64,000 nt of DNA. Source: Streptomyces sp. MRC013. Lineage in GTDB: Bacteria; Actinomycetota; Actinomycetes; Streptomycetales; Streptomycetaceae. The notes under the pieces were generated by a model. It did not search any database, was not told the origin of the DNA, and saw nothing but the letters and a program-made list of their open reading frames with translations. The translations under genes were made by a program, and so were the position numbers. The DNA is taken from positions 4,898,001 through 4,962,000 of the forward strand of contig NZ_CP094264.1 of assembly GCF_023614235.1 (NCBI RefSeq), given 5' to 3'. Numbering within the stretch: position 1 is the stretch's first letter; every line of letters begins with the position of its first letter. Positions 1 through 64,000 of this stretch are shown here, piece by piece.

Positions 1-160
1 GCACCCGCTGGAACGCCACCCGCACGAAGCCGGGCGGGTCCACGTACGACCAGTCCGGCCCCCGGTCCACCGGCTCGCCGCCCAGCAGCCCGGCCCAGAA
101 CCGCGCCAGGGCGGCGGGGTCCGCGCAGTCGAACACGATCTCGCTGACGGTCGCTCGCAC
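1..160 (-). CDS. VOC-family (glyoxalase-like) protein, N-terminal part
   Basis: The first 53 codons of a minus-strand gene that runs off the left edge. From a GTG at 158-160 it reads VRATVSEIVFDCADPAALA and continues RFWAGLLGG. This is the N-terminal beta-strand plus helix of a vicinal-oxygen-chelate module with the usual FDCxDPxxLAxFW pattern. Family members range from dioxygenases to antibiotic-binding proteins, and the metal ligands beyond the first strand lie outside the window, so no substrate can be given. It lies upstream of the bio operon on the same strand side but with a 62-base gap after bioD ends, so it is probably a separate unit. Confidence 0.7.
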   Translation of the reverse strand, partial: MRATVSEIVFDCADPAALARFWAGLLGGEPVDRGPDWSYVDPPGFVRVAFQRV

Positions 161-222
161 ATCCGCCAGCGTAGGCGGTGGGGCCCCCGGTTCCCAGGAC
201 CGGGGCGCCCACCGCCCGCCGT

Positions 223-942
223 TCAGGCGCCCGCCGCCCGCGTGAACCCCCGGGCGTCCCACGTCCCGCCCAGCTCCGGCGCCAGCCAGCCCGGCGCCGC
301 CGCCCGGAAGGCCGCGGGGGACAACGCGCCGGCGCCCTCGGGGACCGCGCCCAGCAGCGGGGCGCCCGCCGAGGCCGGCAGGTCCGTCAGGTTGCACCGC
401 TCGGCCGTTCCCGGCGCCTGCGGCCAGCTCCCCACGACCAGGCCCAGCTGCGTCAGCCCGCGGGCGCGCAGCGCCTCGCCGGTCAGCGCCGCCAGGTTGA
501 GCGTGCCGAGCCCCGCCGCGGCGACCACCAGCACCGGCGCGTCCAGCAGCCGCGCCGCGTCCGCGAGCGTGCCGCCCCGCGCGTCGTACCGGACCAGCAG
601 GCCGCCCGCGCCCTCGACCAGCACCAGGTCGTGCCCGGCGGCCAGCCGCTCCGCCGCCTCCGCCACGGCCTCCGGCCCCACCGGCTCCGTCCCGGCCCGC
701 CGGGCGGCCGTCTCCGGGGCCAGGGGCTCGGGGAACCGGGCCAGCTCGCACCCGGTCACCCCGGGCCCGGCGAGCCGCAGGACCTCGTCCACGTCGCCCC
801 GCTCGCCGGGCCCGACACCCGTCTGCGCGGGCTTCAGCACGGCCACCGCGCGGCCCGCGGCCCGCGCGGCCGCCGCGACGGCGGCCGTGACGACCGTCTT
901 GCCGACTTCCGTACCGGTGCCGCTCACCACCACGACGGTCAT
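223..942 (-). CDS. bioD: Dethiobiotin synthetase BioD
   Basis: ATP-dependent carboxylation and ring closure of 7,8-diaminopelargonate to dethiobiotin, the third step of the biotin branch, in the cytosol. The protein is 239 residues, normal for the family. It opens with the P-loop GTGTEVGKT (residues 8-16), has the substrate-side LKPAQTG segment and the EGAGGLL motif near residue 110. I chose the ATG at 940-942 because the P-loop then sits at the expected distance from the N-terminus; a longer reading frame adds 11 residues without support. The start lies 1 base past the bioA stop, so it is translationally coupled as the last gene of bioB-bioA-bioD. Confidence 0.95.
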   Translation of the reverse strand: MTVVVVSGTGTEVGKTVVTAAVAAAARAAGRAVAVLKPAQTGVGPGERGDVDEVLRLAGPGVTGCELARFPEPLAPETAARRAGTEPVGPEAVAEAAERLAAGHDLVLVEGAGGLLVRYDARGGTLADAARLLDAPVLVVAAAGLGTLNLAALTGEALRARGLTQLGLVVGSWPQAPGTAERCNLTDLPASAGAPLLGAVPEGAGALSPAAFRAAAPGWLAPELGGTWDARGFTRAAGA

Positions 943-943
943 G

Positions 944-2239
944 TCAGCCCTCCTTCGCGGCCGCGCACACCGCACGGCAGATCCGCGCCACGTCCCCGTC
1001 GTCCGCGACGTACGGCGGCATCACGTACACCAGGTCCCGGAACGGCCGCAGCCACACGCCCTCGCGCACCGCCGCGGCCGTGGCCGCCGCCATGTCGACC
1101 GGGTGGTCCAGCTGAACCACGCCGATCGCGCCGAGCACCCGCACGTCCTTCACCCCCGGCAGCGCGCGCGCCGGCTCCAGCCCCTCGCGCAGCCCGGCCT
1201 CGATCCGCTTCACCTCCCGCGCCCAGTCCTGCGACAGCAGCAGGTCGATCGAGGCGCACGCCACCGCGGAGGCCAGCGGGTTGCCCATGAACGTCGGCCC
1301 GTGGGCCAGCACCGGCACCTCGCCGCGCGAGATGCCCTCCGCGACCCGCGTCGTGCACAACGTCGCCGCCATCGACAGGTAGCCGCCGGTCAGCGCCTTG
1401 CCCAAGCACATCACGTCGGGCGCCACCCCCGCGTGGTCCGCCGCGAACAGCTCGCCCGTCCGGCCGAAGCCCGTCGCGATCTCGTCGAACACCAGCAGCA
1501 CGCCGTGCTCGTCGCAGGCCTCCCGCAGCACCCGCAGGTAGGCGGGGGAGTGGAAGCGCATCCCGCCCGCGCCCTGCACCACCGGCTCGACGATCACGGC
1601 GGCCAGCTCGTCCGCGTGCCGGGCGACCAGCCCGCGCAGGGTGCGGGCGTACTCCTCCTCGTAGGCGGCCGGGGGCGCCGGGGCGAAGACCTGCCGCGGC
1701 AGCACCCCGGCCCACAGCCCGTGCATCCCGCCCTCGGGGTCGCACACCGCCATCGGCTGCCAGGTGTCCCCGTGGTAGCCGCCCCGCCAGGTCAGCAGCC
1801 GCCGCTTGGCCGGACGGCCGCCGGACCGCCAGTACTGGAGGCACATCTTCACGGCGACCTCGACCGACACCGACCCCGAGTCGCTGAGGAACACGTGCCG
1901 CAGCGGGGCCGGGGTGATCTCCACCAGCCGGGCCGCCAGGCGGACGGCCGGCTCGTGGGTGAGCCCGCCGAACATGACGTGGCTCATCCGCTCCAACTGG
2001 CCGCGCACGGCCTCGTCGAGCACCGGGTGGCCGTAGCCGTGCACGGCCGCCCACCAGGACGACATGCCGTCGACCAGCTCCGTCCGCCCCTCGGCCGGCT
2101 CGGCGAGGCGCAGCCGCACCCCGGAGGCGGACTCCACCAGGAGCGGGGCGGCCCCGCCGGGCATCGGCCCGTACGGGTGCCACACGTGCTCCCGGTCCAG
2201 CGCGAGCAGCTCGGCCGGGCCGTACGGCGCCTCAGGCAT
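944..2239 (-). CDS. bioA: Adenosylmethionine-8-amino-7-oxononanoate aminotransferase BioA
   Basis: PLP enzyme (431 residues, fold type I, class III aminotransferase) that converts KAPA to DAPA with S-adenosylmethionine as amino donor. Visible landmarks are HVWHPYGPM near the N-terminus, [13 protein letters not shown], the [11 protein letters not shown] phosphate-binding segment, the GGYHGDTW motif, [12 protein letters not shown] with the cofactor Asp, and [11 protein letters not shown], where the Lys forms the internal aldimine. The ATG at 2237-2239 overlaps the end of bioB by 8 bases (ATGCCTGA holds both start and stop), which indicates translational coupling in the operon. Confidence 0.96.
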
Positions 2240-3416
2240 TGGGTGCGAGATCCGTCCCCGCGCCCCGGCGGCGCACCGCCACCAGGTCCGGCCGGCCCTC
2301 CGGAGCGGTCGCGTCCGCCTCCCCGTCCGCCCCGGTCTCCGGCGGCGCACCGCACACGCCGCCCGAGCCGCACACGCCGCCCGTCCCGCAGCCGTCCCCG
2401 GCGGCCGCCTCCACCCGGTGCTCCGGCAGCGTCGTCGTACCGGCGCCCTCCACCTCGAAGCCCGCGTCGGCGATCATCTCCAGGTCGGCCCTGCCGGCCT
2501 GGCCCTCGCTGGTCAGGTAGTCGCCCAGGAAGATGGAGTTGGCCAGGTGCAGCGCGAGCGGCTGGAGCGTGCGCAGGTGCACCTCGCGGCCGCCCGCGAG
2601 CCGGACCTCCACGTCGGGGCAGACGAACCGCACCATGGCCAGGATGCGCAGCGCCCGCTGCGGGGTGAGGTTCCACTCCTTGGCGAGCGGGGTGCCCTCG
2701 AACGGGATGAGGAAGTTCACCGGCACCGAGTCCGGGTCCAGCTCGCGCAGCGAGAACACCACGTCGACCAGGTCCTCGTCGCTCTCGCCCATGCCGGCGA
2801 TCAGCCCCGAGCACGCCGACAGGCCCGCCCCGTGCGCCTTGCGCACGGTGTCGACGCGGTCCGCGTAGGTGTGGGTGGTCGTGATCTCCCCGTACGTCGA
2901 CTCGGACGTGTTGAGGTTGTGGTTGTACGCGTCGGCGCCCGCCGAACGCAGCCGCTCGGCCTGCCCGTCGGAGAGGAGCCCGAGGCACGCGCACACCTCG
3001 ACGCCCTCGTTGTCCTCCTTGATCGCCTCGATCGTCTTCGAGACCCGGTCCACGTCCCGGTCGGTCGGACCCCGGCCGCTGGCGACGAGGCAGACCCGCT
3101 TCGCACCGCCCGCGATGCCCGCGGCGGCGGCCTTCGACGCCTCCTCCGGCTTCAGCCAGGTGTACTTGAGGATGTCGGCCTTCGAGCCCAGCCGCTGGGA
3201 GCAGTACGAGCAGTCCTCCGGGCACAGCCCCGACTTCAGGTTGACCAGGTAGTTGAGCTTCACCCGCCGCCCGAACCAGTGGCGCCGCACCCTCCCCGCC
3301 GCGGCCACCACGTCCAGCAGTTCGTCGTCGGAGGTCGCCAGGACGGCGAGCGCCTCTTCGCGGGTCGGCGACTCACGCCGCAGCCCCTTGTCCACCAGCG
3401 TGTTCAACAGGTCCAT
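2232..3416 (-). CDS. bioB: Biotin synthase BioB with Cys-rich C-terminal tail
   Basis: Radical-SAM sulfur insertion into dethiobiotin. The enzyme carries the CxxxCxxC cluster motif ([10 protein letters not shown]) and the YNHNLNTS segment typical of BioB; the start [11 protein letters not shown] at 3414-3416 gives 394 residues. The catalytic barrel ends around residue 335. Beyond it is a tail of about 60 residues that contains three cysteines spaced C-x5-C-x5-C in a glycine-rich stretch (CGTGGVC then GSGGVC), followed by an acidic, then basic, low-complexity end. The tail is outside the classical 340-residue enzyme. First gene of bioBAD; it faces bioF across a 142-bp divergent promoter region. 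Confidence 0.95.
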
Positions 3417-3558
3417 GGCGCTGATCCTGACGTACGGCGCGTCCCGTGGCCAAGGAGGAACCCGACAACACGGCCGGCCGGGGGTGTGGGGATGGCCACA
3501 CTCTGACCACGGCTCTTCTTCGTTAGGGTCTGTGCGCTGCCTACAAAGGGGACCAGAC

Positions 3559-4730
3559 ATGCCCAAGGACGTGCCCGGCGCCGCCGCGCCCGGGGCCCCG
3601 TTCGACTGGATCGACGCCGAGGCGCGCCGCCGGGCCGCCGCCGGGCTCGTCCGCACCCTGCGCCCCCGCCCCGCCGACGCGGGCCTGCTGGACCTGGCGG
3701 GCAACGACTACCTCGGTCTCACCCGCCACCCGGAGGTCACCGCCGCCGCCGCCGACGCCGCCCGCCGGTGGGGCGCCGGCTCCACCGGTTCGCGGCTCGT
3801 CACCGGCTCCACCGAGCTCCACGCGGAGCTGGAGCGGGAACTCGCCGCGTTCTGCGGCTTCGAGGCGGCGCTCGTCTTCTCGTCCGGGTACGCCGCCAAC
3901 CTCGCCGTGCTCACCGCGCTCGGCGCCCCCGGCTCCCTCGTGGTGTCCGACGCCGACAACCACGCGTCGATCGTGGACGGTTGCCGGCTCTCCCGCGCCG
4001 AGACCGCCGTCGTCCCGCACGCCGACCCGGGAGCCGTGCGCAAGACCCTCGGCGCCCACCCCGGGCGGCGCGCCCTCGTCGTCAGCGACTCGGTGTTCTC
4101 CGTCGACGGCGACGCCGCCCCGCTCGGCGCCCTCGCCGACGCCTGCCGGGAGCACGGCGCCGCCCTCGTCGTCGACGACGCGCACGGCCTGGGCGTGCTG
4201 GGCGAGGGCGGTCGCGGCGCCCCGGCCGCGGCGGGCCTCGCCGGTGCGCCCGACGTGGTCGCCACGGCGACGCTCTCCAAGTCCCTGGGCAGCCAGGGCG
4301 GCGTCGTCCTCGGCCCGGCCCGGGTCGTCGAGCACCTGGTGAACGCCGCCCGGACCTTCATCTTCGACACGGGTCTCGCGCCGGCCGCGGTGGGCGCCGC
4401 CCTGGCCGCCCTGCGCCTGCTGCGCCGCGAACCGGGTCTGGCCGGACGCGCCCGTGCGGTGGCGGCCACCCTGCACGCGGAGCTGACCGCCGCGGGGCTC
4501 ACCGCGGCCCGGCCGGACGCGGCGGTGGTGTCGGTGCGGGCGCCCTCGCCGGAGCGCGCCCTGCGCTGGGCGGCGGACTGCCGCGCCGAGGGGTGGCGGT
4601 CGGCTGCTTCCGGCCGCCGTCCGTGCCGGACGGGGTGTCGCGGCTCCGGCTCACCGCGCGCGCGGACCTCGACGGGGAGCGGACCGACCGGGCCGTGGCC
4701 GCGATCCTGCGCACCGCGCCGCCCGGCTGA
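3559..4730 (+). CDS. bioF: 8-amino-7-oxononanoate synthase BioF, split by a one-base frameshift
   Basis: PLP-dependent condensation of pimeloyl-thioester with L-alanine, the first dedicated step of biotin ring assembly. Clear motifs are [64 protein letters not shown] and [11 protein letters not shown] with the aldimine Lys. The frame is good from ATG 3559 to the GAG codon at 4588-4590, then breaks in a run of four G (4590-4593). One more G would restore the natural end ([12 protein letters not shown] and on to a TGA at 4728-4730), giving 390 residues. Everything else is intact, so a sequencing error is more likely than a dead gene. It is divergent from bioBAD. Confidence 0.9.
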
Positions 4731-4756
4731 ACCCGCCCCACCCGTCGCGGGGTTCA
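4728..4756 (+). terminator. Weak hairpin at the end of bioF
   Basis: The bioF stop codon begins an imperfect inverted repeat (TGAACCCGC pairing with GCGGGGTTCA, one bulged base). There is no T tract, as is usual for GC-rich actinomycete terminators. It lies in the 211-bp gap between the convergent bioF and NlpC/P60 genes, a gap that otherwise holds only GC-rich sequence with further short palindromes near 4887-4900. Confidence 0.35.
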
Positions 4757-4941
4757 CCGCGGCGGGCGGCGGGCGGCGGGCGGGCACGCGTCCCGTCCGG
4801 CCCCCTCCGGGGAGGCCGCGGCGGCCCCGGCCCCCGCCGGCGCGGTCGGCGGGACCGTGCGCCCCGTCCCGCCCGTCCCGTCCCGCACGGGCCCGTGCCG
4901 GTCGGGACCCGGCCCGCCGTCTCCCGGCGCCGCGCCCGCCG

Positions 4942-5493
4942 TCAGCCCACGCGGCCGTAGGAGACGGACTGGGACCAGATGCGTTCGAGCTTCACCCACG
5001 AGCCGGTCTTCGGGGAGTGCCAGATCCTGTCGCTCCCGGCGTAGATCCCGACGTGGTACACGCCGCCGCCGCCGTGGAAGAAGACCAGGTCGCCCTTGCG
5101 CCGGTCCGCCTTCGCCACCCGGCGCGTCGTGTTGTACTGCGCCTGCGCGGTGCGCGGCAGCTTCTTCCCGGCCCGCTTGTACGAGTAGAGCGTCAGGCCC
5201 GAGCAGTCGAAGCGGTGCGGGCCGGCGGCCCCCCACTGGTACGGGGCGCCCTTCTTCGAGGCGGCGACCTTCAGCGCCTTGCCGGCGGCGGCCGGCGCGG
5301 CGTGCGCCGGCGGGGCCGCGCCGGGGGCGACGACGGAGCCGCCGACGGCGGCCAGGGTGAGGGCGGACACGATCCCGGCGAGCCGGGTCGGCAGCGGATG
5401 GGCGGGGGAGGAGCCCGGGGAGGCGTCCCCGGGCGGGAGGTGCGGGGCGGTGCGGGAGTGCGGTACCGGGACCTGATCCTGCGTCGCGGGCAT
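4942..5493 (-). CDS. Secreted NlpC/P60-family peptidoglycan hydrolase
   Basis: A 183-residue exported cysteine peptidase that would cut stem peptides of peptidoglycan. The N-terminus is hydrophilic, followed by a hydrophobic stretch (about residues 35-60, ending APPAHA) consistent with a signal peptide. The C-terminal domain has the catalytic Cys in RFDCSGLTLYSY, the His in GVYHVGIYAG and a third polar residue in the IWHSPKTG segment. The ATG at 5491-5493 was chosen because a strong AAGGG ribosome site lies just upstream. The leader is a c-di-AMP riboswitch, the classic arrangement for cell-wall hydrolases of streptomycetes. Confidence 0.88.
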   Translation of the reverse strand: MPATQDQVPVPHSRTAPHLPPGDASPGSSPAHPLPTRLAGIVSALTLAAVGGSVVAPGAAPPAHAAPAAAGKALKVAASKKGAPYQWGAAGPHRFDCSGLTLYSYKRAGKKLPRTAQAQYNTTRRVAKADRRKGDLVFFHGGGGVYHVGIYAGSDRIWHSPKTGSWVKLERIWSQSVSYGRVG

Positions 5494-5511
5494 GCAGTAC
5501 CCTTCGTCAAC

Positions 5512-5700
5512 CCGCCTGTGAAGGATTGCCTGTCGGGTTCGGACAGGACGAAGATGCCCGGCCGCTGACGCGGCTTCACCCCGAGGGGGGGCCGGTCCGC
5601 ACGCGTGCGGTGGCCGCCCCGTACTGCTCGGGTCCTCCACTCCTGCCGATCCACAGGTGTCGACCAGTCGTCCGGACGGCGGCAGGACTCGGCGTCCGCC
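5512..5700 (-). promoter_or_regulatory. ydaO/yuaA-type cyclic di-AMP riboswitch
   Basis: On the minus strand, the 5' leader of the NlpC/P60 gene shows the signature blocks of this class in order: GCCGAGTCCTGCC near 5695, GGCAGGAGTGGAGGACCC near 5645, CTCGGGGTGAAGCC near 5580, and GTCCGAACCCGACAGG (about 5527-5542), then a terminal CACAGGCGG around 5512-5520. Paired arms (GGCAGGA with TCCTGCC, and CTGTCCG..CGACAGG) can be seen. The element ends only about 10 bases before the ribosome site, so ligand-dependent control would act on the hydrolase directly. Assigned from remembered consensus, not from a covariance search. Confidence 0.8.
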
Positions 5701-5996
5701 CGGACCGCCCCGCCGGGGTGGCGGGGGCTTGTCGTCGAGACGGATCTTTCCCGTCCGACCCCCGGATCCGGGGTTCCGACGGGGCGCTGTGAGCCTCGTC
5801 ACGATTGGGCCGGACGGGTGGACGGCGGTGTTTCCCGGTCGGCCGGCGCCGTCCCGGCGCGTCCCTTACCTGCGGCGTCACGGCCGCGGACCGCCCGGGA
5901 CCCGCACGGGGCCCGCAACTCGGCCCGTGCGAAGTTCGTCCCTTCCTCTCAGCCGAACGGTCCAGCCGGTGTCCCCCGGCCGGGTCTGCGGGACCG

Positions 5997-6305
5997 TCAG
6001 GCCGACGGCTCCTGAGGCACCGTCACCCGCCGGGTGCGCCGCTCGCCGTCCAGCGCGCGCAGCGCCCGCGCCAGGGTCTCCGCGTGGACCTCGTACTCGC
6101 CGCGCCGGTGCATCAGCGTCAGGGCGTCGCGCAGCGCGGCCGTCCGGCCGGCGAGCGCCTGCGCCGCCCGCAGCGCGCCGTAGGTGTGCGTGGCGCGGGC
6201 CGGGTTGAGACGCCCCATCAGGTCGACGGCGTCCAGGTACGCGTCGACGTAGGCGCCCTCCGCGCGCGTGAGGGCCGGCAGGGGCGGGGGTTCCGCGGGC
6301 CGCAC
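5997..6305 (-). CDS. Small helical protein of unknown function, coupled to clpP
   Basis: A 102-residue, Ala/Arg-rich, predicted all-helical cytosolic protein starting at a GTG (6303-6305) only 2 bases after the clpP stop, so it is almost surely co-translated with clpP. It has no cysteine, signal peptide or membrane segment. The middle part (YVDAYLDAVDLMGRLNPARA) looks like a helical bundle core. I do not recognise a family. The tight coupling suggests that it works with, or regulates, the unusual ClpP encoded before it, which is an inference from position only. Confidence 0.7.
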   Translation of the reverse strand: MRPAEPPPLPALTRAEGAYVDAYLDAVDLMGRLNPARATHTYGALRAAQALAGRTAALRDALTLMHRRGEYEVHAETLARALRALDGERRTRRVTVPQEPSA

Positions 6306-6307
6306 GG

Positions 6308-6916
6308 TCAGCCCCTCCGGGTGCGGACCACGTGGTCCACGAGGCCGCGTTCCCGTGCGCCGGCCGCGTCGAGGACCAGGTCGCGGTCGAGGTCGGCGGC
6401 GACCCGGTCCCGCTCCCGCCCGGTGTGCCGGGCCAGCAGGTCGGTGAGCAGACCGTGCTGGCGCGCCAGTTCACGGGCGTGGACGTCCAGGTCGGAGGGG
6501 CGGCCGTGCAGCGGGTCGGCGATCTCGGGCTGCCGGAGCAGCACCCGGGCGCCGGGCAGGACGGCGCGCTTGCCGGGCGCGCCGGCGGCGAGCAGGACCG
6601 CGGCGGTGGACGCCGCCCGGCCGACGCAGGTGGTCGCCACGGCGCAGGTGACGGTCTGCATGGCGTCGTAGACCGCGGTCATCGCGTCGACCGGGCCGCC
6701 GGGCGAGTTGATGTAGAGGGAGACGTCCTGTTCCGGCGCGGCGTACTCGAGGTGGACGAGTCGGGCCACCACGTCGTTGGCGGCGGTGGCGTCGAGCGGG
6801 GTGCCGAGGAGGACGATCCGCCCTTCCAGGAGCCTGGAGTACGGGTCGAGGGTGCGGGTGCCCCGGGCGGTGCGTTCGGTGAACTCGGGCAGGACGTGGC
6901 GGGCGCTCGGGTCCAT
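6308..6916 (-). CDS. ClpP-family serine protease subunit with the catalytic His replaced
   Basis: A 202-residue ClpP-fold protein, close to the usual 195-215. It keeps the strand [14 protein letters not shown], the nucleophile Ser at about residue 103 (GRAASTAA), the helix [12 protein letters not shown] and the acidic DLDRD segment. The catalytic His, normally in the RVMIHQP motif, is Arg here (RVLLRQP, about residue 128, codon CGG). Such a subunit cannot form a normal triad and may act as a structural or regulatory ring partner. The start at 6914-6916 was chosen because GGAGGT lies 5 bases upstream; an in-frame ATG 12 bases earlier lacks this. It is divergent from a YefM-type antitoxin. Confidence 0.85.
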
Positions 6917-6938
6917 GGGGACCTCCATCCGTAAAAAA

Positions 6939-6953
6939 TGTACAGGACGTACA
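6939..6953. promoter_or_regulatory. Perfect palindromic operator between clpP and yefM
   Basis: TGTACAGGACGTACA is a perfect inverted repeat (TGTAC, 5-base spacer, GTACA) in the 55-bp gap between the clpP-like gene and the antitoxin gene. TGTACA is the known core hexamer of YefM operators in other bacteria. It lies upstream of a good -10 element (TAGAAT, 6960-6965) for the antitoxin and overlaps a TACATT -10-like hexamer for clpP, so one protein bound here could repress both genes. Confidence 0.7.
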
Positions 6954-6971
6954 GAAGGTTAGAATGGGAGC

Positions 6972-7247
6972 ATGGCCTACGAGATTCCGGTGACGCAAGC
7001 CCGGGCGGAACTCGCCGATCTGATCAACCGCGTCGTCTACGGCGGTGAGCGGGTCGTCGTGACCCGGCACGGCAAGCCGCTGGCGGCGCTGGTCTCCGCC
7101 GCCGACCTGGAGCGACTCGAATCCGCGGCGGAGGCGGCCGGGGGACGCGCGATCGGCTCCGTCCCGGAACCGGGGGACACTCCGTCCGCCCCGCGCGAAC
7201 ACCGCAGGTTCGGCATCGCGGCCGAGCACCGCCCCCACGGCGGCTGA
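6972..7247 (+). CDS. YefM/Phd-type antitoxin, apparently without a toxin
   Basis: A 91-residue protein with the standard Phd/YefM N-terminus: IPVTQARAELADLINRV, then the conserved RVVVTRHGKPLAALVS strand and DLERLE helix. Members of the family bind operator DNA through this domain and neutralise a YoeB/Doc-type toxin with the C-terminus. Here the C-terminal third is short, Pro/Glu-rich and ends after 91 residues. No toxin gene follows; the next gene is on the other strand at 7383. The start ATG lies about 7 bases after a TAGAAT -10 box, so the message may be leaderless. It may now serve purely as a transcriptional regulator of itself and the divergent clpP. Confidence 0.85.
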   Translation: MAYEIPVTQARAELADLINRVVYGGERVVVTRHGKPLAALVSAADLERLESAAEAAGGRAIGSVPEPGDTPSAPREHRRFGIAAEHRPHGG

Positions 7248-7279
7248 CCGGCGCCGCGCCGCACGCGTGCGAAGGCCCC

Positions 7280-7351
7280 GTCCCGGCGGCGGTTCGAGCG
7301 GGGCGGGCCGTCCGGGAGGGGCGGGCCGCCGCGGCGAACCGCCGCCGGGAC
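7280..7351. terminator. Bidirectional hairpin between yefM and plsC
   Basis: A perfect 17-bp inverted repeat (GTCCCGGCGGCGGTTCG at 7280-7296 with its complement at 7335-7351) encloses 38 GC-rich bases. It sits between two convergent genes and is the obvious transcription stop for both. Confidence 0.65.
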
Positions 7352-7382
7352 CGGCCCGACCGGAGGGGCCCGCCGGCGCCGC

Positions 7383-8102
7383 TCAGCCGCGCAGCCGCCT
7401 CGGCAGGGCGCACCGCGGGCCGGTCCCCGGGGCCGCCGCCTTCACGTCGGCCGCGTACTCGTCCACGTACTCCTGCCCCGACAGGGCGAGGATGCGGTAC
7501 ATGATCTCGTCCGTCACGGCGCGCACGACGGCCTTCTCGTCCTCCATGCCGGCGAAGCGGGAGAAGTCCAGAGGCTCGCCGAACCGGATCGTGACCCGCC
7601 CGACCCGCGGCAGGACCTTCCCGGGCGTCTGGAGCTCGAACGTGCCCACCATCGCGCACGGCACCACCGGGACACCGGCCCTCAACGCCATCACCGCGAC
7701 CCCCACCTTGCCCTTGTAGAGCCGCCCGTCGTGCGAGCGGGTGCCCTCGGGGTAGATGCCGAGCAATTCGCCCCGCGACAGCACCCGCAGGCCCTCGCGG
7801 ATGGCCGCCTGACCGGCCTCGCGGCCGGAGCGGTCCACCGGGATCTGCCCCGCGCCGCGGAAGAACGCGGCGGTCAGCCGCCCCTTGAGGCCCGGCCCGG
7901 TGAAGTACTCCTGCTTGGCCAGGAACGTGATGCGACGCTTCAGCACGGCCGGCATCAGGAAGTGGTCGGAGAACGACAGGTGGTTCCCCGCCACGATGGC
8001 CGCGCCCGACTCCGGGACGTGCTCCAGCCCCTCGATCCGCGGCCGGAACAGCAGCCGCAGCAGCGGCCCGAGGAGCACGTACTTGAGCAGGTGGTAGAAC
8101 AC
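7383..8102 (-). CDS. 1-acyl-sn-glycerol-3-phosphate acyltransferase (PlsC family)
   Basis: Membrane-associated acyltransferase that would make phosphatidate from lysophosphatidate in phospholipid synthesis. The protein is 239 residues with the catalytic HX4D box (NHLSFSDH, residues 40-47), the GAGQIPVDRSG block, and the acceptor-binding PEGTRS motif (118-123). A hydrophobic N-terminal helix (FYHLLKYVLLGPLLRLLF) anchors it. I use the GTG at 8100-8102 because AGGGAG lies 9 bases upstream and family members begin with this FYxxLKYVLLGP segment; a longer frame adds 35 low-complexity residues. Confidence 0.88.
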   Translation of the reverse strand: MFYHLLKYVLLGPLLRLLFRPRIEGLEHVPESGAAIVAGNHLSFSDHFLMPAVLKRRITFLAKQEYFTGPGLKGRLTAAFFRGAGQIPVDRSGREAGQAAIREGLRVLSRGELLGIYPEGTRSHDGRLYKGKVGVAVMALRAGVPVVPCAMVGTFELQTPGKVLPRVGRVTIRFGEPLDFSRFAGMEDEKAVVRAVTDEIMYRILALSGQEYVDEYAADVKAAAPGTGPRCALPRRLRG

Positions 8103-8366
8103 GGGCTGGCTCCCTACGCTGCCGGGTCGGCCTGGGGGCGCTTCCACCGGGCCCGGGGCGCGCGGAGGGGGTCCGGGACGTGTGCGTCCGTCGCCACCCG
8201 CGGTCACCTCCGGTCGTGTACGCGCCGTCCTGGTCCCCGGCCCCCGGGGAGGGCCGGGTCATGGTGATCGTATGCCCGCTGCCGGGCACTCCTCCCAGGA
8301 AACCGGCGCCCGCCCGCGAGCGGACGCCGCCGCGGGGCCGGACGCCCCGTCAGGAGGGGGCGGGGG

Positions 8367-10993
8367 TCAGGGCGGCGGGGCCGGACGGGCCGCGAGGATG
8401 GCGATGTCGTCCTCGCTGTCGGCCCCCAGGCCGATCATCAGCTCGTCGCAGAACACGTTGAGCGGTTCGCGCGCCAGGGCGGCGGTGCGCCGGCCCAACC
8501 GCTCCAGGGCGCGGTCCAGCGACTCGCCGCGGCGTTCGACGAGCCCGTCCGTGTACAGCAGCACCGTCGCGCCGGCCGGGATCGCGTCCGTCGCGCGCGG
8601 GCGGGGCATGTCGGGGTCCAGGCCGAGCAGGACGCCCGAGCCGTCCTCGAGGAACCGGGTGCGGCCCTCCACCGTCGTGAGCAGCGGCGGCGGATGCCCG
8701 GCGGAGGAGTGCACCAGCTGCCACGGCCCTTCCCGCGGCCCCTTGACGAGACCGTAGACGCAGGTGGCGGTGGCCTCCCGGTGCAGGCTGTGGTTGGCCG
8801 CGTCCAGGCGGCGCAGGACCGTCTCGGGCGGCTCCTGGCGGTCGACGGCGATGCCGCGCAGCATGCTCCGCAGCTGGCTCATGGCGATCGCCGCGTCCAG
8901 GTCGTGGCCCGTCACGTCGCCGATGACCAGCGCGGTGTCGCCGCTCGGCAGGACGAACCCGTCGTACCAGTCGCCGCCGACCTGGGCGGTGGTGGACGAG
9001 GCGGCGTAGCGCGCCGCCAGCTCCAGGTGCCCCGCCTGCGGGAGCACGGGCAGCAGCGAGCGCTGCAGGCGCTCGGCGATGTTCCGGGTCTCCTGGTACA
9101 GGCGCGCGTTGTCCACCCCCAGGGCGAGCGCGCGGACCAGGTCGCCGACGAGCCGCGCGTCCTCCTCCGTGAACGGCCCGCCCGCATCCGTGCGGGCCAC
9201 GGTGAGCGCGCCGATGATCTCCTGGCGGGCCCGCAGCGGGGCGACGACGGCGCTGCGCGCCCGCAGGCGGTGGAACAGCTCCCGGTAGTGGGCGTCCAGC
9301 GGACTCGGGGCCCGGTCGGGCCGGGGAGGGGCGCCGAGCAGCAGCGGGCCCGCGCCGCCCAGCACCCGGGCCAGCGGCCCCCGCGAGGCCTCCGACAGCG
9401 GCGGCAGCACCCCCTCGAACTCCTCCATGCGCAGTTCCCCGGGGGAGCGGTGGACCACGCACACCCGTTCCACCCGCGCGTCCTCGGTGAACAGGTCCAC
9501 CGCGCACCAGTCGGCCAGCCGACCGGTCAGGACCCGGCCGACCCGCAGCAGGCCCTCGTCCAGGTCGACGGCGTCACTCAGCACGGCCCCGGTCTCCGCC
9601 AGCAGCGACAGCCGCTCCAGCGCCGACATGACCGTCCCGCCGCGCTGCCCGGCGGCGTGCCGGGAGGCGGCCTCGGGAAGCGGCGCGGCCCGTTCGCGCA
9701 CCCTCGCGGACCGGCCGCCGGAGCGAGGCTTCGACGGGGACGGCGCGGCGGCGCGGGGGGAGAGCTGGGCGATGAACACCGTACGGCCGTCCGCGGCCTC
9801 CTGGCCCTGGATGAACAGCCGCACCGGCACCAGCCGCCCGTCCCGGTGGAGCGCGGGGAGCGGCACCGACCGGCCCAGGATGCGCGGACGGCCGCTGAGC
9901 AGCAGCGAGGTGAAGGCCGCGATGTGCCGCTCGCGCAGGTGCTCCGGGACGAGCGTGGTCAGCGGCCGGCCCACGAGGTCGTCGGCGCGCCAGCCGAGGA
10001 GGTCGGCGGCCGGGCCGTTCACCGCGATGATCCGGTTCCGCTCGTCGGTGGCGATCGTCGGGACCCTGCGGGTCTGGACGTGGCCGGCGTCCCACGGCAC
10101 CGCCTCAGCCGGGCCGGAGCCCGGTTCGCGCGGCACCACCGTCCACGCGGTGGGGGGCGCGCCGGCGAGCTGCCCGGTGATCTGGCCGAACAGCCAGGTG
10201 TGGAAGACCCGGCTGCGCGGCAGCGACGGCAGGGTGAGCAGCCGCCCGTCCCGTGCCGCCTCCTCCGCGGCGTCGAGCACGCGGCTCAGCGTCTCCACCG
10301 CCGGCGCGGCGTCGGGCGGCACTCCCAGGGGTGCGGAACGCATCCCGCCCCCGGCGGGCCCGCCGCGCAGCGCGGTCGTGACGCACGCGCTGATCACGTC
10401 GTTGACCTCCTGGGCGGCGGCGAGGTCCGCCGCCGGGATCCCCAGGTCCTCCCCGCCGGCCGCGGCGAGCACCGCCTCCCTCAGCAGGGCGTGCCGGTGG
10501 TGCTGCGCGGCCGAGTACAGCGCGTCCGGCACGTCGACGAGCGTCACCGTCCGCCCGGAAGCGGGGGGAGGCGCGGGCGGCTCCCACGCGGAGGGCGGCG
10601 GCGTCCCCTCGGACCACAGCTCGAACCACACCGCCTTGGCGTCCCCGTCCGCCCGGACGCCGTACCGGGACGCCAGCAGCCCCACGAGCGCCAGCCCCTG
10701 GCCCGTGGCGGCGTACGGGGGCAGTGCCGCGGCACGGGCACCCGCGACGGCAGGCGGTCCCCGACCCGTACGCGGACCCTGCCGCCGGCGACCCCGGCCG
10801 ACACCTCCACCTCGGTGCGCGCGCACAGCACCGCGTTGGTGACCAGCTCGCTGACCAGGAGCTCGGCGGTGTCCACCAGGTCCGGCGCGACGCCGTCCAG
10901 GGCGGCCCGCACGAACCGCCGGGCCCGCGCGGCGCTCTCCGGGGCCGGGGGGAACCGCCGTACCGGTGCCTCCGGGGCATCGAGGTCGCCCAT
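8367..10993 (-). CDS. HATPase-PAS-GAF-SpoIIE PP2C phosphatase, split by a one-base frameshift
   Basis: Multidomain regulator of the partner-switching kind. After correction the order is: RsbW/SpoIIAB-like ATPase (VDTAELLVSELVTNAV N-box, ATGQGLALVGLLASRYG G-box), a helical linker, a PAS domain (TDERNRIIAVNGPAADLLGW), a GAF domain, and a C-terminal SpoIIE phosphatase with metal ligands in GGDWYDGF and IGDVTGHDLDA. The ATPase domain is broken between its two motifs: frame is lost near 10736-10743 in a GGG/CCC run, and one added base restores a single protein of about 875 residues. Start uncertain: ATG 10991-10993, or a GTG 15 bases earlier. Likely substrate is an anti-anti-sigma factor, which is family knowledge. 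Confidence 0.88.
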
Positions 10994-11071
10994 GACCTCA
11001 GTCTGCACGAGCGGGCCCGGCCCCGCGGCCCGCCCGGCCGGCCCGGCGGCAGACGGGTGACCGCGCCGTCC

Positions 11072-12286
11072 CTAGCGGAGCCCCAGGCAGGGCAGCCACG
11101 CCCGGGACGCGCCGTGCGCGGCCGTGAGCAGGGCGGCCAGCGCCCCCGGCGCACCCGTCAGCAGTTCCGCCGGCCAGCCGGACGCCGCCGCCCGCGGCAG
11201 GCGCCGGCGCAGCAGCGAGGCGAGCCGCTCCCGCAGCCGGGCCGCGCCCGCGTGCCGGGCGTGCCGGGCGAACGCGTCGGCCACCGCCAGCACGCCCGCC
11301 GCACCGTGGCACAGCCCCAGCACGTCGGCGGGACCGTCGCCGGACAGGTGGAACCCCTCGTCGTACCGGTCGGCCAGCCGTGTGAACACCGCCGCCGCCC
11401 GGTCCGCCGCACCGGTGTCGCCCAGCGCGTCCGCCGCGTCCCACAGCGCCCACGCCACACCGGGCGCGCCGTAGCACCACGCCTGCCGGGGAACCGCGCC
11501 GCGCGGCGGCGCCCGCCCGTCGAGGCCGGCGCCCGGCCAGGTGCGCAGCCCCCGGTCGTCCTCGTACACCTGCCCCTCCAGCCACGCCGCGACCCGGCGC
11601 AGCGCGTCGCCGGCCCCGGGGCCGGTGTGCCGTACGGCGGCGGCGAGCGCGGCGGCGACCCCGGCCGCGCCGTGGCCCATGCCGGTGTTGACGCGGCCCT
11701 GGAGCCACGCCAGGTGCGGGTGGTCCGCGTACCCGTCGGCGCGCAGCCGCCACAGGTCGTCCGCGTCGCACAGGGCGGCGAGCCGGTCCCGGTGGGGCAG
11801 GAGGTGGCCCGGCTCGGGGCGGGCGCCGGCGCAGTGCGCGAGGAGGGTCCCCGCGGGGCCGAGGACCAGGTCGTAGTCGGCCAGCCGCACCCCCCGGCGG
11901 CGGCCGCCGCGCGTCGCCGCGGCGGCGGCCAGCCGGTCGCGGAGCCGGTCGGCGACGGGGTGGAGGCGGGGGTGGAGGGCGGCGCCGAGGCGCAGTCCGA
12001 CGAGGGTGCCGGCCAGGCCCCCGTCGTACAGCCCGTGGTGGCCGGGGCCCCGGCCGGCGCCGCGCGCCCAGACCGCGACGGCACGGGCGGCCGCGCGCTC
12101 CGCCTCCGGCGTCCCGCTGCCGACGCTCGCCAGCGTGTGGGCGAGGACGGGGACGCCGGGATCGGAGGGGGACCGGGCGGCGCCGGGGCCGTCCGGCGCG
12201 GCGGTCCAGGCGGTCAGGTAGCCGGTGGCGAGGCCGACCGCGCCGGACGGATCGTGCGGGGGGAGGGGATCGGGCCGGTGCTGCAC
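11072..12286 (-). CDS. LanC-like lanthionine cyclase
   Basis: Zinc enzyme that adds precursor cysteines to dehydroalanine/dehydrobutyrine to close lanthionine rings. It has 404 residues, alternating Gly-rich turns of the alpha/alpha toroid (HGLYDGGLAGTL, NTGMGHGAAG, SGWPAELLTGAPG), and the three zinc ligands in AWCYGAPG and GLCHGAAG. The GTG start at 12284-12286 has GAGGAG five bases upstream. Last gene of the lanthipeptide locus, separated from lanA by a strong hairpin, so expression is probably lower than that of the precursor. Confidence 0.9.
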   Translation of the reverse strand: MQHRPDPLPPHDPSGAVGLATGYLTAWTAAPDGPGAARSPSDPGVPVLAHTLASVGSGTPEAERAAARAVAVWARGAGRGPGHHGLYDGGLAGTLVGLRLGAALHPRLHPVADRLRDRLAAAAATRGGRRRGVRLADYDLVLGPAGTLLAHCAGARPEPGHLLPHRDRLAALCDADDLWRLRADGYADHPHLAWLQGRVNTGMGHGAAGVAAALAAAVRHTGPGAGDALRRVAAWLEGQVYEDDRGLRTWPGAGLDGRAPPRGAVPRQAWCYGAPGVAWALWDAADALGDTGAADRAAAVFTRLADRYDEGFHLSGDGPADVLGLCHGAAGVLAVADAFARHARHAGAARLRERLASLLRRRLPRAAASGWPAELLTGAPGALAALLTAAHGASRAWLPCLGLR

Positions 12287-12321
12287 GGTGCTCCTCGGGT
12301 CGCGGCGGCCTGGGGCGCGGC

Positions 12322-12349
12322 GGAGCCGCCCGGTCCACCGGGCGGCTCC
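12322..12349 (-). terminator. Hairpin between lanA and lanC (probable attenuator)
   Basis: GGAGCCGCCCGG, loop TCCA, then the perfect complement: a 12-bp GC stem with a four-base loop, 18 bases after the lanA stop and ahead of lanC. In lanthipeptide operons a partial terminator at this place raises precursor message over that of the modifying enzyme. Confidence 0.65.
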
Positions 12350-12366
12350 TGTCGTACGGCCGGCCG

Positions 12367-12522
12367 CTACATGCAGACGGCCGAGGCGCAGACGACGATC
12401 GTGCAGAGCAGGCTGCAGACCTCCGACGTGGCCTGGACATCGGGCAGTTCGGTCTCGGTGATGCGCTCGTCGAGGTCGTCGATCAGGGCGTCCAGGTCGG
12501 ACAGCTCCAGGGTGTCGGGCAC
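12367..12522 (-). CDS. Lanthipeptide precursor peptide LanA
   Basis: A 51-residue peptide. The GTG start at 12520-12522 has AAGG eight bases upstream; an earlier GTG nine bases away would overlap that ribosome site. The leader is acidic (LELSDLDALIDDLDERITETE), as expected for a LanB substrate. The core after about residue 31 is TSEVCSLLC followed by TIVVCASAVCM: four cysteines, each preceded by its own Ser/Thr at a spacing of two or three residues (S33-C36, S37-C40, T41-C45, S47-C50). It lies 37 bases after the LanB stop and before the LanC gene. I do not recognise the family; no known product name is claimed. Confidence 0.85.
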   Translation of the reverse strand: MPDTLELSDLDALIDDLDERITETELPDVQATSEVCSLLCTIVVCASAVCM

Positions 12523-12559
12523 GGGTTCCACCTTTCGTGTCGTTGCTTCCCCGATCTCG

Positions 12560-15118
12560 TCACGGGGTGTTGACCGCCCCGGCGGTCCGCCGTCCGCGGG
12601 GGACGGCGGGGCCGGGAACGCCTGGGGGCGCCCCGCAGGGCAGCAGCGCGGCCGCGGCCCGCGCGGCCAGGTGCTCCGGACGGGCGCGGTGGGGAAGGCG
12701 CAGCAGGACCTGGGCGGCGACCGGCGCCCCGCCGTGCAGCGGGTCGCGCAGGACCAGGCCGTCCGGGCCGGGCAGCATCTCCTCGGCGAACAGGTCGCCG
12801 CCCGCCTGCCGGGCGCGGAGCCGCTCGACCAGCGGGACGGCGGTCACGGAGTCCAGATCGGCCGGGACGGGCTTCGCCCCCGGGGCGGTGCGCAGGAAGA
12901 CGTGGCGGGGGAGGCCGGCGGAGCGCCGCAGCAGCGCCAGCGCGCGCACCTTCGCCAGGGCGGTGTCCCGCGGGTCCCACAACCGGGCGGGGTCCAGCCG
13001 CCAGGTCGCCGGGGCCACCACGAGCGTGCCGCCCGCCACCGTCAGCCGCGGCAGCCTGGCGTGCCCGGGCAGCGCCGCCTCCAGACCGTCCAGCCGCACC
13101 ACCCGCCGGGTGACCGGGAGGCCCGCCGCGAGCAGCAGCCGCAGCAGATGGTCGTACGGGGGCACGGGGCCGCGCGTGGCGTGGTGGACCGGCACGATCC
13201 GCCTCCCGTCCGCCTCGGCGACCAGGCGCCCCTCCCGCGTCCGCACCGTGATCCGGTCCAGCGGCAGGTACCGCGCCCCGCCGCCGGCCGGGCCGTAGTA
13301 CGGGGTCGGGTCCGGGTCGCCCGTCCACCACGACGTGACGACCGGGCGCCGCACGGCGTTGGCCGCCCGCTCCGCGAGCGGCGGCACCAGCACCTCCACG
13401 AACCGCACGCCGGTGCGCCGCTCCAGCTCCGCCAGGAACGCCCGGTACGCGTCGGCGGCCCCGTACCCGCCGTCCAGCGCCCGCATCCCGTCCGCGAACC
13501 GCGCGTCCAGCATCCCCGCGGGGGACGCCGTCTCCAGTACGGCGACCGGGGACCCCGGGCCGCCGGCCAGGGGCCGCAGCAGGCAGTCGAACGGCCAGGG
13601 CGGCAGGGCCTCGTCGGCGGGAGGCGCGCCGAGCGCGTCCAGCAGCGCGTCGTCCAGGTCGACCCGCTCCTCGCCGGCACGGGCCGCCAGATGACCGAGC
13701 AGCGCGGCGTAGCCGGGGTCCCCGCCCGGCGCGTCGGCCGCGGCCCAGCCCGTGTACCCGCGGCGCACGGCGTGGACGGCGTCCCCGCCGGGGGCGAGCA
13801 GCTCGGCGAGGACCTCGCCGACCGGCCGGGGCTCCGCTCCGACCGGCCAGTCCTCGGGCGCCCGGCGGGCCGCCCCGGCCTCGCGCAGCGCGGCGACCCG
13901 CGTGGCCACCCGCACCCCGTCGCGCACGCGGTCGGCGGCCCGCACGCCCACGACCGCGTCCGCCCGCCGGTACACGTCCGCGAACCACGCCCCGGCGTCC
14001 GCCGCCGGAAGCGGCGGGGGCGCGCCCGGCGGCGACCACGCCCCGTACCGCCGCCGGGGCGCCGCGCACACCTGGAGCACCCCCGTGCCGGCCAGGTGCC
14101 GGAGGAACCCGCGCAGCACCGCCGGGTCCGCGGACCGCCCGCCCGGCCCCGGGGCGAGCAGCGCCTCCTCCACGTCCCCGAGCGCCACCGGCCCGTCCGC
14201 GAGCAGCGCCAGGACCCGCTCCAGCGCCCCGGTGCGCCGCAGGACGACGTGGCGCAGCCGCTCCGGCGCGTGCGGCTCCACCACCCAGCAGCGCAGCACC
14301 GACGGGCCACCGCCCGGGCCGCCCTCCGTGAAGTGCAGCGGCGCGGGCGCGAGCAGCGTCGACGGCGGCGCGTCCAGCAGGTCGACCGGCCCGCTCCCGG
14401 CCCGTACGAGGTGGACGTTCTCCACCTCCCCGAGGGCCGCGCCGCCGAGCACGCCCCTCCCCGCGAGCAGCGCACCGGCGCCGTCCGCCTCCCCGACCGG
14501 GACCGCGGCGACGTGGCCGGCCCAGCCCCGGGGCGTGGTCTTCGCGGCCATCCGGCCCAGGACGCGCCACAGGTACCCGGTCCGCTTGCGCAGCCGTCCG
14601 CCCAGCCAGGACTCGCCCCGGGCCAGCCGGCGCTCCACGTCCTCGACGACCGCGGGCGCCGCCTCGGCCAGGAACGCCCGCAGCACCGCGTCGCCGCGGG
14701 CCGTCTCCCAGGCGCGGACCGCCACCCGCGCCCGCTCGGCCGCGACCGCCTCCTCCAGCAGCCGCTCCTCCTCCCGTGCGCGCCGCGCGTCCGCGAGCAG
14801 CGCCCCGGCCTCCGCGGCGGCGGCCGGTACGGCCTCCAGGAGCCGGAGGTCCTCCGGGCCGGGCACCTCCCCGGCGTGCAGGCGCCGCCGCAGCGCCAGC
14901 ACGGCGCCCCGCTCGGCTCCGGAGAGCCGGGCGTCCGGCACGACCTCGGCGCCCACCCGTTCGGCCAGCGCCCGTGCCCGGGCGGCCCGCCGCCCGGCGG
15001 CGCCGGCGTGCCGGGCCACCCGGTCGAAGAGCGCGGGGGCGCCCGCCTCCGTCCACACGGTGCACGGCATGCCCGCGACGCGCAGCAGCGCGAGGGCGCC
15101 GATCGTCTCGGCGGTCAT
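12560..15118 (-). CDS. Lantibiotic dehydratase, glutamylation domain (split LanB, large part)
   Basis: Transfers glutamate from glutamyl-tRNA to Ser/Thr of the precursor. An 852-residue protein with the Lant_dehydr N-terminal fold: RLRKRTGYLWRVLGRMAAKTTPRGW-type segment around residue 180, LDAPPSTLLAPAP, and late strands such as HVFLRTAPGAKPVPAD and AEEMLPGPDGL. It lacks the roughly 300-residue SpaB_C elimination domain, which is encoded by the preceding gene; its ATG (15116-15118) is 1 base after that gene's stop. The arrangement matches split LanB enzymes known from thiopeptide and some actinobacterial class I lanthipeptide loci. Confidence 0.9.
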   Translation of the reverse strand: MTAETIGALALLRVAGMPCTVWTEAGAPALFDRVARHAGAAGRRAARARALAERVGAEVVPDARLSGAERGAVLALRRRLHAGEVPGPEDLRLLEAVPAAAAEAGALLADARRAREEERLLEEAVAAERARVAVRAWETARGDAVLRAFLAEAAPAVVEDVERRLARGESWLGGRLRKRTGYLWRVLGRMAAKTTPRGWAGHVAAVPVGEADGAGALLAGRGVLGGAALGEVENVHLVRAGSGPVDLLDAPPSTLLAPAPLHFTEGGPGGGPSVLRCWVVEPHAPERLRHVVLRRTGALERVLALLADGPVALGDVEEALLAPGPGGRSADPAVLRGFLRHLAGTGVLQVCAAPRRRYGAWSPPGAPPPLPAADAGAWFADVYRRADAVVGVRAADRVRDGVRVATRVAALREAGAARRAPEDWPVGAEPRPVGEVLAELLAPGGDAVHAVRRGYTGWAAADAPGGDPGYAALLGHLAARAGEERVDLDDALLDALGAPPADEALPPWPFDCLLRPLAGGPGSPVAVLETASPAGMLDARFADGMRALDGGYGAADAYRAFLAELERRTGVRFVEVLVPPLAERAANAVRRPVVTSWWTGDPDPTPYYGPAGGGARYLPLDRITVRTREGRLVAEADGRRIVPVHHATRGPVPPYDHLLRLLLAAGLPVTRRVVRLDGLEAALPGHARLPRLTVAGGTLVVAPATWRLDPARLWDPRDTALAKVRALALLRRSAGLPRHVFLRTAPGAKPVPADLDSVTAVPLVERLRARQAGGDLFAEEMLPGPDGLVLRDPLHGGAPVAAQVLLRLPHRARPEHLAARAAAALLPCGAPPGVPGPAVPRGRRTAGAVNTP

Positions 15119-15119
15119 C

Positions 15120-16076
15120 TCAGGCCCTCCCGTCGTCGGCGAGCGCCTCGGTGAGCAGCCCCTGCCGGGCCGTGGAGAAGCGCCCCCGGTTCCAGTGGAA
15201 GACCACCCAGTGCGCGGCGGCCCTGCGCGGCCCGATCCGGGCCTCCCCGGACTCGAAGTAGCCGGTCCGCCACTGCTCGGCGGCGGCGCGCAGCGCGTCC
15301 CGGTGCGCGGCCGTCCGGGCCCGCCACGCCGTCGGCAGCGCCTCCAGCCGGGCCCGGTCCGACTGCTCCCAGTACGCCCGGATCCCCGCGGCGGCGCGCT
15401 CCCGTTCCGCTCCGCGCTCCCCGCCCGCCAGCCGGCGGCCGGCCTCTTCCCGTACCGCCCGCCACACCCCGCGGTGCTCCCAGCCGACGACGCCCAGCCC
15501 GTCCAGGACCGCGCGCAGCAGTGTCAGCGACACCCGCCAGTCCGCCGGCGGGCGCACCCCCGTGTGGTGGTCCAGCCACGCCCGCGAGTCCGCGGTGTGC
15601 AGCCGGTGCACGTGCTCCATCGACCGGTCCCCGCCGAAGAGGTACGTCTCCGGTTCGTACACGGCCGGCACCGGCGGCGCCCAGCCGTCACGCGCCCCGC
15701 CGAACAGCGGCACGAGCCGCTCGCGCAGCGCGGCGGCGCCGTCCGGACCCGGCGCGTGGAAGCGGACGCGCAGCCCCGGCGGCTTGTGGACGAAGAAGAA
15801 GTCGTCGGCCGCCCCCGCCCCGGTCAGCTCGCGGGCGGCGCCGGCGAGCCGCCGGTACAGGGCGGGCCAGGCACCCGCCCCGCCGGGGGCGACGTTGAGC
15901 TGCACCCAGCCGCCGTCCGGCCGCCGCCCTTCGCGCAGGGCGCGCAGCCCGGCGGCGAGGAAGGTGCGGCGGGCCGCCGCGTACGCGGCGTCGTCGGGCG
16001 GCGGGGGCAGGGGGCCGGGGGGATCGGTGCGGGCGTCGCGGAGGCAGTCCGCGAGCAGACGTTCCACCTGCAGCAT
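15120..16076 (-). CDS. SpaB_C-type glutamate elimination protein (split LanB, small part)
   Basis: A 318-residue stand-alone elimination domain that removes the glutamyl group to leave Dha/Dhb. Typical blocks are GWVQLNVAP, DDFFFVHKPPGLRVRFH (residues about 90-107), PAVYEPETYLFGG and AHWVVFHWNRGRFS at the C-terminus. The first gene of the locus, with an excellent GAGGAGG ribosome site; the 208-bp gap before it must hold the operon promoter. No LanD, peptidase, transporter or immunity gene is visible next to the locus, so export and leader removal must use genes elsewhere, or be lacking. Confidence 0.9.
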   Translation of the reverse strand: MLQVERLLADCLRDARTDPPGPLPPPPDDAAYAAARRTFLAAGLRALREGRRPDGGWVQLNVAPGGAGAWPALYRRLAGAARELTGAGAADDFFFVHKPPGLRVRFHAPGPDGAAALRERLVPLFGGARDGWAPPVPAVYEPETYLFGGDRSMEHVHRLHTADSRAWLDHHTGVRPPADWRVSLTLLRAVLDGLGVVGWEHRGVWRAVREEAGRRLAGGERGAERERAAAGIRAYWEQSDRARLEALPTAWRARTAAHRDALRAAAEQWRTGYFESGEARIGPRRAAAHWVVFHWNRGRFSTARQGLLTEALADDGRA

Positions 16077-16284
16077 GCGGCCTCCTCGCGGGACGGTCCG
16101 GTGGGCGGCCCCCGGTCGGTTCCGGGCCGCTCCTCACCTTTGTGTCCACCGCGGAGTCCGTCGAAAGCGCGAGAGGAATTACTCATACGATCAGCGGAAG
16201 TGCGCTGGCGTACCGGTGTCGTGCGTGTGTGCGCTTCCGTGCGCGGGCGCCGCCCGCTCCCGGCGGCCGCCCTCCCGCCGGACC

Positions 16285-16443
16285 TCAGCCGTCCCCCGCG
16301 GCCGCCGTCCCCAGCGTCACCAGGCCGAGCACGATCCACGCCAGCCACAGCCAGCCGTTGCTCCCCAGCGCCACCGTGTACGCCGTCGTCAGGACCAGCG
16401 CACCGAGCGTCAGGATCCCCATGGTCCTCGTGGCTCCGGACAT
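16285..16443 (-). CDS. Small two-helix membrane protein
   Basis: A 52-residue hydrophobic protein: two transmembrane segments (ILTLGALVLTTAYTVAL and LWLAWIVLGLVTLG) joined by GSNG. The ATG at 16441-16443 is preceded by GGAGGAGG with ideal spacing, so I prefer it to the frame that starts 12 codons upstream. No recognised family. It lies between the lanthipeptide locus and ctaG on the same strand. A role in either is possible but unsupported. Confidence 0.75.
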   Translation of the reverse strand: MSGATRTMGILTLGALVLTTAYTVALGSNGWLWLAWIVLGLVTLGTAAAGDG

Positions 16444-16516
16444 CGCGCCCTCCTCCCGGCCGCGGCCCCGCCCTGCCATGGTCGCCCCGTCTCCGGGACG
16501 GCGCCAGCGGCGCGCG

Positions 16517-17467
16517 CTACCGGCCGCGCGCCTGGAGCGAGGCGAGGTAGGCGTTGTACGCCGCCAGCTCCTTGTCGCCGTCCCGGTCCGCCGCCCGGTC
16601 CGAGCGCCTCGCCACCCGCTGCTCGGAGCGGTACCACTGGTACAGCAGCGCGACCAGCACCACCACGGACGGGACCTCGCTGAAGGCCCAGGCGATGCCG
16701 CCGGCCGCGTTCTGGTCGGCCAGAGCGTCGACGCCGAGCGACGCCGGCGGGTTCGCGTACGTCCCGACCATCGGCTCCGACGCCATCATCAGCGCGATCC
16801 CGAAGAACGCGTGGAACGGCATGCCCGCGAACAGCTCCAGCATCCGCATCACGTAACCCGGCCGGTGGGGCCCCGGGTCGACGCCCATGATCGGCCAGAA
16901 GAAGACCAGGCCGACCGCGAGGAAGTGGACCATCATCGCGATGTGCCCCGCCGTGGAGCCCATGAGGAGGTCGAAGAGCGGGGTGAAGTACAGCGCGTAC
17001 AGGCTCGCGATGAACATCGGGATGGTGAACGCCGGGTGCGTGACCACCCGCGTGTACCGGCTGTGCAGCAGCACCAGCAGGAGTTCGCGCGGCCCCCTGG
17101 CGCCCCGGCCCGCCACGGGCAGCGCCCGCAGGGCCAACGTCACCGGCGCGCCGAGCAGCAGCAGGATCGGCGACAGCATGCTGATCACCATGTGCTGCAC
17201 CATGTGCACGCTGAACATGACCATGCCGTAGTCGTTCAGCCCCGTGCACATCACCAGCACCACGGAGAGCACGCCCAGCGCGAAGAACACCGTGCGGCCG
17301 ACCGGCCAGGCGTCCCCGCGCCGACGCAGCCGCACGACGCCCCAGCCGTACAGCGCCAGCGCGAGCAGGGAGCCCACCAGGAAGAACGCGTCCGGCGAGT
17401 AGGCCAGCCCCCGCTCCAGCGTGAACGGCGGCAGGTCCATCGTCATGCCGTGACCGCTGTGGTCCAT
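16517..17467 (-). CDS. Cytochrome c oxidase assembly protein, CtaG family
   Basis: Polytopic membrane protein (316 residues, about seven helices) of the caa3-type CtaG family, involved in copper insertion into cytochrome oxidase. Supporting features are a His/Met-rich N-terminus (MDHSGHGMTM), the conserved FSVHMVQHMVISMLSPILLLLGAP-type helix with its two histidines, FFWPIMGVDP and MPFHAFFGIALM. GGAG lies seven bases before ATG 17465-17467. The gene is transcribed alone or ahead of the small membrane protein. Confidence 0.9.
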   Translation of the reverse strand: MDHSGHGMTMDLPPFTLERGLAYSPDAFFLVGSLLALALYGWGVVRLRRRGDAWPVGRTVFFALGVLSVVLVMCTGLNDYGMVMFSVHMVQHMVISMLSPILLLLGAPVTLALRALPVAGRGARGPRELLLVLLHSRYTRVVTHPAFTIPMFIASLYALYFTPLFDLLMGSTAGHIAMMVHFLAVGLVFFWPIMGVDPGPHRPGYVMRMLELFAGMPFHAFFGIALMMASEPMVGTYANPPASLGVDALADQNAAGGIAWAFSEVPSVVVLVALLYQWYRSEQRVARRSDRAADRDGDKELAAYNAYLASLQARGR

Positions 17468-17751
17468 CAGGCGGCTCCTGGTTCGTGCTGGGTCGTCCGC
17501 TTGCCGCACCAGCCTAGGACCGCCTCCGGTCGCGCCGGCGGCCGGGGGAGGGTTCGGCCGCCGGCGCGGCGCCGCGCCCCGGTCCGCCCCGGAAGCGCCC
17601 GCGGCCGCGCACCGTCGGGGCACCCGGCCCCGGCGGGGCCTCGCGCGCCGGCCCGGGGCACCCCGGGCCCCGCGAACGGGGCGGGGTCCGTTCCCCCGCC
17701 GCCCGGGGCCCGGTCCCGCCGGCCCGGTCCCGCCGGCCCGCGGGCCCGGAC

Positions 17752-18480
17752 TCAGGCCGGCTGGCTGGCCGCCGCGATCCGCTCGGCGCGCAGCGCCTCG
17801 TACCACCGGTCGTCCGTCGGCGGCAGCGCGTTCACGTCGAGGGCCAGCTTCAGCAGCAGGTCCGCGATCTGCGGGTTGCGCGCCATGACCGGGCCGTGCA
17901 TGTACGTGCCGAAGACGGTGTCGTTGTACGCGCCCTCCGTGCCGTCCCCGGTGCCGTTGCCCCGCCCGAAGACGGTCCGGGCGAACGGGCGGGCCGTCGG
18001 GCCCAGGTGCGTGATGCCCTGGTGGTTCTCGAAACCCGTCAGCTGCGGCAGGCCGAGGCGCGGGTCGATGTCGGCGAGGACGTCGCCGACGCACCGCTCG
18101 CCCTCGCCGCGGGTGGAGACCACGTCGATCAGGCCGAGGCCGGGCTCCCGCTCGCCCAGGTCGTTGACGAACTCGTGGCCGAGGATCTGGTACCCGGCGC
18201 ACACCGAGAAGATGATCGCGCCGTTCCCCGCGGCGCGGCTCAGGCCGCCGTCCCGCCTCAGCCGCTCGGCGGCCAGCCGCTGCGGCCGGTCCTCGCCGCC
18301 GCCGATGAGGTAGATGTCGCCGGAGGTCGGGATCGGCTGGTCGCTGCGCACGTCCACGCGCTGCACGCCCAGGCCGCGCTGGCGGGCGCGGCGCTCGACG
18401 ACGAGGACGTTGCCCTGGTCTCCGTAGGTGCTGAGCAGGTCGGGGTAGACCCACACCACGCGCAGACTGCTCTCGCTCAT
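17752..18480 (-). CDS. gatD: Lipid II isoglutaminyl synthase, glutamine amidotransferase subunit GatD
   Basis: Supplies ammonia from glutamine for amidation of the D-Glu of lipid II. 242 residues of CobB/CobQ-like class I amidotransferase with the nucleophile Cys94 in IFSVCAGYQIL, substrate-side GFENHQG and the catalytic His195 in GTYMHGPVM. The gene follows murT after 26 bases on the same strand, as in other Gram-positives, where the two proteins form the GatD/MurT complex. Confidence 0.95.
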   Translation of the reverse strand: MSESSLRVVWVYPDLLSTYGDQGNVLVVERRARQRGLGVQRVDVRSDQPIPTSGDIYLIGGGEDRPQRLAAERLRRDGGLSRAAGNGAIIFSVCAGYQILGHEFVNDLGEREPGLGLIDVVSTRGEGERCVGDVLADIDPRLGLPQLTGFENHQGITHLGPTARPFARTVFGRGNGTGDGTEGAYNDTVFGTYMHGPVMARNPQIADLLLKLALDVNALPPTDDRWYEALRAERIAAASQPA

Positions 18481-18506
18481 GCTCTTTCGTCCTTAGGGCT
18501 CGTGGG

Positions 18507-19745
18507 TCAGTTGCCGACGCGGCGGCGGACGTCCTGGAACGCGGTGTAGTTGGCGATCAGTTCGATCCGTCCGGGCGGGGCCAGCCGCACGGCCTCGTCG
18601 ACGGTGTCGCACACCCGGAACTCCAGGCCGGCGACCTCGAGCCGGACGGCGAGGTCCATCCTGCGGTCGCCGATCACGACGATCGGGTGGCCGGCGAGGC
18701 GCGTGTAGTCCACGTCCCACAGCCACGACGTGTCCGTGCCGTCCGCGCCGCGCGCGTTGACGGAGAGGACGACCGGCGTCGGCGGCCGGTCGATGAGCGA
18801 GAACGTCTCCAGCCAGCCGGCCGGGTTCTTCGCCAGCAGCAGCCGCACGTCGCGGCCCTGGAAGGAGACCACGTCGTACCGGCCGGCGACGGCCTGCACC
18901 TGGTACATCCGCTCCAGCGCGACCTGCGGCGGGACGCCGAACACGGCGGCGACCGCGGCGGAGGTCGCGGCGTTCGCCTTGTTGGCGCGGCCCGGCAGCT
19001 GGAGGCGGATCGGCCAGGCGGAGCCGTTCGGGTCCAGGACGTGGTCGCCGCTGAGCGCCCACGTGGGGGCGGGGCGGCGGAAACCGCACTCGCCGCAGAA
19101 CCAGTCGTCGCCGGGGCGCTGCATCACGCCGCCGCACGCCGGGCAGGACCAGGCGTCGTCCTTCCACTCCTGGCCGGCCGCCACCCACACCACGTTGGGG
19201 GAGGAGGAGGCGGCCCACACGACGAGCGGGTCGTCGGCGTTGGCGACGACCACGGCCTTGGTGCCGGCGAGTCCCTCGCGCCACTTCTCGGCGAGCATCC
19301 GGGTCTCCGCGGCGCGGTCCAGCTGGTCGCGGGAGAGGTTGAGCAGCGCGATGACCTTGGGCTCGGTGTCCCGGGCCACGCCCGCCAGGTACTTCTCGTC
19401 CACCTCGATGACGCCGTACTTCGACTCCGTCCCGCCGGCCAGGGCGGAGGTGATGCCCGCGGGCATGTTCGCGCCGAGCGCGTTGGAGACGACCGGGCCG
19501 CCGGCACGCAGGGCCTCGGCGATGAGGCGGGTCGTGGTGGTCTTGCCGTTGGTCGCCGACACCAGGACGACGTCCAGGTGCTGCGCGAGCCGGCCCAGAA
19601 GGTCGGGGTCGAGCTTGAGCGCCACCCGGCCGCCGATCACCGATCCGCTGCCGCGCCCCGCCGCGCGAGACACCGCCGCTGCGGCCTTGCCCGCCGTCAC
19701 GGCCAGCTTGGCGCGCGGCGACAGCGGCTCCGAGTTGCCTGCCAT
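18507..19745 (-). CDS. murT: Lipid II isoglutaminyl synthase, Mur-ligase subunit MurT
   Basis: Activates the alpha-carboxylate of lipid II D-glutamate with ATP for amidation by ammonia from GatD. 412 residues: Mur-ligase P-loop ATNGKTTTT (about 64-72), EVDEKYL, LNLSRDQLDR, a Cys4 zinc ribbon (CPACGG and CGECGF) inserted into the central domain as is diagnostic for MurT, and the C-terminal DUF1727 region ending in a DVRRRV tail. ATG 19743-19745 with an AAGGACG/AGGAGG upstream. First gene of murT-gatD. Confidence 0.95.
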   Translation of the reverse strand: MAGNSEPLSPRAKLAVTAGKAAAAVSRAAGRGSGSVIGGRVALKLDPDLLGRLAQHLDVVLVSATNGKTTTTRLIAEALRAGGPVVSNALGANMPAGITSALAGGTESKYGVIEVDEKYLAGVARDTEPKVIALLNLSRDQLDRAAETRMLAEKWREGLAGTKAVVVANADDPLVVWAASSSPNVVWVAAGQEWKDDAWSCPACGGVMQRPGDDWFCGECGFRRPAPTWALSGDHVLDPNGSAWPIRLQLPGRANKANAATSAAVAAVFGVPPQVALERMYQVQAVAGRYDVVSFQGRDVRLLLAKNPAGWLETFSLIDRPPTPVVLSVNARGADGTDTSWLWDVDYTRLAGHPIVVIGDRRMDLAVRLEVAGLEFRVCDTVDEAVRLAPPGRIELIANYTAFQDVRRRVGN

Positions 19746-19810
19746 CGTCCTTGTTCCTCCTAGCGTGGGTCGCCTCAGCCTATCGAGATACGGTCGCCGC
19801 CCCGAACCCC

Positions 19811-19834
19811 GCCACCTGCCCTCCGGCAGGTGGC
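19811..19834. promoter_or_regulatory. Perfect hairpin in the murT/def divergent promoter region
   Basis: GCCACCTGCC, loop CTCC, GGCAGGTGGC: a perfect 10-bp stem in the 113-bp gap between two divergently transcribed genes, ending 24 bases before the def start. The position suits an operator or a 5'-leader hairpin of def rather than a terminator. Confidence 0.5.
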
Positions 19835-19858
19835 GGACCCGAACGTACCCTGAGCGCC

Positions 19859-20407
19859 ATGCGAAACCGGCCTATCCCCGGCAGTTCCGGCGCCGTGCGG
19901 GCGATGAGCCTGCTCGGCTCGCCCGCCCTGCACGCCCCCTGCGACACCGTCACCGACTTCGGGCCGCCCCTGGCCCGCCTGGTGGAGGACCTGTTCGCCA
20001 CGATGTACGCGGCGAACGGCGTCGGTCTCGCGGCGAACCAGATAGGGGTGGGCCTGCGCGTCTTCGTCTACGACTGCCCGGACGACGAGGACGTCCGGCA
20101 CCTCGGGCACGTCGTCAACCCGCGTCTGGTGGAGGCCGGCGGGGTGACCGTGCGCGGCCCGGAGGGCTGCCTGTCGCTGCCTGGCCTGGAGGCCGGGACG
20201 GAGCGCTTCGACCGGGCCGTGGTCGAGGGCGTCGACGTGCGGGGCGGGCCGGTGCGGGTGGAGGGGACGGGGTTCTTCGCCCGCTGCCTCCAGCACGAGT
20301 GCGACCACCTGGAGGGTCTGGTCTACCCGGACCGTCTGGCCGGCTGGCGCCGCGCGAGGGTCCTGCGCGCGGCGCGGCGCGCCCCGTGGGGGAGCCGCCG
20401 GACCTGA
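19859..20407 (+). CDS. def: Peptide deformylase
   Basis: Removes the formyl group from nascent N-terminal Met. 182 residues with all three family motifs: GVGLAANQIGV, EGCLSLPG (metal Cys) and QHECDHLEG (metal His pair and catalytic Glu). ATG 19859-19861. The C-terminus has an Arg-rich tail. The gene is divergent from murT and probably one of several def paralogues usual in this kind of organism. Confidence 0.95.
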   Translation: MRNRPIPGSSGAVRAMSLLGSPALHAPCDTVTDFGPPLARLVEDLFATMYAANGVGLAANQIGVGLRVFVYDCPDDEDVRHLGHVVNPRLVEAGGVTVRGPEGCLSLPGLEAGTERFDRAVVEGVDVRGGPVRVEGTGFFARCLQHECDHLEGLVYPDRLAGWRRARVLRAARRAPWGSRRT

Positions 20408-20455
20408 GGGCGGGCCGGCGGGCGCGGGAGTCGGCACGGCCCGGGTGAGCGGTTC

Positions 20456-20590
20456 CGCTCCGCCGTCCGCACCGTCCGGGGGACCCCCGCCCCGCCGTCC
20501 GCGCCGTCCGGGGAATGGCTTCGCCCCGCCGTCCGTACGGCCTCGGGGCGCGGTCCCGCCCCGCCGCCCCTACGGCCCGGGGGGACGGTG
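20456..20590 (+). repeat. Four imperfect tandem units of 32-35 bp
   Basis: Units begin at 20456, 20488, 20522 and 20557 with CGCYCCGCCGTCCG and continue through a CGGGG block. Each unit differs at several positions. They fill the gap between the convergent def and tetR-type genes and end at the stop of the latter. Unit lengths are not multiples of three, and no frame is supported. Confidence 0.55.
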
Positions 20591-20591
20591 G

Positions 20592-21239
20592 TCAGAACCG
20601 GGGACCGTCCGCACGGTCGGCCGCCTCGGCGAGACGGCCCCACAGGAGGTCGGCCAGGGCCGAGACCAGCGCGGCCCGGCTGCACGGCCGTTCGCCCAGC
20701 CACCAGTCGCCCGCCGCGTGCATCATGCCGACGATGCCGTGCCCCCACACCCGCGCCAGGGCCTCGCCGCCCCCGCCCGGGTCGATGCGCTCGGCGATGA
20801 CCCCGGCGAGCTCCTCGCCCATCCGGCGCAGCAGCGGCGCCGAGTGCCGGCCCGCGTCGAACCCCGGCTCCGAGGGCTGGCCGGCCTCCTCGGCGGGGTG
20901 CATCAGGAACCGGTAGACCTGCGGGCGCGCCTCGATCGCGGCGAGGTACGTGTCGAGGGTCGCCTCGACGCGCCGCCGGCGGTCGGCCGGGGCGTCGAGC
21001 GCGGCGCGCAGCGCGGTCAGCAGGGCGTCGGTGTGCCGCTGGGCGAGCGCCCGGTACAGTCCGCCCTTGTCGCCGAAGTGGCGGTAGAGGATGGGCTTGG
21101 TGATGCCGGCCTCGGCGGCGATGGCGTTCATGGACGCCCGCGGCCCCTCGCGCAGGACCACGCGGTCCGCCGCATCGAGCAGTTCGCGCCGCCGCCGCTC
21201 GGCCGATCGCTGCTGCCCGGTCCGGTGTGTGGTCTCCAT
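20592..21239 (-). CDS. TetR-family transcriptional repressor
   Basis: 215 residues. The N-terminal three-helix domain has the standard helix-turn-helix (ASMNAIAAEAGITKPILYRHFGDKGGLYRAL, in about residues 35-65) after an Arg-rich arm; the C-terminal two thirds are a helical ligand domain. ATG 21237-21239 with GGGGAGAG upstream. It is divergent from an acyl-CoA dehydrogenase gene; a perfect palindrome in the shared promoter is the likely operator, so fatty-acyl metabolism is the probable target. Confidence 0.9.
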   Translation of the reverse strand: METTHRTGQQRSAERRRRELLDAADRVVLREGPRASMNAIAAEAGITKPILYRHFGDKGGLYRALAQRHTDALLTALRAALDAPADRRRRVEATLDTYLAAIEARPQVYRFLMHPAEEAGQPSEPGFDAGRHSAPLLRRMGEELAGVIAERIDPGGGGEALARVWGHGIVGMMHAAGDWWLGERPCSRAALVSALADLLWGRLAEAADRADGPRF

Positions 21240-21330
21240 AGCGTCTCTCCCCGCCCGTCGATGCTCCTGAGGCCAGCGCAACGTAACACCGACCCGGCAC
21301 CGGCTGCCGGTTGACAGATGCTACTCGTCG

Positions 21331-21348
21331 GTAACAGACTTCTGTTAC
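21331..21348. promoter_or_regulatory. Palindromic operator of the TetR/acyl-CoA dehydrogenase pair
   Basis: GTAACAG, spacer ACTT, CTGTTAC, a perfect inverted repeat. A third half-like element, AGTAACA, follows at 21353-21359. A TTGACA hexamer (21311-21316) directed toward the dehydrogenase gene lies 14 bases upstream, so binding here would cover its promoter, and also lies in front of the regulator's own gene. Confidence 0.75.
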
Positions 21349-21384
21349 TGCTAGTAACATGCATATGCCCGCCGGGAGGGAACC

Positions 21385-22611
21385 ATGGCCGAGTTCACGC
21401 TCGAGCTGAACGACGACCAGAAGCAGGTCCGCGACTGGCTGCACGGGTTCGCCGAGGACGTGATCCGCCCGGCCGCCGCCGAGTGGGACGAGCGCGAGGA
21501 GACCCCCTGGCCGGTCATCCAGGAGGCCGCCAAGGTCGGCATCTACTCCCTCGACTTCTACGCCCAGCAGTTCTTCGACCCGACCGGCCTCGGCATCCCC
21601 GTGGCGATGGAGGAGCTGTTCTGGGGCGACGCGGGCATCGCCCTGTCCATCGTCGGCACCGGCCTCGCCGCGGTGGGCGTCCTCGCCAACGGCACCGAGG
21701 AGCAGATCGGCACCTGGATCCCCCAGATGTACGGCACCCCCGAGGACGTGAAGGTCGCCGCGTTCTGCTCCTCCGAGCCCGACGCCGGCTCGGACGTCGC
21801 CTCCATGCGGACCCGCGCCGTGTACGACGGGGCCAAGGACGAGTGGGTCCTCAACGGCACGAAGACCTGGGCCACCAACGGCGGCATCGCGAACGTCCAC
21901 GTCGTCGTGGCCGTCGTCGACCCGGATCTCGGCTCCAAGGGCCACGCCTCCTTCATCGTCCCGCCGGGCACGCCCGGCCTGTCGCAGGGCCAGAAGTTCA
22001 GGAAGCACGGCATCCGGGCCTCGCACACGGCCGAGGTGGTCCTTCAGGACGTGCGCGTCCCCGGCTCCTGCCTGCTCGGCGGCAAGGAGAAGCTGGACGA
22101 GCGCCTGGCCCGAGCGCGGGAGAAGGCCCGGAAGGGCGGCGAGCGCGTGAAGAACGCGGCGATGGCCACCTTCGAGGCGTCCCGCCCGGCGGTCGGCGCG
22201 ATGGCCGTCGGCACGGCCCGCGCCGCATACGAGGTCGCCCTCGACTACGCCACGACGCGTCACCAGTTCGGCCGGCCCATCATCGACAACCAGGGCGTCG
22301 CCTTCCAGCTCGCCGACATGCGCACCCGGATCGACGCGGCCCGCCTCCTGGTGTGGCGCGCCTCCTGGATGGCCACCGCGGGCAGGCCCTTCACCTCGGC
22401 GGAGGGCTCCATGTCGAAGCTCTACGCCAGCGAGGTCGCCAAGGAGGTCACGGCCCAGGCCGTCCAGATACTGGGCGGCAACGGCTACACCCGCGAGTAC
22501 CCGGTCGAGCGCATGCACCGCGACGCGGCGATCTACACGATCTTCGAAGGAACCAGCGAGATCCAGCGCCTCGTCATCGCCCGCACCCTGTCGGGCGTCC
22601 CGATCCGCTGA
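21385..22611 (+). CDS. Acyl-CoA dehydrogenase
   Basis: FAD enzyme that introduces the alpha-beta double bond in acyl-CoA. 408 residues: helical N-domain, the beta-domain motif [17 protein letters not shown] and TKTWATNGG, and the C-terminal [19 protein letters not shown] and [14 protein letters not shown], whose Glu is the catalytic base. A basic Lys/Arg-rich insertion ([23 protein letters not shown], split by function into a linker) precedes the C-domain. GGGAGGG precedes ATG 21385. Chain-length preference cannot be read from the sequence. Confidence 0.93.
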
Positions 22612-22682
22612 CGGGGCGGGACGGGGACGGACGCCCGCCGTACGGCTGCGGCCCACCGCCCCCGCCCCTCCCGGGCGCCGCG

Positions 22683-23168
22683 TCAGGCCGGGAGCCGCTC
22701 CTCGATCGCGGCGACCAGCTCCGGCGCGTCGGGCTCCGTGCGCGGCCGGAAGCGGAGGACCTCGCCCTCCGGGGAGATCAGGAACTTCTCGAAGTTCCAC
22801 TGCACGTCGCCCGCCTCGCCGTCCGCGTCCGCGGCCCGCGTCAGTTCCGCGTACAGCGGGTGCCGGTCGGGCCCGTTCACGTCCGTCTTCTCCAGCAGCG
22901 GGAAGGCCACCCCGTACGTGGTGGAGCAGAACGTCCGGATCTCCTCCGGGCCGCCCGGCTCCTGCCCGCCGAACTGGTTGCACGGCACGCCGAGCACGGT
23001 CAGGCCGCGCCCGCCGTACTCCTGGTGGAGCTTCTCCAGCCCGGCGTACTGCGGGGTCAGACCGCACTGGGACGCCACGTTCACCACCAGCACCGCCCGG
23101 CCCCGGTACTCCGCGAGGCTCGTCGGCTCGCCGGACAGGGTGCGCAGCGGGATGTCGTACAGGCTCAT
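22683..23168 (-). CDS. Glutathione peroxidase-family thiol peroxidase
   Basis: 161 residues with the redox Cys in VNVASQCGLTPQY, a second Cys in GVPCNQFGGQEPG and the WNFEKFL motif that supplies the catalytic Trp/Asn. In bacteria lacking glutathione this family usually runs on thioredoxin. GAGGAGG precedes ATG 23166-23168. Its 3' end faces that of the acyl-CoA dehydrogenase. Confidence 0.93.
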   Translation of the reverse strand: MSLYDIPLRTLSGEPTSLAEYRGRAVLVVNVASQCGLTPQYAGLEKLHQEYGGRGLTVLGVPCNQFGGQEPGGPEEIRTFCSTTYGVAFPLLEKTDVNGPDRHPLYAELTRAADADGEAGDVQWNFEKFLISPEGEVLRFRPRTEPDAPELVAAIEERLPA

Positions 23169-23216
23169 GGGCCCTCCTCGTCGTCATCGGGACGGACGAC
23201 AGGATAGACACGTACC

Positions 23217-23447
23217 GTGAACGACGAGCCACTTCCGTACCGCGCCCCCGAGCCGTCCGCCCCCGAGCCGTCCGCCGCCGAGGCGCCCGGTCGGCCGCCG
23301 GTGTGGTGCCGGCTGTGCGGCCGTCCGCTGACCGGCCGGGCCTCGCGCCGCACCGGCCTCGGACCGGCGTGCGACGCGAAGCTCCACCCGTCCCGCCCCG
23401 ACGTCCGGGCCCGCCGCCACGAGGTGGAGCAGGAGGGGCTCTTCTAG
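23217..23447 (+). CDS. Small DUF6011-like zinc-finger protein
   Basis: 76 residues; a Pro/Ala/Glu-rich N-terminus followed by one treble-clef-like motif, CRLCGRPLTGRASRRTGLG then PACDAKLHP, which resembles the DUF6011 module. The start is a GTG at 23217 without a ribosome site but with a -10-like sequence close upstream, so it may be leaderless. Its TAG stop shares bases with the TAG of tesB on the other strand (CTAG, 23444-23447). Function unknown; nucleic-acid binding is plausible. Confidence 0.75.
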   Translation: MNDEPLPYRAPEPSAPEPSAAEAPGRPPVWCRLCGRPLTGRASRRTGLGPACDAKLHPSRPDVRARRHEVEQEGLF

Positions 23448-24316
23448 CGCAGCCGCCGGAAGAGGCCCTCCTGGACGACGGAGACCAGCAGCCGGCCCTC
23501 GCGGTCGTAGATCCGGCCGCGGGCCAGCCCCCGGCCGCCCGTCGCGATCGGGGACTCCTGGTCGTACAGGAACCACTCGTCGGCCCGGAACGGCCGGTGG
23601 AACCACATCGCGTGGTCCAGCGACGCCATGTCGAACCCGCGCCGTCCCCACAGCGGTTCGATCGGGATGCGGACCGCGTCCAGCAGCGTCATGTCCGACG
23701 CGTACGTCAGCGCGCAGGTGTGGACCAGCGGGTCGTCGCCCAGCGGCCCCACCGCGCGCATCCACACGGCGCTGCGCGGGTCGGCGCCCTCGATCTCCTC
23801 GGCGGTCCAGCGCAGCCGGTCCGTGTACCGGATGTCGAACGGCTGGCGCCGCGCCATCCGCTCCAGCGGCTCCGGCGGCGCCCCCAGGTGCGCGCGGATC
23901 TCGTCCACGACCGGCGGCAGCGTCTCGGGGGCCGGGAAGTCCAGGCGGGGCGGGAGCTGGTGCTCGAAGGCGGCCTCCTCCGGCCGGTGGAACGACGCCG
24001 TCAGGTTGAAGATCGTCTTGCCGCACTGCACCGCCGTGACCCGCCGGGTGGTGAACGACCGGCCGTCGCGCACCCGCTCCACCTGGTACACGATCGGGAC
24101 GCCCGGGACGCCCGGCCGCAGGAAGTACGCGTGCAGCGAGTGCACCGGGCGGTCGCCCCCGGTCGTGCGGCCCGCGGCGACCAGCGCCTGCCCGGCGACC
24201 TGCCCGCCGAAGACCCGCTGCAGCGACTCCTCGGGGCTGCGGCCGCGGAAGATGTCGACTTCGATCCGTTCCAGGTCGAGCAGGTCGACCAGCCTCTCGG
24301 CGGGGTTCGTCGTCAT
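23444..24316 (-). CDS. tesB: Acyl-CoA thioesterase II (TesB family)
   Basis: Hydrolyses acyl-CoA. 290 residues with two hot-dog domains. Family landmarks are FRGRSPEESLQRVFGGQVAGQAL at the N-terminus, HSLHAYFLRPG, and the C-terminal ASDMTLLD, SLDHAMWFHRPF and VVQEGLFR elements that carry the Asp/Thr/Gln active-site residues. Transcribed in the same direction as the helicase gene, 58 bases after it. Confidence 0.93.
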   Translation of the reverse strand: MTTNPAERLVDLLDLERIEVDIFRGRSPEESLQRVFGGQVAGQALVAAGRTTGGDRPVHSLHAYFLRPGVPGVPIVYQVERVRDGRSFTTRRVTAVQCGKTIFNLTASFHRPEEAAFEHQLPPRLDFPAPETLPPVVDEIRAHLGAPPEPLERMARRQPFDIRYTDRLRWTAEEIEGADPRSAVWMRAVGPLGDDPLVHTCALTYASDMTLLDAVRIPIEPLWGRRGFDMASLDHAMWFHRPFRADEWFLYDQESPIATGGRGLARGRIYDREGRLLVSVVQEGLFRRLR

Positions 24317-24374
24317 GGGTGTCCGGTGCTTCCTCTCGTACGTGAAGGGGGACGCGCGGCGGTCGGGGCCGGGT

Positions 24375-26888
24375 TCAGAACGGGCCGACGTGGGTGACCC
24401 GGACCACGGCCCGGCCCTCCTCGTCCGAGGCGGCCAGGTCGACCTCGGCGCTGACGCCCCAGTCGTGGTCGCCGTCGGGGTCGGCGAAGGTCTGCCGGAC
24501 GCGCCACAGGCCGTGCTCCGGGTCCTCCTCGATGGACAGCAGCTTCGGGCCGCGCGCGTCCGGGCCCGTGCCCAGGTCGTCGTACTCGTCCCAGTACCCG
24601 TCCATCGCCGCGCCCCAGGCGTCGGCGTCCCAGCCGGACTCCCCGTCCAGCTCGCCGAGCTCCTCCACGTGGTCCAGCGCGGCCAGCTCCACCCGGCGGA
24701 ACATCGCGTTGCGCACCAGGACCCGGAAGGCGCGGGCGTTGGCCGTGACCGGCTTGACCTGGTCGGCCTTCTCCTGCGCCTCCTCGGCCGTCTCCACCTC
24801 CGGGTTGGCCAGCTGCTCCCACTCGTCGAGCAGGCTGGAGTCGACCTGGCGGACCATCTCGCCCAGCCAGGCGATCAGGTCCTGGAGGTCCTCGGTCTTC
24901 AGGTCGTCGGGGATCGTGTGGTCCAGCGCCTTGTACGCGCTGGCCAGGTACCGCAGCACGATGCCCTCGGTGCGGGCCAGCTCGTAGAAGGAGGTGAACT
25001 CGGTGAAGGACAGGGCGCGTTCGTACATGTCGCGGACCACCGACTTCGGCGACACCGGATGGTCGCCGACCCACGGGTGGGACTTCCGGTAGAGGTTGTA
25101 CGCGTGCCACAGCAGCTCCTCCAGCGGCTTCGGGTACTGCACCTCCTGGAGCCGCTCCATCCGCTCCTCGTACTCGACGCCGTCCGCCTTCATGGCCTGG
25201 ACGGCCTCGCCGCGCGCCTTGTTCTGCTGGGCTGCGAGGATCTGCCGGGGGTCGTCCAGCGTCGACTCGACGACCGACACCATGTCGAGGGCGTACGACG
25301 GCGACTCCGGGTCGAGCAGCTCGAACGCGGCCAGCGCGAACGTCGACAGCGGCTGGTTCAGCGCGAAGTCCTGCTGGAGGTCGACGGTGAGCCGGATCGT
25401 GCGGCCCTCGGCGTCCGGCTCGTCCAGCTGCTCGACGACGCCGCCGGCCAGCAGCGAACGGTAGATCGCGATGGCGCGTCGGATGTGGCGCAGCTGGTTC
25501 CTGCGCGGCTCGTGGTTGTCCTCCAGCAGGCGGCGCATCGCCGCGAAGGCGTCGCCGGGCCGGGCGATCACCGACAGCAGCATCGTGTGCGTCACCCGGA
25601 ACCGGGAGGTCAGCGGCTCCGGATCGGACGCGATGAGCTTCTCGTAGGTGTTCTGCGTCCAGTTGACGAAGCCCTCGGGAGCCTTCTTGCGGACGACCTT
25701 GCGGCGCTTCTTCGGGTCGTCGCCCGCCTTCGCCAAGGCCTTCTCGTTCTCGACGACGTGCTCGGGCGCCTGCGCCACCACGAATCCGGCCGTGTCGAAC
25801 CCGGCCCGTCCGGCGCGACCGGCGATCTGGTGGAACTCGCGGGCGCGCAGGGTGCGCACCCGGTTCCCGTCGTACTTGGTCAGGGCGGTGAACAGCACCG
25901 TGCGGATCGGGACGTTGACGCCGACGCCGAGCGTGTCCGTGCCGCAGATGACCTTCAGCAGGCCGGCCTGGGCGAGCTTCTCCACCAGCCGCCGGTACTT
26001 CGGCAGCATGCCCGCGTGGTGCACGCCGATGCCGTGGCGGACGTACCGCGACAGGTTCCGGCCGAACGCGGTGGTGAAGCGGAAGTCGCCGATCAGCTCG
26101 GCGATCCGGTCCTTCTCCTCGCGGGAGCACATGTTGATGCTCATCAGCGACTGCGCCCGCTCGACGGCGGCCGCCTGCGTGAAGTGCACGATGTACACCG
26201 GCGCCTGCCGGGTCTCCAGCAGCTCGGTCAGCGTGTCCGTGATGGGCGTCGTCCGGTACTCGTACGACAGCGGCACCGGGCGGGTCGCCGAGCGCACCAC
26301 GGCGGTGGGGCGGCCCGTGCGGCGCGTCAGGTCCTTCTCGAACATCGACACGTCGCCGAGCGTCGCCGACATGAGGACGAACTGCGCTTGCGGCAGCTCC
26401 AGCAGCGGGATCTGCCACGCCCAGCCCCGGTCCGGCTCCGCGTAGAAGTGGAACTCGTCCATCACGACCTGGCCGACGTCGGCGTCCCCGCCGTCGCGCA
26501 GCGCGATCGACGCCAGTACCTCCGCCGTGCAGCAGATCACCGGCGCGTCGGCGTTCACGGAGGCGTCGCCGGTGAGCATGCCGACGTTCTCCGTGCCGAA
26601 CAGCTTGCACAGGTCGAAGAACTTCTCCGACACGAGCGCCTTGATCGGCGCCGTGTAGAACGTCACCTGGTCGTGGGCGAGCGCCGTGAAGTGCGCGCCC
26701 GCCGCGACCAGGCTCTTCCCCGAGCCGGTGGGGGTGGAGAGGATCACGTTGGCGCCGGAGACCACCTCGATCAGCGCCTCCTCCTGGGCCGGGTAGAGGG
26801 AGATGCCCCGGCCCTCCGCCCACGTCGAGAAGGCCTCGAAGAGGGCGTCGGGATCGGCGGTCTGCGGCAGCTGATCGATGAGGGTCAC
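24375..26888 (-). CDS. DEAD/DEAH-box helicase with DUF3516 C-terminus
   Basis: 837-residue Ski2-like RNA/DNA helicase found in actinobacteria. Walker A is STPTGSGKSLVAAG, Walker B DEFHFY (a variant of DEVH), motif III MSATLGD, and motif VI QIAGRAGRAGFD. After residue about 420 comes the DUF3516 region with acidic helices. The start is the GTG at 26886-26888, where the conserved TLIDQLP begins; GGAGG is only 1 base upstream, so the exact start is less certain than the gene. Substrate unknown. Confidence 0.92.
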   Translation of the reverse strand: MTLIDQLPQTADPDALFEAFSTWAEGRGISLYPAQEEALIEVVSGANVILSTPTGSGKSLVAAGAHFTALAHDQVTFYTAPIKALVSEKFFDLCKLFGTENVGMLTGDASVNADAPVICCTAEVLASIALRDGGDADVGQVVMDEFHFYAEPDRGWAWQIPLLELPQAQFVLMSATLGDVSMFEKDLTRRTGRPTAVVRSATRPVPLSYEYRTTPITDTLTELLETRQAPVYIVHFTQAAAVERAQSLMSINMCSREEKDRIAELIGDFRFTTAFGRNLSRYVRHGIGVHHAGMLPKYRRLVEKLAQAGLLKVICGTDTLGVGVNVPIRTVLFTALTKYDGNRVRTLRAREFHQIAGRAGRAGFDTAGFVVAQAPEHVVENEKALAKAGDDPKKRRKVVRKKAPEGFVNWTQNTYEKLIASDPEPLTSRFRVTHTMLLSVIARPGDAFAAMRRLLEDNHEPRRNQLRHIRRAIAIYRSLLAGGVVEQLDEPDAEGRTIRLTVDLQQDFALNQPLSTFALAAFELLDPESPSYALDMVSVVESTLDDPRQILAAQQNKARGEAVQAMKADGVEYEERMERLQEVQYPKPLEELLWHAYNLYRKSHPWVGDHPVSPKSVVRDMYERALSFTEFTSFYELARTEGIVLRYLASAYKALDHTIPDDLKTEDLQDLIAWLGEMVRQVDSSLLDEWEQLANPEVETAEEAQEKADQVKPVTANARAFRVLVRNAMFRRVELAALDHVEELGELDGESGWDADAWGAAMDGYWDEYDDLGTGPDARGPKLLSIEEDPEHGLWRVRQTFADPDGDHDWGVSAEVDLAASDEEGRAVVRVTHVGPF

Positions 26889-27010
26889 GCCTCCATCTTG
26901 CCTGGCCCCCTCCGGGAAACGGGAACCGGCCACCACCGGGAAGATCACGGGCGGTACCCTGTGCCGTCAACTCGGCCACAACCACACCACCACCGGGGCG
27001 GGGCACGCAC

Positions 27011-27802
27011 ATGATGGGACCGGCGCACTCACTCTCCGGGGCGGCGGCCTGGCTGGGGGTGGGCGCCGCGGCCACGGCCGCCGGGCACCCCATGCCGTGG
27101 CCGGTTCTCGTCGCCGGGGCGCTGATCTGCGCCGGCGCGGCGCTCGCTCCGGACCTCGACCACAGGTCGGCGACGATATCCCGGGCCTTCGGGCCGCTGT
27201 CCCGCTGGGTGTGCGAGGTCGTCGACAGGCTGTCGTACGCCGTGTACAAGGCGACCCGCACGCGTACCGACCCGCGCCGCAGCGGCGGCCACCGCACGCT
27301 GACCCACACGGCCCTCTGGGCGGTCGCGATCGGCGTCGGCGGTTCCGCGCTCGCCGTCGCCGGCGGCCGTTGGGCCGTCCTCGGCCTCCTCTTCGTCCAC
27401 CTGGTCCTCGCCGTCGAGGGCCTGCTGTGGCGGGCGGCCCGGGTCTCCAGCGACGTGCTGGTGTGGCTGCTCGGCGCGGCCGGCGCCTGGATCCTCGCCG
27501 GAGTCCTGGACCGGCCCGGGGGCGGCGCGGGCTGGCTGTTCGAGGCCCCCGGCCAGGAGTACCTGTGGCTGGGGCTGCCCATCGTGCTCGGCGCGCTGGT
27601 GCACGACGTCGGCGACGCGCTGACCGTGTCGGGCTGCCCCGTGCTGTGGCCCCTGCCGATTGGGGGGAAGCGTTGGTACCCGGTCGGGCCGCCGAAGGCG
27701 CTGCGCTTCCGGGCGGGCGGCTGGGTGGAGGTCAGGGTGCTGATGCCGCTGTTCACGGTGCTCGGCGGATACGGCGGCCTGGTCGCGCTCCGCGTGATCT
27801 GA
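27011..27802 (+). CDS. YdjM-family membrane-bound metal-dependent hydrolase
   Basis: 263 residues, about six membrane helices, of the LexA-regulated YdjM family. Conserved metal-binding residues are in MMGPAHSLSG, the cytosol-facing LAPDLDHRSATIS, SGGHRTLTHTAL and VHDVGDALT with KRWYPVG. Catalytic activity is inferred from the family only. A start at 27011 or at the next ATG is equally possible. It is divergent from the helicase gene. Confidence 0.88.
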   Translation: MMGPAHSLSGAAAWLGVGAAATAAGHPMPWPVLVAGALICAGAALAPDLDHRSATISRAFGPLSRWVCEVVDRLSYAVYKATRTRTDPRRSGGHRTLTHTALWAVAIGVGGSALAVAGGRWAVLGLLFVHLVLAVEGLLWRAARVSSDVLVWLLGAAGAWILAGVLDRPGGGAGWLFEAPGQEYLWLGLPIVLGALVHDVGDALTVSGCPVLWPLPIGGKRWYPVGPPKALRFRAGGWVEVRVLMPLFTVLGGYGGLVALRVI

Positions 27803-27908
27803 CCCCCGGCCGGCGGGGCCGGTCGGGGGCCGGTCCTCCGCGCGGCTCCGGCGCGGCGTCCCCGCCGGGGCCCCTCGGCGACGCGCCGCGCACCGCCCGA
27901 CGGCTGAC

Positions 27909-27958
27909 GGGCGGGGGCTCTTCCCGGCCGGGCGGCCGGTCGGGAAGAGTCCCCGCCC
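27909..27958. terminator. Strong bidirectional terminator
   Basis: A 23-bp stem (arms 27909-27931 and 27936-27958, two G:U-compatible mismatches) with a four-base loop, between the convergent hydrolase and MarR genes. It is one of the strongest hairpins in the window. Confidence 0.8.
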
Positions 27959-28051
27959 GGGCGGCCCGGAGCGGTCCGGCCCGCCCGGGCGCAGGGCACC
28001 CTCGGGCACACCCGGTGGCGGCCCCGCACGCCCCCGGCGGCGTACGACGGC

Positions 28052-28501
28052 TCAGCGGCACCGCTCCGGCGCCCCGTCGACCAGGACGGACAGCAGACCG
28101 CCGAGCACCTCGCGCTGCTCGGCGGTCAGCGGGGCCAGGACGTCCTCCGCGGCGGTCCGGCGCGCGCTCCTCAGCAGCCCCAGCGTGGCGCGTCCCTCGT
28201 CCGTGAGCTCGATCCGGATGACGCGCCGGTTGGCCGGGTCGGGGACGCGGCGCACCCGGCCGCTCGCCTCCAGTGCGTCGACGAGGCTGGTCACCGCGCG
28301 GGGGACGACCTCCAGCCGCTCGGCGAGGTCGGCCATGCGGGGCGGCGCCTCGTAGTGCGCGACCGTGCGCAGGAGGCGCGACTGCGCGGGCGTGATGCTG
28401 ATGTCCGCGGCCTCCAACTGCCGTTTCTGGCTGCGGTGGAGGCGGCGGGTCAACCGCAGCAGCCGCTCGGCGAGCAGGCCGTCGGCGTCGGATGCGTTCA
28501 T
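28052..28501 (-). CDS. MarR-family transcriptional regulator
   Basis: 149 residues, winged helix: SITPAQSRLLRTVAHYE, PRMADLAERLEVVPRAVTSLVDALE recognition region and the wing RVRRVPDPANRRVIRIELTDEG. The start ATG (28499-28501) has no ribosome site but a GATACT -10-like box lies 9 bases upstream, so leaderless translation is likely. It is divergent from an ABC exporter, and an imperfect palindrome between them fits autoregulation and control of the exporter. Confidence 0.92.
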   Translation of the reverse strand: MNASDADGLLAERLLRLTRRLHRSQKRQLEAADISITPAQSRLLRTVAHYEAPPRMADLAERLEVVPRAVTSLVDALEASGRVRRVPDPANRRVIRIELTDEGRATLGLLRSARRTAAEDVLAPLTAEQREVLGGLLSVLVDGAPERCR

Positions 28502-28528
28502 AATCGGAAGAGTATCAGGACCATGCTC

Positions 28529-28549
28529 ATTGTGAACATAGGTAACAAT
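28529..28549. promoter_or_regulatory. Candidate MarR operator
   Basis: ATTGTGA, seven-base spacer, TAACAAT: arms match at 6 of 7 positions, and it lies in the marR/ABC divergent gap. AT-rich for this genome. Right-hand arm overlaps the promoter region of the ABC gene, left-hand arm that of marR. Confidence 0.65.
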
Positions 28550-28613
28550 CGGCTAGGCTCTGCGGCGCAGGGCCGTGTCCCCCCCGCGGGGCGCACGACC
28601 GCGGAAGGAGCCC

Positions 28614-30527
28614 ATGCGTATCCACGCCGAGTCCACCTGGACCCCGCCGCCCCCCGACCCGGACCAGCCGCCGGCCCCGATCGGCCGCATCCTGCGCCTC
28701 TTCCACCCCTACCGCGGGCGGCTCGCCCTCGTCGGCCTGCTCGTCGGCGCCTCCTCCCTGGTGGGGGTCGCCTCGCCGTTCCTCCTGCGCGAGATCCTGG
28801 ACACGGCCATCCCGCAGGGGCGCACGGGGCTGCTCAGCCTGCTCGCGCTCGGCATGATCCTCACCGCGGTGGTGACCAGCGTCTTCGGCGTCCTGCAGAC
28901 GCTGATCTCCACCACGGTCGGGCAGCGCGTCATGCACGACCTGCGCACGGCGGTCTACGCCCGGCTCCAGCGGATGCCCCTTGCCTTCTTCACCAGGACG
29001 CGCACGGGCGAGGTCCAGTCGCGCATCGCCAACGACATCGGCGGCATGCAGGCCACCGTCACGTCGACGGCCACCTCGCTCGTCTCCAACCTCACGGCCG
29101 TCGTCGCGACGGTCGTCGCGATGCTCGCGCTCGACTGGCGGCTCACCGCCGTGTCGCTCCTGCTGCTGCCCGTCTTCGTGTGGATCAGCCGCCGGGTCGG
29201 CAGGGAGCGCAAGGCGATCACCACCCAGCGGCAGAAGCAGATGGCCGCCATGGCGGCGACGGTCACCGAGTCCCTGTCCGTCAGCGGCGTCCTGCTGGGG
29301 CGCACCATGGGCCGCGCCGACTCGCTCACCGGCTCCTTCGCCGCCGAGTCCGAGCGCCTCGTCGACCTGGAGGTCCGCGCCTCCATGGCCGGGCGGTGGC
29401 GGATGGCGTCCGTCAGCATCGTCATGGCCGCCATGCCCGCGGCGCTCTACTGGGCGGCCGGGCTCGCCCTCCGGGCGGGCGGGCCGGCGATCTCCATCGG
29501 CACGCTCGTCGCCTTCGTCTCCCTCCAGCAGGGGCTGTTCCGCCCCGCCGTCGGCCTGCTCTCCACCGGGGTGCAGATCCAGACCTCGCTCGCGCTCTTC
29601 CAGCGGATCTTCGAGTACCTCGACCTGCCCGTCGACATCACCGAGCCCGAGCGGCCCGTGCGCCTGGGGAGGGCCCGCGGCGAGGTCCGCTTCGAGGGCG
29701 TCCGCTTCCACTACGACGAGGACGGCGGCGAGGGCGGCGGGAAGGGCGCCCCCGCGCTCGACGGCATCGACCTCGTCGTCCCGGCGGGCAGCCGCCTCGC
29801 CGTCGTCGGCGCCACCGGCTCCGGCAAGTCCACCCTCGGCTACCTGGTGCCCCGCCTCTACGATGTGACCGGGGGCCGGGTCACGCTCGACGGCGTCGAC
29901 GTCCGCGACCTCGACTTCGACAGCCTCGCCCGCGCGGTGGGCGTCGTCTCCCAGGAGACGTACCTGTTCCACGCGTCGGTCGCCGACAACCTGCGCTTCG
30001 CCCGGCCCGACGCCACCGACGCCGAGATCGAGGCCGCCGCCAGGGCCGCCCAGATCCACGACCACGTCGCCTCGCTGCCCGACGGGTACGACACGCTGGT
30101 CGGCGAGCGCGGCTACCGGTTCTCGGGCGGGGAGAAGCAGCGCCTGGCCATCGCCCGGACCATCCTGCGCGATCCGCCCGTGCTCATCCTCGACGAGGCG
30201 ACCAGCGCGCTGGACACCCGGACCGAGCACGCCGTCCAGCGGGCGATCGACGACCTGTCCGCCGGCCGGACGACCATCACCATCGCCCACCGGCTCTCCA
30301 CCGTCCGCGACGCCGACCAGATCATCGTGCTGGACGCCGGGCGCATCGTCGAGCGCGGCACCCATGGGGAACTGCTCGCCCGGGACGGCCGGTACGCGGC
30401 CCTGGTCGACGGGGACGTGCCGGGGGGCGGGGACGTATCGGTGGGCGGGGAGGCGCCGCCGCTCCCGTGGGGCGCGGCGGCGCCGGACGGGGCGGGCGTC
30501 GGGCCCACCGGCCTGCGCGGCGGATGA
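28614..30527 (+). CDS. ABC exporter, fused permease and ATPase
   Basis: 637-residue half-transporter, six membrane helices followed by one nucleotide-binding domain; it would work as a homodimer. Walker A is VVGATGSGKSTLGY, Q-loop VVSQETYLFH, signature FSGGEKQRLAIAR, Walker B PVLILDEATSALD and the H-loop TIAHRLST. AAGGAG lies four bases before ATG 28614. The Gly/Pro-rich last 60 residues are non-conserved. With a divergent MarR regulator, export of a toxic compound or drug is the likely role. Confidence 0.93.
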   Translation: MRIHAESTWTPPPPDPDQPPAPIGRILRLFHPYRGRLALVGLLVGASSLVGVASPFLLREILDTAIPQGRTGLLSLLALGMILTAVVTSVFGVLQTLISTTVGQRVMHDLRTAVYARLQRMPLAFFTRTRTGEVQSRIANDIGGMQATVTSTATSLVSNLTAVVATVVAMLALDWRLTAVSLLLLPVFVWISRRVGRERKAITTQRQKQMAAMAATVTESLSVSGVLLGRTMGRADSLTGSFAAESERLVDLEVRASMAGRWRMASVSIVMAAMPAALYWAAGLALRAGGPAISIGTLVAFVSLQQGLFRPAVGLLSTGVQIQTSLALFQRIFEYLDLPVDITEPERPVRLGRARGEVRFEGVRFHYDEDGGEGGGKGAPALDGIDLVVPAGSRLAVVGATGSGKSTLGYLVPRLYDVTGGRVTLDGVDVRDLDFDSLARAVGVVSQETYLFHASVADNLRFARPDATDAEIEAAARAAQIHDHVASLPDGYDTLVGERGYRFSGGEKQRLAIARTILRDPPVLILDEATSALDTRTEHAVQRAIDDLSAGRTTITIAHRLSTVRDADQIIVLDAGRIVERGTHGELLARDGRYAALVDGDVPGGGDVSVGGEAPPLPWGAAAPDGAGVGPTGLRGG

Positions 30528-30626
30528 CACCGGCGGGGGCGGGGCGGCCCGCCGCGCGGCGCCCCGGCCGCCCCACCCCGCGGACGGGGCCGGGCGGCGG
30601 GGTCCCGCGTCCGCCCGGCCGGTCGT

Positions 30627-30666
30627 CCGCCGCGGCCGGGCGGTCCTGATCACCGGCGTGCTCGCC
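30627..30666 (+). repeat. Partial duplication of the mltG 5' end (copy 1)
   Basis: 40 bases match 30801-30840 inside mltG at 38 positions, 174 bp away in direct orientation. The inside copy encodes the RRGRVVLTTGVLA membrane anchor. In copy 1 the same frame is open (RRGRAVLITGVLAP) but ends at a TAG at 30715-30717, just before mltG. It looks like the remnant of a local duplication of the gene start. Confidence 0.75.
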
Positions 30667-30726
30667 CCGCGTGACGACATGTCCGATATGCAGAATTTAA
30701 GGGTGTATGCGAGTTAGCGTTCCCGT

Positions 30727-31608
30727 ATGAGGTATCAGGCCCCGCAGGCACCCCGTCGCAGGCACCGCAAACACCGCAGACACCGCAGGACGCGGCTGAC
30801 CCGCCGCGGCCGGGTGGTCCTGACCACCGGCGTGCTCGCCCTCCTCACGGCGGGCGTCCTGGTTCCGCTCCTCCTCGTCCGCGAGCCCCCCGTGCCGCAG
30901 CCGCCGCCGTCGAGGAGCGGGACGCTGCTCATCCCGGAGGGCTGGCGCGCCGGCCAGGTCTACGACGCCGTGGACAAGGCCCTGGACCTGCCGCCCGGCA
31001 CCACCCGCGTCGAGGCCGGCACCGCCGGGCTCGACCTGCCGGCCGCCGCGCGGGGCAACCCCGAGGGCTTCCTCTTCCCGGCGACCTACCCGATCGACGA
31101 CACGACCACGCCGCGGAGCCTGCTGCGGTACATGGTCACCACGGCGGGGGAGCGGTTCGGGACGCCGGAGGTCACCCAGGGATCCCCGCGCACCAGCACC
31201 GGCCTCTACGAGACGATCACCGTCGCCAGCATCGTGCAGGCCGAGGCGGACACGGAGGACGACATGGGCAAGGTGGCCCGCGTCATCCGCAACCGGCTCG
31301 CCCGCGGCATGCCCCTCCAGATGGACTCGACGCTCAACTACGCCCTCGACCGCTCCACCCTCGACACCTCGCGCGCCGACACCCGCGTCAAGAGCCCGTA
31401 CAACACCTACGCCGCCCCCGGACTGCCGCCGACGCCGATCGGCAACCCCGGCGAACAGGCCGTGCGCGCCGCCCTCGACCCGCCGCCCGGCGACTGGCTG
31501 TACTTCGTCACCGTCAGACCCGGCGACACCCGCTTCACCGCCGACTACACCGAACACCTGGCCAACGTCGAGGAGTTCAACCAGAACCGCCGCACCGCCG
31601 CCTCCTGA
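30727..31608 (+). CDS. mltG: Endolytic transglycosylase MltG-like protein
   Basis: Single-pass membrane enzyme that cuts nascent glycan strands and ends their growth. 293 residues: an unusually Arg/His-rich cytosolic N-terminus, one membrane helix (residues about 31-51), the LysM-like IPEGWRAGQVYDAV segment, then the YceG domain with FPATYPID, VASIVQAEADTEDDMGKVARVIRNRL (the conserved catalytic Glu region), LQMDSTLNYAL and SPYNTY. Its last 32 bases overlap the end of the convergent monooxygenase gene. No good ribosome site precedes ATG 30727. Confidence 0.88.
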   Translation: MRYQAPQAPRRRHRKHRRHRRTRLTRRGRVVLTTGVLALLTAGVLVPLLLVREPPVPQPPPSRSGTLLIPEGWRAGQVYDAVDKALDLPPGTTRVEAGTAGLDLPAAARGNPEGFLFPATYPIDDTTTPRSLLRYMVTTAGERFGTPEVTQGSPRTSTGLYETITVASIVQAEADTEDDMGKVARVIRNRLARGMPLQMDSTLNYALDRSTLDTSRADTRVKSPYNTYAAPGLPPTPIGNPGEQAVRAALDPPPGDWLYFVTVRPGDTRFTADYTEHLANVEEFNQNRRTAAS

Positions 31609-32722
31609 CGCCCCGCGGCGCCCAGGCCGGCGCCGGCTCGCGCGCCAGGAGCCTCCGCACCTCCCGGACGGCGGCCCGCCCGGCCCGGTTCGCCCCCACG
31701 GTCGACGCGGACGGACCGTACCCGACGAGGTGGACCCGCTCGTCGCGCACGGCGCGGGTGCCGTCCATCCGCACCCCGCCGCCCGGTTCGCGCAGCCGCA
31801 GCGGAGCCAGGTGGCCGATCGCCGCCCGGAAGCCGGTCGCCCAGAGGATCACGTCCGCCTCCACGGTCCGCCCCTCCCCGCCCGCCGTGCCCGGGTCCCA
31901 GGCCACGCCGGTCGGGGTGATCCGGTCGAACATCGGCAGCCGGTCCAGGACGCCGCGCGCCCGTGCCTCCCGGACCGCGTCGTCCAGCGGCAGCCCCGTC
32001 ACGCTCACCACGCTGCGCGGCGGCAGACCCCGGCGCACCCGCTCCTCCACCAGGGCGACCGCCGCCCGCCCCCGGGCCTCGCCGAAGCCCCCCTCGCGGT
32101 ACACCGGCTCGCGCCGCGTCACCCACGTCGTCTCCGCCGCCACCCCGGCGATCTCCATCAGGTGCTGCGTACCGGAGGCCCCGCCGCCGACCACGACCAC
32201 CCTCAGCCCGGCGAACGGCTCGGGCCCCGGGTAGTCCGCCGTGTGCAGCTGCCTCCCCCGGAACGTCCCCTGCCCCGGGTAGCGCGGCCAGAACGGCCGG
32301 TCCCAGGTGCCCGTCGCGTTGATCAGCGCCCGCGCCGCGTACACCCCCCCGGACGTCTCCACGCGCAGCCTCCGGCCCTCCCCGTCCCGCACCGCCTTCA
32401 CGTGGACGGGCCGGCGCACCCGCAGGTCGAACGCCTCCTCGTACCGGGCGAAGTACTCCCCGACCACCTCGGCGGAGGGCCGGTCCGCGTCCGCCCCGGT
32501 CAGCTCCATCCCGGGCAGCGCGTGCATCCCGTGCACCCTGCCGTACGTCAGCGACGGCCACCGAAACCGCCAGGCGCCGCCGGGCCCCGGGGCGTGGTCC
32601 AGCACCACGAAGTCCCGGCCGGGCGCGCCCCCGGTACGCCGCAGGTGGTACGCGGCGGACAGCCCGGCCTGCCCGGCGCCCACGACGACCACGTCCACGT
32701 CCCGCACCTCGAACCCGTTCAC
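31577..32722 (-). CDS. Flavin-containing monooxygenase / NAD(P)-binding FAD protein
   Basis: 381 residues. The FAD Rossmann motif VVVVGAGQAGLSAAYHL is at the N-terminus and the NADPH motif VVVVGGGASGTQHLMEI near residue 170; WATGF near residue 295 is the late FMO motif. Similar proteins include putative Baeyer-Villiger or N-hydroxylating enzymes; the substrate is unknown. The start taken is the GTG at 32720-32722, although GGAGG lies only 1 base upstream. It is divergent from yjbQ (63 bp). Confidence 0.85.
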   Translation of the reverse strand: MNGFEVRDVDVVVVGAGQAGLSAAYHLRRTGGAPGRDFVVLDHAPGPGGAWRFRWPSLTYGRVHGMHALPGMELTGADADRPSAEVVGEYFARYEEAFDLRVRRPVHVKAVRDGEGRRLRVETSGGVYAARALINATGTWDRPFWPRYPGQGTFRGRQLHTADYPGPEPFAGLRVVVVGGGASGTQHLMEIAGVAAETTWVTRREPVYREGGFGEARGRAAVALVEERVRRGLPPRSVVSVTGLPLDDAVREARARGVLDRLPMFDRITPTGVAWDPGTAGGEGRTVEADVILWATGFRAAIGHLAPLRLREPGGGVRMDGTRAVRDERVHLVGYGPSASTVGANRAGRAAVREVRRLLAREPAPAWAPRGVRRRRCGGSG

Positions 32723-32785
32723 GCCTCCACCAACCCCCCGGACGCCGGGGATCTTCCCGGGCCGCCGGGCGGGCACCATGGAGCC

Positions 32786-33208
32786 ATGAGCGACGCATTC
32801 ACCACCCGCATCCTGGACATCGCCACCGGACGCCGCGAGACCGTCCACGACCTGACGGAGGCGTGCGCCGCCTTCCTCGACGAGGTGACGGCCGGCCGCG
32901 ACGGCCTGCTGAACGTCTTCACCCCGCACGCCACGGCCGGCGTCGCCCTGATCGAGACGGGCTCGGGCAGCGACGACGACCTGCTGGCCGCCCTGCACAC
33001 CCTCCTCCCCGCCGACGAGCGCTGGCAGCACCGCCACGGCAGCCCCGGCCACGGCCGCGACCACGTCCTGCCGGCCCTGGTCCCGCCCCACGCGACCCTC
33101 CCGGTCGTCGACGGCCGCCTGGCGCTCGGCACCTGGCAGTCGGTCTGCCTGGTCGACACCAACAAGGACAACCCGGAGCGGCAGGTGCGGTTGTCGTTCC
33201 TCGGGTAG
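32786..33208 (+). CDS. YjbQ/UPF0047-family protein
   Basis: 140-residue compact beta protein, with the family motifs NVFTPHATAGVALIE, HGSPGHGRDHVLPALVPP and GTWQSVCLVDTN. Homologues have weak thiamine-phosphate-synthase activity in some assays, but the physiological role is not settled. It marks the left border of the accessory island: conserved genes lie to its left, the defence operon to its right. Confidence 0.9.
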   Translation: MSDAFTTRILDIATGRRETVHDLTEACAAFLDEVTAGRDGLLNVFTPHATAGVALIETGSGSDDDLLAALHTLLPADERWQHRHGSPGHGRDHVLPALVPPHATLPVVDGRLALGTWQSVCLVDTNKDNPERQVRLSFLG

Positions 33209-33326
33209 CAGCGGGTACTGCGGGACTGCCGGCGGGATGCCCGGCCGCACCGAGTGGTGGGTCAGCGCCGGTCCCCCGCGTGCGGGGGTGCGCTCTCGCC
33301 GACTTGCCGGGCGGCCCGGGCTGCCG

Positions 33327-33355
33327 TGGTTCACCGATCGCGACGGCGTGAACCA
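33327..33355. promoter_or_regulatory. Inverted repeat upstream of the Wadjet operon
   Basis: TGGTTCAC, 13-base spacer, GTGAACCA: perfect 8-bp arms, 58 bases before the jetA start. It is in the 204-bp promoter gap of the operon and is a candidate operator. The same gap also holds a GC hairpin at 33270-33290. Confidence 0.5.
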
Positions 33356-33412
33356 GCCGGGTGCTCCGGCCCCTGCCGGGGGGGAGGGGCGGCTGGGGGA
33401 GAATGGCGGGTG

Positions 33413-35005
33413 ATGACCGCGCCCTCCGCCACCGCCTCGACCGGTCCGGATCCCGAACCGGACGGATTCGGCCCCTTCGCCCACCTCACCGTGAAGAACA
33501 CCCCGCTCTACCGGCAGGTGATGCGGGTGTTTCTCGTGGCCAAGGAACGGTTTGCCGTTCATCTGCGTCCCGAGGACGTGCATGGGGCGCTGCCGGCGGA
33601 CATCCGTCCCGCCGAACCCGAGGCCGTCGCCGCCGCGCTCGACAAACTCGTGGTCTGGGGCAACCTGCGGGCCGATCCGGACACCGCCCGGGTCACCGCC
33701 GTCGAGGACTTCTACCGGAAGCGGTTCGTCTACCAGCTCACGCGTGAGGGGGAGGCCGCCGAGGAGGCGCTGTCCGCCTACGACGAGGCACTCGGCCGCC
33801 GCGGCGCGCTCCAGGCCGTCGCCCTGCACGACATCGTCACCCACCTGCGCGCCCTGTTCGTCCTAGCCGCCGAGGAGGAACCCGACCCGGCCAAGGCGCA
33901 CCTGGCGCTCGACGCGTTGGCCAGCCGCTTCGCGGCGCTCGCCGACAACGCCCGCGCCTTCATGGGGTCTCTCCAGCGGACCATCGACCTGCACGACGTC
34001 GAGGAGGAGGTCTTCCTCGCGTACAAGGATCGGCTCATCCAGTACCTGGAGCGATTCATCCAGGACCTGATCACGCTGGGCGGACGGATCGCCCGGCTGG
34101 TTCTGGAGCTGGAGGGGGACGGAAGGGTGGAGTCTCTGCTGAGGGCCGCCGCCGGGCGGGAGGCCGCCGACGCCTCGCCGGAGGAGTCCGACCAGGCCGA
34201 GGAGGAGGCGTTCCAGCGGTGGGCCGTGCGCTGGGCGGGGCTCGGCGCGTGGTTCGTCGGCAGGGACGGGCGCGAGTCGCAGGCCCGGCTTCTGCGTGGC
34301 CGGGCGCTCGGCGCGATCCCGCAGCTCCTGGCCATCGTACGGACACTGAACGAGCGCCGGGCGGGGCGCTCGGACCGGTCCGCCGACTTCCGGACCCTGG
34401 CCCGCTGGTTCGCCGAGGCGCCCGACGACGACGCCCGGCACCGGCTGTGGCGGGCCGCCTTCGGCCTCTATCCTGCCCGGCACCTCACCGTCGACGCCGA
34501 CACACTCACCGTCCGCGCGGCACGTCCTGTCCCGGCTGCGACCCCGTGGGCCGAGGCGGAGCCGCTGCGGATCAGCCCACAGCTGCGACGGACCGGGAGT
34601 TACGAGCGGCGTGGCAAGCCCCGCAAGGTCGAGGACCGGGAGGAGCGGCGGCGGGCTCTCGCCGAGACGGCCGCCAAGCAGGCCGCGGAGACCGCGGCTG
34701 CCCGCGCCCGGCTCGTCACCGACGGCGTCACGCGCCTGTCGGGCCTCGGCGAGCTCGACCCGGCCTCCTTCGGACTGTTCCTCCAGCTGCTCGGAGACGC
34801 GCTGGCCACTTGGCGACCCGGGATGCGGCACACCGTGGCCACCAGCAACGACGGCTCCATGGAGATCAGGCTCACCGCGCTCACCGACGGCACCACCGCC
34901 GAGATCCGTACGCCCGGCGGAGTCTTCAGGGGCCCGGACCACCTCGTCGAGATCGTCGACCTGACGGACGGGGACGAGTTGACGGACGGAGACGCCGACC
35001 GATGA
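33413..35005 (+). CDS. jetA: Wadjet protein JetA (TIGR02677 family, kleisin-like)
   Basis: 530 residues. The family is the MukF/kleisin-type subunit of Wadjet, an SMC complex that recognises and linearises circular plasmids. Seen here: N-terminal winged-helix-like part (HLTVKNTPLYRQVMRVF, LDKLVVWGNLRADPDTARV), long helical middle, and a basic C-terminal segment with an ERRGKPRKVEDREERRRAL helix. First gene of a four-gene operon; its stop overlaps the jetB start as ATGA. Identification rests on protein recognition plus the order of all four partners. Confidence 0.92.
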   Translation: MTAPSATASTGPDPEPDGFGPFAHLTVKNTPLYRQVMRVFLVAKERFAVHLRPEDVHGALPADIRPAEPEAVAAALDKLVVWGNLRADPDTARVTAVEDFYRKRFVYQLTREGEAAEEALSAYDEALGRRGALQAVALHDIVTHLRALFVLAAEEEPDPAKAHLALDALASRFAALADNARAFMGSLQRTIDLHDVEEEVFLAYKDRLIQYLERFIQDLITLGGRIARLVLELEGDGRVESLLRAAAGREAADASPEESDQAEEEAFQRWAVRWAGLGAWFVGRDGRESQARLLRGRALGAIPQLLAIVRTLNERRAGRSDRSADFRTLARWFAEAPDDDARHRLWRAAFGLYPARHLTVDADTLTVRAARPVPAATPWAEAEPLRISPQLRRTGSYERRGKPRKVEDREERRRALAETAAKQAAETAAARARLVTDGVTRLSGLGELDPASFGLFLQLLGDALATWRPGMRHTVATSNDGSMEIRLTALTDGTTAEIRTPGGVFRGPDHLVEIVDLTDGDELTDGDADR

Positions 35006-36228
35006 CCACACCGCTCACCGAGGTGTTGGACGGCCAGCACGCCGCCGACCTGCGTAAAGCAGCGCGCGCCCTGCTGAAGCACCCCCTCCTCCTCGCACGC
35101 GGCCGACATACCGACGAGTTCCGTCTCGTCCGCCGGCACGCGTCCGAACTGAGGGAGTGGTTCGATCGCAACACGGGCTGGTCCCTCCAGGTGGACGCCG
35201 GGACAGCGCGGCTGCGCAAGATCCCCGGCGTCCTCACCGACCCCACGCACCCGGCCCGAGAGGCGAGCCGGGGCGCCGCCCCCTTCACACGTCGCCGCTA
35301 CGTCCTGTTCTGCCTCGCACTCGCGGCGCTCGAACGGGGCGAGGCCCAGATCGCCCTCGGACGTCTCGCCGACCAGATCGTCCTCGACGCCGCCGACCCC
35401 CGACTCACCGCTGCGGGTGTCGAGTTCGTCCTGGAGCGTCGTGACGAGCGCCTCGACCTCGCCGCCGTCGTACGGCTCCTGCTCGATCTCGGCGTGCTGC
35501 GGCGGGTCGCGGGCGAGGAGGAGGCGTACGTCAGCGGGGTGGGCGACGTCCTGTACGACGTGGAACGCCGGGTCCTGGCCGGCCTTCTCGCCACCCGGCG
35601 CGGCCCCTCCACCGTGCGGGCGGACGACCTCGAGGACCGGCTCGCCGAGCTCGTCGCGGAAACCGCCCTGGACAGCGACGAACTGCGCTTCCGCGCCCTG
35701 CGCCGCTCGCTCACCCGGCGACTGCTCGACGACCCGGTGGTCTACTACGACGACCTGACCGACTCCGAACTCGGCTACCTCACCCGGCAGCGCGGCTTCC
35801 TCATCGCCCGGATCACCGAGCTGACCGGACTCGTCGCCGAGGTGCGGGCCGAGGGGATCGCCATGGTCGATCCCGACGACGACCTGACCGACCTCCGCAT
35901 GCCCGAACAGGGCACCCACGGCCACATCACCCTGCTGCTCGCCGAGCATCTCGCCGGCGCCGACGGGCCCCTCACCCTCGGCGCTCTCGCCCTCCGCGTC
36001 CGCGAACTAGCGGCCGAACAAGGTGGCTTCTGGTCGAAGTCCGCCCGGGAGCCGGGCATGGAGACCGAACTCGTCGAACAGGCCGTCGCCCGGCTCACCG
36101 CGCTCGGCCTGGTCTCCCGCACCTCTCACGGGGTCGCGGCCCGCCCCGCCCTCGCCCGGTACGCGGTCGGCGAGACCGTCATCCGCGAGTCCGGCTCCGT
36201 GTCCCCGCAGCGAAAGGCCACCTCGTGA
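35002..36228 (+). CDS. jetB: Wadjet protein JetB (TIGR02678 family, KITE-like)
   Basis: 408 residues, mainly helical with winged-helix-like segments (AAVVRLLLDLGVLRRVAGEEEAYV, HITLLLAEHLAGADGPLTLGAL), equivalent to the MukE/KITE subunit that bridges kleisin and SMC heads. ATG at 35002 overlaps the jetA stop by four bases. Ends four bases into jetC (GTGA). Confidence 0.92.
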   Translation: MTTPLTEVLDGQHAADLRKAARALLKHPLLLARGRHTDEFRLVRRHASELREWFDRNTGWSLQVDAGTARLRKIPGVLTDPTHPAREASRGAAPFTRRRYVLFCLALAALERGEAQIALGRLADQIVLDAADPRLTAAGVEFVLERRDERLDLAAVVRLLLDLGVLRRVAGEEEAYVSGVGDVLYDVERRVLAGLLATRRGPSTVRADDLEDRLAELVAETALDSDELRFRALRRSLTRRLLDDPVVYYDDLTDSELGYLTRQRGFLIARITELTGLVAEVRAEGIAMVDPDDDLTDLRMPEQGTHGHITLLLAEHLAGADGPLTLGALALRVRELAAEQGGFWSKSAREPGMETELVEQAVARLTALGLVSRTSHGVAARPALARYAVGETVIRESGSVSPQRKATS

Positions 36229-39200
36229 CCCGCCTCCCCGCCCCGCGGCGTTCCCGCTGGCAGCCCCTGCGCGTCGGACTCGTCGACCTGTTCCACTACG
36301 ACGTGGAGGAGTTCCACTTCCGGGACGGGCGCCTGCTGCTGCGCGGCAACAACGGCACCGGCAAGTCCAAGGTGCTCGCCCTGACCCTGCCGTTCCTGCT
36401 CGACGGCGACCTCAGCCCGCGCCGCGTCGAACCCGACGGCGACCCCGGCAAGCGGATGGAGTGGAACCTGCTCCTCGGAGGCGAGCACCCCCACTCAGAA
36501 CGGCTCGGCTACACGTGGATCGAGTTCGGCAGGCTCGACGACACGACCGGCGAGCAGCACTTCCGTACGCTGCTGTGCGGGCTCAAGGCCGTCAGCGGGC
36601 GGGGCATCGCCCGCCACTGGTACGCCGTCACCCGCCAGCGCGTCGACCACGGCTCCACCGAGCGCACGGAGGAGACCTTCCGGCTGCTCGACGCCACCGG
36701 AACGGCCCTGTCCCGGGATCGGCTCGCCGAAGCGGTCGCCGGGCACGGCAGGGTGTACGACCAGGCCAAAGCGTACCGCCGAGCCGTCGACGAAGCACTC
36801 TTCGGCCTCGGAGAGCAGCGATACGCTGCCCTGGTCGACCTGCTCATCCAGCTACGCCAGCCCCAGCTGTCCAAGCGGCCCAACGAAGCGGCCCTCTCCC
36901 GCGCCCTCACCGAGGCCCTGCCCCCCGTGGACCAGGCCGTCATCGCCGACGTGGCCGAGGCATTCCGCTCCCTCGACGAGGAGAAGGACGAGCTGGCCGC
37001 CGCCTCCGCCGCCGAACGAGCCGCCTCCGCCTTCCTGGAGCACTACCGGCGCTACGCCCGCATCGCCACCCGCCGCCGGGCACGACTACCGCGTGCCGAA
37101 CACTCCCGCTACGAGCGCGTGCAAAGGGATCTGGCCGAGGCGCAGGAGCGGCGCAGGCGCGCCGAGGAGGAGCGGGCGGCGGCCGGGGAGGAGATCAGCT
37201 CCCTGGCGCAGACCGCGGAGCGCCTGCGGGCCCAGGAAAAGGCCCTGCGCGAGGCGCCCGAGACGCGCGACGCACGGGAACTGGAGCACGCCGCGCTGGC
37301 CGTGACGCGAACGGCGCAGGCGGCGGACCGGGCACGGGGGGACCGGGAGCAGGCGACCGCCCTCCACACCAAGGCGCTCGGGCGGCTCGGCGCTGCCGAG
37401 AACCGGCTCCGTGCGGCGCGGCTCAGGGTCCGGGAAGCTTTCGCCCGGGTGCGGGAGCACGCCACCGCCGCGCACATCGTCGTGCCCGTGGACGACCGGC
37501 TGCCCGACCCCGAACTGCGGCGCGCCGCCGAGGACGCCGCGGGTCGCGCCCAGCGCTCCCTCGCCCACGTCGAAGGCCTCCTCGAAGCAGCTGAGCTGGC
37601 CGCCACCGCGCACCGTCGGGCGTCGGGCCGTCTCGACGAGGCGGAAACCGACCTCGCCCTGGCAGTGGAGTCGCATGGTGAGGCGGAGGAGCGTGCGGCG
37701 CGGGCCGGACAGGCCCTCTTGCACGGCGTACGGGAACGGGCCGGGGCCTGGACGGAGCTGGCCTTCCCCGACGAGATCGGCCTCCTCGACGAACTCCAGG
37801 AATGGACCCGCCACCTCGACGGCCCCTACCCGGCACGCGTCCACGCGGCCGGGGCGCACGCCGTCCGCTCGGCGGACCTCGCCGACCAGGCGGCGGAAGC
37901 CGCCCGCAGGGCCTCGGAGCTGGTGCGGCGCGCCGACGAGGCGCGACAGGAACTCGCCGCCGTGGAAGCCGGCCGCGGAAGCGAGCCCCAGCCCCCCGCT
38001 GCCCGCACCCCCGGCCTTCGCGACCGGCTTCCGGGCGCCCCGCTCTGGCGCCTGGTCGACTTCCGCGACGACCTGCCCGAACCCGAGCGCGCGGGTCTCG
38101 AAGCGGCGCTCGAAGCCTCCGGCCTCCTCGACGCCTGGGTGCTCCCCGACGGCTCCGCCCTCGCTGTGAACGGGCACGACGTCCTTCTCGCTCCGTCGAA
38201 CGGACCGGTGACCGGCCCCTCGCTGGCCGACGCGCTGCGCCCGGCCACGGACCACGGCGACGGGCGGACCGCGGCCCCGGACGAAGCGACGGTGATCGGT
38301 CTGCTCGCAGCCATCGGCCTGGGCAGCGGGGGAGGAGCCGGGACGTGGGCGGCAGCGGACGGCCGCTTCCGTGTCGGTGCGCTCACCGGCACGTGGGCCA
38401 AGCCCGCTGCCGCGTACATCGGCGAAGGCGCGCGGGAGGCGGCGCGGAGGGCCCGCGTCGCCTCGCTCGGCGTCGAGCTCGCTTCTCTGCGCCGGGAATC
38501 GGAAGCCGCCGCGGCCCGCTGCGAGGCGATCGCAGGCCGCCGCCGCACGCTCGACACCGAACTCGCCTCCGTACCTGACGAGTCGCCGCTCGCCCGGGCA
38601 CACGCGCTCGTGAGCGCCGCCGCCGACACCGTACGCAAGGCCCGCGTGCGGTGCGACGAGCGCGCCGCCGAGGTGGCCGAGGCGGCCGGGCGAGCCGAAC
38701 GCGCCGCCACCGAACTCACCGAGGCCGCCACCGATCTGGGGCTGCCCGCAGACCGGACCGGACTCACAGCCGCACGTCACGCCCTCGGCGCCCTCGCCGC
38801 CGCGCTGGCCGCCCTGTGGCCCGCAGTGCGTGAACGAGGCGAGGCCGCACGCCAGGTGGACGACGAACGCGCCGAGGCGGCCGACGCGGAGCAGCGGGCC
38901 GCCGACCTCGCCCAGCGGGCCGAAGACGCGGAGCGCGAGGCGGCGGCGGCGGACGAGCGCCACCTGACCCTGCGCTCCACCGTCGGAGCGGCCGTCGCCG
39001 AACTCGAACGGCGACTCGCCGAGACTGCCGAGGCACAGCGGATCTGCGAGGCCGACCAGAAGACCGCCCAACGGCGTCACGCGGAGGCGGACCGGGAGGC
39101 AGGTCGTGCCGAGGGGCGGATCGAACAGCTGGAGGAGGACCTCACGGAAGTCGTCGGCGCACGCGCGGAGGCCATCGCCGCGCTGCGGCGTTTCACCGCC

Positions 39201-40340
39201 ACGGGCCTGGGGGCGGTCGCGCTGCCCGAACTCGTGGTCCCCGCCCCGGGCGACGGCCCCTGGGCCGCCACCCCGGCCATCGCGTTCGCCCGCGCCATCG
39301 AGACCGGCCTGTCGTCGGTCAACGACACGGACGCCGCCTGGGAACGCGTCCAGCGTCGGCTCAGCGAAGAACTCAAGACCCTGCAGGACACCCTGTCCCG
39401 GCACGGGCACAGCGCCTCCGCGCGCATGGTCGAGGACGGCATGGTCGTCGACATCGTGTACCAGGGCCGCGAGCGGGCCGTACCCGAACTCGCCGAAGCG
39501 CTCGCCGCGGAGGTGGGCGAGCTGACCCGCATCCTGTCCGCGCACGAACGGGAGATCCTCGAAACCCACCTGATCACCGAGGTCGCCGGCACCCTCCAGG
39601 AACTGATCGGTGCGGCCGAGCGCCAGGTGCGCGACATGAACACCGAGCTGGAGGGCCGCCCCACCTCCACCGGTATGAGGCTGCGGCTGGTGTGGCGGCC
39701 CTCGCGCAAAGCTCCGCCCGGACTCGCCCAGGCCCGGGAGCGGCTGCGCCAGTCCGCCGACGCGTGGACCGCCGAGGACCGCACGGCGGTCGGCGAGTTC
39801 CTCCAGGCCCAGATCGCCCGCCAGCAGTCCGACGACGGTTCGGGCAGCTGGCTCGAACACCTCACCGCCGCGCTCGACTACCGTTCCTGGCACGAGTTCG
39901 GCGTCGAACGACATCAGCACGGGCGCTGGGTCCCGGCCGCGGGCCCCGCCTCCGGCGGCGAACGCGTCCTCGCCGTCTCCGTGCCCCTGTTCGCCGCCGC
40001 CTCCTCGCACTACGCCAGCGCGGGCAGCCCGCAGGCGCCCCGCCTGGTCACGCTGGACGAGGCGTTCGCGGGGGTGGACGACGACTCGCGCGCCAAGTGC
40101 CTCGGCCTGCTGAGCGCCTTCGACCTCGACGTGGTGATGACCAGCGAACGGGAATGGGCCTGTTACCCGCAGGTCCCCGGCATCGCCATCGCCCAGTTGT
40201 CCCGGATCGACGACGTGGCCGCGGTCCTCGTCACCCGCTGGGAATGGGACGGCACGCGGCGGCAGCGCCGCGAGGACCCCGTGCGGCACGCGGCACGGGG
40301 CGCGGCGGGCGTGCCGGAAGGGGAGCCGCAGTGGAGTTGA
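36225..40340 (+). CDS. jetC: Wadjet SMC-like ATPase JetC (TIGR02680 family)
   Basis: 1371 residues. N-terminal head with Walker A RGNNGTGKSK (40-49), a long Ala/Glu/Arg-rich coiled coil (about 280-600 and 760-1000) that flanks a globular hinge, and a C-terminal head with the signature ASGGERVLAV (about 1242) and Walker B VTLDEAF (about 1275). ATP-driven loop extrusion along plasmid DNA is the known role of this subunit. GTG start within GTGA of the jetB stop, so the operon is fully coupled. Confidence 0.94.
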   Translation: MTRLPAPRRSRWQPLRVGLVDLFHYDVEEFHFRDGRLLLRGNNGTGKSKVLALTLPFLLDGDLSPRRVEPDGDPGKRMEWNLLLGGEHPHSERLGYTWIEFGRLDDTTGEQHFRTLLCGLKAVSGRGIARHWYAVTRQRVDHGSTERTEETFRLLDATGTALSRDRLAEAVAGHGRVYDQAKAYRRAVDEALFGLGEQRYAALVDLLIQLRQPQLSKRPNEAALSRALTEALPPVDQAVIADVAEAFRSLDEEKDELAAASAAERAASAFLEHYRRYARIATRRRARLPRAEHSRYERVQRDLAEAQERRRRAEEERAAAGEEISSLAQTAERLRAQEKALREAPETRDARELEHAALAVTRTAQAADRARGDREQATALHTKALGRLGAAENRLRAARLRVREAFARVREHATAAHIVVPVDDRLPDPELRRAAEDAAGRAQRSLAHVEGLLEAAELAATAHRRASGRLDEAETDLALAVESHGEAEERAARAGQALLHGVRERAGAWTELAFPDEIGLLDELQEWTRHLDGPYPARVHAAGAHAVRSADLADQAAEAARRASELVRRADEARQELAAVEAGRGSEPQPPAARTPGLRDRLPGAPLWRLVDFRDDLPEPERAGLEAALEASGLLDAWVLPDGSALAVNGHDVLLAPSNGPVTGPSLADALRPATDHGDGRTAAPDEATVIGLLAAIGLGSGGGAGTWAAADGRFRVGALTGTWAKPAAAYIGEGAREAARRARVASLGVELASLRRESEAAAARCEAIAGRRRTLDTELASVPDESPLARAHALVSAAADTVRKARVRCDERAAEVAEAAGRAERAATELTEAATDLGLPADRTGLTAARHALGALAAALAALWPAVRERGEAARQVDDERAEAADAEQRAADLAQRAEDAEREAAAADERHLTLRSTVGAAVAELERRLAETAEAQRICEADQKTAQRRHAEADREAGRAEGRIEQLEEDLTEVVGARAEAIAALRRFTATGLGAVALPELVVPAPGDGPWAATPAIAFARAIETGLSSVNDTDAAWERVQRRLSEELKTLQDTLSRHGHSASARMVEDGMVVDIVYQGRERAVPELAEALAAEVGELTRILSAHEREILETHLITEVAGTLQELIGAAERQVRDMNTELEGRPTSTGMRLRLVWRPSRKAPPGLAQARERLRQSADAWTAEDRTAVGEFLQAQIARQQSDDGSGSWLEHLTAALDYRSWHEFGVERHQHGRWVPAAGPASGGERVLAVSVPLFAAASSHYASAGSPQAPRLVTLDEAFAGVDDDSRAKCLGLLSAFDLDVVMTSEREWACYPQVPGIAIAQLSRIDDVAAVLVTRWEWDGTRRQRREDPVRHAARGAAGVPEGEPQWS

Positions 40341-41629
40341 CACGCGATGGGCACGCGGAACCCGACGCCGTAGCGGATCCGACCACGCCCGCCAGGATCG
40401 ACATGCCACGACTGCGCCGCCTCCTGGGCGTGCCGGAACACGAATGGCTCGTCGAGCGGGTACGCGGCCGTCTCGCGGCCGGGCGACCCCTGACGGGTGC
40501 GGTCTCGCTGGCCACTCCCACTCCGGAGCAGCGATCCGCCGTCGAACGGCTGCTGGCCAGACCCCCGGGTGGCGGCCGTTCGCTCACCGTACGGCTGGAA
40601 GCGGTCGACGGCGTGCTGCGCCGGTCGGGCATCAGCCCCGACGGACTCGCCGCCGCCGTCACGGCGCTCACCGGCCCGGTCACCCCGCTCGCACAGGCCA
40701 GGGCGGAGGAGGACGCCGCCTGGGAACGGGCGTACGCACCCCTCGACGCACTCGTCGGGGACCGGCCCGAGCTCGCCGCCTGGGCCGCGAGGGTGCGGGG
40801 CGACGGCCTTCCCCGGCGGCTTGGCCGTACCCCCGACGCCGTGCACACCCTGCTCACGGGGGTCTGCGCCGCGCTTCGCGTGCTGCCCGTCGAGCCCGCC
40901 GTCTCGCTGGCCGCCTTCGCCGCCCGCGTCCTCGGCTCGGCCCACGCTCTGGACGACGGCACCCCGCAGGCCACTCTCACACTGTCCGGGATCCTTGCGC
41001 TGACCGGGTTCGCGGACGGAAGCGGCGCCGAATGGCGGCGGGACGCCTGGGCGTCGGCGGGCCTGGTGAAGGACGAGCTGTCATCGACGGTTCTCACCCT
41101 GAACCTGCGCGGCGCTCCCGCCCTCGACTGGATGGCCGGCGAGGGCGAACCCTCCGTCCTGACACTTCGCCAACTCATCCGACGGCCACCCTCCGTCGCC
41201 CCTCCCGTGGTACGGATCTGCGAGAACCCCGCCGTCCTCGCCGCGGCGGCGGACGCCCTCGGCCCCACCTGCCCGCCCTTGGTCTGTCTCCAGGGCCAGC
41301 CCTCGGCCGCCGCACTCGCCCTGCTGCGCCACCTGCACGGCAACGGCTCGACCCTCCGGTATCACGGCGACTTCGACTGGGGCGGGCTTCGGATCGCCGG
41401 CGCCCTGCTGCGCCGTGTCCCGTGGAGCCCCTGGCGGTACACCGCCGCCGACTACCGCTCGGCCCTGGCCGCGAGCGACCCGGAATTCCCGCCCGGACCC
41501 CTCACCGGCGTTCCGACCGGGACACCGTGGGATCCCGACCTCGCTGAAGCCCTCGCGGAAGCCGGCGTCCGGGTCGAGGAGGAGCGAGAACTGGGCCTCC
41601 TCTTGTCTGACCTGGGAGGACGGCCCTGA
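40331..41629 (+). CDS. jetD: Wadjet nuclease JetD (TIGR02679 / DUF2399, Toprim)
   Basis: 432 residues, the cleavage subunit of Wadjet. The C-terminal Toprim fold is visible: the acidic residue in VVRICENPAVLA (Glu about 298) and the DxD pair in RYHGDFDWGG (about 345-349). The N-terminal half is the arm that binds the SMC complex. The GTG start has AAGGGGAG five bases upstream and overlaps jetC by 10 bases. All four subunits are intact with their active-site motifs, so the system is expected to work. Confidence 0.93.
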   Translation: MELTRDGHAEPDAVADPTTPARIDMPRLRRLLGVPEHEWLVERVRGRLAAGRPLTGAVSLATPTPEQRSAVERLLARPPGGGRSLTVRLEAVDGVLRRSGISPDGLAAAVTALTGPVTPLAQARAEEDAAWERAYAPLDALVGDRPELAAWAARVRGDGLPRRLGRTPDAVHTLLTGVCAALRVLPVEPAVSLAAFAARVLGSAHALDDGTPQATLTLSGILALTGFADGSGAEWRRDAWASAGLVKDELSSTVLTLNLRGAPALDWMAGEGEPSVLTLRQLIRRPPSVAPPVVRICENPAVLAAAADALGPTCPPLVCLQGQPSAAALALLRHLHGNGSTLRYHGDFDWGGLRIAGALLRRVPWSPWRYTAADYRSALAASDPEFPPGPLTGVPTGTPWDPDLAEALAEAGVRVEEERELGLLLSDLGGRP

Positions 41630-41932
41630 GCAGGGCGTCCACGACACACGTCTGGATGGCAGCGGCGAGAGGGACGCCGCCGTCGCCGTACGCCGGGCTG
41701 CGGTGACCGGTGCGTGCGGCGACCCCGACGATCCAGGGCCGGCCGACTGCGGACCTGCAGGCCCGCAGCCGGAGGTTCGGGTGGTCGCGGCCGTGGAACG
41801 TGTAGGTCCGAAGTTCAGCCGTAACCGCGTTTCCAGGCCGGGCCGGAGGAACAGCCAGGCTCGCGCCAGGTGTTTTGTCCGGGGAGGTCGTGGACGGTGA
41901 GCCGGGTCCCGGCTGAGGGATCTTGAACCAAA
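41630..41932. other. Gap downstream of Wadjet without a supported gene
   Basis: About 300 bases after jetD. A minus-strand frame is open across it and reads protein-like in part (AELRTYTFHGRDHPNLRLR), but it runs into the 3' end of jetD without a natural end, so it is at best a fragment. I see no terminator hairpin of note. Confidence 0.4.
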
Positions 41933-42055
41933 CGAGGGCCTCCCGGTTCGGTGCGGATTGCGACGTCTGCACCAACAGAGAGGCCCTCGCGCCCCACCGT
42001 GACGCGCCCCTGACCGGGACCGGACGCCTGCGCCTGGCCCGCTTCCGCGAGTGCG
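41933..42055 (+). mobile_element. Left-end fragment of an IS481-like insertion sequence
   Basis: A 10-bp inverted repeat (CGAGGGCCTC at 41933-41942, GAGGCCCTCG at 41980-41989) followed by a frame reading PHRDAPLTGTGRLRLAR, which resembles the first residues of IS481-type transposases (HRNAPLTETGRLRLAR pattern). The match stops after about 20 residues, where the sequence changes into the region before the toxin-like gene. The rest of the transposase is missing. This is a relic, not a mobile unit; the family call comes from memory. Confidence 0.5.
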
Positions 42056-42143
42056 AGCGCATCGTCAGCGAGTCGGATGACCGTGCCGGGCGCCGCGCCG
42101 CCGCGAGTGAGCTGGCTTCGGTCCCCGCCGGGGCTGTCGCCGC

Positions 42144-42423
42144 GTGAGTGACTGGACCCGGGAGTACGAACCGGACGCCGTGAACGTCGTCGGCGGCCTG
42201 GACATGGCTCAGCGACGGGAGGTCGAGGCGATCGCGCAGCGGATCGCCGATGCCGTGGGAGTCCGCCGCATCGGCGAGCCCTTCGACATCACCGAGTCGG
42301 CATCCGGCGTCAGGACGTTCGCCGAGGGCGCCGTGACGGGGCTGGTACCAGGAGGACTACCGCGACGACGTCGTCATCGTTCTCCGCGCACAGCACTTCG
42401 GAGCGAAGCACCCTGACTCCTGA
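42144..42423 (+). CDS. Small toxin-like protein of unknown family, frameshifted
   Basis: From GTG 42144 (MSDWTREYEPDAV) the frame reads well to AEGAVT, then breaks in GGGG (42338-42341). Removing one G continues as WYQEDYRDDVVIVLRAQHFG and AKHPDS to a TGA at 42421-42423, 92 residues in all. The size and layout (N-terminal helices, then strands ending in a basic/aromatic edge) resemble RelE/ParE-fold toxins, but I cannot confirm this. Its start overlaps the stop of the frame running out of the transposase fragment (GTGA), so a former partner gene may have been truncated. Confidence 0.6.
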
Positions 42424-43037
42424 CCCCGCGCGGCGCGACGCTGCCGGACGGGGGGTCGCGTGCCTCCCCCGCGGGCGTATCCACCGGCGGTGGGCGAACG
42501 ACCGGGACGGAAGCGATTTCACAGACCGGCGGGGAGCCGAACCCGTACCGACGCCCCGACGGGGGCCTCTCGTCGACCACGGTCTCGGGCTCGTCAGCGG
42601 ACGGCCGGGGCCGAGCCGGCGCACGGCGGCGTACGCTCGGGGTTGTCCTGACGGAGGTTGGCGGACGCCGACGAGGACACCCCGGACCGCCGGCTGCGGC
42701 TGGGCTTCCTGGGCTGACATCCACAGGAGTCAGCCGTTCACCTGCGGATGACGCCTCGCGGGCGTGAAAATCGGTACGGGGCCGTCCGCCGACGCCGATC
42801 GATGTCTGGGCCGTGAGCCCGCATAGGAGTCTGGTGAGGGAGCCGTTCGAGGGGCCGCACACTGTCGCCTTGAGCACGCCGATCAGCCTCTCCGTTCCCC
42901 TCAGGTTCCCCGGGCAGCCCCGCCCGCATCACGGCAGCATTGGCTTTTCTCTTTAGGGCAAACCTCCGTAATCGGGCTCGCCTCCCACACTCCGCTGCGG
43001 CGACCTGCCACTTCCCGTCCCGTTGGGTGGCTGGTCG
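42424..43037. other. Long gap without a supported gene
   Basis: About 600 bases of mixed composition. Several frames are open on the minus strand but have non-coding-like content. An AT-rich patch (42930-42960) stands out locally. Apart from the terminator that follows I find no motif. Confidence 0.5.
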
Positions 43038-43080
43038 GGCGGACCGGGAAACGGTTCGTAGAGCTGTTGCCCGGTCCGCC
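43038..43080 (-). terminator. Terminator of the WXG-type cassette
   Basis: GGCGGACCGGG at 43038-43048 and its perfect complement at 43070-43080, separated by 21 bases, begin 7 bases after the stop of the last cassette gene on the minus strand. Confidence 0.7.
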
Positions 43081-43086
43081 GTCGGG

Positions 43087-43596
43087 TCATAGCTTGTACA
43101 CCCCGCGCCAGGTCCATCCCGCCCCGAGGACCGTGTTACGCAGGGGGTCTTTCAGATCCTGCGAGTTGAAGCTGAACGTCTCGACTCTGCGCCGGCGGCC
43201 TCCGGGTCCCTTTTCCAAGACCCACTCCTTGTGGATTCCCCGGATCGGTCCACGGCCGTGCGCGCGCGCCACGATCCGGCCCGGCGGGGAGCCGGCTCGC
43301 GTCACCTCCCACTGCTCGTCCATGGCCCGCACCTCACGCTCGCCGGGGCACAGCCGCATCCAGATCTTGAGGGTCCGCTCCACCTGTCGACGGGTCGCAC
43401 CGGAGCCATGGGCCGGCTCCAGGAACCGCCACTCCGCGAGCAGGTCCGCCTCGCCCGTGCCCGTCTCGCGGACGTCGAAGGGCACACCCGTTCCGTTCAA
43501 CGCGAGCAGAGCGGTCCGCAGTTCCTGGGTCGGGATCGCCTTGGCGCCTTTCCCGGGGTAGCGGGTCCCCATCCATTTGTCCCACAGGCGGCCCAT
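43087..43596 (-). CDS. Unknown protein, fourth gene of the WXG cassette
   Basis: 169 residues, basic, soluble, with no signal peptide or membrane helix. It contains a Trp-rich middle (LLAEWRFLEPAHG, TLKIWMRLCPGE, DEQWEVTRAG) and a basic C-terminus (GPGGRRRRVETFSFNSQDL). I recognise no family. ATG 43594-43596 lies two bases after the stop of the preceding gene, so it belongs to the same operon. Codon and base composition are less GC-extreme than in the chromosome core. Confidence 0.75.
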   Translation of the reverse strand: MGRLWDKWMGTRYPGKGAKAIPTQELRTALLALNGTGVPFDVRETGTGEADLLAEWRFLEPAHGSGATRRQVERTLKIWMRLCPGEREVRAMDEQWEVTRAGSPPGRIVARAHGRGPIRGIHKEWVLEKGPGGRRRRVETFSFNSQDLKDPLRNTVLGAGWTWRGVYKL

Positions 43597-43598
43597 AG

Positions 43599-44096
43599 CT
43601 ACGCGGCCTCCCCGGTGCCCGGACGCACGCTTCGCAGGAACTCCTGGAAGTCACCCGCCACGCCGTCGTACTGGCCGGCTGTGACCGTCAGGGCCAGCCG
43701 AATCACCGCGCGCTTACGGGGGTCCTTGACGTCAACGAGGGACAGATACACCTGGGTTTGAACGAGATCGCGGTACGCGTTGTCGCTGACGGCGGCCGAG
43801 AAGGTCAGCCGCTGGGTCAGACCGGGCGTGTCGGCGCCGCCGAACTCACGACGGTCGGTGACCGTCACCGGCCCGGCGATCTCGCACAGGCGTTCCGCGG
43901 ACTCGGCGGCGAGTTCGGCCAGCGTTCGTGTCTCGGGCGAGAAGCCGCCCTCAATGGTGATATTGGCGGCGAACCCGGCATCCGGTTGTGGGTGCACGGC
44001 GGCGAAGGCAACACCCGGGTCGCCGTCCACCGGGCGGGCCGGGAGCCAGCCCTCGGGCAGGCGGAACTTGATCGGGATTGGTAGTGATGTTGGCAT
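43599..44096 (-). CDS. LpqN/DcrB-like (PsbP-fold) protein of the WXG cassette
   Basis: 165 residues: FRLPEGWLPARP, then VAFAAVHPQPDAGFAANITIEGG and a final long strand-helix ending DFQEFLRSV. This layout resembles the LpqN/DUF1795-type fold seen in proteins that accompany type VII secretion in actinobacteria, though the similarity is by shape and motif only. No lipobox or signal peptide, so it would stay in the cytosol and could act as a chaperone. GGGGGG precedes ATG 44094-44096. Confidence 0.7.
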   Translation of the reverse strand: MPTSLPIPIKFRLPEGWLPARPVDGDPGVAFAAVHPQPDAGFAANITIEGGFSPETRTLAELAAESAERLCEIAGPVTVTDRREFGGADTPGLTQRLTFSAAVSDNAYRDLVQTQVYLSLVDVKDPRKRAVIRLALTVTAGQYDGVAGDFQEFLRSVRPGTGEAA

Positions 44097-44125
44097 TCAG
44101 AACCCCCCTTCCATGGAGAAGTACA

Positions 44126-45430
44126 TCAGTCCGTCAGCCGGCCTACGAAGTCGGCGGCGTCTTCCACGGCCTTGGAGAACTTGTTCGGATCGAAGGTGAT
44201 CTCAAGGCCCACCGCGCCGCCGAGACCGGGAGAGATTCCAGCTTTGCCGCCGAGCTTGTACTGGCCAGTCTCTTCGTCCTTCTTGTAACCGAACCACGTC
44301 TCGGCGCCGGGGCCGACCCAACCCTCGCCGGTCAAGCCCACACCGATACCGGCTGCTTCTACACCTCCGGCGGCGGATGCCTTGCCGCCGGCGAACGCCT
44401 TTGCCTTGACGGTCACCTCCTCCTTGGTTGCCTTGGCGGTGACCCCTGCCTCGGCGCCGGCGAACCCTTCCAGCCGCCCGTAGCCGCCTACATGCCCGTA
44501 TTCGGCTCGCCCTTCAACCAGGGACCGGGCACCCACCGAAGCCTCGCCCTTGGCGACGAAGCCCTCGTCGGTGAACCCCAGGTTTCCGGTGGCTCTGGCT
44601 CCCGCGTACATCTCATCGATTCCGGAAAGAGCCAGCCGCCCGTGGGTTCCCTCGCCCTTCGCTGTTGCATGGAAGAGGTCGGCGTACGCCTTGACCGAGC
44701 CTTCCTTGCCATACTTGACGCCGCTGACGGTGAAGCCGACGTCAGGTCCAGTCACCGTGGCGCCGCTGGTCTTCGTTCCGTCCTTCGCTTCCTCGGCCGG
44801 TAGGGTCTTCGGGGCTTTGTCCAGGTCGCCTTCGGCGTACGCGTTGAACCCGTTGAGGGTTGCGTCCTTGCCGCTGCCTCGGCCGAAGGCATCCTTGTTG
44901 CTATCGACGACGGCGGCGCTCAGGGTCGCCTTGACGTGCTGGTCGGTCTCGTCGACGGCCTTCACCCGGTCTTCGATGAGTTTCTGCCATTTGCCGACGG
45001 CTGCCTGGACTGAGGACTGGTATTCCGGATCGTGGTGGTAGGCGTTGCGCTCACCATCGGTGAGCTTGGAAGAGTCAAAGGCGATAAATCCCTGTTCCGA
45101 GACGGTCATGCCAGCGGCTATCGCGTCGTCGCGTATGCTCTCCAATTTCTTCTTGAGGTCGGTGAACTTCTCGTGGGCGTCCCGCAGTAGGCTCGCAATA
45201 GCCCTGGCTTGAGCCTGGGCAGCGGAGTACTCGTAACGGGTCGCCGAGAAGCTCGTCTGCGCGACTCCGGCGCTGAGACCGACCCAGCTCCGCCCCATGG
45301 CGACCTTCTGGACGCTCTCGCCGTACCTGGTCTCGACCTTCTTCAACTCAGCCGCCATGGATTCCCACTTGGCGGCTGCCCTTGTCAGGAGCTCTAGATC
45401 GGTGGTCATGACTTCGTGGTACGTCAGCAC
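44126..45430 (-). CDS. WXG-type protein with Gly/Ala-rich C-terminus, probable type VII effector
   Basis: 434 residues. The first 100 form a helical hairpin with a WxG turn (GRSWVGLSAGVA) and a second helix AQARAIASLLRDAHEKFTDLKKKLESI, as in ESX substrates. The C-terminal 230 residues consist of repeated Gly/Ala-rich strand-like segments (GRAEYGHVGGYGRLEG, AFAGGKASAAGGVEAAG, GGKAGISPGLGGAVG), a composition that could build a barrel-like or membrane-active structure. GTG 45428-45430 with AGGAG at good spacing is preferred to an ATG 21 bases later. It follows the small WXG-like gene by 9 bases. Confidence 0.8.
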   Translation of the reverse strand: MLTYHEVMTTDLELLTRAAAKWESMAAELKKVETRYGESVQKVAMGRSWVGLSAGVAQTSFSATRYEYSAAQAQARAIASLLRDAHEKFTDLKKKLESIRDDAIAAGMTVSEQGFIAFDSSKLTDGERNAYHHDPEYQSSVQAAVGKWQKLIEDRVKAVDETDQHVKATLSAAVVDSNKDAFGRGSGKDATLNGFNAYAEGDLDKAPKTLPAEEAKDGTKTSGATVTGPDVGFTVSGVKYGKEGSVKAYADLFHATAKGEGTHGRLALSGIDEMYAGARATGNLGFTDEGFVAKGEASVGARSLVEGRAEYGHVGGYGRLEGFAGAEAGVTAKATKEEVTVKAKAFAGGKASAAGGVEAAGIGVGLTGEGWVGPGAETWFGYKKDEETGQYKLGGKAGISPGLGGAVGLEITFDPNKFSKAVEDAADFVGRLTD

Positions 45431-45439
45431 CGCAGCTCC

Positions 45440-45844
45440 TCAGAAGTCATTCAGCTTCGATGCCGAAGCGCTTACGTCGTCGCCCACTCCGATGTCGGTG
45501 CGCACGAAAATCCCCGAGGCTCCGCGCAGCGCGTTTTTCTCGCTTTCCAGACGAGCCATCAGGTTCTTCACTTGTTGCTCCCACCTCTCCTCGACCGTCT
45601 TCAATCCGGCGGCCGTCTCCCAGCCGTCAAAGCCCTTGCGGAGCAAGCGTGTGGCCTCGTCCGCGTGGTCCGAGGCTTTCTTCGTGTTTGGTTGGAGTTC
45701 AGTTTCGATCGTGATGGATGCGGCCTTCTTCTCCGCAGGTGAAGAGGCGAAGTCCTGATCTCCACCCGGGGTCGACGGTCCAAGACCGCCGTTCATCCGC
45801 GCGCCCACGTGAATATCCGTGACGTTCGCGTTCCCGTGTGCCAA
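45440..45844 (-). CDS. Small WXG100-like protein, first gene of the cassette
   Basis: 134 residues as read from a TTG at 45842-45844. The centre is a two-helix hairpin with GFDGWETAAGLKTVEERWEQQ, like WXG100 partners although the exact W-x-G is absent. The TTG has no ribosome site. An ATG at 45865-45867 with AGGGAAG at ideal spacing lies one base out of frame (reading MPDEAPRG); one extra G in the GGGG at 45846-45850 would join it to this frame and give 142 residues. I suspect the true start is that ATG. Confidence 0.7.
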   Translation of the reverse strand: MAHGNANVTDIHVGARMNGGLGPSTPGGDQDFASSPAEKKAASITIETELQPNTKKASDHADEATRLLRKGFDGWETAAGLKTVEERWEQQVKNLMARLESEKNALRGASGIFVRTDIGVGDDVSASASKLNDF

Positions 45845-45867
45845 CCCCTGGGTGCCTCATCTGGCAT

Positions 45868-46577
45868 GGCGTACTTCCCTGTTGTCAGACCTGATTACCC
45901 GTAAGTCAGATTGTATTGGTGATCCGGAGTGCATGTGGGGCCTCTGGCCAAGAATTGCGAGATGTCTGGTCTTCACAGTGACCTCGTGAGGGTCCGCTCG
46001 CTCGATGAGGCTGCGGATCGGCCGGCAGGGGCGCCTCACTTCCACGGGCGTCGGGGCCGTAAGCCCGATCGTAGTGCGGCTGCGGTCATCGATTGCCGTC
46101 GCAGGGGGGAGGGCCTACGTGTGGCCTGGCACCCGCCAAGAAACGGCCCAGGCCTTATCGTCGTAGCGTCGCATTCACGTCAGAGGAGATGCGAAACCGG
46201 TACTGCTCTACAGGAGTGGGCGGCCCTGCCGTAACGGATGACTGTGCCTCACCATTGCTTGAGGGAGGCGAAGCGCCGCTTGACGACGTTGCACCGCTTG
46301 CAGTTCTGCTTGTCAACGGTCGGCGGTGCCTCTCATGGTTGCTGCGCCAGAGTCAGTTGCACCTCCGGTCGGGCCGTTCGGGAACATTCCGCTAGGCGAC
46401 CCCAGTACGGAACCTTCATGCGGCCCGGTTCGAAACCGTTCGGTTGTCTGTCCGGGGACGTTCCGGTGCGAGCTGTGGCGGCAAGGGGTGGGCCGGACCC
46501 TAGTCCACTTTGAACGGTTCGTGACGGTGTGTCACCCCATCATGATCCACAAGTCAGGAGCACCCCGGTGACAAGGT
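45868..46577. other. Intergenic region with the cassette promoter and a transposase relic
   Basis: About 700 bases of lower GC than average. Apart from the relic at 46180-46317, I see only short frames with no coding character. The promoter of the WXG cassette must lie at its left side. The region ends at the stop of the small membrane-protein gene. Confidence 0.5.
46180..46317 (-). pseudogene. Decayed C-terminus of an IS5-type transposase
   Basis: Read on the minus strand from 46317: VDKQNCKRCNVVKRRFASLKQW, stop, GTVIRYGRAAHSCRA. This follows the IS5-family end pattern (RNVVERCFNRLKQWRG and then ATRYDKTAxSYRA). An in-frame TGA replaces the expected Arg codon, and no upstream part remains. 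Separate in sequence from the intact IS at 46903. Confidence 0.6.
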
Positions 46578-46901
46578 TCAGTGCCGCCGGCCGGTTCGGG
46601 CGGCCCGCGCGGTCGCCCACGCCGCCCGGAAGAAGAGGACGACGCCGCCGAGTCCGCAGAGTACGGCCACGATGGAACAGGCCGCGACGACGCCGGTTCC
46701 GGCGCCCAGGATCCGCGGCACCGCGTTGACCACCACGAGAAGCCAGAAACCGATCAGGGCCAGCGCCAGCGACCGCGGGTCGGCGACTCGGGTCCGCAGC
46801 CGGCCGGGCGTACGCCCGGTCAGGACGAGCAGGGGCAGCGGAAGCAGCACCAGTGTGCAGACGGCCAGCCCTATAACGTGGAACAGCGCGTTTCCGTTCA
46901 T
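46578..46901 (-). CDS. Small membrane protein cut off from its ribosome site by an IS
   Basis: 107 residues with three predicted membrane helices (VIGLAVCTLVLLPLPLLVL, LALALIGFWLLVVVNAV, VVAACSIVAVLCGLGGVVLFF); a DUF4870-like or EmrE-size bundle, but no family is recognised. The start ATG (46899-46901) is intact, but the base before it is now the right-hand end of an insertion sequence. The ribosome site (AAAAAGGA) that originally preceded it is found at 47884-47892 on the other side of the element. Translation is therefore likely reduced or lost. Confidence 0.7.
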   Translation of the reverse strand: MNGNALFHVIGLAVCTLVLLPLPLLVLTGRTPGRLRTRVADPRSLALALIGFWLLVVVNAVPRILGAGTGVVAACSIVAVLCGLGGVVLFFRAAWATARAARTGRRH

Positions 46902-46921
46902 TGACGTTTTCTCAGCGGTTG

Positions 46922-47728
46922 TCACTTCCATGAGTTGTTGAGGACGAGTGCGGCTTGGGCGATGCGTCCGATCCGGCTGGGGCTGAGCGTGACGTGCTGC
47001 AGCGCGCGCCAGCGCTGCTTGAGTTCAGCGGCGGCCCGTTCGCCCAGGGCCCGGATGCCGCGCAGGAGCCGGTTGTGGGCGCGGTTGTCCGGCGCGAGCG
47101 GGGAAGCGATGTCGGGGTGCGGACGGAACGGGGTGTGGATGCCCTTGCCGGCGCCGGTGTAGCCGACGTCGGCCAGCGTCGGCAGACCGGCGCGGGCCGC
47201 CGCGTACAAGGCGGGCAGGGCATGGATGCGGGCGGCACGCAGGTCGTGGACGGATCCGGGTTCGACGTCGGAGACCCACAGCGGGGTGCCGTCGGGTGCG
47301 GCCACGAACTGGATGTTCCCGGCGAAGTGCCGAGCCTTGCCGGAGTACCACAGGTCGTTGCCCTTCTCGGTAGTCCCGGCGACACGGTCGCAGGAGATCA
47401 GGGTGCCGTCCAGCACCACGTGGCTCATCTGCCGCGCGCGGCAGCGGTCCAGCACCTCATGCAGCTCGGGGGCCTGGTCGGCCAGGACGTCGATCGCCTC
47501 GTGGAGGTAGCGGTAGCCGGTGGCCTGCGAGATTCCCGCATCGCGGGCCAGGCAGTGCACGCAGCCGGCCTCGCGGAACCAGCGCAGCACGAAGACGGCC
47601 TGCCGGAACGGGCTCAACGCCCGGGAGCCCTTCGGGGTGCCGATCCGGCGGCGGTGGCCGGCCAGCAGCCGGGCCACGTATTCCACCACGTGGCGCGGGA
47701 CGTCGAGCATGGCAACATAGGTGACCAA
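46922..47728 (-). CDS. IS5-family transposase (DDE_Tnp_4 type)
   Basis: 268 residues from a TTG at 47726-47728 with AGAGG seven bases upstream (an internal ATG 18 bases later is an alternative). N-terminal HTH (CLARDAGISQATGYRYLHEA), then the DDE triad: Asp in HVVLDGTLISCDR, Asp in LADVGYTGAGKG and Glu in RALGERAAAELKQRW. No stop or frameshift, so it is probably functional. Product acts on the inverted repeats of its own element. Confidence 0.9.
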   Translation of the reverse strand: MVTYVAMLDVPRHVVEYVARLLAGHRRRIGTPKGSRALSPFRQAVFVLRWFREAGCVHCLARDAGISQATGYRYLHEAIDVLADQAPELHEVLDRCRARQMSHVVLDGTLISCDRVAGTTEKGNDLWYSGKARHFAGNIQFVAAPDGTPLWVSDVEPGSVHDLRAARIHALPALYAAARAGLPTLADVGYTGAGKGIHTPFRPHPDIASPLAPDNRAHNRLLRGIRALGERAAAELKQRWRALQHVTLSPSRIGRIAQAALVLNNSWK

Positions 47729-47791
47729 CGTGAAGCCTCTGGTGCAACGGACGATCTTGTGGTGAGAACTGTCCTACCAGAGGCTTCACGT
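47728..47791 (-). promoter_or_regulatory. Hairpin that can hide the transposase ribosome site
   Basis: ACGTGAAGCCTCTGGT (47728-47743) and its perfect 16-base complement (47776-47791) enclose 32 bases. On the transposase message the distal arm contains AGAGG, the ribosome site, and the start codon. A transcript that comes from outside the element would fold and block translation; one started inside the loop would not. Confidence 0.7.
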
Positions 47792-47883
47792 CTGTCCGCA
47801 CCCGGGCCACCGCTGTCCGACCCAACCCTTAACGCCCTGATCAACCCACTTCCCGAAGATTATTTCGCTGAGAAAACGTCATT

Positions 47884-48390
47884 GATCCTTTTTCGGTATG
47901 GAGGCTCGGAACTACTGGGGCTCTCGGCCCGCAGTGACGCCAGTCAGCGCGGCCGGCACGCCTCCGCGGGGGGCGCCCGTCCGGCGCGGTGCGGATGGGC
48001 GATGTCCTGAGCGGCCTCTTTCCGCAGCCTCAATTGCCGTCGTCCGCAGGAAGGATACGGCGTGCGAGCGGTCGGGCACCGATGCAGGGCGCTGCGCGCG
48101 GGCCGCGCGACCGGTCGTTCAGCACGAAGGGTTCGTGGAGCGCGCGCGACCTCGGCACGCCTTCGCCGGCCCGCCCGCCCGGCCGACTTCGAGGGCGCCC
48201 GCGCGGTGCTCGCAGACCCCGTACGCTTCCGGTCCGGCGGCTGAACCGGTTCGGCGGGCGGGTACGGCCCCGGCTCCCCGCCCGCGGCGCCCCACGGGCC
48301 GAAGGCGCGTGCCGCGGTCGCTTCGAGCAGCGCCCGAGGGGCGGTAGCATCGCGCCCGGACCGCGATCGTCTGCCGGGTACGGGGGGTTC
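47884..48390. other. Gap between the IS and the VOC gene
   Basis: About 500 bases. The left edge holds the separated ribosome site of the membrane-protein gene (GGATCC/TTTTT on the plus strand). Plus-strand frames toward 48244 and 48390 are open but have no start with a ribosome site and no protein-like content that I trust. Confidence 0.45.
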
Positions 48391-48837
48391 ATGGAACAGC
48401 GGTTGAGCCTGGTGACGCTGGGCGTCGAGGACGTGGGGGCGAGCCGCCGGTTCTACAGCCGCGGTCTGGGCTGGGAGCCCCTGCTCGACATGGAGGAGAT
48501 CGTCTTCTACCAGGTCGGCAGCGGACTCGCCCTGGCGCTCTTCCCCCTGGCCGAGCTCGGCGCCGACACCGGGCATCCGGCGGTGGCCGGCACGCCCTTC
48601 ACCCTCGCCCAGAACCTCGACTCGCCCGCCGAGGTCGACGCGGCCGTGCGGCGGGCCCGTGCGGCGGGCGCGACCGTCCTCAAGGAGCCGCAACGCGCGG
48701 CGTTCGGCGGCTACCACGGCTATTTCGCCGACCCCGACGGCCACCGCTGGGAGGTCTGCCACAACCCGGGCTGGTCGGTCGCGGACGACGGCACCGTGAC
48801 ACTGGCGCCCGTCGACGCCCCCGGCGGGGAGGGCTGA
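48391..48837 (+). CDS. VOC-family (glyoxalase/bleomycin-resistance-type) protein
   Basis: 148 residues with two beta-alpha-beta-beta-beta modules: RLSLVTLGVEDVGASRRFYSRGLGW in the first, AQNLDSPAEVDAAVRRARAAGATVLKEP and GYHGYFADPDGHRWEVCHNP in the second, with a metal-ligand-like Glu in WEV. Start ATG 48391 has a GGGGGG stretch upstream. Substrate unknown. Its 3' end faces the AsnC gene. Confidence 0.88.
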   Translation: MEQRLSLVTLGVEDVGASRRFYSRGLGWEPLLDMEEIVFYQVGSGLALALFPLAELGADTGHPAVAGTPFTLAQNLDSPAEVDAAVRRARAAGATVLKEPQRAAFGGYHGYFADPDGHRWEVCHNPGWSVADDGTVTLAPVDAPGGEG

Positions 48838-48876
48838 CGGCGCTCCGGCCCGCCCGCCGCCCCTCGTCCCCGCCCC

Positions 48877-49372
48877 TCACCCGCCGCCCGCGCGGGGCGT
48901 GCGCGCCTCCCGCTCCAGGGACTCCACCAGCGGCAGCAGCCGGAACGGCACCCGTTCGCGCAGCGCCACCTCGGTCCGGGCCCGTACGACGCCCGGTATG
49001 CGGACGAGCTGCTGGACGACGTCCTCCAGGTGGGCGTTGTCCCGGGCCACCACCCGTGCCAGAAGATCCCCGCCCCCCGTGATCGAGAACGCCTCGACGA
49101 TCTCCGGTACGGCGGCCAGCGCGTCGCCGACCTCGTCCAGGCGCCCCTGGGTCACCTCCACGTGGACGAAGGCGAGCACCGGGTGACCCAGTGCGGCGGG
49201 GGGAGAGGGACGGGCCCGTGCCCGTGATCACGCCCTCCCGCTCCAGGCGGCCGAGCCGCGCCTGGAGCGTGCCGCGCGCGACGCCGAGGATCCGAGCGTA
49301 CTCCCGCACGCTCGTACGAGGCCGTTCGATGAGGAGCCGGAGGATCCGCGTGTCCAGTTCGTCGACCGGCAT
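48877..49372 (-). CDS. Lrp/AsnC-family regulator, split by a one-base frameshift
   Basis: N-terminal HTH MPVDELDTRILRLLIERPR with TSVREYARILGVARGTLQARLGRLEREGVI, then a break in a run of six G (49198-49203). Removing one base joins it to the RAM ligand domain (PAALGHPVLAFVHVEVTQG, FSITGGGDLLARVVARD, VPGVVRARTEVALRE type), giving 164 residues, normal for the family. It would sense an amino acid or similar small molecule as an octamer. ATG 49370-49372. Both halves are well conserved, so the break is probably an error in the sequence. Confidence 0.85.
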
Positions 49373-49715
49373 GGTCCGTCGCCCCTTCGTGGCCGGGCAT
49401 TCCGTGGGTCGACTGTACCAACGGCGCCGTCTCCGCCGTCCGGGTGCGGCCGTCGGCCCGGTGGCGTCCGGATGGCCGAAGGGGCGCGCGGTCCGGTCGG
49501 CCGGGGAGTTGGCCGAAAAACGCCGGAACACCGGTGCGGGAGGCGCCGCACACCCCGTGACCACGGTGTCGCCCCTCCGGCTGACGTCTCGGAGACGGCC
49601 GTGTGTCGTATCAGAACACCGCAGGGGCGACGCGTACCGTTGACGGCCCATGAGCTGCGGCGTATCACTTTCGGCTAGTGCCGTAACTCTCTCCTTCCAG
49701 GGAGGTGTTCCGTCT
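49373..49715. promoter_or_regulatory. Divergent promoter region between asnC and the beta-propeller gene
   Basis: 343 bases without a gene. The left side serves the AsnC-type regulator; the right end holds cluster operator site A (49667-49688) and a GGGAGG ribosome site for the beta-propeller gene. Confidence 0.55.
49667..49688. promoter_or_regulatory. Cluster operator site A
   Basis: ACTTTCGG-CTAGTG-CCGTAACT: inverted repeat with six of eight arm positions paired, 28 bases before the start of the beta-propeller gene. Same spacing and core as sites B, C and D. Confidence 0.65.
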
Positions 49716-51744
49716 GTGGCGACGCGACGCGCGTTCCTCGCCGGCTCGACCGCAGTTATCTCCGCCGCCCTCCTGCCCCCCTCTCCCGAAGCACACGCCG
49801 AGGCCGGGAGCCAGCTCATGCGTGAACCCCAGTTCATCGGAATCCCCCTCGCCGACGTCCTGCTGCTGGGCGGCACGGTCGCCCCGGGGCCCTCCGGGAG
49901 GCAGGCCCTGTGGAACGCCTCCACGGGCAAGCCCGCCCGCCTCAACGCGATGGACCCCATCACCGGGGACCTGCTGGTCAGCGCCCCGCTGACGGGCGGC
50001 GACGGCGCCTGGGCCGTCACCGCCGCCCCCAGCGGCGTGTACGCGGGCACCTACGGGAACGCGCATCTGTACCGCTGGACGCCGGGCTCCGGCGACACCG
50101 TGGAGGACCTGGGCCTGCCGGTGGCCGGGCAGACCTTCGTCTGGTGCCTCGCCACCGACGACGACGGCAGGGTGTGGGGCGGCACGTTCCCCGGCGGCAG
50201 GGTCTTCCGCTTCGACCCGGCCACCCGCGCCTTCACCGACTTCGGACAGGCCGTCCCGGGGCAGACGTACGTGCGCAGCATCGCCTGCCACGGCGACAGG
50301 GTGTACAGCGGCTCCTACGCGGCCGCCCACATCGCCGAGCTGGACCCGGCCACCGGCGTCTTCACCCAGCTGCCCACGCCGCCCGGCCTCGGCACGATCA
50401 CCGGCAAGCCGGTCTACGACCTCAACGCGTACGACGGCCGGCTGTACGCCCGGATCGGCTCCGACGCCCCCAGCCCGCTCTACGTCTTCGACCTCGCCAC
50501 CCGCACCTGGTCGGACCCCATCCCGGAGGTCCACGGCCTGAGCGTCTCCCCCGCCGGACGAGGACGGGGCGGTCTACTTCTTCCAGCGCAGCGAACTGCG
50601 CCGGTACGACCCGGTCACCGGGCAGAACACCGGCACGGGCCTGTTCCTCACCGGCAAGGTGCAGAACGCCCGCTCGTTCGGCTGGGCCGAGCTGGGCCTG
50701 CCCGACTACCCGGGCCGGAGCCTCGTCGGCACCCTGTGGCGCGGCGACATGTTCCGGTACAACCCGACCACGGGCGCGCACGCCGTGCTGGGGACGAAGG
50801 TCCGCAGGGAGCCGATCGACATCCAGGCCCTCGCCGCCGGGGGCCGCCGCACGGTCTACGCGGGCGGGTTCCTCAACGGCGGCCTGTCGTCCGTCGACAC
50901 CGTGACGGGCGCGGCGTCCTTCCACCGCTTCGGCCAGATCGAGGCGATCCTGCGCGACTCCGAGGGCACGGTCTGGATCGGCCAGTACCCCGACGCGAAG
51001 CTCTTCCGCTACCGGCCGGACCGGCCGTGGAACAGCCCCGAGTACTCCCCGGAGGGCCCGCCCGGCACCCCGGCCAACCCCGAGGCCGTCCTCACCCTCA
51101 AGCCCGAGCTGCAGGCACGGGCCCGCAGCCTCGCCGAGGTCGACGGGAAGATCGCGGTCGGCACGGTCCCGGAGGGCAACCGCCTGGGCGGCGGGCTCGC
51201 CGTGTACGACAAGGACACCGGTGCGTGGACGTTCACCCGCAACGTCGTCCAGGACATGTCGATCGTCGCCCTCACCGCGGCCGACGGCGTGGTCTACGGC
51301 GGGGCGTCGATCTTCGGCGGCCTCGGCACCACCCCGCCCACCCGAACGGCGGGCGCCGCCTTCGCCTACCACGTGGAGCGCGCCGAGAAGCTGTGGGAGC
51401 GGGAACTCGTCCCGGGGATAGCGGCGGTGAGCGCCGTCGCGGTCGCCGGCGGCGCGGTCTGGGCGCTGGCCGGGCACTCGCTGTTCGCCCTCGACCCGGA
51501 GACGGGGGGCGTCCTGCGGCGCCTGGAACTCGGTACGCGCAGCAACGACGGGGCGATCGCGGTCGGCCGCCGCAAGCTGTACGTCTCCGTCGACGGCGCG
51601 CTGATCTTCCGGGTCGACCCCTTCTTCCCCCACCGCGACCCGCAGCTCCTGGTCAACTTCCCGCACCGGCGGCTGGCGGCGCACGAGGGGTGGTTGTACT
51701 TCAGCCGCGGTCCCGAGCTGTACAGGGTCGACGTACGCCGCTGA
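49716..51744 (+). CDS. Tat-exported beta-propeller protein, split by a one-base frameshift
   Basis: About 675 residues after correction. The GTG start gives VATRRAFLAGSTAVISAALL, a twin-arginine signal (TRRAFL). The mature part is a series of repeats with patterns such as VYAGTYGNAHLYRWTPGSG, RVWGGTFPGGRVFRFDPATR and VYSGSYAAAHIAELDPATG, as in NHL/PQQ-like propellers. The frame breaks in CCCCC (50548-50552): dropping one C joins LSVSP to PDEDGAVYFFQRSELRRYDP. The rest runs to TGA 51742-51744. It precedes the ABC importer genes and shares their operator motif, so a role in extracellular capture or processing of the same substrate is likely. Confidence 0.82.
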
Positions 51745-51785
51745 ACCCGGTTCCGGTCCCATTGACAGCCGTTTTCTGCCCGGTT

Positions 51786-51807
51786 ACTTTCGGCCCTGAC
51801 CGAAAGT
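51786..51807. promoter_or_regulatory. Cluster operator site B
   Basis: ACTTTCGG-CCCTGA-CCGAAAGT: a perfect inverted repeat with six-base spacer, 43 bases before the start of the binding-protein gene. The best copy of the motif. Confidence 0.8.
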
Positions 51808-51850
51808 GACCGGGCTTGCCTCTCCTTCTCAGGCCTTGCGGAGGCCCACC

Positions 51851-53107
51851 ATGACGACAGGCTCCAAGCGCGCCATCACTCCTCTGGCCCTCCTCGCCGC
51901 GGCGTCCCTGCTGGCCGGCTGCGGCGGCGACGGCGGCTCCGGATCGAACGACGTCACCGTCTGGATGTATCCCGTCATCGCGGACCCGAAGGCCAACTCC
52001 GCCTACTGGAAGCAGGTCGAGAAGGACTTCGAGGCGGCCAACCCCGGCACCCGGGTCACCGTCGAGGAGCAGCCCTGGGAGAACCGCGACGAGAAGCTCG
52101 CCACCGCCCTCGGCAGCGGCAAGGGCCCCGACGTGGTGCTGCTCAACCCCGACCAGGTCCCGCAGTACCTCGGCAACGGAGCCCTGCGCCCCGTGGACAA
52201 GGCGGTCGAGGGCATCGAGGAATCGTTCCTCCCCAACGCTGTGAAGGCCCTCAGCCACGACGGCAGGCTCTACGCGGTGCCGATCTACCACACCGTCACC
52301 ACGACGCTGTACAACAAGCGGCTCCTCGACCGGGCCGGCGTCAAGGAGCCGCCCACCACCTGGGACGAGATCAGGGCCGCCGCACCCAAGCTGAAGCGGG
52401 CCGGCGTCGCCGTCCTCGACTACTCGGCGAGCAACGAGGCGACCCTCAACCTGAACTTCTACCCGCTGCTGTGGCAGGCCGGCGGCCGGGTCTTCTCCGA
52501 GGACGGCCGGAAGGCCGCCTTCAACGGCCCCGAGGGGGTCGCCGCCCTCACCTTCCTCACCGACCTCTACAAGGCGGGCGCCGTCCCCCGGACGGCCCTC
52601 ACCAACACCAACATCTTCGCCGACCACCCCCTGGGCAAGCAGCAGGCCGCCATGGGCTTCTCCAACACCCTCGCCGACGCCGACCTGGCCCGCAGGACCT
52701 GGGGGGCGGAGAACGTCGTCGTCGGCAAGCCCCTCCGCGACGTCGAACAGGTCTCCTTCGGCGTCCCCGGGGGCCTCGGCCTCAACGCCGACTCGCGCAA
52801 CGTCGCGGGCGCCGAGAAGTTCCTCGCCTTCATGGCGCAGCCGGAGCGCATCCGGAGCCTCGGGGAGGCCAGCGGCTTCCTCTCGCCGCGCACCGACGTG
52901 ACGGTGGCCGGCGACGCCCCGTACGCCAAGCAGTTCCAGGAGGCCCTGCCGTTCGCCCACCCCGGCGAGCCCAGCCCCGTCGCCCGCCAGCTGATGTCCC
53001 TGATCGCCCCCGAGATCCAGGCCGCCCTCACCGGGCGCAAGAGCCCGAAGGAGGCCCTGGACGCGGCGGCCGCGCAGGCCGACGACCTGCTGGCACGGCA
53101 GCGTTGA
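51851..53107 (+). CDS. Sugar-type ABC transporter, lipoprotein binding protein
   Basis: 418 residues. Signal peptide with lipobox LLAGC (Cys about 24), then a family-1 solute-binding protein: TVWMYPVIAD, EEQPWENRDEKLATALGSGKGPDVV and LYNKRLLDRAGVKEPPTTWDE. It should bring an oligosaccharide or related solute to the permease pair encoded next. Operator site B lies directly upstream. The ATPase is missing here, as is normal where a shared MsiK serves several importers. Confidence 0.92.
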   Translation: MTTGSKRAITPLALLAAASLLAGCGGDGGSGSNDVTVWMYPVIADPKANSAYWKQVEKDFEAANPGTRVTVEEQPWENRDEKLATALGSGKGPDVVLLNPDQVPQYLGNGALRPVDKAVEGIEESFLPNAVKALSHDGRLYAVPIYHTVTTTLYNKRLLDRAGVKEPPTTWDEIRAAAPKLKRAGVAVLDYSASNEATLNLNFYPLLWQAGGRVFSEDGRKAAFNGPEGVAALTFLTDLYKAGAVPRTALTNTNIFADHPLGKQQAAMGFSNTLADADLARRTWGAENVVVGKPLRDVEQVSFGVPGGLGLNADSRNVAGAEKFLAFMAQPERIRSLGEASGFLSPRTDVTVAGDAPYAKQFQEALPFAHPGEPSPVARQLMSLIAPEIQAALTGRKSPKEALDAAAAQADDLLARQR

Positions 53108-54060
53108 CGGCGGGCACGGCGGGCGAGCGGACCGCCCCGACCCCCGAGCCCGCCGCCGCGTCCGGCCCGCCCCGCCCGGCGGGCCGGGCGCCCCGGCCGG
53201 TCCGCCGCCGCGAGGCGCGCGTCGGGCTGCTGTTCGTCGCGCCGATGCTGCTGCTGTTCGCGGTCTTCCGGTTCGGCCCGACGCTCGGCGCCGCGTTCCT
53301 GTCCCTCACCGACTACCGGCTCAGCGGCGACTGGCGCTTCGTCGGCGCCGCGAACTACGCCCGGCTCCTGAAGGACGACCTGTTCTGGTCCAGCCTCGGC
53401 GTCACCGCCCTGTACACCCTGTTCTTCGTGCCGCTGACGGTCGGCCTCTCACTCGGCACGGCCCTGCTGCTGCACCGCGCGGTCTGGCTGCGCGGCTTCT
53501 TCCGCGGCGTGTTCTTCCTGCCGTACGTCACCAGCATCGTGCTCGCCGCCGTCGTCTGGAAGTGGATCTACGACGTCGAGGACGGCCTGCTCAACGCGGC
53601 GCTCGGCGTCCTCTCCCTGGGGCCCGTCGACTTCCTCGGCGACGAGGCCCTGGTCCTGCCCGCCATCGCGGCCGCGTCCGCCTGGAAGGGCTTCGGCTAC
53701 TCGATGCTGATCCTCCTCGCCGGACTCCAGTCCGTCCCGCGCGAGGTCACCGAGGCCGCCGTCATCGACGGCGCCACCGGCTGGCGACGGCTGCGCTGGG
53801 TCACGCTGCCGCTGCTGCGCCCGGTGCTCTTCTTCGTCCTGGTCGTCGAGGCGATCGGGGCGTTCCAGGTGTTCGACGCGATGTACGTGATGACGGCGGG
53901 CGGCCCCGTGCGCGCCAGCTACTCCCTCGTGTACCTCCTGTACGACACCGGCTTCAAGTTCTTCGACTTCGGCTACGCGAGCGCGCTGGGGCTGGTCCTC
54001 TTCCTGGTGGTCCTGGTGTTCTCCCTGATCCAGCGCCGGCTGATCGGACGGGACGAGTGA
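53104..54060 (+). CDS. ABC transporter permease, MalF type
   Basis: 318 residues. After a Pro/Ala-rich N-terminal arm come six membrane helices and the EAA loop (VPREVTEAAVIDGATGWRRLRWVTLPLLRP). The only plausible start is a TTG at 53104 that overlaps the stop of the binding-protein gene (TTGA), so translation is coupled. It forms the pore with the next gene's product. Confidence 0.9.
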   Translation: MTAGTAGERTAPTPEPAAASGPPRPAGRAPRPVRRREARVGLLFVAPMLLLFAVFRFGPTLGAAFLSLTDYRLSGDWRFVGAANYARLLKDDLFWSSLGVTALYTLFFVPLTVGLSLGTALLLHRAVWLRGFFRGVFFLPYVTSIVLAAVVWKWIYDVEDGLLNAALGVLSLGPVDFLGDEALVLPAIAAASAWKGFGYSMLILLAGLQSVPREVTEAAVIDGATGWRRLRWVTLPLLRPVLFFVLVVEAIGAFQVFDAMYVMTAGGPVRASYSLVYLLYDTGFKFFDFGYASALGLVLFLVVLVFSLIQRRLIGRDE

Positions 54061-54863
54061 TGGCGAGGGTGCGGCTTCCGGTCCTGCTGGTCCTGGTGGC
54101 GCTGGTGACCGTGACGCCCTTCGCGGTGATGGTGCTGGTCGCGTTCGCGCCGCCGGGCGGGAAGACCCTGCCGGGCGCCTTCGACCTGACGCGGGCCACG
54201 TGGGAGAACTTCTCCGCCGTGTTCTCCGGCGCCGACGTCACCCGCTGGGCCGTCAACTCCCTGGTCTACTCGCTCGTGTCGGTCGTGCTGATCCTGCTGT
54301 TCTCGTCCATGGCCGGGTACGCCTTCGCCAAGAAGCGGTTCCCGGGGCGCGAGGTGCTGTTCTGGTCGTTCCTGGCGACGCTGATGGTGCCGTTCCAGGC
54401 GACGCTCGTCCCGTACTTCGTCCTCGTCTCCCGGCTCGGCGGCGTGGACACGTACTGGGGCCTGATCGTGCCGACGCTCGCCAACTCGCAGGCGGTCTTC
54501 CTGATGCGGCAGTTCATCGCGCAGCTCCCCGACGAGCTGTTCGAGGCCGCGAAGATCGACGGGGCGTCCGAGTGGCGGATCTACACCACCGTCGTCGTCC
54601 CGCTCGTCACCCCCGTCCTGGCCACCCTCGGCGTCTTCGTCTTCCTGTGGCACTGGAACGACTTCCTGTGGCCGCTGGTGATCGGCCAGTCCTCCGGGAT
54701 GCGGACCCTCACCGTCGGCCTGGCCACCCTGGAGGGGGAGAACGTCGCCGTCAACCAGGTCATGGCCGGGGCGACCGTCACGGTCCTGCCGTGCCTGCTG
54801 GTCTTCGGCCTCCTCCAGCGCTACCTGACCGACTCCATCGCGACGACCGGCCTCAAGGGCTGA
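54060..54863 (+). CDS. ABC transporter permease, MalG type
   Basis: 267 residues, six membrane helices, EAA motif LPDELFEAAKIDGASEWRIYTTVVVPL, and C-terminal HWNDFLWPLVIG as in MalG-type subunits. ATG at 54060 shares its first base with the preceding stop (TGATG). Last gene of the importer; its end is 4 bases from the end of the convergent LLM gene. Confidence 0.92.
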   Translation: MARVRLPVLLVLVALVTVTPFAVMVLVAFAPPGGKTLPGAFDLTRATWENFSAVFSGADVTRWAVNSLVYSLVSVVLILLFSSMAGYAFAKKRFPGREVLFWSFLATLMVPFQATLVPYFVLVSRLGGVDTYWGLIVPTLANSQAVFLMRQFIAQLPDELFEAAKIDGASEWRIYTTVVVPLVTPVLATLGVFVFLWHWNDFLWPLVIGQSSGMRTLTVGLATLEGENVAVNQVMAGATVTVLPCLLVFGLLQRYLTDSIATTGLKG

Positions 54864-54867
54864 ACCC

Positions 54868-55854
54868 TCACGCGGCCCCCAGCTTCGGCAGGACGTCCGT
54901 GCCGTACGCCTCGATGGCGCGCAGCGCGTCCGCCTGCGGCATCCCCGGCGGCTGGAGGCGCAGGACGACCCCGTCCGCGCCCATCGCCGCGTAGCGGCCG
55001 AGCCGGTCGGCGCACTCCTCGGGGGAGCCGATCACCGAGCGGGCCGCGATGTCGTCCCACTCCTGCGCGTACCGCGCCGCGTCCGCGGAGGTGCGCTTCC
55101 AGTCGCCGTAGGCGTCGTACAGGCCGCGCAGCGGGCCCTCCAGCGCGGCCCGCGCCAGCTGCGTCGTCGGCGCGCAGTAACCCTCGCGGCAGACGACGAC
55201 CTCGGCGCCGAGGCTCGCCGCGCCCCGCGGATACGCCAGGTACTCGGCGATCTTGGCGGGCAGCTCCGCGTCCAGCTCGTTGAAGGACGTCGTCCAGCCG
55301 TCGCACATCCGGGCCGTCCGCTCCAGCGCGGCGGACACCCGCCCGCCGTTCCAGATCCGCGGACGCGGGGCCTGCACCGGACGGGGCGACAGGAACGCGC
55401 CGTCCAGGGAGGTGAAGCGGCCCTCGTGGGTGACCTCCCCCTCCGTCCACAGCCGCGTCACCAGCTCCAGGCACTCCTCGAACCGCGGCACCCGCTCGCG
55501 CGGCTCGGTGCCGTACAGTCGGAACTCCTCCGGCCGGTAGCCGAGGACGAAACCGGCCGTCAGCCGCCCGCCGGACAACACGTCGACGTGGGCGAGGGTC
55601 TCCGCCAGCCACACCGGGTGGTAGACGGGGGCGATCAGCCCGGCCGTGGCCAGCCCGATCCGCTCGGTGTGCGCGGCGAGGTACGCCAGCGTCGTGACGG
55701 CCTCGTGGTAGCCCGGGCGGTGCAGGTGCCGCTCGCCGAGGACCGCCCAGGCGAAGCCCGCCTGCTCCGCCAGCCGCACCTGCTCCACCGCGTCGGCGAG
55801 CCGCGGCCGGTCGGCCCCGTCGGCGTAGAGGTTGACGTAGAGGCCGAGGCGCAT
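54868..55854 (-). CDS. LLM-class flavin-dependent oxidoreductase (luciferase-like)
   Basis: 328 residues, (beta/alpha)8 barrel of bacterial-luciferase type: GLYVNLYADG, AVLGERHLHRPGYHEAVTTLAYLAA, VDVLSGGRLTAGFVLGY and IGSPEECADRLGRYAAMGAD. It uses FMNH2 or F420; the cofactor cannot be fixed from sequence. ATG 55852-55854. Divergent from the DHDPS-like gene; operator site C lies between them, so both should belong to the same regulon. Confidence 0.9.
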   Translation of the reverse strand: MRLGLYVNLYADGADRPRLADAVEQVRLAEQAGFAWAVLGERHLHRPGYHEAVTTLAYLAAHTERIGLATAGLIAPVYHPVWLAETLAHVDVLSGGRLTAGFVLGYRPEEFRLYGTEPRERVPRFEECLELVTRLWTEGEVTHEGRFTSLDGAFLSPRPVQAPRPRIWNGGRVSAALERTARMCDGWTTSFNELDAELPAKIAEYLAYPRGAASLGAEVVVCREGYCAPTTQLARAALEGPLRGLYDAYGDWKRTSADAARYAQEWDDIAARSVIGSPEECADRLGRYAAMGADGVVLRLQPPGMPQADALRAIEAYGTDVLPKLGAA

Positions 55855-55869
55855 GGCACCGGCTCCTTC

Positions 55870-55891
55870 CTTTACGGTCCGGGCCGCAAAG
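55870..55891. promoter_or_regulatory. Cluster operator site C
   Basis: CTTTACGG-TCCGGG-CCGCAAAG: inverted repeat with the same TTWCGG-N6-CCGNAA core, in the 88-bp gap between the LLM oxidoreductase and the DHDPS-like gene, close to both starts. Confidence 0.7.
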
Positions 55892-55942
55892 GCTAGCGTG
55901 AACGCGCACCGCGGCGACAGACCGTCAGACAGGGGGCCGCCC

Positions 55943-56917
55943 ATGTCCGCCACCGGGGAACTCGCAGGACGGCTGCGCGGCACCGTCCTGCCCGCCGTGC
56001 TCACCCCGATGGACGCCGCCGGCGCCGTCGACCGCGCCGCCCTGCACCGGTACGCCGAACGGATGGCCGCCGAACGGATCGGCGGCGTCGCGGTGTGGGC
56101 GCACACCGGCCGCGGGCTGCACCTGGCGGCGGCCGACCGGCGGCGGGTGCTGGCGCTGTGGCGGGAGGCCGTGGACGTGCCGGTCGTCGCCGGAGCGGGC
56201 GTGCCGCACGCGCTGCGCGGCGCCTCCCCGGAGGACGCCGAGGACGCCGCGGTCGCGATGGCGGTGGAGGCCGCGGAGCTGGGCGCCGACGCCGTGATGG
56301 TGTACCCGCTGGCCCGCCACCACGCCCTGCCCGACGGGACGGAGCGGGCCGTACGGCTCCACGAGCGGGCGGCGGAGGAGAGCGGGCTGCCCGTCTTCGG
56401 CTTCCTCCTCCACGCGGAGGCGGGCGGCTACCCCTACCCCCCGGAGCTGGTCCGCCGGCTGCTGGACCTGCCCGCCGCGGCCGGCATCAAGATCGCCACA
56501 CTGGACCGGGCGGTGGACTGCCAGGACGCCGTCCGGGCCGCCGAGGGCACCGGCGCGCTGGTCGTGACCGGCGAGGACCGCATGTTCGGGCCGTCGCTGA
56601 TGTGGGGCGCCGACACGGCGCTGGTCGGCATCGCCGCCGCCCGCGCGGATCTGACCACCGCCGTGCTCGACGCCTGGACCGCCGGGGACGCCGCCGGGTT
56701 CCTGCGGGCCTCGGGGCGGCTGGACCGGTTCGCCGAGGCCACCTTCCACGCGCCGATCGAGGGCTACGTGCAGCGGATGCTGTGGGCCGCCGTCTGGGAG
56801 GGCGCCATCCCCGAGGAGGCCGCCTTCGACCCGTACGGGCCGCCGCTGCCGGACGCCGAGCGGCGCGCCGTCGTCACCTGCCTGGAGCGCCTCGCCGCGG
56901 AGGACGACGCCGGCTGA
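55943..56917 (+). CDS. DHDPS/N-acetylneuraminate-lyase superfamily aldolase
   Basis: 324 residues, TIM barrel that forms a Schiff base with an oxo-acid. The Lys is in AGIKIATLD (Lys about 183), the phosphate/carboxylate loop is WAHTGRG (Thr about 55, in place of the usual GTTGE), and the position of the second-subunit Tyr-containing YNxP motif reads FLLHAEAGG, so the proton-relay Tyr is missing. It is therefore unlikely to be the lysine-pathway DHDPS; a retro-aldol reaction on a sugar-acid-like intermediate is more probable. AGGGGG precedes ATG 55943. Confidence 0.88.
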   Translation: MSATGELAGRLRGTVLPAVLTPMDAAGAVDRAALHRYAERMAAERIGGVAVWAHTGRGLHLAAADRRRVLALWREAVDVPVVAGAGVPHALRGASPEDAEDAAVAMAVEAAELGADAVMVYPLARHHALPDGTERAVRLHERAAEESGLPVFGFLLHAEAGGYPYPPELVRRLLDLPAAAGIKIATLDRAVDCQDAVRAAEGTGALVVTGEDRMFGPSLMWGADTALVGIAAARADLTTAVLDAWTAGDAAGFLRASGRLDRFAEATFHAPIEGYVQRMLWAAVWEGAIPEEAAFDPYGPPLPDAERRAVVTCLERLAAEDDAG

Positions 56918-56924
56918 CGCCGGT

Positions 56925-58061
56925 TCACCCGGCACCCGCCCGCCGGTGGGCGAGGCGCAGGGCGCGGGCGATCCGGTCCACGTGCTCCTGCGTGTACGCC
57001 TCGTTCCACGGCAGCGCCAGCAGCGTCCGGCCGATCAGCCGCTCCGCGCGCGGGCACAGCCCCGCCCGGCCGCCCGGCACCGCCGGATTGGCGTACAACG
57101 GGCGCTCCAGGTAGCCGGGCAGCGCCGGCACGCCCCGCGCCGTGAGCTCCTCCGCCCAGCGGGCGTTGTTGTCGACCAGCAGCGGGAACATCCACCACGC
57201 GTGCCCCGCCGGCTCCCCGGCGAGCGCCACCCCGTCCAGCCCCTCCAGCGCGGCCAGCAGCAGCCCGGCCGCCTCCCGCCGCGCCCGCACGACGCCCCCG
57301 ACCCTGCGGAGCTGGACCCGCGCCACGGCCGCGACCAGCTCCGGCATCCGGTAGTTGAGGCCCATCTCGCGGTGGACGCGCCCCTCCGAGCGGTCCCAGC
57401 CCTTGTCCATGAACAGCCGCATCCGGCGGGCCCGCTCCGGGTCCCCCGCCACGGCGAGGCCGCCGTCGCCCGCGGTGATGTGCTTGAACTGCTGGAGGCT
57501 GAAGCACGCGACGTCGCCGACCGTGCCGAGCAGCCGCCCCGACGCGTCCTCGCCGAGCCACGCCTGCGCGCAGTCCTCCACCAGCGGCAGCCCGTGCCGG
57601 TCGCACACCCCCCGCAGCCGCGCCGCGTCCGCCGCTCCGCCGAACAGGTGAACGGCGATCACCGCCTTCGTCCGCGGCGTGATCGCGGCCTCCACGGCGT
57701 CGGGGTCCAGGTTGCCGTCCTCGGCGCGCACGTCGGCGAAGACCGGCACCGCGCCCTGCGCCATGACCGGCGCGACCGTGCCGAAGTCCGAGATCGGCGT
57801 GGTCACCACCTCGTCGCCCGGCCCCACCCCGCACGCCGCGACCGCCAGGTGCAGCGCCGCCGTGCCGGACGAGCACGCCACGGCGTGCGGACGCCCGTAC
57901 AGCGCGGCCATCTCCGCCTCCAGCGACCGCGCCTCGGAGCCGAACGCGCTGCACAGCACCGCCGAGTCGAGGACCCGCAGCACCGCGGCCCGCTCCTCCT
58001 CGCCGATCGTCCTGCCGCGCGGATCGAGGACCGTGGGCAGGGGGATTTCCCGTTCGGGCAT
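56925..58061 (-). CDS. DegT/DnrJ/EryC1/StrS-family PLP aminotransferase
   Basis: 378 residues. SSGTAALHLA binds the PLP phosphate, VEDCAQAWLG holds the cofactor Asp, and SLQQFKHITAGDGG carries the aldimine Lys193. GLNYRMPELVAAV and the late LPWNEAYTQEHVDRI are also typical. Family members aminate keto-sugars or cyclitols. Its location next to an aldolase and a sugar-type importer suggests a sugar-like substrate. ATG 58059-58061; operator site D is in its promoter. Confidence 0.92.
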   Translation of the reverse strand: MPEREIPLPTVLDPRGRTIGEEERAAVLRVLDSAVLCSAFGSEARSLEAEMAALYGRPHAVACSSGTAALHLAVAACGVGPGDEVVTTPISDFGTVAPVMAQGAVPVFADVRAEDGNLDPDAVEAAITPRTKAVIAVHLFGGAADAARLRGVCDRHGLPLVEDCAQAWLGEDASGRLLGTVGDVACFSLQQFKHITAGDGGLAVAGDPERARRMRLFMDKGWDRSEGRVHREMGLNYRMPELVAAVARVQLRRVGGVVRARREAAGLLLAALEGLDGVALAGEPAGHAWWMFPLLVDNNARWAEELTARGVPALPGYLERPLYANPAVPGGRAGLCPRAERLIGRTLLALPWNEAYTQEHVDRIARALRLAHRRAGAG

Positions 58062-58089
58062 CGGGTTACTATCCTTCCGCCAGACACGC

Positions 58090-58111
58090 GGTTACGGCCT
58101 GGGCCGAAACT
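58090..58111. promoter_or_regulatory. Cluster operator site D
   Basis: GGTTACGG-CCTGGG-CCGAAACT in the 128-bp gap between the aminotransferase and the regulator gene. Same core and spacer as sites A to C. Confidence 0.7.
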
Positions 58112-58189
58112 AAGACCCCCGCAGGCGGGCGTCAACCGGCCCCACGGAAGCCCCCGCGGCACTTCGCCGAGACGAACGGAGACCGGCCG

Positions 58190-59416
58190 ATGACGCTCAC
58201 GGTCGGCGTGATAGGCCCCGAGGACCTGGTGGGGAAGGCGGTCGCGGTCGGGGACGGGACCGGAGCCGCCCGGCTGCGGGCCTTCCCCTACCGGCACGAG
58301 GACGAGACGCCCGACGTGGTCCGCGACGCGGGCCTCCGCGTCGACGCCCTGCTGTTCACCGGCGTCGTCCCGCACACCCTCGCCGCCGGCGCGGGCCTGC
58401 TCGACCGCCCCGCCATGTACGTCCCGTACAGCGGCGCCACCCTGCTGCGGGCCCTCGTCGAGCTGCTCCGCCTCGGCCACGACGTGTCCCGCCTCTCCAT
58501 CGACACCCTCGGCCGCGCCGAGGTGACGGAGACCCTCCTCGAGGCCAAGCTGCCCACCGAACACGTCCGCGTCCTGCCCCACCGGCCCGGCCTCACCTCC
58601 CAGGACCTGGTCGACTTCCACCTCGCCGCGCACGACCGCCACGGCACCACCACCGCCCTCACCTGCCTGGGCTCGGCCCACCACCGGCTGGAGCACCGCC
58701 TGCCCGCCGTGCGGCTCGCCCCCTCCCGCCACTCCATACGCGCGACCCTGCGCGCACTGGTCCTCGCCACCGCCGGCGCGCACAGCGACGACGCCCGGAT
58801 CGCCCTCGGCATCGTCGACCTGCCGGCCGCCGACGAGGACCTCGCCGCGGACCTCGCCGTCCTGGGCGGCAGCCTCGCCGGGCTGCCGGACGGCAGCCGC
58901 CTCGCGGTGACCACGCGCGGCGCGCTGGAGGAGGCCACCGACGGGTTCACCCGCCTGCCGTTCCTCGACGGCCTGGCCGCCCGGCACGGCTCCGCCCGCG
59001 TCGGCTTCGGCCTCGGCCGCACCGCCGCCGAGGCGGAGGCGCTGGCCCGGCGGGCGGTGAACCGGGCCCGCTCCGTCGGGCCGGTCGCCGGCGTCGTCTG
59101 CATGAAGGACGACGTCGACATCGTCATCGCCGACGGTGCGGACGGCGCCCGGCCCGACGGGGCGGAGGGCACCGGGCTGCTCGCCCGGCGGGCCGGCCTC
59201 AACCCGGGGACGCTGGAGCGGCTGCGGGAGCTGGTGGCCGCCGAGGAGGAGCCCGGCATCACCGCGCACCGCGTCGCCGAACACCTCGACGTCCAGCAGC
59301 GCACCGCCCGGCGCATCCTCAAGCGCCTGGAGCGCGCCGGCGTCGCCGTCCCCGTCGGCAGCCGGCAGGAAGGGCGCACCGGCCGGCCGCCCATCGTCTA
59401 CCGAGTACGCCTCTAG
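58190..59416 (+). CDS. Cluster-linked transcriptional regulator with C-terminal winged helix
   Basis: 408 residues of unassigned family. The N-terminal about 300 residues form an alpha/beta part (VGVIGPEDLVGKAVAVGDG, FTGVVPHTLAAGAGLL, VVCMKDDVDIVIADGAD), perhaps two related sensor lobes. The last 60 residues are a winged helix-turn-helix: GITAHRVAEHLDVQQRTARRILKRLERAGVAV with a basic wing (RQEGRTGRPPIVYRVRL). Operator site D lies before it and an enolase-superfamily gene follows after 45 bases. It is the only regulator inside the cluster and so the best candidate to bind sites A to D. Confidence 0.75.
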   Translation: MTLTVGVIGPEDLVGKAVAVGDGTGAARLRAFPYRHEDETPDVVRDAGLRVDALLFTGVVPHTLAAGAGLLDRPAMYVPYSGATLLRALVELLRLGHDVSRLSIDTLGRAEVTETLLEAKLPTEHVRVLPHRPGLTSQDLVDFHLAAHDRHGTTTALTCLGSAHHRLEHRLPAVRLAPSRHSIRATLRALVLATAGAHSDDARIALGIVDLPAADEDLAADLAVLGGSLAGLPDGSRLAVTTRGALEEATDGFTRLPFLDGLAARHGSARVGFGLGRTAAEAEALARRAVNRARSVGPVAGVVCMKDDVDIVIADGADGARPDGAEGTGLLARRAGLNPGTLERLRELVAAEEEPGITAHRVAEHLDVQQRTARRILKRLERAGVAVPVGSRQEGRTGRPPIVYRVRL

Positions 59417-59461
59417 GCACGGCGCCGCGACGGCGTCGGGCCGCGACCCGTCAGGAGCCGC

Positions 59462-60559
59462 GTGAAGATCGAATCGATCCGCAGCCACGTCGTCCGGGCC
59501 CCCTACCGACGCCCCTTCGCCATCAGCAGCGGGACCAGCCCCGACCTCGTCAGCCTCGTCGTCGAGGTGCGCACCGGCGACGGCGCCACCGGCTACGGCG
59601 AGGCGTCGCCCATGACCGCCTACACGGGGGAGACCCTCGACGGGCTGCGCGCCGCGCTCGCCGGCCACGCCGCCCCCGCCCTGGTCGGCCGCGACCCGCG
59701 CGACCTCGCCGGCGCGCACGCCGCGATGGACGCGGCGATCCGCGGTCAGCACCTGGCCAAGGCCGCCCTCGACCTGGCCCTGCACGACCTCGCCGGACGC
59801 GCCGCGGGCTGGCCCGTCCACCTGCTCCTCGGCGGGCGGCTGCGCACGCCGGTGCCCACCGCCTGGGTGGTCGGCCTCGGTACGCCGCGGCAGATGACCG
59901 AGGAGGCCGCCGAGTACGCCGCCCGGGGCTTCACCCACGTCAAGGTCAAGGGCGGCGAGGACCCGGACCGCGACGTCGCGCTGGTCCACGCCGTGCGCGC
60001 CGCCGTTCCGGACGGCGTCGAGCTCTCCCTCGACGCCAACGAGGGCTACGACCCGTCCACCGCCGCCCGCACCGTGGCGCGGCTCGGCGAGGAGGGCCTC
60101 GACCTCGTCGAGCAGCCGCTGCCCCGCTGGGACCTCGCCGGGATGGCCGCGCTGCGCGGCCGCGGCGGGCCGCGGGTGATGGCGGACGAGTCGCTGCAGT
60201 CGCTGCACGACGCCATGGAGATCGTCCGGCGCGGTGCCGCCGACGTGCTCAACATCAAGGTCCTCAAGGTGGGCGGGCTGCACCGCGCCCGCCAGATCGC
60301 CGCGCTCGCGGAAGCCGCCGGCCTCGCCGTGAAGATCGGCTCCATGCCGGAGCTGGGCGTCGCCACCCTCGCCGCCGCCCACCTCGCGGCCGCACTGCCC
60401 CACGCCACCGTCCCCGCCGACCTCGTCGGACCCCTGCTCGTCGCCGACGAGCCGCTCGCCCCCGGGGCGTTCACCGGGGCCGCGGACACCGGCAGGGTCG
60501 AGCTGCCCGGCACCCCGGGTCTCGGCCACGGGCTGTCCGAGCTGCCCGGCCGACCGTGA
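59462..60559 (+). CDS. Enolase-superfamily enzyme, muconate-lactonising subgroup
   Basis: 365 residues. Catalytic residues are all in place: Lys161-x-Lys163 in THVKVKGG, metal ligands Asp191 (SLDANEGY), Glu217 (LVEQPLPRWD) and Asp242 (VMADESLQ), and Lys266 (NIKVLKVGG). This set defines the MLE subgroup, which contains dipeptide epimerases, o-succinylbenzoate synthases and N-succinylamino-acid racemases; the sequence alone does not choose between them. GTG start with GGAG upstream. Co-transcribed with the regulator (45-base gap). Confidence 0.9.
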   Translation: MKIESIRSHVVRAPYRRPFAISSGTSPDLVSLVVEVRTGDGATGYGEASPMTAYTGETLDGLRAALAGHAAPALVGRDPRDLAGAHAAMDAAIRGQHLAKAALDLALHDLAGRAAGWPVHLLLGGRLRTPVPTAWVVGLGTPRQMTEEAAEYAARGFTHVKVKGGEDPDRDVALVHAVRAAVPDGVELSLDANEGYDPSTAARTVARLGEEGLDLVEQPLPRWDLAGMAALRGRGGPRVMADESLQSLHDAMEIVRRGAADVLNIKVLKVGGLHRARQIAALAEAAGLAVKIGSMPELGVATLAAAHLAAALPHATVPADLVGPLLVADEPLAPGAFTGAADTGRVELPGTPGLGHGLSELPGRP

Positions 60560-60680
60560 CCGCCGCGAACCGGCCATGCCGCGAACCGGCCGAGCCGAGG
60601 GCCGGTTGCCCCGAGGACCGGCCCGTCGGCCCCGTACCGGCCGGTCAGGGACGGCTCCCACCGGGCCGATGGCCCAGTCG

Positions 60681-60707
60681 GTGGCGTTCGATTTGAGCCA
60701 ATGCCAC
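60681..60707. promoter_or_regulatory. Inverted repeat before the FUSC gene
   Basis: GTGGCGTT, 11-base spacer, AATGCCAC: seven of eight positions pair. It is in the 313-bp gap between the enolase-family gene and the FUSC gene, which has no other gene. A short direct repeat (CCGCGAACCGGCC) lies at the gap's left end near 60563-60590. Confidence 0.45.
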
Positions 60708-60872
60708 GACGAGTGGTTTGCTTGTCGCATCCACGTGTCAACGGCGCCGCAGCGCCGGACGGCGACGAAGCCGGATCCGGAGCGCGGTGCCTTCGCCGTG
60801 CCTCCGGCACGCCCACCACCCCGGGCGCCTCCGCGGCCGGCGGGAGCAGGACAAGGGGGCGGTACCACCGTC

Positions 60873-62398
60873 ATGAAGAGGATCCTCGTGGCCCCGGACC
60901 CGGGGTACCTCCGGTTGAGGAACGCGACCCGCGCCGTCCTCGGCATCGGGCTCGCCGTCACGGCCACCGAACTGGCCGGACTGTCGCTGACCGCGTCCAT
61001 CACCGGCGGCCTCGCCGCGCTGCTCGCCCTCTTCACCGTCGCCGACGGCACCCGCAGAGCCCAGCGGACCACCACCGCGCTGCTGCCCGCCGCCGGTTTC
61101 CCCGCCCTCGCGCTCGCCACCGCCCTGCACGACCTGCCCCTCGGCCGGGACGCCGCGTTCCTCGCCGTGGTCTTCTGCGGCGTCTACGCCCGGCGCTGGG
61201 GGCCGCGCGGCCACGCGCTCGGCATCTTCGCGTTCATGCAGTTCTTCGTGGTGCAGTTCCTCCACGCCACCCCGGCGCAGCTGCCCGGCCTGTACCTCGC
61301 CACGGCCGTCTCCCTGGCCGTGGCCGGCGCCGTGCGGTTCGCCCTGTGGCCGATCGAGCGCCGGACCCCGCCGGCCCCCGCGCCCGCGCCGCTGCCCGGG
61401 CGCGGCCTGGCCCGGCCGACCACCCGCCAGGCCTTCCAGACGACCGTCGCCTGCGCCTGCGCCCTCGCCGCCGGCCAGGTCCTCTCCGAGGAGCGCTGGT
61501 ACTGGGCGGTGGGAACCACCTGGTGGATCTTCGTCAACACCGCGTCGCGCGGCGAGGCCCTGGTACGGGGCTTCCGGCGTGTCCTGGGAACCGCCCTCGG
61601 CATCCTCGCCGGCCTGGTGGTCGCCCTGCCCCTGCACGGGGCGCCCGCCCCGACGGCGGCCCTCGTCGCCGTGTGCGTCTTCGGCGTCTTCTACACGGCC
61701 CCCGTCTCGTACAGCTGGATGATGCTCGCCGTGACGCTGATGGCCGGGCTGCTGTACGGGCTGCTCGGCGTGCTCACCCCGGGCCTGCTCGTCCTGCGCG
61801 CCGCCGAGACCGGGGTCGGCGCGCTGTTCGCGGCGCTCGCCGTGACCTTCGTCCTGCCGGTCACCACCCACGCCACCAACGACGCCTGGATCCAGCGCGC
61901 CCTGCTCGCCGTGCGCCGCTGCACCGCCGAGGCCGCCGAACGGCTCGCCGGCTCGCCCACCGCCGACCCCGCCCCGCACGCCGCCGAGCTGGAGGTGCTG
62001 CTGGGGCGCGTACGGCTCGCCCTGGCGCCGCTCGTCCACCCGCTGAGCCCCTTCCGCGACCGCAAGGACCGCGCCCGCCGGGTGCTCGCCCTGCTCGACG
62101 ACTGCGCGCGGGAGGTACGGGGCCTGGCCGCGGTGGTCGCCGACCCGGACGCCAGCCACGACGCCCGGCTCGCCGCGGCGTGCCGTCGGGTCGAGGCCGC
62201 CGTGGAGGCCCTACTCGAAGGACGCGCGCGGGCGCGCGGGTCCGCCGGCCGCGACGCCGAGGCGGCTCCCGCCCCCGCGGCGGCCGGGGCGCCCCGGCCG
62301 CGCCGGTGCTGGCGCACCTGCGCGACCTGGAACGGCTGCTGGCCGAGCTCGACGGGCCGCTGCGCACGGCGCCCCGCTCCCTCCCGGTGCGCTCCTGA
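60873..62398 (+). CDS. FUSC-family aromatic-acid-exporter-like membrane protein, frameshifted
   Basis: About 508 residues after correction. From ATG 60873: MKRILVAPDPGYLRLRNATR, followed by two sets of four or more membrane helices (ALLALFTVADGTRR, AVVFCGVYARRWGPRGHALG, FQTTVACACALAAGQVLSEERWYWAV, FYTAPVSYSWMMLAVTLMAG), the layout of FUSC/AaeB proteins, with soluble helical stretches after each set. The frame breaks in GGGG (62286-62289); one added G continues into APAAPVLAHLRDLERLLAELDG and the TGA at 62396-62398. Without the correction the frame stays open to the window end. Confidence 0.85.
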
Positions 62399-62474
62399 GC
62401 CGCGCCGCCGCGCCCGCCGGGCGGCCCGGGGCGGCGGACGGTACGCCCCGCCCGGCGCCCGGCCCCGCGTGAAC

Positions 62475-62512
62475 ACGGGGAGGGCCCGCACCGGAGTGCG
62501 GGCCCTCCCCGT
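62475..62512. terminator. Perfect 17-bp bidirectional terminator
   Basis: ACGGGGAGGGCCCGCAC, loop CGGA, then its exact complement, between the convergent FUSC and CbiX-like genes. The strongest perfect hairpin in the window. Confidence 0.85.
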
Positions 62513-62537
62513 ACGGGTCCCTCCCCGCCGCGGCCGG

Positions 62538-63458
62538 TCAGCGGGCGGGGGCCTCCTGCTGCTGCCGGGGGGAGATGCCCAGCAGCGTCATGTACCTCGA
62601 CAGCGCCAGCCTGCCGATCGCCGGGTACGCGCCCAGCGGCCCGGCGGCCGGGCAGCCCGCCGCCTCGGCCGCGGCGTCCAGCAGCCCCGCGGCCAGCTCC
62701 GGGCCGACCAGGTACGGGGCGACCGCGAGCTGCACCGAACCGGATTCGCGCAGCTGCCCGGCGACCGCCGCCACCGACCCCTCCTCGTCCAGGGCCGCCG
62801 CCATCACCGGCACGGCCAGCCGCGCCGCCAGCAGCATGCCCGTGATCCCGGCCGCCTGCACGGCCTCGGTGCCGCCCGTCGTCGCCAGCACGATGCCGTC
62901 CGCCGCCGTCGCGACCGTGAACAGCCGCGCCCGGTCGGCGCGCGCCAGCCCGGCCTCGGAGAGGCGCACGTGCAGCGCCTCGGCCAGCAGCGGGTGCGGG
63001 CCCAGCACGTCGGCCAGCTCCGCCGGCACGCCGCTGTCGGCGACGGCCCGCCGTATCCGGTCCGTCAGCGCGGCGTCCGGGCCGACCAGCAGCGGTACGA
63101 CGACGGCGGCCGGGCCCCGGGGCTCGGCGACCTCGCGGCCGGCCGCCCTGGCCAGCTCGTACCGGTCCGCGCGCAGCACCGAGGCGCGCCGCAGGACACC
63201 GGTCAGCGACGCGTACTCGGCGTCGTCCCCGTCCAGGAAGCCGACCGCGGCCTCCAGCCCCGGCAGTTCGGAGCGCGCGATGCTCACGAGTTCCTCCGCC
63301 AGGCCGCGCGCGGCGGCGGAAGGCTCGCCGGGGACGGCGAGGACGAGTGCGGGCGCGCCCTCGGGCGCCGCCAGGGGTTCGGGGCGACGGTGCCGCCCGG
63401 GCTGGCGGGGGCGCGGCATTCGTACAGGCAGGCCAGCGGGCCCAGTGGGGGAGCTCAT
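62538..63458 (-). CDS. CbiX/sirohydrochlorin-chelatase-like protein with changed active site
   Basis: 306 residues made of two half-domains in the chelatase fold: PALVLAVPGEPSAAARGLAEEL, VVVPLLVGPDAALTDRIRRAV, and the later LAVPVMAAALDEEGSVAAVA repeat with QLAVAPYLVGPELAAGLL. In CbiX the first strand ends in HGS and the loop of each half in GYH-type motifs that provide the two catalytic histidines; here these read VPGEP and VGPDA. It may have lost chelatase activity. An N-terminal Pro/Arg-rich extension of about 35 residues is variable. ATG 63456-63458. Confidence 0.75.
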   Translation of the reverse strand: MSSPTGPAGLPVRMPRPRQPGRHRRPEPLAAPEGAPALVLAVPGEPSAAARGLAEELVSIARSELPGLEAAVGFLDGDDAEYASLTGVLRRASVLRADRYELARAAGREVAEPRGPAAVVVPLLVGPDAALTDRIRRAVADSGVPAELADVLGPHPLLAEALHVRLSEAGLARADRARLFTVATAADGIVLATTGGTEAVQAAGITGMLLAARLAVPVMAAALDEEGSVAAVAGQLRESGSVQLAVAPYLVGPELAAGLLDAAAEAAGCPAAGPLGAYPAIGRLALSRYMTLLGISPRQQQEAPAR

Positions 63459-63544
63459 GGCGCCGCATGCTACTGCTTCCGCCCGCAGCGCTGTTCGGGG
63501 AGGGGCGTTCCCGCCCTCAATGGGCAGTTTGTCGGAAGGGCCGG

Positions 63545-64000
63545 TCAGTCGCCGTACGTGTCCAGGAGGCCGGGCTCGCGGGGCAGCGCCGGCGCGTCCG
63601 CGGCGAGCGCGGCGGCGATCGCCAGCGCGCCGGACAGGGAATCGCCGGCCGCCGGCACCGGCCGCGCGCCGGGGAGCCGGCGCGCCAGTTCGTCCCGCAG
63701 GGGCGCGAGCAGGGGAGCGCCGATCCGGAACAGGCCGCCCGTCAGGGCCACGTCGCCGGCGCCCCCCGCCGGGTGCACGGCGGCCGCCGCCTCGGCGATG
63801 TGCCGGGCCGCGCGGGCGAGGACGTCCGCGGCGACCGGGTCGTCCGCCGCGTGGCGGGCCACCTCCGGGGCGAACGAGGCCAGGACGGCGGCCCGGTCCG
63901 GGCGCGGATACAGACGCCCCGGCAGTCCCCCGACGGGCCCGAACAGGGCCTCGGCGCGGGCCAGCAGGGCGGGGGAGCCGCCGGGCCGCCCGTCGTGGGC
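63545..64000 (-). CDS. BadF/BadG/BcrA-type ATPase (N-acetylglucosamine-kinase-like), C-terminal part
   Basis: The final 151 codons of a minus-strand gene cut by the right window edge. The visible part (PALLARAEALFG, then EVARHAADDPVAADVLARAARHIAEAA, DVALTGGLFRIGAPLLAPLRDEL and GDSLSGALAIAAAL) is the C-terminal ASKHA lobe with the adenosine motif LTGGL. N-acetylglucosamine kinase is the likely activity in actinomycetes, but the catalytic N-terminal lobe is not in the window. Confidence 0.8.
   Translation of the reverse strand, partial: AHDGRPGGSPALLARAEALFGPVGGLPGRLYPRPDRAAVLASFAPEVARHAADDPVAADVLARAARHIAEAAAAVHPAGGAGDVALTGGLFRIGAPLLAPLRDELARRLPGARPVPAAGDSLSGALAIAAALAADAPALPREPGLLDTYGD

Follow-up and report, generated by a model that had tools for sequence, protein, structure and literature searches.

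Gene organization of the cluster

The window, that is, the whole 64,000-nucleotide stretch of the Streptomyces sp. MRC013 genome analysed here, contains a cluster of nine genes that encode a secreted protein, an ABC importer, several enzymes and a DNA-binding regulator. The nine genes likely form six transcription units arranged around four copies of a palindrome, which we interpret as operators. This sequence-based picture fits the regulon of about nine genes proposed in the initial annotation. The genes, the putative operators and the promoter-like elements are as follows.

Genes:
49716..51744, + strand, secreted double beta-propeller gene, with a frameshift near 50550
51851..53107, + strand, solute-binding lipoprotein-like protein (SBP_bac_1)
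53104..54060, + strand, ABC permease (BPD_transp_1)
54060..54863, + strand, ABC permease (BPD_transp_1)
54868..55854, - strand, LLM-class (luciferase-like) oxidoreductase
55943..56917, + strand, DHDPS/NAL-family lyase
56925..58061, - strand, DegT/DnrJ/EryC1-family aminotransferase
58190..59416, + strand, 408-residue regulator, with PrpR-N-like (about 1-199), cyclase-like (about 200-316) and winged-helix (about 328-406) regions
59462..60559, + strand, MR/MLE (enolase superfamily) enzyme, 45 bases downstream of the regulator gene

Putative operators:
49669..49686, no strand, operator 1, TTTCGGCTAGTGCCGTAA, propeller promoter; the weakest match
51788..51805, no strand, operator 2, TTTCGGCCCTGACCGAAA, ABC importer promoter
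55872..55889, no strand, operator 3, TTACGGTCCGGGCCGCAA, between the divergent LLM oxidoreductase and DHDPS-family lyase genes
58092..58109, no strand, operator 4, TTACGGCCTGGGCCGAAA, between the divergent aminotransferase and regulator genes

Promoter-like elements:
49640..49668, + strand, TTGACG-17-TATCAC, -10 abutting operator 1
51762..51790, + strand, TTGACA-17-TACTTT, -10 overlapping operator 2
58107..58135, - strand, TTGACG-17-TAGTTT, -10 overlapping operator 4

The MR/MLE gene is probably co-transcribed with the regulator gene. The propeller gene is broken in the MRC013 genome; relatives carry intact forms of 641-675 residues, and the predicted structure is a confident double propeller (pLDDT 92.6). 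The record of S. sudanensis also holds a short propeller form of 361 residues, so the frameshift may be real and not a sequencing error. The adjoining Lrp/AsnC-family gene (48877-49373), which is whole in locus L007, is also broken, near 49180, and its open piece comprises the ligand domain only.

The binding protein of the importer is similar to sugar-binding proteins, and the lyase resembles DHDPS and N-acetylneuraminate lyase at low similarity. The aminotransferase resembles those acting on nucleotide sugars and aminocyclitols, while the MR/MLE enzyme resembles cycloisomerases and dipeptide epimerases. Taken by their family resemblances, the encoded proteins look like a catabolic pathway for a compound of the amino-sugar, cyclitol or sugar-acid type.

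The palindrome in the window and in the MRC013 genome

Exact matches to TTWCGGNNNNNNCCGNAA occur at only four places in the window (49669-49686, 51788-51805, 55872-55889 and 58092-58109). The initial annotation had described the motif TTWCGG-N6-CCGNAA at four promoters; all four sites are recovered by the exact search, and its coordinates need correction, each being two bases low. Its description of the motif is otherwise borne out: the sites all lie in promoter gaps, the motif is found nowhere else in the window, and the arms at 51788 form a perfect inverted repeat. The spacer is six bases at all four sites, and spacers of 0-5 and 7-20 bases give no match in the window.

Markov models of order 1 to order 3, built on the window sequence, predict 0.006-0.014 exact chance matches for a window and 0.5-1.1 for 5.33 Mb, both strands being counted. 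The genome as a whole, a single contig of 5,331,980 bases, contains five exact places, of which four are the cluster sites, packed into 8.4 kb, and the fifth is C1:2924416. The control pattern, the motif read backwards, has no exact match in the whole genome.

The fifth place was considered as a further regulon member and rejected. It lies 3' of csoR, in the gap of convergent genes, and is conserved in none of the 20 relatives, in all of which the csoR coding sequence aligns; we therefore take it as a chance occurrence. Copies at many unrelated genes, which the initial annotation had named as evidence against a regulon, thus amount in the MRC013 genome to one extra, unconserved exact place.

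When one mismatch is allowed, the whole genome gives 56 strand-matches versus 39 for the reversed-pattern control, and with up to two mismatches the window gives 14 matches against a shuffle mean of 15.0. Since these mismatch-tolerant counts are close to the background, only the exact sites stand out, and we claim no additional regulon members in the MRC013 genome on the basis of sites with one or two mismatches.

When scored with a matrix derived from 77 sites in 24 loci, all outside the MRC013 clade, the four sites rank first to fourth in the window with 28.1, 27.2, 23.4 and 17.3 bits, followed by 10.4 bits at 46141. The best score across 20 simulated windows is 16.4 bits. Of the four, the propeller site at 49669 scores lowest, no better than the csoR-side site (17.7 bits), and we keep it as an operator because it is conserved across loci. 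Its 18 bases and its -10 element are identical in L006, L007, L009, L017 and the more distant L024.

Conservation of the sites across loci

Scanning genome contigs with the regulator protein yields 18 loci, and in each of these one to five sites match TTWCGG-N6-CCGWAA with no more than one mismatch; because these loci were fetched through the regulator, its presence in them proves nothing by itself. Gene order varies among the loci, and the sites stay at the promoters of the same gene families, conserved to the base with differing flanks. The palindrome is also present in another family, where the regulator is 46-50% identical.

In total, 92 sites were collected in 28 loci. Two of them lie inside called genes, where comparison with orthologues indicates that the simple gene caller placed the start too far upstream; a further site is more than 500 bases from any gene start. 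The matrix of the 92 sites reads TTWCGGYCYRGRCCGWAA, with some information in the spacer too. Later counts leave out L006, which is near-identical to the window, as well as L037 and L038, which are copies of L019 and L012.

The relatives add enzymes to the set associated with the sites. In 13 of 19 loci the aminotransferase gene is followed by two amidohydrolase-type genes, one with the Pfam domain Amidohydro_2; both are missing in the MRC013 clade. The MR/MLE gene has an operator of its own in 13 of 28 loci, and in relatives of family f19 an SDR-like protein and a second DHDPS-like protein are encoded behind a site.

Position of the putative operators relative to the promoters

Repressors usually sit on or right after the -10 element. 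The putative operators at the importer and aminotransferase promoters overlap the -10 element and that at the propeller promoter abuts it, a geometry which fits a repressor; a protein bound at these three promoters would most likely block RNA polymerase. Across the 28 loci, the distance from the start of a TTGAC to the operator is 26-27 bases in 15 of 24 aminotransferase pairs and in 8 of 11 importer pairs, and 29-30 bases in 4 of 21 propeller pairs. By our -35/-10 rule, no promoter elements are found for the LLM, lyase and regulator genes of the window, and none of the 17 LLM pairs or 23 regulator pairs in the loci has TTGAC before the operator.

We consider it unlikely that the regulator acts at these sites as an activator, or as activator and repressor together. 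The LLM/lyase site is without clear -35/-10 elements by our rule, so that its geometry is compatible with either sign; however, at the three other promoters the operator is on or right after the -10 element with a normal 17-base spacer, and this arrangement is kept in other species.

Co-occurrence of the palindrome and the regulator

Because the 18 loci had been fetched through the regulator, the pattern scans were run without using it, with the strict pattern TTWCGGNCNDGNCCGWAA. Within the genus, 27 of 199 genomes contain a strict match, including 4/4 genomes with the regulator versus 23/195 without it, a modest association as far as the mere presence of a strict site is concerned (Fisher p 3e-4). 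Two strict places within 20 kb of each other are found in 4/4 genus genomes with the regulator and in 0/195 without it. The 23 regulator-less genomes together hold 28 strict places, none of them less than 20 kb from another, and 13 loci fetched from 11 of these 23 genomes show no cluster gene family nearby.

Within the class, a close regulator is present in 18 of 394 genomes (E up to 1e-100; the next best match is 7e-64). Strict matches occur in 15 of these 18 genomes versus 11 of the 376 others, rows which are not independent, as 13 of the 18 close-regulator genomes belong to one genus. Of the three close-regulator genomes that lack a strict match, G237 and G405 have near-sites. In G548, a close regulator (49% identity) and the lyase are present and no site was found. 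Three places from class genomes without a close regulator were also inspected; two are without cluster families, and the third (L090) has a propeller homologue, 28% identical, at a distance of about 1.2 kb. The lyase, detected with cut-offs of our own choice (1e-50 and 1e-40), shows exactly the same distribution as the close regulator, being present in 4 of the 199 genus genomes and 18 of the 394 class genomes.

Sites remote from the regulator gene

In genome G047 the cluster is split on one contig into two halves 1.3 Mb apart. The half with the regulator, aminotransferase and MR/MLE genes contains two one-mismatch sites, and the half with the propeller, importer, LLM and lyase genes contains five exact sites. 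Genomes of family f19 contain nine strict places that are either separated from the regulator by more than 15 kb or situated on a different contig; all nine have a propeller homologue beside them, 8/9 within 30 bases. Two of these distant sites belong to one-contig genomes, at 2.0 and 2.6 Mb from the regulator gene. As both the split halves and the unlinked propeller paralogues keep the sites, the palindrome appears to be read by a diffusible, trans-acting binder.

In genomes of the genus g37 (L081-L084 and L087), a propeller paralogue bearing the operator is followed by an ABC exporter pair and faces a guaA-like gene; Pfam was used to check this neighbourhood in L081.

The 408-residue regulator

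The regulator is 98% identical to a protein of Streptomyces somaliensis DSM 40738. The model of the regulator matches the PrpR-N fold by structure, while Pfam does not recognize PrpR-N in the MRC013 protein. Residues from about 185 to 318 match 2qv6 and adenylyl cyclase by structure. With E up to 1, Pfam matches HTH-type families only, at residues 342-405. The 21 families matched by the MRC013 regulator at this threshold include neither a sigma-54 activation domain nor a FIS-type HTH, and neither the PucR C-terminal HTH nor GGDEF-like domains; for the other members of the regulator family, the Pfam assignments cover 25 of 45 families. The pTM of the model is 0.50, so the packing of the domains is uncertain.

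The domain combination has no name in Pfam or NCBIfam. Title searches of the open literature found no paper on this regulator, most subscription papers lying outside the searched set, and of the operator strings only a 9-letter string was found there among the matches listed.

In 14 of the 16 loci with regulators of about 45-50% identity (L043-L058), a site with no more than one mismatch lies shortly upstream of the regulator gene; the upstream site of L055 has two mismatches, and L056 has none. The recognition-helix region of these regulators reads VQQRTARRIL or VQLRTARRIL. Distant homologues (best E 1e-64 to 1e-42) are present in 43 class genomes. In the 12 loci examined (L059-L070, 35-36% identity) they have neither a site with at most one mismatch nor cluster genes, their recognition-helix region reads VTSRTARRLL or VTPRTARRLL, and no palindrome is shared upstream of more than 4 of the 12. 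Homologues of this kind occur in many genomes of one family, f17, without the operator or the cluster and make up another branch of the regulator family, distinct from the first.

Two irregular cases were seen within the genus Streptomyces. In Streptomyces sp. I6 (L022 10001-11175) the regulator is called as two pieces of 210 and 181 residues, although every one of the five sites at this locus is intact. Streptomyces sp. ODS25 (L011 2980-4197) has a second regulator paralogue with 47% identity near the cluster.

The sites could also be real operators of one regulon that are bound by another protein, such as the Lrp/AsnC protein encoded beside the propeller gene, which we regard as improbable. 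In the window, L007, L009 and L017, the propeller promoter does have an AsnC-family gene next to it, and a GntR gene and an ArsR gene are found near the cluster in L011 and L013. However, the AsnC family occurs in only 4 of 19 loci and is broken in MRC013, and its neighbours vary among loci while the sites persist. Moreover, the regulator and the site track each other in scans that started from neither gene, and the homologues at 35-36% identity, whose recognition helix is different, are without the site in the 12 loci examined. The 408-residue protein therefore remains the favoured binder.

Proposed regulation and its significance

Our analysis makes it likely that the palindrome is the operator of an uptake and breakdown regulon, with the 408-residue protein as its most likely binder and repressor. 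The same palindrome stands before several transcription units and is rare elsewhere, as in a single-operator one-component regulon; in addition, a DNA-binding protein is encoded in the regulon and is co-inherited with the sites. That the palindromes are RNA hairpins, chance occurrences or repeat remnants is very improbable: although any G+C-rich inverted repeat can fold, these sites lie in divergent promoters, overlap untranscribed -10 elements and are conserved base for base amid differing flanks, with about 0.01 expected per window.

In the proposed mechanism, the consensus TTACGGTCYRGACCGTAA would serve as the operator, and the regulon would import and degrade a compound that is probably carbohydrate-derived. 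The 408-residue protein would bind the palindrome as a dimer through its C-terminal winged helix and, at the importer, aminotransferase and propeller promoters, would exclude RNA polymerase. An organic-acid-like metabolite of the pathway may bind the PrpR-N-like domain and release the protein from DNA. The cyclase-like middle domain may transmit this signal or add a second one.

A broader reading, for which we see the case as evenly balanced, is that the 408-residue protein founds an undescribed repressor family, built from PrpR-N-like and dead-cyclase-like modules and a winged helix, which rules an undescribed catabolic pathway across several actinobacterial families. This pathway would comprise the secreted double propeller, the carbohydrate-type importer, DegT aminotransferases, amidohydrolase-2 proteins, the DHDPS-like lyase and the LLM oxidoreductase.

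The results provide a testable operator, a candidate binder and a list of genes for a pathway whose proteins received only family-level names in our searches. More members can be sought with the operator, which already links unlinked propeller genes. Furthermore, screening inducers with a single reporter could reveal the substrate, and this arrangement of sensors would be a new architecture among the bacterial one-component regulators.

Comparison with known systems

PrpR and other regulators of the NtrC type with a PrpR-N domain (2pju, 2q5c) share 7-12% identity with the 408-residue regulator. In contrast to them, the regulator has no sigma-54 AAA+ domain and carries in its place a cyclase-like domain, with a winged helix at the C terminus.

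The closest arrangement is that of the PucR/CdaR-type regulators including MabR, in which, according to the accessible part of the source, a sensor is followed by a degenerate GGDEF-like domain and a C-terminal HTH (PMC11617747), the same domain order as in the 408-residue regulator. On that partial description, the regulator differs from MabR in that its sensor is PrpR-N-like and not a globin, and in that its DNA-binding part is a winged helix.

In the alignment with GTP cyclohydrolase III (MJ0145, 2qv6), the position of the catalytic hairpin, as we read it, is occupied by TTRG in the regulator, so catalysis by the cyclase-like domain would be unlikely.

By Pfam the regulator belongs to neither the LacI nor the GntR family. 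Small repressor regulons are a common kind, and the local sugar-catabolic regulons of LacI/GntR type are likewise small, with a palindromic operator at the importer and enzyme promoters and the regulator gene inside the regulon.
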